Source: a virus. From it: DNA of 27,811 bases. The notes below the pieces were generated by a model that was not told the DNA's origin, did not search any database, and saw only the letters and a list, made by a program, of their open reading frames with translations. A program made the translations under genes and the position numbers. Below, piece by piece: positions 1 to 27,811 of this stretch. How positions within the stretch are numbered: the first letter of the stretch is position 1; every line of letters starts with the position of its first letter. Where the stretch lies: positions 1 through 27,811 of IMG/VR virus record IMGVR_UViG_3300006853_000053, one strand, 5' to 3'.

Positions 1-2
1 AG

Positions 3-203
3 GTAACGCATGCCCGCAGCCTCGGTAGCCGTGGATGGAAGGCGAACATCGACTGGATAAGAAAGTACAAGGATGCCACGGCAGAACTGGTGTATACGAA
101 GGGCAAACACAAATACCTGTTTCCATTGACGAAGGCGGTGGAAGATCGATGCCGCCCACATTCAAAACCATATCCGAAGAAAACAAATGCGGCAGTAGCT
201 TAA
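3..203 (+). CDS. Mom-like DNA-modification protein, C-terminal part (partial)
   Basis: The frame is open from the left edge to the TAA at 201-203, giving 66 residues with no start in the window. The segment carries SRGWKANIDWIRKY, then KGKHKYLFPL and a PYPKK motif near the end. A basic K-H-K-Y-L-F stretch followed after about 20 residues by PYPK is, from my knowledge of the family, typical of the C-terminus of phage Mu Mom-like GNAT-fold enzymes, which convert adenine to a carbamoylmethyl adenine in phage DNA and block restriction. The Com-like zinc finger at 3216-3362 supports this reading, because mom and com form a pair in Mu. The last 15 bases overlap the tRNA-like gene. The assignment rests on short motifs only; the catalytic part is outside the window. 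Confidence 0.5.
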   Translation, partial: VTHARSLGSRGWKANIDWIRKYKDATAELVYTKGKHKYLFPLTKAVEDRCRPHSKPYPKKTNAAVA

Positions 204-261
204 CCCGGTAGAGCATCCGGCCTTCCAGCCGGGGTGTGGCGTTCAAATCGACCCTGCCGCT
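189..261 (+). tRNA. tRNA-Gly(TCC)-like gene with an enlarged anticodon loop
   Basis: GCGGCAG (189-195) pairs perfectly with CTGCCGC (254-260) as a 7-bp acceptor stem. The D arm is GCTT/GAGC around a canonical AACCCGGTA loop. The anticodon arm is TCCGG-CCTTCCAG-CCGGG, that is 5 bp with an 8-base loop (or 6 bp and a 6-base loop), one base more than normal; TCC follows a T, so the identity would be Gly. The T loop TTCAAAT is canonical, but its stem (GGCG/CGACC) needs a bulge or mismatch and the variable loop is short. No CCA is encoded, which is common in Bacteroidota. It starts inside the 3' end of the Mom-like gene. It may be a functional phage tRNA, a frameshifting tRNA or a decayed one. Confidence 0.55.
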
Positions 262-299
262 CTAATTTCTTATCTTCAGGTACTAAACTCATAGACCTG

Positions 300-542
300 A
301 TGGACAACGCAGAAAAAAGCAAAATCATGGCAGACACTGCTAAACATTTGGTGAGCATGATACAGAACCGCCTGAATAACCGCATTGAGGCGCTTAACAC
401 CCTGCAGGCATCGCCTATGGACAGCGTGCCCGACAACGTGAAAGAAATGCGGGAAATCGAAGCAGGCAAAGTGCGCGCGGTTATGCAAGAGCAAAAGGAC
501 CTGATCGAAATAATTAAAATGCTATTCCCGGATGCCAAGTAG
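300..542 (+). CDS. Unknown small protein upstream of the terminase
   Basis: The product has 80 residues and is mostly helical and charged, with no Cys, no membrane segment and no motif I recognise. The frame is open back to a GTG at 234, but that start lies inside the tRNA-like gene, so I take the ATG at 300; an ATG at 330 is also possible. It overlaps the small terminase gene by 11 bases, which suggests translational coupling and a role in the packaging operon. Small DNA-binding or terminase-accessory proteins are common here, but nothing in the sequence proves one. Confidence 0.65.
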   Translation: MDNAEKSKIMADTAKHLVSMIQNRLNNRIEALNTLQASPMDSVPDNVKEMREIEAGKVRAVMQEQKDLIEIIKMLFPDAK

Positions 543-1005
543 ATGCGATAAGGTGGAATATGAAAAGCGGGTAAGGATTGTGCAGGAATGGATTCTGGAC
601 GATTATCCTTACACCGATATGGTGACACAGATCGTTACGAAGTGGCAGATCGAAGAACGGCAGGCGAAGAAGTACATCCGCGAAGCCCGCAAACGCTGGT
701 CTGAAAATGAGCAAACAGCGATTGAACAAAAACTGCGGTTGAAAATCGAATCGCTTAAAAAACTCAAACGGTCATTGAAGGATAAATACCAGGGCACGCC
801 CATGGGAATAATGGCCATCCTGAAAGTAGAGCAGGAAATTTGCAAGCTGCAGAACTTATATCCCGCCAAACAGGTGGAACTGTCCGGCAAGAATGGCGCA
901 CCACTTTATGAACCGCAATCGCCCGCGCAGGTACTTTCATTTGAGCAACTATATTTCCTGAAGTATGAGAAGTGGCCCGAAGGTTTCACGGCTCCCAAAG
1001 ATTGA
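532..1005 (+). CDS. terS: Terminase small subunit (putative)
   Basis: The product has 157 residues. The N-terminal third (about 8-60) reads as a helix-turn-helix unit: EYEKRVRIVQEWILDDYPYT, then a helix ending in RQAKKYIREARKRW. A charged, coiled helical middle (60-120) and a loose C-terminus follow. DNA-binding head plus coiled oligomerisation region is the usual plan of small terminases, which recognise the packaging site and form a ring that loads the large subunit. Position directly upstream of terL, with a 41-base overlap, is the strongest argument. The sequence alone has no diagnostic motif. Confidence 0.75.
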   Translation: MPSRCDKVEYEKRVRIVQEWILDDYPYTDMVTQIVTKWQIEERQAKKYIREARKRWSENEQTAIEQKLRLKIESLKKLKRSLKDKYQGTPMGIMAILKVEQEICKLQNLYPAKQVELSGKNGAPLYEPQSPAQVLSFEQLYFLKYEKWPEGFTAPKD

Positions 1006-2380
1006 AGCCACGGAAGTGGACAATCTGATCGATCAAGGGTTGGCGTATTACGACTTTTGGGAATTCTGCCTGTACTATGACGGCGATTTCTTCACGCGCC
1101 GGCCATTCCTTCGCAAAGTTGCTGACGCATTCCAGCAGGTTTATATCAACTACACGAAAGGCAAATCGATAAAGGTCGCTGTCAGCATGCCTCCTCGAGC
1201 TGGGAAAAGTTATATCGCATCGATCTTTTGCGCCTGGTGGCTGGGTAAGTTTCCCAGTCAATCAGTAATGCGTAACACCTGCACGGCTCGCCTGTATCAG
1301 AAATTCAGTTACGATGTGCGCAACATTGTGCGGTCGGATAAATTCAGGAAAGTATTTCCCGGTGTTTATATCCAGCCTGATAAGCAGAACCTGGACGGAT
1401 GGAACCTAACCACCAGCAAGCAGGTAGGGTATTTCGGTGGCGGCGTGGATGGAACGATAATAGGCTTCGGCGCCAATCTCGCAGTGAGTGACGACCTCTA
1501 TAAAGATATGACTGCTGCGCTATCGGAAACTGTACAGGAAGGCGTTGCAGTGTGGAAGCAGTCAGCACACAATTCACGAATGGAAAAGAATTGCCCCGAA
1601 ATATTTATCGGTACTCGCTGGACCCTGAAGGATGAAATCGGTAAGGCTATACAAGGCGGCAAGATCGATATCGAAGTGAAGATATCTGCCATGGTTGTCG
1701 ATGAAAGCGGGCAACTGAAATCATTCTGTGAGGACGTTAAATCCACGCATGAATACCTGACCATAAAAGAAGATACCGAGGAAAGTATTTGGGCTGCGGA
1801 ATACGATCAAAACCCCATCGAACTGAAGGGCCTGTTGTTCCCGGCCAGCAGCCTGAAATATTTTACACCCTTCGATGGTGACCCGGAATATAAATTCGCT
1901 TCAGTGGATCCCGCCGATACCGGTGGCGATGATCTTTCCGCGCCTTTCGCCGATCTGTACGAGAATAAAATTTTCATTACCGATGTGATCTACAGCACGG
2001 ATGGCACCGATATAACCATCCCTGAAATTGTTGAAAGGGTTGTTATGCGAAAGCTGAACGCCTGCGAGATCGAAGGCAACAGCGCCTGGATATTGTTCGG
2101 CAAAGAAGTGCGCAGTAAAATTCAGGAACGGTACGAGGACTGCGATGTGCGTATCGTCAAAGCAATGACGAACAAACACACGCGTATATTGGCGCAGTCA
2201 GCGTTCATCCGAAATCATTTTTATTTCCTGCCGGAAAGCCACTGGACGCCACCCTACCGTAGATTTATGAAAGTTTTAACCAGCTACATGAAGGACGGCA
2301 GCACGAAGCGGGACGATGCACCCGATAGCCTGGTCATGGTGGCCCAGCATTTCAAAAAGAATTTTTCACACCTTTGGTAA
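965..2380 (+). CDS. terL: Terminase large subunit (packaging ATPase and nuclease)
   Basis: The product has 471 residues, normal for the family. The ATPase domain shows a Walker A MPPRAGKS (75-82), a Walker B-type strand with acidic pair in NLAVSDD (171-177) and the coupling segment IGTRW (215-219) followed by KDEIG. The C-terminal RNase H-like nuclease shows SVDPADTGGDD (313-323, D315), EIEGN (E370) and a late acidic cluster in RDDAPDS (D450, D451, D454). The enzyme drives DNA into the prohead at the portal and cuts it. The ATG at 965 overlaps terS by 41 bases; conserved sequence begins only around residue 10, so a slightly later non-ATG start cannot be ruled out. Confidence 0.95.
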   Translation: MRSGPKVSRLPKIEATEVDNLIDQGLAYYDFWEFCLYYDGDFFTRRPFLRKVADAFQQVYINYTKGKSIKVAVSMPPRAGKSYIASIFCAWWLGKFPSQSVMRNTCTARLYQKFSYDVRNIVRSDKFRKVFPGVYIQPDKQNLDGWNLTTSKQVGYFGGGVDGTIIGFGANLAVSDDLYKDMTAALSETVQEGVAVWKQSAHNSRMEKNCPEIFIGTRWTLKDEIGKAIQGGKIDIEVKISAMVVDESGQLKSFCEDVKSTHEYLTIKEDTEESIWAAEYDQNPIELKGLLFPASSLKYFTPFDGDPEYKFASVDPADTGGDDLSAPFADLYENKIFITDVIYSTDGTDITIPEIVERVVMRKLNACEIEGNSAWILFGKEVRSKIQERYEDCDVRIVKAMTNKHTRILAQSAFIRNHFYFLPESHWTPPYRRFMKVLTSYMKDGSTKRDDAPDSLVMVAQHFKKNFSHLW

Positions 2381-2388
2381 ACGATGTT

Positions 2389-2736
2389 ATGGTACCCGTT
2401 CAACTCATAACCTTGAATACCGGCAACAGAATCGCTATGACAGAGCAACAAATTATAGAGATCGAAAAACTGAAATGGGAACGCAGTTGCCACATGCGTT
2501 ACATTGAGCGGCTTACCGCCACCATAAAAGGAAAGAAAAACCCCGACCGGGATTTCTATAAGAAAGCAGCAGGAAAAATTCTTATGGCAGCGTGGCGAAT
2601 AAAGCAATTTGAGGTTCGGTTATTCTGCCTTATGAAAGCACCAGTTGCGAAATTTCCCATCGGCGGTATAATACCTGGTCGGCACGAAGTTGGTAATTAC
2701 CATGTCCCCGACATCCATGTCGGAGACATACGGTAG
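2389..2736 (+). CDS. Unknown protein after terL
   Basis: The product has 115 residues from the ATG at 2389, or 99 from the ATG at 2437 (MTEQQIIEIEKLKWERS), which looks like a natural N-terminus. A TTG at 2374 would extend it further. The middle is basic and helical (KGKKNPDRDFYKKAAGK, then WRIKQFEVRLF). The C-terminus contains a tandem five-residue repeat, HVPDI-HVGDI, encoded by the palindromic DNA repeat at 2702-2729. I recognise no family. It ends the terminase block before the AT-rich island. Confidence 0.5.
   Translation: MVPVQLITLNTGNRIAMTEQQIIEIEKLKWERSCHMRYIERLTATIKGKKNPDRDFYKKAAGKILMAAWRIKQFEVRLFCLMKAPVAKFPIGGIIPGRHEVGNYHVPDIHVGDIR
2702..2729. repeat. Two tandem dyads, ATGTCnnnGACAT
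   Basis: ATGTCCCCGACAT (2702-2714) and ATGTCGGAGACAT (2717-2729) are two copies of the same 13-base dyad with a 3-base centre, 15 bases apart. The adjoining arms also form one longer hairpin, CCGACAT-CC-ATGTCGG (2708-2723). Paired dyads resemble an operator for a dimeric regulator, but the same DNA encodes a five-residue protein repeat, so a simple coding duplication is possible. Confidence 0.6.
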
Positions 2737-2786
2737 GAATATTTTTAAGCCGATTTGCGGAATATTTTTCTGGCATTTTGGGAAAC

Positions 2787-2969
2787 TTAGAACCCGGTGA
2801 AATTGAGTTGCACCCGTTTCATTATGAAGGCTGTATTGATTTCCCGCAACACCCTTAACGAGTATCTTTTCTTTTCTTCTTCGATCACTGAAGCCAGCAG
2901 GTTCAGTTCGTCCTTTGTCTCGCAAAGGTTTACCAGGGCAATAACCTCATCAAAATAGTAGGTAACCAT
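2787..2969 (-). CDS. Small unknown minus-strand protein
   Basis: The product has 60 residues beginning MVTYYFDEVIALVNLCETKDEL and containing IEEEKKRYSLRVLREIN. The alternation of hydrophobic and charged residues looks like a real helical protein. It is the only rightful-looking minus-strand gene within the + strand late region and faces away from the com-like gene. A box resembling the Bacteroidota -7 element (minus-strand TATTTTTG, 2974-2981) lies four bases before the ATG, but I see no matching -33 element. No family is recognised; an accessory (moron-type) gene is a fair guess. Confidence 0.5.
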   Translation of the reverse strand: MVTYYFDEVIALVNLCETKDELNLLASVIEEEKKRYSLRVLREINTAFIMKRVQLNFTGF

Positions 2970-2987
2970 TGTGCAAAAATAAAATTT

Positions 2988-3005
2988 CCCCGGCGATAAC
3001 CGGGG
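2988..3005 (-). terminator. GC hairpin with a T-rich tail on the minus strand
   Basis: CCCCGG-CGATAA-CCGGGG is a perfect 6-bp hairpin. Read on the minus strand it is followed by AAATTTTATTTTT, which fits a loose intrinsic terminator; on the + strand no T-run follows. It sits just upstream of the minus-strand gene start, so it could isolate that gene from upstream antisense transcription. Confidence 0.4.
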
Positions 3006-3102
3006 AACAGGATGGGTGATCCTTATATAAAAACCGCTTTCCTTCGTTCCAATTTACCGCTATTTTACCAATGATAGGTACCCGGTACGGTCTAAATAAA
3101 AA

Positions 3103-3124
3103 CCCCGACAGCGTACCGCCGGGG
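3103..3124 (-). terminator. GC hairpin, minus-strand terminator shape
   Basis: CCCCG (3103-3107) pairs with CGGGG (3120-3124). On the minus strand the hairpin is followed by TTTTTATTTA, a good intrinsic-terminator tail; on the + strand the A-run comes before the stem. No minus-strand gene is evident to its right, so the transcript it would end is unknown. The stretch 3006-3215 otherwise holds no gene I can support. Confidence 0.45.
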
Positions 3125-3208
3125 CTCATTCAGCATGGCACTAAGCCTTGAAAGCAGCTACCGCCAAAATTCAAGATTTATTTTATGTTATCAAAAAAGT
3201 CATAATTT

Positions 3209-3216
3209 TACTTTTG
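3209..3216 (+). promoter_or_regulatory. TAnnTTTG box, possible Bacteroidota -7 element
   Basis: TACTTTTG matches the TAnnTTTG consensus of the Bacteroidota primary sigma factor and stands immediately before the com-like reading frame in an AT-rich stretch. I do not see a clear TTG-type -33 element 19-21 bases upstream, so this is a weak call. If used, transcription would begin near 3220 and favour a start codon at or after 3228. Confidence 0.3.
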
Positions 3217-3362
3217 TGAACAACGCAGTGACCTTACTTCGTAGGTTGTTCCGGTACTTGAAGGACTTGAGGTGTAGCAATTGTGGCAGGCTGCTTTGCA
3301 GGTATGAAGGTGAAGCGGAAGGCCACTGCCAAAAGTGCGGGATTAAGACACGAGGTAAATAA
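3216..3362 (+). CDS. Com-like zinc-finger protein
   Basis: The diagnostic segment is LRCSNCGRLLCRYEGEAEG followed by HCQKCG, a CxxC...CxxC zinc ribbon with the same order as phage Mu Com (which has IRCKNCNKLL and a second CPRC pair). In Mu, Com binds mom mRNA and opens its translation start. The start is uncertain: the frame is open back to an ATG at 3135, but the added N-terminus does not look natural. I use the GTG at 3216 (48 residues); GTG 3228 is equally possible. The gene is alone, with a possible promoter at its start and a strong terminator 45 bases after its stop, so it is probably a monocistronic unit. It stands about 3 kb from the Mom-like gene instead of beside it. Confidence 0.65.
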   Translation: MNNAVTLLRRLFRYLKDLRCSNCGRLLCRYEGEAEGHCQKCGIKTRGK

Positions 3363-3406
3363 AAATATTTAGCCCATAAATTCAGAGCGCCGGGCAAACT
3401 GTACAG

Positions 3407-3452
3407 AGCGCCAGTATCATTCAGAAAGATGGTACTGGCGCTTTTTTCTTTT
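3407..3452 (+). terminator. Strong intrinsic terminator between com-like gene and portal
   Basis: AGCGCCAGTA (3407-3416) pairs with TACTGGCGCT (3433-3442) in a 10-bp stem, followed by a run of Ts to about 3452. It ends the com-like transcript but lies only nine bases before the portal ATG. A second copy of CAGAGCGCC at 3383-3391 could compete for the 3' arm of the stem. Confidence 0.85.
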
Positions 3453-3460
3453 ATAATACC

Positions 3461-4939
3461 ATGGGATTATTTGGAATCAACTGGACAGGAAAAAAAACCC
3501 CGCCGGTCTGTTACGAGAAAGACAAGGCAGGTAATCATATCTACCGGTTGACCGACCATGATATCGGAATTTTCAAATCTTGTTTTTCCGGCGGCTATTC
3601 CGAGGGCAATGCAATAAGGCTCTTTGAAACTATCCCGGAACTTTTCGCACCGATCGATGCCATAGCATCCCGCGTAACGAATGGGGTATTCCAGCTAAAG
3701 CGATTGAAGGACGACGAGATCGTGTACGACAATAAGGTTTGGAATAAGATCACCACGCAACCGAATTGGCGCCTTACATGGCATAGGCTCATTTACAATG
3801 CCGTTGTTTACAAATACACTGCCGGCAACCGATACTTCTACAAATACATTCCCAGTGCGCTCCCTGATACGATGGATAATATTTCCGCACTGTGGTTGCT
3901 TCCACCGCAAAATACCGAGCCGCATATAAAGCCTGACCGTCCAAAACTTTTTGCAGCTACAAGCGCCAACGACCTGGTGGATTTCTACAAGGTGACGATG
4001 GGCCCTGACAGCGACGAGATCAACGCCGAGCTGGTGTATCACGATGCTTTTATCGAACTCGGTTTCAATACATCGAACCCGCTTAAAGGCATTGGCCCGC
4101 TTCACGCACTTGAATTACCGCTAAGCAATTTGCTGGCTGTGTATCAGGCGCGCAATGTGATCTACATAAAACGCGGTGCGCTCGGTTTTATCGTCAGCAA
4201 AAAAGAAGATGAAAGCGGTTCGGTGGCATTGACGAAAGCAGAAAAGCAGGCCATCCGTGAAGAAATGAACGCCGATTACGGCCTGACTGGCAACCGTGAT
4301 ATCTACGGTATTACCGATGTGCCGGTCGATTTTGTTCGCGTGAATATGTCCATCGAAGAATTAAAACCATTCGAGGAAACGCTTGCAGATGCGCAGGCCA
4401 TTTACGCGGTGCTGGGTGTGCCAAGATCATTCATGCCATCCACGCAGGGGCCAACCTTCAATAACGTGCTGACCGATGAGCGGAAGTTATACCAGGATGT
4501 TGTGATAAAGGACGGAAAGGAAATCGCGCAAATACTTACCACCCTGCTGGGTCTGGAAGAACAGGGGTTATATGCTGATGTTTCTTATGCACACATCGAT
4601 GTGCTGCAGGAAAACAGGAAAGAAAAAGCGGACGTGGATAAAGTCGTTGCCGATACCAACATCATGCTGTACGAGAAAGGACAGATCACGAAGAACCAAC
4701 TTATGGTTGCGCTGGGAATGGAAGCAGTACCGGAAGGTGATGTGTACGTGACGGATGGAAAGAACCCCGACCCCATGGCTGTTAAGCTGGGTGTCGGTGG
4801 CCTTACTGCCTTACAGGCCCTGCTGTTGTCAACACTCGACGCACCAACGAAAAAGAATATACTGGTTATCGTTTTCGGAATGACCGACAGCGATGCCGCA
4901 AAACTTACAACCGATGGTAATAGTACATCCCAAAATTAA
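3461..4939 (+). CDS. Portal protein, HK97 type
   Basis: The product has 492 residues, within the usual range for Phage_portal (PF04860-type) proteins. Recognisable parts are the N-terminal IPELFAPIDAIASRV helix region, the central GFNTSNPLKGIGPLHALELP segment (about 203-222) where portals typically read 'G.SPL', and the later IYAVLGVPRSFM segment (about 312-323) followed by TFNN. The dodecameric ring forms the DNA gate at one head vertex and holds the terminase during packaging and the neck afterwards. The ATG comes directly after a strong terminator, so its transcription must come from readthrough, antitermination or a promoter I could not find. It overlaps the protease gene by 47 bases, or 26 if that gene starts at 4914. 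Confidence 0.95.
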   Translation: MGLFGINWTGKKTPPVCYEKDKAGNHIYRLTDHDIGIFKSCFSGGYSEGNAIRLFETIPELFAPIDAIASRVTNGVFQLKRLKDDEIVYDNKVWNKITTQPNWRLTWHRLIYNAVVYKYTAGNRYFYKYIPSALPDTMDNISALWLLPPQNTEPHIKPDRPKLFAATSANDLVDFYKVTMGPDSDEINAELVYHDAFIELGFNTSNPLKGIGPLHALELPLSNLLAVYQARNVIYIKRGALGFIVSKKEDESGSVALTKAEKQAIREEMNADYGLTGNRDIYGITDVPVDFVRVNMSIEELKPFEETLADAQAIYAVLGVPRSFMPSTQGPTFNNVLTDERKLYQDVVIKDGKEIAQILTTLLGLEEQGLYADVSYAHIDVLQENRKEKADVDKVVADTNIMLYEKGQITKNQLMVALGMEAVPEGDVYVTDGKNPDPMAVKLGVGGLTALQALLLSTLDAPTKKNILVIVFGMTDSDAAKLTTDGNSTSQN

Positions 4940-5690
4940 GGCGCTCAAACAACGGGCGAAGCCGATCACCTATAGCACCATGGCCGTGCGCGAAGATGGT
5001 ACCCTGGTCGATGCCAAAACCAGTGTGGAAGAAAGGACCGTGCGCGGTTACCTCATCGTGTGGGGCGTGGTTGATTCTTACGGCACCATGTTTATGAAAG
5101 GCTGCTGCGCGAAATCAATACGTGAGCGTGGCCCTGAAAGCGACAGCAAATACAAGATCGTGATGCTGTGGCAACACAGGATGGATGAACCCATTGGACA
5201 GTTCACCGTGTTGAAAGAAGACGATTACGGCCTGTATTTCGAGGCTGTGCTCGACGACCCCGACGAAGTGCCAACCGCAAAGCGTGCATTGGCGCAAATC
5301 AATTCAGGCACAGTCAACAACCTTTCAGTGGGTTTTGATTATGTGTGGGACAAAATGGAATACGACGAGAACCTGGATTGTATTCTGCTGAAGGAAATCG
5401 AACTGTATGAAGGTTCACCGGTGACACTGGGATCCATTGAAGAAACTTATTTCATTCGTTCGGCTGGTGATGCGGAAGCAGCACGCGAAGCATTGAACGA
5501 AGAAACCGAGGACTTCATTCGATCAATACCAAGATCGAAACAACTGGAATTACGACAGCTTATTTACCGCCATATATCACTTGCTGAAGCGAAGCCGGAC
5601 GAATTGCAAAAGCGCCGCCCACTTCACAATAGCAAGCCGGTTGAGGCCGGAATCGATTATGAATATTTAAAAAACAATTTTAAGTTATGA
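4893..5690 (+). CDS. Prohead maturation protease, peptidase S78 family
   Basis: The product has 265 residues. Conserved S78 features are ERTVRGYLIVWG (47-58), the catalytic His in MLWQHR (H95), the catalytic Ser in NNLSVGF (S145) and the strand ELYEGSPVTLGSI (170-182). It cleaves the scaffold-like delta domain of the capsid protein and is then itself degraded. Alternative start: ATG 4914 (MVIVHPKIK), which shortens the overlap with the portal gene to 26 bases and may be the real one. The stop overlaps the capsid gene ATG by four bases. The C-terminal 75 residues are variable, charged and probably act as a scaffold-association tail. Confidence 0.92.
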   Translation: MPQNLQPMVIVHPKIKALKQRAKPITYSTMAVREDGTLVDAKTSVEERTVRGYLIVWGVVDSYGTMFMKGCCAKSIRERGPESDSKYKIVMLWQHRMDEPIGQFTVLKEDDYGLYFEAVLDDPDEVPTAKRALAQINSGTVNNLSVGFDYVWDKMEYDENLDCILLKEIELYEGSPVTLGSIEETYFIRSAGDAEAAREALNEETEDFIRSIPRSKQLELRQLIYRHISLAEAKPDELQKRRPLHNSKPVEAGIDYEYLKNNFKL

Positions 5691-7039
5691 AACAGAAATT
5701 CTTAACGTTTCCTGCAAAGCACACACGCTATGCCCCGAAGATGGTTACCAGGCGTATGCCGGGCGCTTTCCGCGGTGCTGCTTACAAATCAGATGGCGGT
5801 GAAGGTGAAGATGAAAAAACCAAACTGCTTTCTGAAATTCAGAACAAGGTTCGCACGGAACTGGAAACACGCGGTTACCAGTCCAAAGAAGATGTGCAGA
5901 CCATCATTGACGAGCATTTCAAAGGCGTAGAGCTCGACGCCCTTCGCAAATACAAAGCGGAGAAAGAACAACTGCAAACAACTATCCAGACCATGGCTGA
6001 AAAGCTGGACAAGCTGGAAAAACGTGCAGTGCCTGGTAAGGAAAATCGCCAATCGATTGCCGACCAGTTCCGCGCAGCGATCGCGAAGAACAAAGAAAAG
6101 TGGGAGCAGTTCAAACGCCGCGACGTGTTGAACTTTGAATTTGAAGTACGCGCCCCCGCAACCATGACCATCGCGACCAACACAGGCGGCAGCACTTATA
6201 TCCCCGTTCCTGACGTGGAGCTGACCGTTATCCAGCCGAACCGCCCGCGTCCTTTCTGGGCCTCGATATCGAACGTAGGAACAACAAACCGTCCTGCCAT
6301 CGTGATCGTTCAGAAAGTGAACCCCGAAGGCGAAGCAGCTTTCATCGGCGAAGGCGAAGTGAAACCGTTGATCGATTTCAACCTTGCCACCACTCGCATC
6401 GATGCAAAGAAGGTTGCCGACAAAATCAAAGTCAGCACCGAAATGCTGGAAGATATCGACTTCATGGCTGCTGAAATCGAAAACGAATTGAAGTACCAGA
6501 TCGATATCAAAACCGATACTGCACTGCTTACCGGTGACGGTACGGGCGATAACATTTCCGGCCTGGACACTTTCGCCGGCGGTTATGTACTCACTTCAAT
6601 TGAGACTGACGATCCGAACAATGCCGACGCAATCCGCGCCGCCATCGCACAGGTTCGTTCGCTCAACTATATCGCCAACATTGTGGTGCTGAACCCCATC
6701 GATGCTGCGAATATGGAACTGGAAAAAGCTACCGACGGCCATTACATCATACCACCTTTCCGCAGTGCTGACGGCACAATGATCAGCGGCGTGCGTGCTA
6801 TTGAAGATAATGCCATCCCTGTAGGCAGTTTGTTGGTTGGTGATATGACCCGTTTCCGTGTACGCATTTACAAAGCCTTCACCGTGTCTTACGGCTGGGT
6901 GAACGATGACTTTGAAAAGAACCTGGTAACCATTATTGGCGAACAACGCCTGATGAGCTGGGTTGCGTCGAACGAAACAGGCGCCTTCGTGTACGACACA
7001 TTTGCGAACATTAAAGCAGCTATCGATTCAGCGCCTTAA
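5687..7039 (+). CDS. Major capsid protein, HK97 fold
   Basis: The product has 450 residues. Residues about 40-145 are a charged, coiled-coil helical domain (EKTKLLSEIQNKVRTELE; YKAEKEQLQTTIQTMAEKL) that corresponds to the delta domain removed by the protease. The HK97 core begins near 155 with TMTIATNTGGSTYIP, and shows EGEAAFIGEGEVKP, the P-domain-type helix KVADKIKVSTEMLEDIDFM, and ALLTGDGTG followed by GLDTF, all typical of Phage_capsid (PF05065). The C-terminal strand set ends with RFRVRIYKAFTVSYGW. The protease-site position cannot be read directly; somewhere near 145-158 is likely. It is translationally coupled to the protease gene. Confidence 0.95.
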   Translation: MKQKFLTFPAKHTRYAPKMVTRRMPGAFRGAAYKSDGGEGEDEKTKLLSEIQNKVRTELETRGYQSKEDVQTIIDEHFKGVELDALRKYKAEKEQLQTTIQTMAEKLDKLEKRAVPGKENRQSIADQFRAAIAKNKEKWEQFKRRDVLNFEFEVRAPATMTIATNTGGSTYIPVPDVELTVIQPNRPRPFWASISNVGTTNRPAIVIVQKVNPEGEAAFIGEGEVKPLIDFNLATTRIDAKKVADKIKVSTEMLEDIDFMAAEIENELKYQIDIKTDTALLTGDGTGDNISGLDTFAGGYVLTSIETDDPNNADAIRAAIAQVRSLNYIANIVVLNPIDAANMELEKATDGHYIIPPFRSADGTMISGVRAIEDNAIPVGSLLVGDMTRFRVRIYKAFTVSYGWVNDDFEKNLVTIIGEQRLMSWVASNETGAFVYDTFANIKAAIDSAP

Positions 7040-7045
7040 TGAATT

Positions 7046-7062
7046 CGGGACCATCGTTCCCG
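7046..7062 (+). other. Small hairpin after the capsid gene
   Basis: CGGGA-CCATCGT-TCCCG is a 5-bp hairpin six bases after the capsid stop. A run of eight Ts follows only about 15 bases later, so it is not a clean terminator. It may act as an attenuator or protect the 3' end of the capsid mRNA, as the gap of 68 bases before the next gene is the largest in the head block. Confidence 0.35.
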
Positions 7063-7107
7063 GCAAGTGATCGAACAATTTTTTTTCATTCTTAAAGCAT
7101 ACACAAA

Positions 7108-7290
7108 ATGCCAAAAGTAGAACAAGGCGAGGTGATCAAACTAAAAGAAACGGTTACCGTTTACGCCACCGACAAACATAAGCATGCCGAAGCAGGTTCA
7201 AAATTAACCATGCACCCGAAGCTGGCTGAATACCTGACAAAAAAAGGCTGGGTATCCAGTGAGCCGAAGAAGGCAGCAAAAAAAGACTAA
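7108..7290 (+). CDS. Small basic unknown protein in head region
   Basis: The product has 60 residues, rich in Lys, with a beta-type first half (EVIKLKETVTVYATDKHKH) and a tail of alternating K and A. It could be a head decoration or head-completion protein by position, since it sits between the capsid gene and the connectors, but I recognise no family. The ATG at 7108 is the only sensible start. Three bases separate it from the next gene. Confidence 0.7.
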   Translation: MPKVEQGEVIKLKETVTVYATDKHKHAEAGSKLTMHPKLAEYLTKKGWVSSEPKKAAKKD

Positions 7291-7293
7291 CCA

Positions 7294-7839
7294 ATGCCGT
7301 TAATTGATCGAACATATTTCATTGGTGAAATCAATATTCCCAACACCAACCAACCGGCGGTGCAGGAAAATATTGATTACCTGATAAAGAAGCGTGAGCC
7401 GGAATTGCTCACGCAGCTTTTTGGGTATGAAATGTATAAGGCCTTCACTACGGGACTGGCTGCGCCCACGCCTGAACAACGCTGGCTCGATCTACGGGAC
7501 GGTGTGGATTACACCGATACCGATGGTCTGTCACGCCGTTGGATGGGACTGGTAACAAAAGAAGCTGCCGACCCAAAGCAAAGCCTTATCGCCAATTATG
7601 TGTATTACTGGTTCACCCGGAAAGAAGCCACGCAATCCAGCGGTGTTGGTGAAGTGGTAACGAAAACGGAAAACAGTAAACGCGTGTCACCGATCAGTAA
7701 ACAGGTCCGCGCCTGGAATGAAATGGTGAATTGGATTTGGGAGCTGTACGACTATCTCGAAGCGAAAGAAGCTGATTACCCGGAATTGGAAGCGCGCAAC
7801 AAATGCCAGTGGACAATTCTTAACCCCTTCAATATATGA
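7294..7839 (+). CDS. Putative head-tail connector (adaptor)
   Basis: The product has 181 residues and is mainly helical: ENIDYLIKKREPELLTQLFGYEMYKAF near the N-terminus, then WLDLRDGVDYTD and a conserved-looking SLIANYVYYWFTRKEATQSSGVGEV. Bacteroidota siphophages carry proteins of this style (a DUF6712-like pattern from memory) just after the capsid gene, where gp6-type adaptors bind the portal. Function is inferred from gene order and helical make-up. The stop overlaps the next ATG by four bases (ATGA). Confidence 0.6.
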   Translation: MPLIDRTYFIGEINIPNTNQPAVQENIDYLIKKREPELLTQLFGYEMYKAFTTGLAAPTPEQRWLDLRDGVDYTDTDGLSRRWMGLVTKEAADPKQSLIANYVYYWFTRKEATQSSGVGEVVTKTENSKRVSPISKQVRAWNEMVNWIWELYDYLEAKEADYPELEARNKCQWTILNPFNI

Positions 7840-8378
7840 TACCGCAATACATACCGGACATATTTGCGGGGGTTGTTAACCAGGTAAGCATAGCGATGCA
7901 GGCAAGAACGGTGAACCCGTTTCCTGTTTATTTCGACTTCGGGCACTACAAGGAAGTTCTTCGACAAATGGAATGGAAAGATCAGAGTGTCACCATGAAG
8001 GAACAAAAGTTCCCCATGATATGGCTCGTGATGGACTTCGACGAATCGATGGGTGAAAACCCGGCGAACTATGCGAAGATCAGCACTATCAATTTCCTGC
8101 TGATGAATTCGACAAAACCGGAATGGACAATGGCAGAACGCAGGGACAACAATTACCTGCCTATCCTTTATCCAATGCTGGCCGAATTCATAAAGCAAAT
8201 TTCATTGAGCGTTGAACTGGGCATGAGGCCCGAGGCCCAATTAAAATACACCAAGACAGACCGGCCGTACTGGGGACTTGAGTTAGGTGGGTCGAACGAG
8301 AAAAATTTCTTTAACGATTATCTCGACGCGATCCAGTTGCGAAATATGAACCTCAACATAGTAAACAAACTGTGTTAA
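7836..8378 (+). CDS. Putative neck or tail-completion protein
   Basis: The product has 180 residues. It shows mixed strands and helices, including FPMIWLVMDFDESMGENPANYAKI and a helix NYLPILYPMLAEFIKQISLSV. No catalytic motif or membrane segment is visible. Between the connector and the likely tube protein, siphophages normally encode a head-closure or tail-terminator protein, and the size fits. The family is not recognised by sequence. It is coupled to the connector by an ATGA overlap and followed by an 18-base gap. Confidence 0.55.
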   Translation: MIPQYIPDIFAGVVNQVSIAMQARTVNPFPVYFDFGHYKEVLRQMEWKDQSVTMKEQKFPMIWLVMDFDESMGENPANYAKISTINFLLMNSTKPEWTMAERRDNNYLPILYPMLAEFIKQISLSVELGMRPEAQLKYTKTDRPYWGLELGGSNEKNFFNDYLDAIQLRNMNLNIVNKLC

Positions 8379-8396
8379 CATTTTAAATTTTTTCAA

Positions 8397-9356
8397 ATGC
8401 CTATATTTTCATTATGCAGTAACGTCGGCGCCAACACGGGCCCGATCGCATGCGACAAACGCCGGGGCATTCCTGAAAACCTGTTGGTTGGCGGGAAAGC
8501 ATTCACACCTGTGGAATATGCAAGCCAGGCGGCTTTCCAGGCTGCAATGATTGCAGCTATCAATTTGCCGAACGGGGATTCTGATAAGATATATCCTTTC
8601 CCCATCATTCAAAACGTAACAGATAATACGGAAGAAAACACCGTGGGCACCACTGGTAAGGGCTTCCGCATGATTCTGAAAGAAGGCAAACCCGCTTATG
8701 CCTTCGGCGTTTTGGTTGGCAGCACTTTGGAAAAGAACCTTCGCAAGTTCAATAACCAGATCGTGCCGGTGTTTGTACTGGACAACGCCCGCGATGTGGA
8801 TGGCATGCTGGACGGCAGCAACAACTTTGTTGGCCAGCAGGCATTGATCTTTGTCGACGGTAAACCTTACAGCAACGGTAATGATGTAGATTCTGAATAC
8901 ACCAACGTTGAAGTGAGTTTCCTTTCTGCTACCGACTTCTTCGACAATTATGCCTTCATCAAAACCACCTTCACGTCCGCAGCACTCGAAGGACTGGTTG
9001 ACGCTGGTTTGTATGAAGCTGCTGCACCTACTTCGAATGTGTACCAGATCGGTGCGAAGGCACTTACACCCGAGCTGGGCAGCATGTACAGCTTTTTCGA
9101 CAAGTACCAGGACGAGCTCGCTGACGATGCGCTGTGGATTGCCGAAACCGGTACCGACTTCGGTACAACGCTCGCGATTACAGCAGTTGCAAAGAACGTC
9201 ACGCTGAAAAGCTGGGCCGTTACTTTCGACAGCACTGCACACACTGCGCTGCCATCCGATGCTGAAATACGCGTCCGCTGGGTTGGCCCTGCTGACTTGC
9301 TGGCTGCCGGCGTTCGTGGTCTCGAATCAGTTCCGGTAATTGTCGTTAAACCGTAA
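8397..9356 (+). CDS. Putative major tail tube protein
   Basis: The product has 319 residues, acidic and strand-rich, as expected for a tube-forming protein. The C-terminal part (from about 255) LAITAVAKNVTLKSWAVTFD to RVRWVGPADLLAAG reads as an Ig-like or tube-type beta domain. The place is right: after neck proteins and before small tail-assembly genes and the tape measure. An A/T-rich leader (AATTTTTTCAA) precedes the ATG, a common arrangement for strongly expressed Bacteroidota phage genes. There is no diagnostic motif, so another abundant tail structural role is possible. Confidence 0.6.
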   Translation: MPIFSLCSNVGANTGPIACDKRRGIPENLLVGGKAFTPVEYASQAAFQAAMIAAINLPNGDSDKIYPFPIIQNVTDNTEENTVGTTGKGFRMILKEGKPAYAFGVLVGSTLEKNLRKFNNQIVPVFVLDNARDVDGMLDGSNNFVGQQALIFVDGKPYSNGNDVDSEYTNVEVSFLSATDFFDNYAFIKTTFTSAALEGLVDAGLYEAAAPTSNVYQIGAKALTPELGSMYSFFDKYQDELADDALWIAETGTDFGTTLAITAVAKNVTLKSWAVTFDSTAHTALPSDAEIRVRWVGPADLLAAGVRGLESVPVIVVKP

Positions 9357-9359
9357 GGC

Positions 9360-9644
9360 ATGAAATACAACACAGGTAAAACGCTTATTTCATTCAGTGA
9401 TAAATGGGCTTCCTCGAATACAGAGGAAGCCTTCATTGACCATCATAAGCACACAGGCTTATCCGACGATCAATTGCGTGAAGTGTACCAATTAATAACG
9501 GCGAAGAATGACAACGATAAAAGGGTTTCGGAACCGGCTGGTCAACCTAAACGTCGCGGAAGCCGCCGCCAAGGCAATGGAAGCGACGAGCGATCAGTTA
9601 GTTCTGATCAACAGGGAACAGATGCTGGAAGGCAAGAGGCGTGA
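9360..9644 (+). CDS. Small unknown protein with long out-of-frame overlap
   Basis: The product has 94 residues. The first 48 (for example NTEEAFIDHHKHTGLSDDQL) look like ordinary protein; the remaining 46, rich in R, G, S and Q, come from DNA that clearly encodes the N-terminus of the next gene in another frame. The ATG is three bases after the tube gene stop. The place, between tube and tape measure, is that of tail-assembly chaperones, which often use frameshifting, but no standard slippery heptamer is visible. It may simply be a small gene with a non-functional tail. Confidence 0.55.
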   Translation: MKYNTGKTLISFSDKWASSNTEEAFIDHHKHTGLSDDQLREVYQLITAKNDNDKRVSEPAGQPKRRGSRRQGNGSDERSVSSDQQGTDAGRQEA

Positions 9645-9984
9645 TGGTAAGGATATTTCACCATCGTATTTGGAAGACCCTTATTTCAAAACGCGCGAAG
9701 CTGCACAGCGGTATTCCGACTGGAAAGATGAGCTGACGCCCAACCCGAAAAGAAAGAAGGGCGTGCCCAACCTGTTTATCATTGGTACATATCACGAAAG
9801 TATCAGCGCACTGATAAGAGGCGAAGTAATTCAATTCAATTCCACGTTCGCTGATTCCGTCGATATCGAACGAAAATTTGGTGTAGAAATATACGGGCTG
9901 AATTCTGAAAAGCGTGTTGGTTTTATAGCAGAGTTTTTGCGGCCCGCGTTACTAAAGAATGTAAGGTTATCCCTTCGCTTATGA
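9508..9984 (+). CDS. Putative virion-morphogenesis protein
   Basis: The product has 158 residues. The order LVLINREQMLEGKRRDGKDISPSYL, then FKTREAAQRYSDWK, then GVPNLFIIGTYHESISA, then ERKFGVEIYGLN is reminiscent of gp10-type tail-completion or minor virion proteins: a helix, a 'dGk.I.p.Y..yK' block, 'TG.f..s' and a 'kyG..i.gL' block near the end. The likeness is from memory and moderate. The first 137 bases are also open in the preceding frame. An in-frame TAA at 9496-9498 means the frame cannot extend further upstream. ATGA overlap with the next gene. Confidence 0.6.
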   Translation: MTTIKGFRNRLVNLNVAEAAAKAMEATSDQLVLINREQMLEGKRRDGKDISPSYLEDPYFKTREAAQRYSDWKDELTPNPKRKKGVPNLFIIGTYHESISALIRGEVIQFNSTFADSVDIERKFGVEIYGLNSEKRVGFIAEFLRPALLKNVRLSLRL

Positions 9985-10199
9985 GTACCGGGTGTATCAA
10001 CTGTCAGACAAAATCAAAGGACCAGCGTTTTCAATCGGCACTGGCTAAAGCAACAGAGTATGCAACAAAAGAAAAAATACCGGTTGCCATTTACGAAGAG
10101 CAGGGCGAATGGAAATTCTGCAACGCATTCTTCGCCTACGCCAAAGGATACCCAGTCTCACAAGTGGTATCAATCTATAGTGGATCTTCCGCTAAATAG
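9981..10199 (+). CDS. Small CxxC protein in tail-assembly block
   Basis: The product has 72 residues. It begins MSTGCINCQTKSKD with a single CxxC pair, continues with a helix (SALAKATEYATKEK) and a strand pair KIPVAIYEEQGEWKFCNAFF. A third Cys lies in the last strand, so a metal site with only three thiols is incomplete. I recognise no family. It is chained by ATGA to the gene before and its 3' end is covered for 20 bases by the next gene (or 140 bases if that frame is counted from 10060). Confidence 0.65.
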   Translation: MSTGCINCQTKSKDQRFQSALAKATEYATKEKIPVAIYEEQGEWKFCNAFFAYAKGYPVSQVVSIYSGSSAK

Positions 10200-10776
10200 A
10201 TTTATTGACTGTGCCTGCAATAATAATCTTTCCGCTTTAATCATTTCCGGCTTTCCAGACCCCGAGCAACTGACCATCGCATGGGCTGAAATCAATGAAC
10301 AGTACAGCGAGGCCATGGGTGACAGCACGCATAAGTTGTACGTGACCCTATTTAAAGAAGTAACGGCGCTCACCATCGACCTACGACAGATCGCTGCATT
10401 GATCGAATTGTTATACCAGGTCAAATACAAACCATTCGAGGATCGGCTAAACAGCCTGCTATTTACAAACTTCAGGTTTGAAGATAACAGGACGAAAGAA
10501 CTGGAAACCTGCACACGCCTTTCCAAAAGCATTGCGGTTAAGATCGATTTGAAAACCGCCCGCCTGGTGGCAATGCAATCCGGTAACGTGGATAAGAAAA
10601 AGCCAACGCCGGAATATTTCTATTCGGTGCTGATCACCCTTTCAGATCATGCACAGTACCAGATCACGGACAGCGTCACGGTGTTTGAGTACTGCGAACG
10701 CGTGAAGCGGTTGGGTCAATATGTAGACAAACAAAAGCAAAAACAAAAAAGCAATGGCAGAGGATCGCATAGATAG
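10180..10776 (+). CDS. Putative tail-assembly protein upstream of tape measure
   Basis: The product has 198 residues from GTG 10180 (VDLPLNRFIDCACNNNLSAL). The frame is open from an ATG at 10060, but the added 40 residues are low-complexity and out of frame with a convincing gene, so I prefer the GTG. It is helical throughout, with LTIDLRQIAALIELLYQVKY and a Lys/Gln-rich tail (DKQKQKQKSNGRG). It stands just before the tape measure and overlaps it by 23 bases, the usual place of the chaperone that coats the tape measure during tail assembly. Function is inferred from position only. Confidence 0.6.
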   Translation: MDLPLNRFIDCACNNNLSALIISGFPDPEQLTIAWAEINEQYSEAMGDSTHKLYVTLFKEVTALTIDLRQIAALIELLYQVKYKPFEDRLNSLLFTNFRFEDNRTKELETCTRLSKSIAVKIDLKTARLVAMQSGNVDKKKPTPEYFYSVLITLSDHAQYQITDSVTVFEYCERVKRLGQYVDKQKQKQKSNGRGSHR

Positions 10777-13700
10777 TTACGTCGACCTATCGGCGGTCGG
10801 CAGAGAAACGCAGCTATTTGCTGAAATGCTTGCTGAAATCGAAGCCAAATTCGATAAGCTCAACGGCATTAAACTTTCATTGGATGGCCTGACCAAAACA
10901 AAGGACGTGGCCACCACCGCGAAGAAAGCTGCCACTGCTGTGGATGAACTCACGTTAAGCACCCAGGAATATAACAACATATTGAGTGCGACAGCCCGCG
11001 GCAATGCGAAGCTGGCCGCATCCGAAAGTGAGGCGGCAAAAGAACTGCAAAAAACAAGGCAGGCCCAACAGGAAAGGAACCGGGAACTGAAGAACCAGGT
11101 TACACTTGAAACGGCTGCTGAAGGATCAATAAATCAATTGCGCGCACAACTGCGCCAGCTCAATGCTACATACGATGCGTTGTCCGCAGCCGAACGAAAC
11201 GCTGCAGGTGGCAAGGAATTGCTGGATAAAATAAACCAGATCGATGCAGCCGTGAAAGGCCTGGAATTCGGTAGTGGCCGTTTCCAGCGGAACGTCGGTA
11301 ATTATCCCGGCGCTGCTAAGATCATCGTGGAAGCACTGGAAAAAGCGAAGCAGAAAACCGAAGCCTTCACCGTATCGCTGGGCGATATGCACCCGGCCAC
11401 CATTGCAGCCCGTAAGGAATTCGATGGACTGCGCACCGTGACCGAGCATCCTGGTTTCATGAACCTTGCCGCCGGTGCCGGTGATGCCAGCAGGGAATTT
11501 AAAACCCTTACCAAGTCACTCATCGAAATGGAAAGGCAGGGCCTCGGTAATACCGAAGTTGCCATACAACTGCGCGGCCAGCTTGCCAGCCTGCAAGATC
11601 AAATGAGCGATACCAGGGCAGAGATCAAAGCACTGTCCAGCGATACCCGTTCATTCGATCTATTTGCCGGTGCGGTGAACTTTCTCGCTGATACTTTCCA
11701 GACTGCCGCCGGCGCGATCGGACTTGCTGCTGATAATGAAAAAGAAATTCAGGCTATCACAAAGAACCTGATCGCGATTACGGCCATATCCAACGGGATG
11801 AAGGGTATTGCCAACGAACTTACAACGCGCGGTACAGCGGCTAATAAAGCCTATGCGTTTATCCAGGGACAAGTTGCCATTGTCACCGATGCCAGCGCAA
11901 AGGCCACCAGCAGGCTGGGCGCTGCTTTCAAATTACTGGGTATCGGCCTGATCGTCGGGGCAATCGCTTTGCTGGTAACCAATTTCTCGAAACTGAAGTC
12001 GATGCTTTCCGGTTTGAGCAGGGAGCAGCAATTGAACAATGAGATCAACGAAAAGGCCCTCGACGGTTACATAAAAGAAAAAGTGCAGGTTGAGGCACTG
12101 GCCCGTGAGGTGCAGAAAGAAACAACATCGAAGGAGCGAAAGAAAGAAATCATTGCCGAGCTCAACGAACTTTCCCCCACCTACTTCGGAAACATTAAAA
12201 CAGAAAAGGACCTTCAGGACAAACTAACCGATTCCGTTACCAAATATATAAAGGCCCTCGAGCTGAAGGCCCGGGCTGAAGTCGCTTACGAAAAATTGAT
12301 CGAAGCAGAAAGGCCCATCGTACAGCGGCAAATCAAATTACAGCAGGACCTGGAGCAAGCCCGCACCGCAACATTTGATTCGGAAGAAAGGCGGCAACGC
12401 ACACTGGCCGGGCTGCAGAAAACCATTACCGAAGGAACGGACAAACAATTGCTGGCCCTTCAGAAACAGGTGGCTCCTATCCGTAAGGTGGTGGAAGATA
12501 TCAATGCTGAACTGGACGTGCTGGGCGGTGACCCGAAGGATGGCAAGCGGCAACAGGCGCTGGACGATCTTTTTGCTGCACAGCAGAACGCCATCCGCAA
12601 TGCGGCCGAACTGGACAAGGATGCACAACAGCGGCGCCTGGCCCAAATAAAGAAAGATTTCGAGGACAGGAAAGTATCTGAATTCAAATTCTTGCAGGAA
12701 AGTAAGGAACGGTTAAAGCAGTCCCTGCAGGATGAGCTGACTATTATAAATTCCAACCTTGCTGAACAACTGAAGTCGGCAGGGGACAGCGAAGGCAAAA
12801 AGAAAATTGCGCAGGACAATGCACATAAAGAACGTGTACTGGCTGAACGCAATTACCATGACCAGGTATTGGCGCTGGAAGAAGAAGCGGCAAAGCGCCG
12901 GAAGAAAATTGTTTCTACCACCATTCAGGATATACTGGAATTGCAAAGCACTTCGCTGTCAAAGATGGCGCAGGACCTTAGCAAGATATCCGGCAATTCC
13001 ATAGCTGACCGCCTCGGTGAATTCGTTACACAGTTTCGTGAGGCACGGCAGGCGATCACTGAAGAATTGAAAGCCCTTCGCAAAGAAGTGGGGCTGCTCG
13101 CACTTGACACCTTTGCAACACTGGTTTCCGGCTCATTCGATAATGCGAAGAATGAATTGCAGGAACAGATAAACCTGATCGAAGAAAAGAAGCAGAAAGA
13201 AATCGAAGCAGCCAATGCCACGATCACGAACGAGCAGGACAAAGCTGCTGCGATAACGGTCATAGAGGCCCGGGCACAGGCGCAACGTCAGGTATTGGAG
13301 CGTAGGCAAAAGCAACTGGATATTCAAAAAGCGAAGTTTGAGAAGGCCGCAGCCGTGATGCGTGTGGCTATCGATACATTCCAGAAAGTTGCAGCCATAA
13401 AAGCACAGGCGGCATTGCTGCTGGCTAACCCGGCAACTGCAATACTCGCACCGCTGGCATTAGCGCAAATACCACTCGTCATTGCGGGCGGCGCACTGGC
13501 TACTGCCGGAATTCTCGCCCAGCCTATTCCGAAATTCAAATATGGCCGGCAATTCGGTAAAGCAACATGGGGCATTACTGGTGATGGTGGCAAGCATGAG
13601 GTGATTACATCGCCGGATATGAAGCAGGCCACTGTAACACCGGCCACCGATACGCTCACTTTCCTGCCGCACAATTACAAAGTATTCCCGGATATAAACA

Positions 13701-13927
13701 GTTTCCTGGACGCAGCAAACCATATATGGATGAAACCGGTTGCCGGTGGTGATCGTGGAAGCAATGCCGATGTAATCAGCGAATACCGGAAAGGAACGAA
13801 GGCCATCGTCAGCACGATAAAGAATAAGAGGGAAGTGCATGTGAAGGGTTCGCATGGCGGTGTAATGATGCTGATAAAGCACGGGTACAACCATATTGAG
13901 TACGTGGATAAAAATGTTAATTTCTAA
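10754..13927 (+). CDS. Tail tape measure protein
   Basis: The product has 1057 residues, by far the longest helical protein here. Long coiled coils fill about 90-330 and 420-880. A hydrophobic segment lies at about 388-410 (LLGIGLIVGAIALLVTNF) and another at about 881-924 (PATAILAPLALAQIPLVIAG). The end has a compact domain with GKATWGITGDGGKHEVI and SPD, typical of tape measures of Gram-negative siphophages. At about 1.5 angstrom per residue it would set a tail near 150-160 nm. It is a scaffold for the tube and is thought to help DNA cross the inner membrane, for which the hydrophobic segments are suited. Stop and next ATG overlap (TAATG). Confidence 0.93.
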   Translation: MAEDRIDSYVDLSAVGRETQLFAEMLAEIEAKFDKLNGIKLSLDGLTKTKDVATTAKKAATAVDELTLSTQEYNNILSATARGNAKLAASESEAAKELQKTRQAQQERNRELKNQVTLETAAEGSINQLRAQLRQLNATYDALSAAERNAAGGKELLDKINQIDAAVKGLEFGSGRFQRNVGNYPGAAKIIVEALEKAKQKTEAFTVSLGDMHPATIAARKEFDGLRTVTEHPGFMNLAAGAGDASREFKTLTKSLIEMERQGLGNTEVAIQLRGQLASLQDQMSDTRAEIKALSSDTRSFDLFAGAVNFLADTFQTAAGAIGLAADNEKEIQAITKNLIAITAISNGMKGIANELTTRGTAANKAYAFIQGQVAIVTDASAKATSRLGAAFKLLGIGLIVGAIALLVTNFSKLKSMLSGLSREQQLNNEINEKALDGYIKEKVQVEALAREVQKETTSKERKKEIIAELNELSPTYFGNIKTEKDLQDKLTDSVTKYIKALELKARAEVAYEKLIEAERPIVQRQIKLQQDLEQARTATFDSEERRQRTLAGLQKTITEGTDKQLLALQKQVAPIRKVVEDINAELDVLGGDPKDGKRQQALDDLFAAQQNAIRNAAELDKDAQQRRLAQIKKDFEDRKVSEFKFLQESKERLKQSLQDELTIINSNLAEQLKSAGDSEGKKKIAQDNAHKERVLAERNYHDQVLALEEEAAKRRKKIVSTTIQDILELQSTSLSKMAQDLSKISGNSIADRLGEFVTQFREARQAITEELKALRKEVGLLALDTFATLVSGSFDNAKNELQEQINLIEEKKQKEIEAANATITNEQDKAAAITVIEARAQAQRQVLERRQKQLDIQKAKFEKAAAVMRVAIDTFQKVAAIKAQAALLLANPATAILAPLALAQIPLVIAGGALATAGILAQPIPKFKYGRQFGKATWGITGDGGKHEVITSPDMKQATVTPATDTLTFLPHNYKVFPDINSFLDAANHIWMKPVAGGDRGSNADVISEYRKGTKAIVSTIKNKREVHVKGSHGGVMMLIKHGYNHIEYVDKNVNF

Positions 13928-16062
13928 TGCAGGGTAAGGACTTTCTATATTTTCTCGTCGATGAAGTGGGCCGTTCTTTATACGTGGAGAATGGCACCGT
14001 GCAGCGATCTGCCGTACCTAAACCACTGCCGGAAACGCCGGACGGCTGGACCGAAATCCAGATCGATAATATCCGCAATCAAAAGTATTTCGCATTAGAT
14101 CGCAGTTTCACCGTTCCGCTCGACTTCGTTCGTGATGGTGCTTTCATACTGAAGGATGCCTATTATAAAACCGGCCTCGAAGCAAAGGTGTTTCTTGTGA
14201 TCTCAAAGCAGCGCCTGGAATATGACGGCACCGAGTACGGGTATGTGTACGATGGATATTACCGCGGTGAAATAGATTTTTCCACCTTCAACGATTCGGG
14301 TTCAAAAGTTACCTGCAACATCATGGAAGGCGGCGCCGTGAAGTATGTGAAGGCGAACGAAAATGTAGTCTACGAATTCGATGTTGAAGTGCCCGAAGCA
14401 AAGATTGTGAAAATGGACGGCGTGGTGCTTCAGCAAAGTGCATCGTATGAAGTAATGAACGGGGCCCAGCCCAGTAACCAGGGTGCGCACGTTGTTGAAT
14501 TGTTTTTAGTTGGTACCGAAGAAGTGAGCAGCATCGGTGCGAAGTCGACCACGCGCAAGAACGTTGCCAGCATAGCAGACATTTTCAATAGCGGCAGCAA
14601 CTTTCTCACCACCAGCAGCACGCCCACTGAATTAAAACTTACATGGGATTTCGGTGTCACGCTTTCATTAAGCGGCGTTGGTGCAATATTCAATACCCGT
14701 TTCTTTTTCCAGTTGCGCCTGTATGATCAGGCGGGCAACCCGGTAAATGTAATCGGTGACCCGACCCCGCCACCGGTAGCATACAACCTCGTTAACTTTA
14801 ATCCCGGGGATCCACTGCTGCTGTATACACACCACCGTTTTACAGGTACGCAAACTTTCAATATACCGCCGAACACGCTTTGCTTTCTTACCGGCCGTGT
14901 AAGCCAAAACGAGGACTTCACCACATTCATATACGATGATGTGTCGAACCCCTTCAAAGCTGAATACACATACCTGCACCCGACGAGCTACGTGCAGGCG
15001 TTGCCGCCTTCATACCTGTTTGGCAAACTGATCGAAAAAGTTACTGAAGGAAAATACACTGCGGCCAGTGATACGCTCGTGGCGAATGACGACATAGTGG
15101 TGACATGCGGCGATGCCATCCGTGGCCTGCCTGGTGCAAAAATCAAAACATCCCTTTCTGCTTTCTTTCAATCCTATAATGTGGAACTGATGCTGGGTAT
15201 GGGTCAGGTGCTCGGCGTTATCAGGCTGGAAACAAAACCATATTGGATTGATTACAATAACTCGATCGCGCTGGGTGAAGTCAGCAAACTGGTGGTGAAG
15301 CCTGCGACCGATCTTGTCGTTAATTCAGTGAAGGTCGGATATCAGCCAAACGAATATGAGGACGTGAACGGCAGGCAGGAATTCAATAACACCATTCAGT
15401 ACACGGTGCCGATCACGCGGGTAAATAAGGAACTGGACCTGGTCAGTACATACCGCGCCGATTGCTATGGCATAGAGCTGACCCGTATAAACTTGGATGG
15501 AAAGTCAACGACCGATGACAGTGCGGACAACGATGTTTTCATGGTGCATGTGAAGGATGAACCCATAATTGAAAACCTCGCATACGTTTATGAGCTGGAC
15601 CGTGATCTGAACCCATTTGCAACAGGCCTGCTTCAGCCGGAAACGGTGTTTAATATATTCCTTTCGCCGCGCCGCTGCCTCGATAGGAATGGTGCCTATG
15701 TGCGGTCGTTGTTCTACAAAATGGATGGGTCGAAGCTGACATTTCAAACCACGGACAAAAACAGGGAACTGGCTACCACCACGCCGGTGGTTATTGAAAA
15801 AGCCGACGTGCCGATTGTGTCGCTGGCCGCTCCCCTATTCACTGCAAACATTCTCGAATTTGAATGCCCTGCACCTGTTAACCTGGTGGAAGCTCTTGCA
15901 GCTTCGCCCGTGCGTGCTTTCAGTTTAACATACCAGGGAATCACGTTCAAAGGAATTGCATTGAAGGCAGGCATCCGTCCCGCTGACTATGAAGCACAGA
16001 CATATCAACTGCTTTCCGCACCCGACAATGATCTTGAATTATTAATCCCACTTACTGACTGA
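13927..16062 (+). CDS. Large tail-tip structural protein (distal tail/hub candidate)
   Basis: The product has 711 residues and is strand-rich with few helices. The N-terminal third (MQGKDFLYFLVDEVGRSLYVE; then FDFV-type strands to about 150) suits a distal-tail or hub domain, and the middle (200-330) looks like beta-sandwich modules. It follows the tape measure directly, where Dit/Tal proteins are encoded. There are no peptidase or glycosidase motifs that I can see. I name the role from gene order; Bacteroidota phage tail proteins diverge too much for motif recognition. TGATG overlap with the next gene. Confidence 0.6.
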   Translation: MQGKDFLYFLVDEVGRSLYVENGTVQRSAVPKPLPETPDGWTEIQIDNIRNQKYFALDRSFTVPLDFVRDGAFILKDAYYKTGLEAKVFLVISKQRLEYDGTEYGYVYDGYYRGEIDFSTFNDSGSKVTCNIMEGGAVKYVKANENVVYEFDVEVPEAKIVKMDGVVLQQSASYEVMNGAQPSNQGAHVVELFLVGTEEVSSIGAKSTTRKNVASIADIFNSGSNFLTTSSTPTELKLTWDFGVTLSLSGVGAIFNTRFFFQLRLYDQAGNPVNVIGDPTPPPVAYNLVNFNPGDPLLLYTHHRFTGTQTFNIPPNTLCFLTGRVSQNEDFTTFIYDDVSNPFKAEYTYLHPTSYVQALPPSYLFGKLIEKVTEGKYTAASDTLVANDDIVVTCGDAIRGLPGAKIKTSLSAFFQSYNVELMLGMGQVLGVIRLETKPYWIDYNNSIALGEVSKLVVKPATDLVVNSVKVGYQPNEYEDVNGRQEFNNTIQYTVPITRVNKELDLVSTYRADCYGIELTRINLDGKSTTDDSADNDVFMVHVKDEPIIENLAYVYELDRDLNPFATGLLQPETVFNIFLSPRRCLDRNGAYVRSLFYKMDGSKLTFQTTDKNRELATTTPVVIEKADVPIVSLAAPLFTANILEFECPAPVNLVEALAASPVRAFSLTYQGITFKGIALKAGIRPADYEAQTYQLLSAPDNDLELLIPLTD

Positions 16063-17003
16063 TGGCAAACACACTATACATACCGAGGCTGAACCCGATA
16101 AGGTTTTATGATCAGTTGCAGGTTGTGCCTGCGCCGTATCTGTCTAAATATTTGGACGATTATCCTTTCCGGGAGCAAATACTACCATGGCAGGAACGCG
16201 TGAAGTATGCACAGAAATGGCAAAAATCAGACAGCATTCCCCTGCAGGTTGAAAGTGATTTTTCCCCACTTCAATTGGATATCATTAACGAATACGGGCA
16301 AGTGATCAATTCGCTGGTGGCCGACCAGATCATTCCAAATAAATACATACCCGGCACCTATGTGTATCAGTGGACGCTATCACTGGCCGCTTTCGCTGAA
16401 GGCTGTTACCAATTCAGGATAACAAACGGCAACCTGAATGAACTGAATATGCTATCAGAGCCGCAAGACGTGCGCGTGTCACATCCGAATACAAAGTATA
16501 TCCAGTACAGCAACAGCCAATTCCTGGGCGATGTAGTGTTTGAAACAGGCATTGTATTCAACTTCCGCGTGGAATCATCTTTCGGTTTCCTGCAACCTGG
16601 TGTAAGGATGGAAGCATACGAAGATCAGAAACTGAATCCCACCGTGCTGTCGGCCCGGCCGTTCCGTGTTTGGCCGCTTGTCATTGGCGGTGCTGCCGGT
16701 GTGCCCGACTGGGTGATCGATCTTATCAACCTGATATGGTGCTGCAACGAAGTGGCGGTTGACGGAAAGTTGTTTGCCCGTGCCGGTGAATCGGAACTGC
16801 AATTCGACGATGAAGAAGATTACCCGCTGCGTGCTGTCACCATTGAATTGCAGGAAGGCTTAAACCGTTCGAGCAAAATTGTCAATCCTGAACTAAATAC
16901 AAATCTCAAACTGGTGGTTATCGGGAATATCGATACTATGTTTTTCGGCGATATCAGCGCGAACAGCAGCAGTAACCTGGTTCCTGTTGAAACTGTCGGG
17001 TAA
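16062..17003 (+). CDS. Tail structural protein, function unknown
   Basis: The product has 313 residues, strand-rich and acidic at the end. Notable parts are WQERVKYAQKWQKSDSIPLQ (42-61), followed by a beta-sandwich-like region with PGTYVYQWTLSLAAFAEGCYQF, and a Trp/Cys segment DWVIDLINLIWCCNEV (about 218-233). The 'filled with strands then YQFRI' pattern resembles domains seen in Bacteroidota tail proteins, but I cannot name a family. It is coupled by a one-base stop/start overlap to the gene before, so equal production with the tip protein is likely. Confidence 0.6.
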   Translation: MANTLYIPRLNPIRFYDQLQVVPAPYLSKYLDDYPFREQILPWQERVKYAQKWQKSDSIPLQVESDFSPLQLDIINEYGQVINSLVADQIIPNKYIPGTYVYQWTLSLAAFAEGCYQFRITNGNLNELNMLSEPQDVRVSHPNTKYIQYSNSQFLGDVVFETGIVFNFRVESSFGFLQPGVRMEAYEDQKLNPTVLSARPFRVWPLVIGGAAGVPDWVIDLINLIWCCNEVAVDGKLFARAGESELQFDDEEDYPLRAVTIELQEGLNRSSKIVNPELNTNLKLVVIGNIDTMFFGDISANSSSNLVPVETVG

Positions 17004-17014
17004 AATAAAATACT

Positions 17015-18382
17015 ATGGGCGATATCAGATTATCAGTTGGGCAGGTCAATATTACCGATCACCTGCTTATCGTTTTCCGCGAAGTGCAAAACCCCACTGC
17101 CATCGTGCGGCAACTGGATATTTTTCCTGTGCCGGCATCATTCAATGTATTTGAAACTGGCTTCAATGATGTGGTGCATTATATCGATTTCCGAAACAGC
17201 CCGGATGGTATTGCACTCGGCACGCTGTTAAGCACGTTCGTGTATGATGTAAAAACACAGACACTGCTTTCGGAAATGCGGTACTATACCGTGGATGGTC
17301 CCGGTGATCACGACCCTGATAATGGAACGAATACAATTGTAGACCCCTATTTCATCGGCCGAACCGTTTACAAAGTGTACAAAGAAGGTTTCCGGCCACT
17401 CGTTCCTGAAACGGAATGGACGCATGCAGGCGATACGATTACATTACTGGCCGGTGGACCATTTCAAACTGATGAAGTGATACCGGTGGAGATCCACTTC
17501 GGTGTCGATGTTTCCGGCGGAAGCAGTGAATCGTTCCCTGACGATGTTGTGGAAATCACGGCCGACACCGCTATCGATACAACGCACTACGGCAAGCTGA
17601 TGGAAGCGAACGGCATTTCTTCCATCCTGACAATTTCGTTCCCGGATTTCGCAACGATACCAGACAGAACGATGTTTGGTTTCACGACAGAGAAAGGCGC
17701 ACAACGATATCTCGCCATTGAATTCGAGGCAGGTAATTATTGCCAGGTCGATGGCCAGCAGCGGCCCATCATTTGGATGGGAAAGTCGGAACAACTTTGG
17801 CTGTTTAAGAAAGGCAGCTACGTGCGCGTGGTGAGCTGGACCGGTGACAAGAACCGCCTCGGTGAAGTGGTGAAGGCTGACAAGGCACCGCGCAATGGTC
17901 TTGCTGAAGTAGGCGGCTGGATGGATATCCCGGAATATCCGCGCCTGTATAACTGGTATATAAACGATCTGCCGCCCGATCTGCTGGGCACCGGTACGTT
18001 TCCTTCAACGCCTGCCGCAGCCAGCAGGACGAAATTCTGTATCGATCTTATCAACAATAAATTTTGGATGCCTGACACCGGCGGTTACTTTGATCGCAAT
18101 ACCGACCCGGATGGCAATGTCGATACCGACCGGCCTGCAGGTGATCGGAAGTCAGGTACCAACCAGGGCGATGCAATCAACCCTGCAGGCATATCAATTG
18201 AAAATATGTCCCGCCGCGGTAACCCTGATGGTAACGGGGATAGGACGAACAGCCCGAATTATTTCATCGATAAGAGCCGGGACATACCGGCGAATTATAC
18301 GCCCCTGCAATTGACCAGCTCGGTGGGCGCCACCGAGACCAGGGCGAAGAATGTCAACAGGAACGCGTACCGTATTATATAA
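17015..18382 (+). CDS. Tail protein with C-terminal collar-type domain
   Basis: The product has 455 residues. The N-terminal 170 residues are strand-rich and probably attach it to the tail tip. From about 320 the sequence matches the plan of phage tail-collar (gp12-like) domains: RTKFCIDLINNKFWMPDTGG, then YFDRNTDPDGN, a QGDAI segment and the terminal ATETRAKNVNRNAY, which parallels the 'ETRPkNvA..y.I' end of collar fibres. Such domains form short trimeric fibres that bind the host surface. Placed between the tip proteins and the long fibre, it is likely part of the adsorption apparatus. A 41-base gap follows, with nothing recognisable in it. Confidence 0.72.
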   Translation: MGDIRLSVGQVNITDHLLIVFREVQNPTAIVRQLDIFPVPASFNVFETGFNDVVHYIDFRNSPDGIALGTLLSTFVYDVKTQTLLSEMRYYTVDGPGDHDPDNGTNTIVDPYFIGRTVYKVYKEGFRPLVPETEWTHAGDTITLLAGGPFQTDEVIPVEIHFGVDVSGGSSESFPDDVVEITADTAIDTTHYGKLMEANGISSILTISFPDFATIPDRTMFGFTTEKGAQRYLAIEFEAGNYCQVDGQQRPIIWMGKSEQLWLFKKGSYVRVVSWTGDKNRLGEVVKADKAPRNGLAEVGGWMDIPEYPRLYNWYINDLPPDLLGTGTFPSTPAAASRTKFCIDLINNKFWMPDTGGYFDRNTDPDGNVDTDRPAGDRKSGTNQGDAINPAGISIENMSRRGNPDGNGDRTNSPNYFIDKSRDIPANYTPLQLTSSVGATETRAKNVNRNAYRII

Positions 18383-18423
18383 TCAATAAAGTAATTTATT
18401 TATCAAAATAGTAACTTCACAAT

Positions 18424-21006
18424 ATGAAACAGGCCATTATAAGGCCAAAACAGTTCCGGGCTTTCCGCAATAAATATGTGGCAGCCCTGATCACTGTAGC
18501 GGCCTTTTTCTTCAGCACTTCAGCCGTGGCCCAAACACGGGCACAGCTTCAGAAAAATAACGCCTACGGCTACAACTACATCAATGGTGCGTATCGTGGC
18601 TTATTCTACATTCCCCTGGACACATTATCCACTGCGGACAGCGGGGCGGTTGCTTATCTCAATGGAAGTTTTTATTATAAGAACCATGAAAAATGGCTTT
18701 CGATTACCGGTGATCCTTTCCTTACTGCCTCACGCATTGCCTTCGGTAACGGTAGCAACCGGATTACGGACGACCCCGATTTCGTTTACAGCCAGCTTTT
18801 CAACAGGCTGGACGTAGGTACGGGAAACTTCGCCGATTCAGTTATTGTTTCCGATTCGCTCATTGTTCACACCATGCGAATCGGTGAAACGGGCGATAGC
18901 GTGGTGGTGCGCGATGCTACCACGAAAGCATTGAAGATCGTCGGGCCATTCATCCCGAGTGGTCAGGATGGAAACGGGTTTGATTTCGGACTGTCCGGCA
19001 ACAGCCTTACACTCACCACGTCATTGCTTCAGGGCTCGGTTCCCTTCATCGGCGCAGGTGGTGCGCTTTCGGAGGACAACACAAATTTCTTTTGGGACAA
19101 TACAAATAAGCGTTTCGGAATCGGCCTCAATACACCAGGCGCTAAGTTAAATATTCAGACCCCTTCGCTGGGTGTTACGCAAACGAACACTTCGGGCCTT
19201 GCACTTACGAACCCCACCGCTGCTGCTGCGAGTGCGCAGCAAATTTCCCCCTCAATTCGATGGCTGGGAAATGGATGGAAAACAAACGCAACAGCAGCAA
19301 GCCAGCCCGTAGAGTTTCAGGCTTACGTTCTTCCGGTGCAGGGCACGGTTAACCCTACTGCTGAATGGCGCCTCGAAAGCTCAATCAACGGGGCCGCGTT
19401 TGGCACACCGTTTCGATATACCAGCGCCGGTAATATAACAATAACCGGTGGTCTCACGGCCGGCTCGGGCAGCCAGTACAGCACAAGCGCAATCCTACAG
19501 GGATTTTTAGGTGCTGCGTCTGCTTCAACAATTGGATGGACTTCGCGCAGCCAAATGGATGCACCGGGCAATGGCACTATAAGATTGAGCAATGCCACGC
19601 AAACCGATTTCACACGCCTTATGTTTGGTGGTACTACGAATTTATTTCCTTCACTACAGCGCAGCACAACGAAGCTCATTGCAATGCTGGCCGATGGTTC
19701 AGCACGAACAAATTTCGGCGTGCTGGACGAGGCATATAATGCAACCACATGGGATGGTAACGACGATGTGCCTACAAAAAATGCTATTCGTGATCAGTTT
19801 GAATCAACCGCAACGGCTGATGACTGGGAAAAAGATGGTTCAAATAACCTGCAGCCGAAAACATTTGCCGGTAACCAGGTACAGATAACCAACAAATCAT
19901 TTTTTCTGAATGGTTCGACCGGTAACATTCCGACAACCACACCAGGCACAATGATGTATTGGTACCCGGCGAAGGGTGCATTTCGCGGCGGTGCATGGTT
20001 TTCTAATGAATGGACTGATGCGAATATCGGCACGTACTCATTTGTATTTGGTGAAGCCGTCCGTGCAAAGGGGTTCGGCGCCTTCGCCACTGGTTCAGGT
20101 AATTTTGCCGATGGGGGGGCATCATTCGTTGCAGGTTCCGGTAACGATGTACAAAACGATTACGGATTTGCAACAGGCAGCGGCAACACCATTGACAACA
20201 CAACAGGAAACGGCGGCTATATAAATGGCGAATCCAGCCACATCACACATAACGGCCATTACGGTGTGATATTCGGAACTAACAATTCTGTCAGAGACAC
20301 CCTGGGCGCTGCCTTCGGTGATTTTTTAATATCGAACCAAAAACATCAAACTGTATTTGGAAGGTACAACGACACTACCGAGACCGATAATATTTTCACC
20401 ATTGCTTATGGTGATGCCGATGTCAATAGAAAGAATGTTTTTGGCGTAACCTACGATGGCAAAGTAAAATCTGCTCAACTTGAATTAACCGGAGATGCTA
20501 CAGATTTATCTGGGTTAGGCGCTCCGAAGGTTAAATTCATTGACAAAGCATACGCCGGAGATACTGCGTATATAGAAAAGAGTTCCGATAGCTTAAAGAT
20601 TGTTTCGAATTCTACTGTGGATATTAACGGTGTTTCTCACAGGTCGATTTATTCCACGTTTACTGGTGCTACAACTTATGCCCTTTTTGGAATTCAGTTA
20701 CCAGACAACTCGGTCGGCTGGCTGGAAATCGAGGCTGAGGGCGTTGACGCTTCTGGCGGATATCATTTGCAGAATCAAAAATATTGGTTTCGCAAAGACA
20801 ACACAAGCACTTTGACATTCGGGTTAGTTACTGAGCCTGTCACACCATTAGAGACTGTGAATTATGTCGACAAATCGGGAAGTTTCGCAGGTAATTCGAT
20901 AGATGCTTCTGACGGTGGCGGGAACCTTGACGTAAATTTTTTCAAATCAAATAGTACACCGCAGAAATACCGGTTCTATTATCGATGGCATGTTGCGACA
21001 TTTTAA
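18424..21006 (+). CDS. Tail fibre / receptor-binding protein with Sec-type signal sequence
   Basis: The product has 860 residues. The first 36 form a signal-like sequence: basic n-region to K17, hydrophobic core YVAALITVAAFFF and an AVA-Q site at 34-37. Residues about 200-243 (GSVPFIGAGGALSEDNTNFF; RFGIGLNTPGAKLNI) are the 'w.n..n.rlgIG...P..kL.i' unit common in Bacteroidota phage fibres. Residues about 540-650 hold Gly/Asn-rich repeats (GAFATGSGNFAD, YGFATGSGNT, YGVIFGTNNSV, TVFGRYN) like the left-handed beta-roll of YadA heads, followed by a DADVNRKNVFGVTYDGKV motif. No chaperone domain is evident at the C-terminus. It probably binds the receptor as a trimer. The signal sequence is odd for a virion protein. 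Confidence 0.8.
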   Translation: MKQAIIRPKQFRAFRNKYVAALITVAAFFFSTSAVAQTRAQLQKNNAYGYNYINGAYRGLFYIPLDTLSTADSGAVAYLNGSFYYKNHEKWLSITGDPFLTASRIAFGNGSNRITDDPDFVYSQLFNRLDVGTGNFADSVIVSDSLIVHTMRIGETGDSVVVRDATTKALKIVGPFIPSGQDGNGFDFGLSGNSLTLTTSLLQGSVPFIGAGGALSEDNTNFFWDNTNKRFGIGLNTPGAKLNIQTPSLGVTQTNTSGLALTNPTAAAASAQQISPSIRWLGNGWKTNATAASQPVEFQAYVLPVQGTVNPTAEWRLESSINGAAFGTPFRYTSAGNITITGGLTAGSGSQYSTSAILQGFLGAASASTIGWTSRSQMDAPGNGTIRLSNATQTDFTRLMFGGTTNLFPSLQRSTTKLIAMLADGSARTNFGVLDEAYNATTWDGNDDVPTKNAIRDQFESTATADDWEKDGSNNLQPKTFAGNQVQITNKSFFLNGSTGNIPTTTPGTMMYWYPAKGAFRGGAWFSNEWTDANIGTYSFVFGEAVRAKGFGAFATGSGNFADGGASFVAGSGNDVQNDYGFATGSGNTIDNTTGNGGYINGESSHITHNGHYGVIFGTNNSVRDTLGAAFGDFLISNQKHQTVFGRYNDTTETDNIFTIAYGDADVNRKNVFGVTYDGKVKSAQLELTGDATDLSGLGAPKVKFIDKAYAGDTAYIEKSSDSLKIVSNSTVDINGVSHRSIYSTFTGATTYALFGIQLPDNSVGWLEIEAEGVDASGGYHLQNQKYWFRKDNTSTLTFGLVTEPVTPLETVNYVDKSGSFAGNSIDASDGGGNLDVNFFKSNSTPQKYRFYYRWHVATF

Positions 21007-21024
21007 CCATTATAAAGTAAAACT

Positions 21025-22296
21025 ATGCAAGTAAAATATTTTCCGAGTAAGAATAACGACTGGTCACAGATACCAGGTCAAACCGTCGCGGTGGCCGTGT
21101 TACTTCCAGATGCTTATCCCGGCACCACCGGCAAACAGTGGCCGTGGGAATTATTGGTACATGGAATTGGTGAACGAAGCGGTGGAATTCTTGCCAACCT
21201 GACTAACCTGGTGGAAGGTGTAGATTACAATGGTGATGGCATACCCGATGCATCGTTTATAAAATCATTTCACAAAGAAGTAATTGATAAATATGGCATC
21301 GTGCTCGTGGTGCCGACTTACGAAGGATTTTTCGATTCCAATAAAGTGAACTGGGTTTATGATTTTGTGCGCAGCAAATTTTCACTGGTGGAAAAAATGG
21401 CCTTCGGTGGTTTTTCTTACGGTGGCGGTGCTGCTGTTGCTTATGCTAAATCCAGTCTCGCCAATGTAAAACGCATGGCGGTTTGTTTTCCCTGCGCTCC
21501 AACGAATGCCGGCGGCGTTGCTACTTACGTAGGTCAGGCCAATTTGCCGATGCATCTTTTTGTAAATGACGAGGACGATAACGCGCCTACCAACATCGAT
21601 GTAACCAAGGCCATCGTTACGGAATTCAATAAAATCAATCCCGGCATTAAAGTACAATACACCGCTTTCAGACAGAAATACCACGGCGGTTTCGATAAGG
21701 CCACCGATATCGTTGTGCCCACCGCGCCGGGCGGTCAAGGCGTGATCAATCTTTCAGAGAATGTACACGAATGGTATTTGGATGTATTGAAGAACGGCCC
21801 GCGCCCTATGAAAACTGCAACTTCAGTTCCCCCAACGCCTGCACCTGAACCAACCCCAGTGGATCCCATTGCTGAATTTAACCTGACCGAAGGAATGGTA
21901 ATAACCACGCCAACATTCCAGGCTGATGGTTCAGCGTCGAAGAATGTTAAAACGGACTGGGAAGGCTACCTGTGGGGTGTGAAGCCAGTGCAAGGCGGCT
22001 CATGGAGCGCACGCCCGGAAGTCGGTGCATACGGCGGCCCGCTGAAGAAACTGATCGACCTGAAGGATGGCAAATATGAAATGTCCCTGCAGGTAATGAG
22101 CCCGGACAGAAAGACGAACACCAAAAAAGTAACGGTGACCGTGAAGCTGGGTGCGACCGTGAAAACACCGGTCAGCTTTGATTCAGCGACCGATGAGTTG
22201 ACCTACTCGGACGGCTCAACTGAAAAAGCTACAGCAACTTTTGCTGATGGTAATTGGACAGTAAAAAATCAGGCAGGACAAACAATCAATCTGTAA
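21025..22296 (+). CDS. Alpha/beta-hydrolase (esterase-like) with Ig/PKD-like C-terminus
   Basis: The product has 423 residues. Residues 20-255 are an alpha/beta-hydrolase: LLVHGIGERSGG (43-54, oxyanion region), nucleophile elbow GFSYGGG (129-135, Ser131), an acid in VNDEDDNAPTN (D182 or D184/D185), and a His in QKYHGGFDKAT (H220). A Pro-rich linker (about 268-281, PPTPAPEPTPVDP) leads to a PKD/Ig-like domain (282-375) with SASKNVKTDWEGYLW, and a short terminal strand unit DGSTEKATATF. There is no signal sequence. Catalytic fold plus linker plus carbohydrate-type beta domain, next to the fibre, suggests a virion-borne esterase acting on capsule or O-antigen. A soluble enzyme is the alternative. 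Substrate unknown. Confidence 0.8.
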   Translation: MQVKYFPSKNNDWSQIPGQTVAVAVLLPDAYPGTTGKQWPWELLVHGIGERSGGILANLTNLVEGVDYNGDGIPDASFIKSFHKEVIDKYGIVLVVPTYEGFFDSNKVNWVYDFVRSKFSLVEKMAFGGFSYGGGAAVAYAKSSLANVKRMAVCFPCAPTNAGGVATYVGQANLPMHLFVNDEDDNAPTNIDVTKAIVTEFNKINPGIKVQYTAFRQKYHGGFDKATDIVVPTAPGGQGVINLSENVHEWYLDVLKNGPRPMKTATSVPPTPAPEPTPVDPIAEFNLTEGMVITTPTFQADGSASKNVKTDWEGYLWGVKPVQGGSWSARPEVGAYGGPLKKLIDLKDGKYEMSLQVMSPDRKTNTKKVTVTVKLGATVKTPVSFDSATDELTYSDGSTEKATATFADGNWTVKNQAGQTINL

Positions 22297-22305
22297 TGCA
22301 AGGCC

Positions 22306-22617
22306 ATGGTACTAACAGAGCAGTTATTATTCGGATTCATTAGCTCGCTTATCGGATGGCTCGGTGGTTATATCTACTTCATCGAAAAGCGAAATCGGAA
22401 GGATAAAAAAGAAGCAGAGGAAAGGCGGGAACGTGAGCGAAGGGAACTGCTCGAAATGCACGCAAAGGAAAGAAAAGAATTACTGGACCTGCACAAACAG
22501 CAGTTTGATCAATTGAACGAGATCGCCGAAGAAACGAACAAGGTCGGAAGGGAGCATATCAATATATTATCCGGTTTGAAAACCTTGCTTGAAAACAATA
22601 GAAGAAATGTCCGTTAG
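22306..22617 (+). CDS. Membrane-anchored coiled-coil protein
   Basis: The product has 103 residues: an N-terminal membrane segment (about 7-26, LFGFISSLIGWLGGYIYFI) and a very charged coiled coil (30-95) with repeats of RERERRELLEMHAKERKELLDLH. A single TM with a long cytoplasmic or periplasmic coil resembles small BhlA-like or antiholin-type proteins. It opens the lysis region and overlaps the next gene by 11 bases. A holin accessory is a reasonable guess, without family evidence. Confidence 0.7.
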   Translation: MVLTEQLLFGFISSLIGWLGGYIYFIEKRNRKDKKEAEERRERERRELLEMHAKERKELLDLHKQQFDQLNEIAEETNKVGREHINILSGLKTLLENNRRNVR

Positions 22618-22903
22618 CATCTTTATCAGCGAATTGTTATTCACCATCATTATCGCCATCGCGGTTATGGTGTTTTGGCAATTATGGATTGCGCAACCGC
22701 AAAATAGATTCGAGCTGATTTTAAAGCGGGTTCTACTGTGGTATTTCGGGATAGAGATATATATGCACATCCTTTTCGCCTGGTACTGGTGGAAGCAAGA
22801 CTATTCAGGGGGTTCGTTCCAGCTGTATGTCTACACGCCAAAAGCAATAATGAAACTCGTGCTGCTCTACCTGATCATAAAGCATAACCGTAGACAAACC
22901 TAA
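22607..22903 (+). CDS. Small three-TM membrane protein, holin candidate
   Basis: The product has 98 residues from ATG 22607; a TTG at 22589 would add six. Three hydrophobic segments are seen: 4-28 (ISELLFTIIIAIAVMVFWQL), 41-62 (RVLLWYFGIEIYMHILFAWY) and 80-92, with a basic C-terminus KHNRRQT. Size and topology fit a class I holin, which makes holes in the inner membrane for the endolysin. Proteins of this shape are too variable for a sequence-based name. It is coupled to the gene before and followed after 11 bases by another membrane gene. Confidence 0.6.
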   Translation: MSVSIFISELLFTIIIAIAVMVFWQLWIAQPQNRFELILKRVLLWYFGIEIYMHILFAWYWWKQDYSGGSFQLYVYTPKAIMKLVLLYLIIKHNRRQT

Positions 22904-22914
22904 ATCATAACTAT

Positions 22915-23286
22915 ATGGAACAACTGTTTGAGTATTTACAAAAGCAATGGAATATCGACCTGATCATTGTCGCGCTGGTGTTTATGTCCGGCTTATTTCA
23001 GGAAAAGTATATACCCTTTGAATTGTCAAAGGACAAGCGATTGAGCAACGGCCTGAAAACACTGATACTGTCTGCAATCGTCGGCCTTATCTATGCTATC
23101 CTGGTATACTATGAAGAACGAGCAGCGATCAGGCGAAGCGACAAACCGGACATGGCTGCTGTGATCCCCTTGAAGAAATATTTCGTTAGCTATTTCGCTG
23201 CCACTTCAGTGTATGATATGGCAGTAAGGCCGATAAGAAACTGGATTAACAAAAAGCTGGGCAACAAAGAAGAACCAGCCCCGTAG
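22915..23286 (+). CDS. Small membrane protein, holin-like
   Basis: The product has 123 residues with two hydrophobic segments: 14-27 (DLIIVALVFMSGL) and about 48-66 (KTLILSAIVGLIYAILVYY), a weaker amphipathic one near 88-104, and a charged C-terminus. It reads like the holins or holin-like proteins that stand next to endolysins in Bacteroidota prophages. Which of the neighbouring small membrane proteins is the true holin cannot be told from sequence. Confidence 0.65.
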   Translation: MEQLFEYLQKQWNIDLIIVALVFMSGLFQEKYIPFELSKDKRLSNGLKTLILSAIVGLIYAILVYYEERAAIRRSDKPDMAAVIPLKKYFVSYFAATSVYDMAVRPIRNWINKKLGNKEEPAP

Positions 23287-23311
23287 CGTGTAGATATTTT
23301 AAATCGGGATT

Positions 23312-23695
23312 ATGATTACAATACACGTCAAGCATTCCGGCAAATTTGAAACGGGTTTGCTGATGCAAATTTTAACTGGAATAAATATTCTTCAACAACA
23401 AAATCAAAAAATCATGGCAAAATTAAGTGCAATTGCAACGGAATTTCAGAACCTGAAAACCGCGATCGCTGAAGAACGCGCGCAGGCAACTGCGAAACTG
23501 AATGAGCTGGAAGGAAAGATTGACGAACTGACAGCAAACATTCAGGATGGCGGCACCACGGAAGAAAGGGACGCATTACTTCAGGATGTGAAGAACGCAG
23601 TCACTGAAGTAAAAGCAATCATTCCTGACCCCGCGCAGCAGCCTGAAGAACCACTGCCCGGCGAAGAAGGCGAAGGCGAAGAGGGCCCAGCCTGA
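23312..23695 (+). CDS. Coiled-coil protein with acidic tail
   Basis: The product has 127 residues from ATG 23312, or 93 from ATG 23414 (MAKLSAIATEFQNLKTAIAEE), which begins the clearly coiled region. Heptad-like helix runs to about residue 105; the tail is Pro/Glu/Gly-rich (EEPLPGEEGEGEEGPA). Small coiled-coil proteins of this kind are common in Bacteroidota phages near the fibre and lysis genes; their role is unknown to me. A hairpin follows after 30 bases. Confidence 0.6.
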   Translation: MITIHVKHSGKFETGLLMQILTGINILQQQNQKIMAKLSAIATEFQNLKTAIAEERAQATAKLNELEGKIDELTANIQDGGTTEERDALLQDVKNAVTEVKAIIPDPAQQPEEPLPGEEGEGEEGPA

Positions 23696-23724
23696 CAACA
23701 ACGGAAGTACATTTTAAAACATCG

Positions 23725-23768
23725 AAGCAGTGCGGATCGCTAACCTGGTCCGTGCTGCTTTCTTGGTT
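23725..23768 (+). terminator. Hairpin, probable terminator or attenuator
   Basis: AAGCAGTGCGGA (23725-23736) pairs with TCCGTGCTGCTT (23749-23760) over 12 bp including two G-T pairs, with a 12-base loop, followed by TTCTTGGTTTT. The T-rich tail is interrupted, so partial termination before the spanin-like gene is more likely than a full stop. Confidence 0.5.
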
Positions 23769-23790
23769 TTGCCTGAATAAAAAATATAAC

Positions 23791-24564
23791 ATGAAACTGG
23801 TGGGTAAATACATCGATCGCATTCTGTGGATAGTACTGCTGTTGGTGGTACTGTTCGCATTCAAGCGATGCAACGATGAGAAAAATAAAGCTGAAGCCAT
23901 TGCCAAAGCTGGTGCAGCCCTCGAACAGAAAGTAAAATCTGACAGTGCAAGCATTGCCCAGGAACGTGAACGATTTGAACAGGAAAAAAGGGACTGGGAA
24001 GGAAAGGACCAATTGTCCGCGCTGGAAATTCAGGAAGCAGATGGCAAAGTAAAACAGCAGCAGAAAACCATTGACCGGCTTACATCGATCATACGGAACC
24101 AACCCGGCAGCATCGATACTTCCAATGCTGTTTTGGTGAGCACGGATTATAAACAGGCCTGCGACAGCTTACCGGCAGAGGTCGATAAGTTAAATACTAC
24201 GATCACGGAAAAAGATAATGCAATTGCACACCGTGATGAAGTGTATGCTACGCGGTTGAAAATCCGAGACGACCAGATCACCCGGGAAAAGAAGTACAGC
24301 GACAGCCTGCGAAATGATTTCAATACTCAAACCGCGTTGCTGAAATCTGCACTGAAGCAGGCTGAACCGCGTGGTAGTTTTCTTGCTGGGCTGGGCGTAA
24401 TGGGAAATGAAAAGCAAATGATTGCCGGGGCCAGTGTCAAAGCTGCGTATCAAACAAAACGCGGGAAACAATACCAGGCCGCAGCTCACGCAGTAAAAAA
24501 TCCAGTCAACGGGGCCACTTATCTGTATTACGAAGGATCGGTGCTTTTCAAAATATTCAAATAA
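23791..24564 (+). CDS. Membrane-anchored coiled-coil protein, spanin-like
   Basis: The product has 257 residues from ATG 23791; an in-frame TTG at 23752 lies inside the hairpin and is less likely. A membrane segment at 9-25 (DRILWIVLLLVVLFAF) is followed by a long helical, charged region (about 28-195) and a C-terminal part rich in Gly and aromatic residues (GSFLAGLGVMGNEKQMIAGA; GATYLYYEGSVLF) that looks like short beta strands. Inner-membrane anchor plus periplasmic coil plus an outer-membrane-seeking end is the plan of a spanin, which fuses the two membranes in the last step of lysis. This is an inference from topology; a structural membrane protein is possible. Confidence 0.6.
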   Translation: MKLVGKYIDRILWIVLLLVVLFAFKRCNDEKNKAEAIAKAGAALEQKVKSDSASIAQERERFEQEKRDWEGKDQLSALEIQEADGKVKQQQKTIDRLTSIIRNQPGSIDTSNAVLVSTDYKQACDSLPAEVDKLNTTITEKDNAIAHRDEVYATRLKIRDDQITREKKYSDSLRNDFNTQTALLKSALKQAEPRGSFLAGLGVMGNEKQMIAGASVKAAYQTKRGKQYQAAAHAVKNPVNGATYLYYEGSVLFKIFK

Positions 24565-24569
24565 AAAAA

Positions 24570-24585
24570 CCCCGCTGCTGCGGGG
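24570..24585 (-). terminator. GC hairpin with minus-strand T-run
   Basis: CCCCGC-TGCT-GCGGGG is a perfect hairpin preceded on the + strand by seven As, so on the minus strand it is followed by TTTTTTT. It has the shape of a minus-strand terminator, yet no minus-strand gene is seen between here and the integrase stop. It lies six bases after the spanin-like gene stop. The rest of the gap to 24670 shows only AT-rich sequence. Confidence 0.5.
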
Positions 24586-24670
24586 CCACATGAAACGTGT
24601 GTGTATTTAATGCTAAGCCGATATAAAGTTAACCAATAACGGTACATCATTCACCAATTAATATTTATTT

Positions 24671-25000
24671 ATGGCAAAGAAGCGAAACAGCGAATTAAGA
24701 TTCGTATTACCGCTCGTAGGCGGTTGTCTTGCAGCAATTATCGGTTTCCATTGGGCATACTGGGATGAATTCGTAATGCTCACACGAGACGCATTTTTTC
24801 TCGTGGTCTACATCGTCCTGACGTTGGGCTTTCTTCTCGCTGCTTATTATGCGTTCAAGTTGCGCGATACAGCGAAGGACAATGCCACACGGTGGGTTAC
24901 TGCGATAGTGGCCGCAATACTTTGTATTTGGGTCGGTGCCTGGTGCGGACAATACCGTGCAGACAAGAGCGACAATATCGAATACAAATATTCCAAATGA
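24671..25000 (+). CDS. Small three-TM membrane protein
   Basis: The product has 109 residues: membrane segments at about 11-28, 41-62 (AFFLVVYIVLTLGFLLAAYYAF) and 75-92 (VTAIVAAILCIWVGAWCG), with a basic start MAKKRNSELR. It is not recognisable as a named family. It starts the last lysis sub-block and is joined by ATGA overlaps to the next gene and, through it, to the endolysin, so a link with endolysin release is likely. Confidence 0.65.
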   Translation: MAKKRNSELRFVLPLVGGCLAAIIGFHWAYWDEFVMLTRDAFFLVVYIVLTLGFLLAAYYAFKLRDTAKDNATRWVTAIVAAILCIWVGAWCGQYRADKSDNIEYKYSK

Positions 25001-25413
25001 TCACATGGGCCATTAACCACGCGGTGCTTGCAGGTTTCAACCTGATCAATTCCCGCATCGATGCGTACCGGATATTGAAGCATAAAAATATTGCGCATTG
25101 TATTAACCTTTCGGCGTATGCACTCGTGGTTGCTTTTCTTATATGGCGCCAACACCCAACCGGGTTATCCGAAATTTTGGATAGCATCAATTTCGGTTTA
25201 GCTGCTTTCTTCAACAGGCAGTTGTCGTTTGATATCCCGCTGAATTTGCGCCGTGGCCTTCCATGGGATTACCAGTCAACGGCGCCGAAGCCAAAGGCGG
25301 TGATGGACCGTATCGAGCGCGCGATCTTCGGCAACCTTCCGGGAAAATGGATTGCCGCTATCTACGCCGGTAGCTTCATTATTTGCACACTGATAAAACT
25401 GTTTTTCTTATGA
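24997..25413 (+). CDS. Membrane protein coupled to the endolysin
   Basis: The product has 138 residues from ATG 24997. The frame is open further up to 24892, but the ATG overlapping the stop of the preceding gene (ATGA) is the natural start. Hydrophobic stretches are at about 36-50 (YALVVAFLIW) and 118-138 (KWIAAIYAGSFIICTLIKLFFL, at the extreme C-terminus). The middle has a Pro-rich part (PLNLRRGLPWDYQSTAPKP). No family recognised. The hydrophobic C-terminus is directly followed by the endolysin start. Confidence 0.65.
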   Translation: MITWAINHAVLAGFNLINSRIDAYRILKHKNIAHCINLSAYALVVAFLIWRQHPTGLSEILDSINFGLAAFFNRQLSFDIPLNLRRGLPWDYQSTAPKPKAVMDRIERAIFGNLPGKWIAAIYAGSFIICTLIKLFFL

Positions 25414-25970
25414 GCGTCTTAACTGCGGAAGTAATCGCCAAAATTCCGAAACAGTATCGATGGTTGACAAAAGAACCAGGTCCGAAAATGCTGCTGGCTG
25501 CGCTCAATTATTTCGGCATTGCAGAGATCGTCGGCAAGCAACATAACCCGATTATATTAGGATGGGCGGACGAGCTGGGATATGAAGGAATTTTTCAAAC
25601 CGACGAGACCCCATGGTGCGGGTTACTGATGGCGAAGGTTGCAAAGGATGCTGATAAGGAAATACCGGAAGCACCGTACAGGGCGAGAAACTGGGCGATG
25701 TTTGGCCGGGCCGTGGATAAACCAATGCTGGGCGATGTGCTCGTTTACCAGCGTCCAGGCGGGCATCATGTAGGGTTATACGTTGCTCACGATGTGCAGG
25801 GTTTTTACCATACCCTCGGCGGCAATCAGGGCAATAAGGTCGGCATCGTTCGCATGGACAAAGATCGCTGTGTTGCAATTCGCCGTCCCATCTTCAAGAT
25901 CGGCCAGCCCCCGAACGTGCGGCCCATTCTCATGACTGCTGAAGGCCCCGTTTCAGTAAATGAGCGGTAG
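25410..25970 (+). CDS. Endolysin, TIGR02594/NlpC-P60-like cysteine peptidase
   Basis: The product has 186 residues from ATG 25410, which overlaps the previous stop; the frame is open from 25383 but that extension lies within the previous gene. The catalytic Cys is in ETPWCGLL (C70), the His in GGHHVGLYV (H119/H120), and the family's LGGNQGNKV block (136-144) follows. APYRARNWAMFGRAV is also typical. These domains cut peptide or amide bonds in peptidoglycan. There is no signal sequence, so it needs a holin. Its N-terminal 50 residues (PKMLLAALNYFGIAEIVGKQ) are the usual helical cap. Confidence 0.88.
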   Translation: MSVLTAEVIAKIPKQYRWLTKEPGPKMLLAALNYFGIAEIVGKQHNPIILGWADELGYEGIFQTDETPWCGLLMAKVAKDADKEIPEAPYRARNWAMFGRAVDKPMLGDVLVYQRPGGHHVGLYVAHDVQGFYHTLGGNQGNKVGIVRMDKDRCVAIRRPIFKIGQPPNVRPILMTAEGPVSVNER

Positions 25971-26091
25971 AAATGGGTACGGATTAATAAGGGTTTTCAT
26001 GTAAATATGCAGTCCTAACCAGGCTTATGCAACCATTGCGGTACTTATTCCCGTATTACGTTGAACAGACCACGCAATCTGTTAGAGGATA

Positions 26092-26125
26092 AGCCGCGGT
26101 GTCCACAATGTACCGTGGCTTTTTT
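26092..26125 (+). terminator. Terminator of the late operon
   Basis: AGCCGCGGT (26092-26100) pairs with ACCGTGGCT (26112-26120), with one G-T pair and an 11-base loop, and is followed by six Ts. It ends the + strand late genes and directly abuts the stop codon of the minus-strand integrase. The gap 25971-26091 shows no gene I can support. Confidence 0.85.
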
Positions 26126-27381
26126 CATGCAAACGAATTGCCGGCCTTCCGAATGGTTTCATGATCGCGCTGGTCCCGCTTCACATCGTAAATATTTACC
26201 ACCATGGCGTTCGTCGTATGATCGTTGTGCCGCGCGGCCGTAGTGTCACCAAAAAGTTCCACCATTTCGGTAGTATTCAAATGCTTCAACCGGTACAGGT
26301 TCGGGGCAATACCCAGTGATTTGATATGTCGCTTCCACCGCCTGGTCACCTGTTCGCTGCGTATCGGTTTGGCGCCGGGCTCGAGGCCGACACTGAAAAC
26401 ATAATCGTCGGCATTGCAGTTTTGCACAGCTTCAGCCCACCAAGGTAATGCCACATCCTTTATTGTTTTCCAGACCCATCTTTTCACCTTGCCTTTTTTC
26501 ACCAGCACTTTAAAACGCTGGCCCTTCAGATCAACATTCTTTCCCTGCACCTTCAGCAGTTCAACGCGGCGCGCACCGGAATGAAAAAAGATATGAACGA
26601 ACCGCCGGAACGTGTGCAGCTTCGGGTCGGATTTCAGTTTCTCGTCAACCTGCAGGCGTTGCTGATCAGTCAGCACTTTTGCTTTCTTTTTGTCCGGGTC
26701 TATGGGATCCGCTTTGCGCTTCGCAATTCCTTCGATGCAATTGTATTCCACGACTTCCCATTCGACGAGCTGGTTATATAGCATCTTCAGGTAGCTGCGG
26801 TAAAAATTGAAGTTACTGGCATTCCAGATTTTGGGTATCATGTTGCCATCCTTATCTACCACCAGGATATTGCCGCAGTTGTCCAGTATGGCACGAATAT
26901 CTTTCCGCTTCACTTCACTGATCGGGTGGTTGTTGATGCCCAGCATGGTGGCCGACATTTCAAAATACTTCAGCACTGACCGCATGTTGGTGAGCGTGTC
27001 CGGGGAAATATCGATATAAGCCATTGCGCTGCGCAGTGCGGCCATTAGCGTCGAATCAGGCGTTGCCCGACCGCAGCCGATGTTTGTATCGGCAGGGATG
27101 AAATAAAGCCCTGTAATCGGATTGTAGCCCTGTACGTCCAGCAAATCGATCTCGCTATCGATCAGCGCCTGCGTTAAATTCTGTCGTTCTTCCAGCGTGT
27201 GGTAGGCGTTCATTCCTTTGATCGGAAATTGCTTTCCCCACAACTTCGTACCCTTGTAAGCAGGGTCATAAAATCGGTAGACAATGCGCCATGGTTTGCT
27301 GATGTTGGCCTTCTTCGTTTTCCAATTTGTTGGCGAAACGGTTAGCTCGCTGCGGCTGCAGCCATTCGGAAGTGATTTCAT
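26125..27381 (-). CDS. int: Tyrosine recombinase (phage integrase)
   Basis: The product has 418 residues from the ATG at 27379-27381. The frame continues to 27456, but that part would cross arm-type repeats and looks unnatural. A SAM-like N-terminal core-binding domain lies at about 100-230. The catalytic domain has box I HSGARRVELL (Arg271), a beta-hairpin KVLVKKGKVKRW, box II as YRLKH (363-367, where HxLRH is usual), a box III RHNDH (384-388) and the nucleophile in VVNIY (Tyr398). It joins attP to a host tRNA gene. Box II has Tyr and Lys in place of His and Arg, a variation that also occurs in Bacteroidota integrases of my acquaintance. It reads away from the attP. Confidence 0.93.
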   Translation of the reverse strand: MKSLPNGCSRSELTVSPTNWKTKKANISKPWRIVYRFYDPAYKGTKLWGKQFPIKGMNAYHTLEERQNLTQALIDSEIDLLDVQGYNPITGLYFIPADTNIGCGRATPDSTLMAALRSAMAYIDISPDTLTNMRSVLKYFEMSATMLGINNHPISEVKRKDIRAILDNCGNILVVDKDGNMIPKIWNASNFNFYRSYLKMLYNQLVEWEVVEYNCIEGIAKRKADPIDPDKKKAKVLTDQQRLQVDEKLKSDPKLHTFRRFVHIFFHSGARRVELLKVQGKNVDLKGQRFKVLVKKGKVKRWVWKTIKDVALPWWAEAVQNCNADDYVFSVGLEPGAKPIRSEQVTRRWKRHIKSLGIAPNLYRLKHLNTTEMVELFGDTTAARHNDHTTNAMVVNIYDVKRDQRDHETIRKAGNSFA

Positions 27382-27398
27382 CTGATGACATTTTAAAG

Positions 27399-27417
27399 TG
27401 TGACCGGATTTGTTACC
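27399..27417 (+). repeat. Left pair of TGTKACC arm-type sites
   Basis: TGTGACC and TGTTACC are separated by five bases, GGATT. The second is part of the imperfect palindrome GTTACCCGTAAC (27412-27423). They lie 18 bases upstream of the integrase start codon, so binding by Int could also repress int. Confidence 0.6.
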
Positions 27418-27496
27418 CGTAACTGAAAAATGCCACATAACAAGAGTTAAGAACAATCGGCTGAAACGCTGTACTGTCGCGGCTTTCAGCCTTCCG

Positions 27497-27541
27497 TGAT
27501 CCCGCTGGGACTCGAACCCAGGACCCCAACATTAAAAGTGT
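27497..27541 (-). pseudogene. 3' part of tRNA-Lys(TTT), attachment core
   Basis: On the minus strand the sequence runs ACTTTTAATGTTG, GGGTC, then CTGGG-TTCGAGT-CCCAG (a perfect T arm), CGGGATC and A. This is the anticodon loop (TTT after a T), variable loop, T arm and 3' acceptor strand of a tRNA-Lys. The 5' acceptor (GATCCCG or GGTCCCG) and D arm are missing upstream, so it cannot be a working tRNA. The fragment would restore the 3' end of the host gene on integration. Confidence 0.8.
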
Positions 27542-27631
27542 GAGGCCCCGAAATGCCCATTGCGTTAATTCCTTGTTTATGGCCTTATTGCGTATTACGA
27601 TTATTGTTATATGCCGCCATATTTTGCGGCG

Positions 27632-27650
27632 TGTTACCCTTTCTGTGACC
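27632..27650 (+). repeat. Right pair of TGTKACC arm-type sites
   Basis: TGTTACC and TGTGACC are again separated by five bases (CTTTC), in the opposite order to the left pair and the same orientation. They lie directly after the stop of the helix-turn-helix-like gene (which reads leftward and ends at 27658). Confidence 0.6.
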
Positions 27651-27657
27651 TGCAAAA

Positions 27658-27811
27658 TCATTTCTTTTTCGCCTTGTAATTTGCTTCCAATTCAGTGAGC
27701 GCCTGCCGGATGCGGGCCAGCGGCGTGTCGTTGGTTTCAGATCGAAACATATCGGTGCTGAACCCGTAGATATAATTCATGTTGCACCTGGTGAGCTTTG
27801 CCAGTTCGTAC
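27658..27811 (-). CDS. Small helix-turn-helix-like protein, C-terminal part (partial)
   Basis: The minus-strand frame is open from the right edge to a TGA at 27658-27660 and gives 50 residues without a start in the window. ELAKLTRCNMNYIYGFST followed by TPLARIRQALTELEANY resembles the second and third helices and the closing helix of an XRE-type DNA-binding domain, as in small phage Cro or repressor proteins. It would fit a lysogeny regulator adjoining attP, but the call rests on a short pattern. The stretch 27542-27657 before it has no gene, only the right arm sites and a weak hairpin. Confidence 0.45.
   Translation of the reverse strand, partial: YELAKLTRCNMNYIYGFSTDMFRSETNDTPLARIRQALTELEANYKAKKK

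Follow-up and report, generated by a model that had tools for sequence, protein, structure and literature searches.

The stretch of DNA analysed here, called the window throughout, is a linear virus record of 27,811 bases in which terminase, portal, major head and tape-measure genes are present. At its right end an integrase gene (int) lies on the minus strand, and the intergenic region of about 280 bases (279 bp) that separates its start from the neighbouring minus-strand gene holds all elements of a putative phage attachment site, attP (Table 1). This neighbouring gene, truncated by the window end, probably encodes a small helix-turn-helix protein, a label given without a profile match from the appearance of the sequence and from similar genes at the equivalent position in relatives (L006/L025 and L007/L027 among them); between its stop and the distal pair of repeats described below there are 7 bp. 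ARAGORN also called a tRNA of unknown type at positions 189-262 of the window, at the edge of open reading frames, which is probably a false call.

Table 1 Features of the putative attP region and the genes beside it (positions in the window)
Feature	Position	Strand	Basis
Tyrosine integrase, 418 aa	26125..27381	-	Pfam PF00589, E 2.9e-8; PHROG 1 integrase, E 1.5e-19
Outer half of inverted repeat around the P' pair, TGACATTTT, just upstream of int	27386..27394	+	Repeat search; relatives
TGTGACC, putative arm site, outer member of the int-proximal (P') pair	27399..27405	+	Four-site search; pair conserved in relatives
TGTTACC, putative arm site, inner member of the P' pair, 12 bp period	27411..27417	+	Four-site search; conserved in relatives
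Inner half of inverted repeat around the P' pair, AAAATGCCA	27427..27435	+	Repeat search; relatives
Phage-supplied hairpin directly after the tRNA 3' end	27459..27491	-	8-bp perfect stem; equivalent hairpins in relatives
attP core, 46 bp identical to the 3' half of host tRNA-Lys(TTT), reading ACACTTTTAATG...GGGATCAC	27496..27541	-	Matches on L017-L020; ARAGORN
Anticodon loop CTTTTAA, candidate 7-bp strand-exchange (overlap) region	27532..27538	-	Distance from P pair to loop; crossover of the G358 prophage
TGTTACC, putative arm site, inner member of the distal (P) pair	27632..27638	+	Four-site search; cognate pair score 15/16
TGTGACC, putative arm site, outer member of the P pair, 12 bp period	27644..27650	+	Four-site search; cognate pair
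Probable small helix-turn-helix gene, 3' end, truncated by the window end	27658..27811	-	Translation; sequence appearance; HTH-like genes at the equivalent place in relatives

An earlier note on this DNA had described four TGTKACC heptamers next to the integrase gene, forming two pairs of identical 12-base spacing, and these were recovered, all of them on the plus strand. An unbiased search of the intergenic region, with lags of 8-24 and all four-site placements allowed, singled out precisely these four sites, with lag 12 and a score of 38/42; the maximum was 33 in 300 dinucleotide shuffles (0/300 as good) and 35 in 98 other tiles of the window. The P pair, scored as cognate of the other, reached 15/16, which none of 200 shuffles equalled. 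On the int strand the two pair units read GGGTAACA and CGGTCACA and differ by a base. The inner heptamers are separated from the tRNA half by 78 and 90 bp, similar to the distances of about 80 and 91 given before, and the description of the site as symmetric is appropriate for the spacing but not in the sense of inverted symmetry, all four sites pointing in the same direction. The heptamer by itself was rejected as evidence, since TGTKACC is not enriched in the window (eight occurrences versus 5.8 expected).

The core had been claimed to be half of a tRNA-Lys, and this proved correct: four other contigs (L017-L020) carry complete tRNA-Lys(TTT) genes, named as such by ARAGORN, with whose 3' half the window shares an exact 42-bp match, and the identity to these genes extends over 46 bp, beginning in the 5' anticodon stem and reaching the final base of the tRNA, the core thus ending at the tRNA 3' end. 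Rfam returned a sub-threshold tRNA match, as is expected for half a gene. Judging from the sequence, strand exchange most likely takes place in the anticodon loop; counted to the start of each pair, this loop is separated in the window from the P pair by 113 bp and from the P' pair by 120 bp.

The integrase, whose start ATG was set from the conserved N-terminus of its relatives, consists of an N-terminal beta-beta-beta-alpha domain resembling arm-binding domains (residues ~1-90), a core-binding domain and a catalytic domain. Its AlphaFold model (mean pLDDT 90) contains the N-terminal three-strand-plus-helix domain, and the best match among solved structures is full-length lambda Int (1z1b, E 3.5e-10), arm-binding domain included. 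This domain is recognised as arm-binding by its predicted fold only; in 26 members of the family it gave no confident match to the arm-binding families of Pfam, and Phage_int_SAM_5 was matched by these integrases once, weakly. The active-site residues are Arg271, Lys296, Tyr363, Lys366, His388 (in most members) and Tyr398. In an alignment to a Xer recombinase, Tyr363 and Lys366 occupy the places of the His and Arg of the HxxR motif, and this replacement by YxxK is found in 26/26 aligned members, both residues being invariant, an unusual active site for a tyrosine recombinase. Some members deviate at the N-terminus: in L031 and L054 it is shortened and diverged, and these loci are devoid of the 12-bp pair and carry CTCTAAC-type repeats at about 9 bp instead. 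In L038-L040, L044 and L045 the integrase match starts only at residue 112 and the frame opens shortly before; the arm-binding part seems to be missing there or encoded elsewhere.

Scans with the integrase and with alignments of the integrase yielded ~40 related loci; a scan of genome contigs with the single integrase gave no match, an alignment being required as query. Among 24 non-redundant integrase loci, the window included, 18 show, within 75 bases upstream of the int start, an 8-base lag-12 repeat that is nearly perfect, whereas other lags from 4 to 40 are represented in at most four of the 24 loci and shuffled sequences gave a mean of 1.8 and a maximum of 6. Below the strict cut-off fall L016 and L027 (weakly), L015, L031 and L053 (without a clear pair) and the window itself, the latter because its two units differ by a base. 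Control integrases with canonical HxxR, which we take to be CTnDOT-like, have a lag-12 pair upstream of int in 4/26 cases, as compared to the 18/24 of the window family, and a 12-bp pair common to all Bacteroidota tyrosine integrases is therefore not supported; single control cases, for example L017/L066, L067 and L093, look similar. With each member's own unit as query, a second lag-12 pair was detected beyond the tRNA half, clear in about a dozen members and weaker in others (in L027, the P pair is weak). The distance from the start of the P pair to the anticodon loop is 111-114 bp in 11/11 attP sites, the two pairs are 226-233 bp apart in 10/11 sites measured, and the interval from the tRNA end to the start of the P' pair is 69-77 bp in 10/11, the remaining value being the 50 bp of phage phi46:1.

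What is conserved here is geometry and not letters. The three closest relatives (integrase 48-52% identical) possess TGTGACC pairs with the 12-bp period on both sides of a tRNA-Gly-like half, and only in these is the heptamer conserved; remoter relatives keep the 12-bp pairs and the distances, but with the units GTTAACA, GGTAACA, GCTAACA, TATCACA or GTTAATA. A fixed TGTKACC motif across the family was thus rejected. The earlier note had proposed an alignment of attP regions from relatives with the same integrase, and such a comparison turns out clearly positive, recovering the pairs, their period and the distances in most relatives and the letters of the heptamer only in the three closest; lack of heptamer conservation, which the note would have taken as refutation, is too strict a measure, since it is the geometry that is conserved. 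The targets vary as well: the attP sites of relatives correspond to tRNAs for Gly, Met, Arg, His and Phe (judged by eye from the anticodon loop) and that of the window to Lys, and the complete tRNA genes beside integrated members are those for Met, Phe, Lys and Asn (ARAGORN). As the TGTGACC unit is common to the window and its three closest relatives despite the Gly-like target of the latter, arm unit and target evolve separately. Because this rigid layout recurs in distant relatives in spite of changed letters and changed tRNA, the four repeats are almost certainly docking sites for the arm-binding part of the integrase.

An integrated relative, the prophage in G358, provided an independent check. 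At one end it displays a complete tRNA-Asn, a hairpin, the pair CGTTAATAAAATCGTTAATA and int; at the other end (attR), 40.4 kb away, an identical copy of the pair precedes a 3' half of tRNA-Asn by 112 bp, measured between their starts. From the anticodon loop onwards the two tRNA halves agree in 17 bases before they diverge, which places strand exchange within those 17 bp, and the summed arms imply 228 bp between the pairs, the value of unintegrated members. In this one prophage, from which the division of the arm sites was read, the logic of attP held, the arm pairs being split between attL and attR.

Alternative explanations of the repeats have to be weighed against these data. That a common heptamer should merely recur by chance next to a piece of tRNA could be argued from the near-expected frequency of TGTKACC in the window, but the four-site arrangement is matched in none of the 300 shuffles and its spacing is conserved across the integrase family, so that the comparative data already refute this explanation; its probability is practically negligible, and the earlier judgement that such a recurrence is unlikely was justified. 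Binding by the integrase is nevertheless not self-evident, because excisionases, or recombination directionality factors (RDFs), likewise bind tandem direct repeats separated by about one helical turn inside attP (five direct repeats at 10-11 bp for Apl of phage 186; PMC7498355), and their sites would be equally conserved there. That the paired repeats are excisionase sites and not integrase sites we still regard as improbable: there are two repeats on each arm with a period of 12 rather than 10-11 bp, as opposed to the usual array on one arm, the pairs are nearly equidistant from the core with one pair at each prophage end, four sites match four Int protomers, and the similarity of the units follows that of the integrase N-terminal domain. 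In a Mantel test on 16 related sequences, unit similarity correlated with the similarity of the N-terminal domain (r 0.48, P 0.0006), also when the catalytic domain was controlled for (r 0.33, P 0.008); the catalytic domain, in contrast, makes no further contribution when the N-terminal domain is accounted for (r 0.08, P 0.30). This covariation, a correlation between sequences, favours integrase arm sites over excisionase sites, and together with the two sites per side and the period of 12 it makes the integrase the favoured binder.

Still less credible, in our estimation, is the idea that the P' pair mainly is an int operator for a phage repressor, its resemblance to an arm site being incidental. 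The pair ends 17 bp before the int start in the window and lies 1-28 bp from the int ATG in most relatives, and an inverted repeat surrounds it in about half of the loci, both of which would suit an operator. On the other hand, the identical unit is paired once more beyond the core, at a constant distance and remote from int, and in the G358 prophage this second pair sits at the opposite end.

Our preferred reading, held with a probability of roughly 0.92, is that positions 27399-27650 represent the attP of a temperate Bacteroidota phage, whose adjacent lambda-like integrase would use four arm sites through its N-terminal domain around a tRNA-Lys core. The parts of this reading taken from sequence are the four sites, their geometry, the tRNA half, the conservation, the split pairs in the prophage of a relative and the covariation with the N-terminal domain; the lag-12 pair in 18/24 loci, the fixed distance from P pair to loop and the split pairs support attP strongly. 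Int binding, the exact cleavage positions, synapsis and autoregulation we infer, in the following manner. The integrase would bind the four direct arm sites, one pair per side, via its N-terminal domain, and four Int protomers would loop the DNA, with the catalytic domains acting at the core, where strands would be exchanged in the anticodon loop of the tRNA-Lys 3' half. Integration would rebuild an intact host tRNA-Lys with a new 3' half and the hairpin contributed by the phage; of the resulting prophage, one end would carry int together with the P' pair and the opposite end the P pair, and Int sitting on the P' pair, close to its own start codon, would probably repress int.

Autoregulation of int by Int at the P' pair is plausible, by position and by analogy with the KplE1 prophage, whose intS shares the tRNA-then-int orientation and has arm sites beside the int start (PMC2951348), an arrangement that allows repression of the integrase gene by its product; in E. 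coli, elements built in this way show autoregulation (PMC2951348). KplE1 is, however, enterobacterial with a mapped promoter and RDF, while the system of the window is known from sequence position. The hairpin of the window is weak (z -1.1), yet a hairpin is found at the equivalent place in 15/16 sites folded (window included) and is followed by a T-run in many relatives, so that the hijacked tRNA appears to obtain a new terminator from the phage; in the window the hairpin would close off the restored tRNA and keep read-through from the tRNA out of int. An inverted repeat encloses the P' pair in 8/17 loci (0.85 expected) as opposed to 0/9 for the P pair, and the inverted repeat ATTTTGC/GCAAAAT of the P arm in the window was accordingly rejected as a family trait. 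In the P' repeat the letters vary while complementarity is kept, and the right half can overlap the int start codon; our guess is that it constitutes a further control of int expression.

In phage lambda, the arm sites of attP number five and are unevenly placed, sites for IHF and Xis are present and the core lies outside any tRNA gene; the active site of Int is RKHRH/Y. With the present locus, lambda Int/attP has in common that arm sites lie on both sides of the core (PDB 1z1b, 5j0n; PMC4880445). A closer likeness in attP layout is found in the mycobacteriophages CrimD and Giles, where, in the part of PMC3203893 drawn upon here, two pairs of arm-type repeats flank the common core with int beside it, the pairs of Giles are in direct orientation, CrimD has a putative stem-loop terminator between the core and the P3 site comparable to the hairpin described above, and unit sequences differ among relatives together with N-terminal substitutions (PMC3203893); a layout of two arm pairs with a terminator between the core and one pair therefore is a kind already known. 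The second pair of CrimD is inverted, though, its repeats are 11 bp long and its core lies in tmRNA, and the arm sites of both phages, which have actinobacterial hosts, are predictions for which that part reports no fixed spacing (PMC3203893). Among Bacteroidota, the IntCTnDOT subgroup (CTnDOT and NBU1 of Bacteroides; PMC8138268) comprises tyrosine integrases with an N-terminal arm-binding domain, and NBU1, like the window phage, targets a tRNA gene (PMC8138268), but at the very 3' end of tRNA-Leu (PMC10865867) and not at the anticodon loop. The catalytic residues of IntCTnDOT are RKHRH with a variable Arg I, whereas the window family keeps Arg I and has Lys as Arg II. On L017, an integrase with canonical HxxR (1-1254), probably CTnDOT-like, lies beside the tRNA-Lys (1480-1553), with a 12-bp direct pair TTCGGTATACTATTCGGTATAC between tRNA and int; this suggests, from sequence, similar arm pairs in some other Bacteroidota integrases. 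An isolated member of the family itself is the Cellulophaga phage phi46:1 (KC821611), whose integrase is 34% identical: CGTTAACA-type pairs at 12 bp surround a tRNA-Phe-like half, the P pair lying 111 bp from the anticodon loop, whereas the P' arm is about 24 bp shorter. The examined region of the phi46:1 record, which gives Cellulophaga baltica NN016046 as the host, is devoid of arm-site annotation.

A search of the literature, most subscription journals being outside its scope, returned no description of arm sites in this integrase family or of a YxxK active site, and as far as this search reached, the Bacteroidota phage integrase family, its rigid distances and its YxxK active site are new. 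To our knowledge, arm sites have seldom been mapped in Bacteroidota phages. Taken jointly, a distinct and undescribed family with YxxK in place of HxxR, a divergent arm-binding domain, a ruler-like attP (12-bp pairs, the P pair 111-114 bp from the loop and the pairs ~230 bp apart, with geometry frozen but letters and tRNA free) and control through the P' inverted repeat is a proposition on which we are evenly divided. The lysine in place of the catalytic arginine is an oddity open to testing, and the natural covariation of arm unit and N-terminal domain offers a ready data set for arm-site recognition. Such integrases could serve as integration tools for Bacteroidota. By the rule of a lag-12 pair before int and a P pair 111-114 bp from the loop, attP, attL and attR become readable from sequence, fragments included, and the tRNA target of the phage is indicated at the same time.
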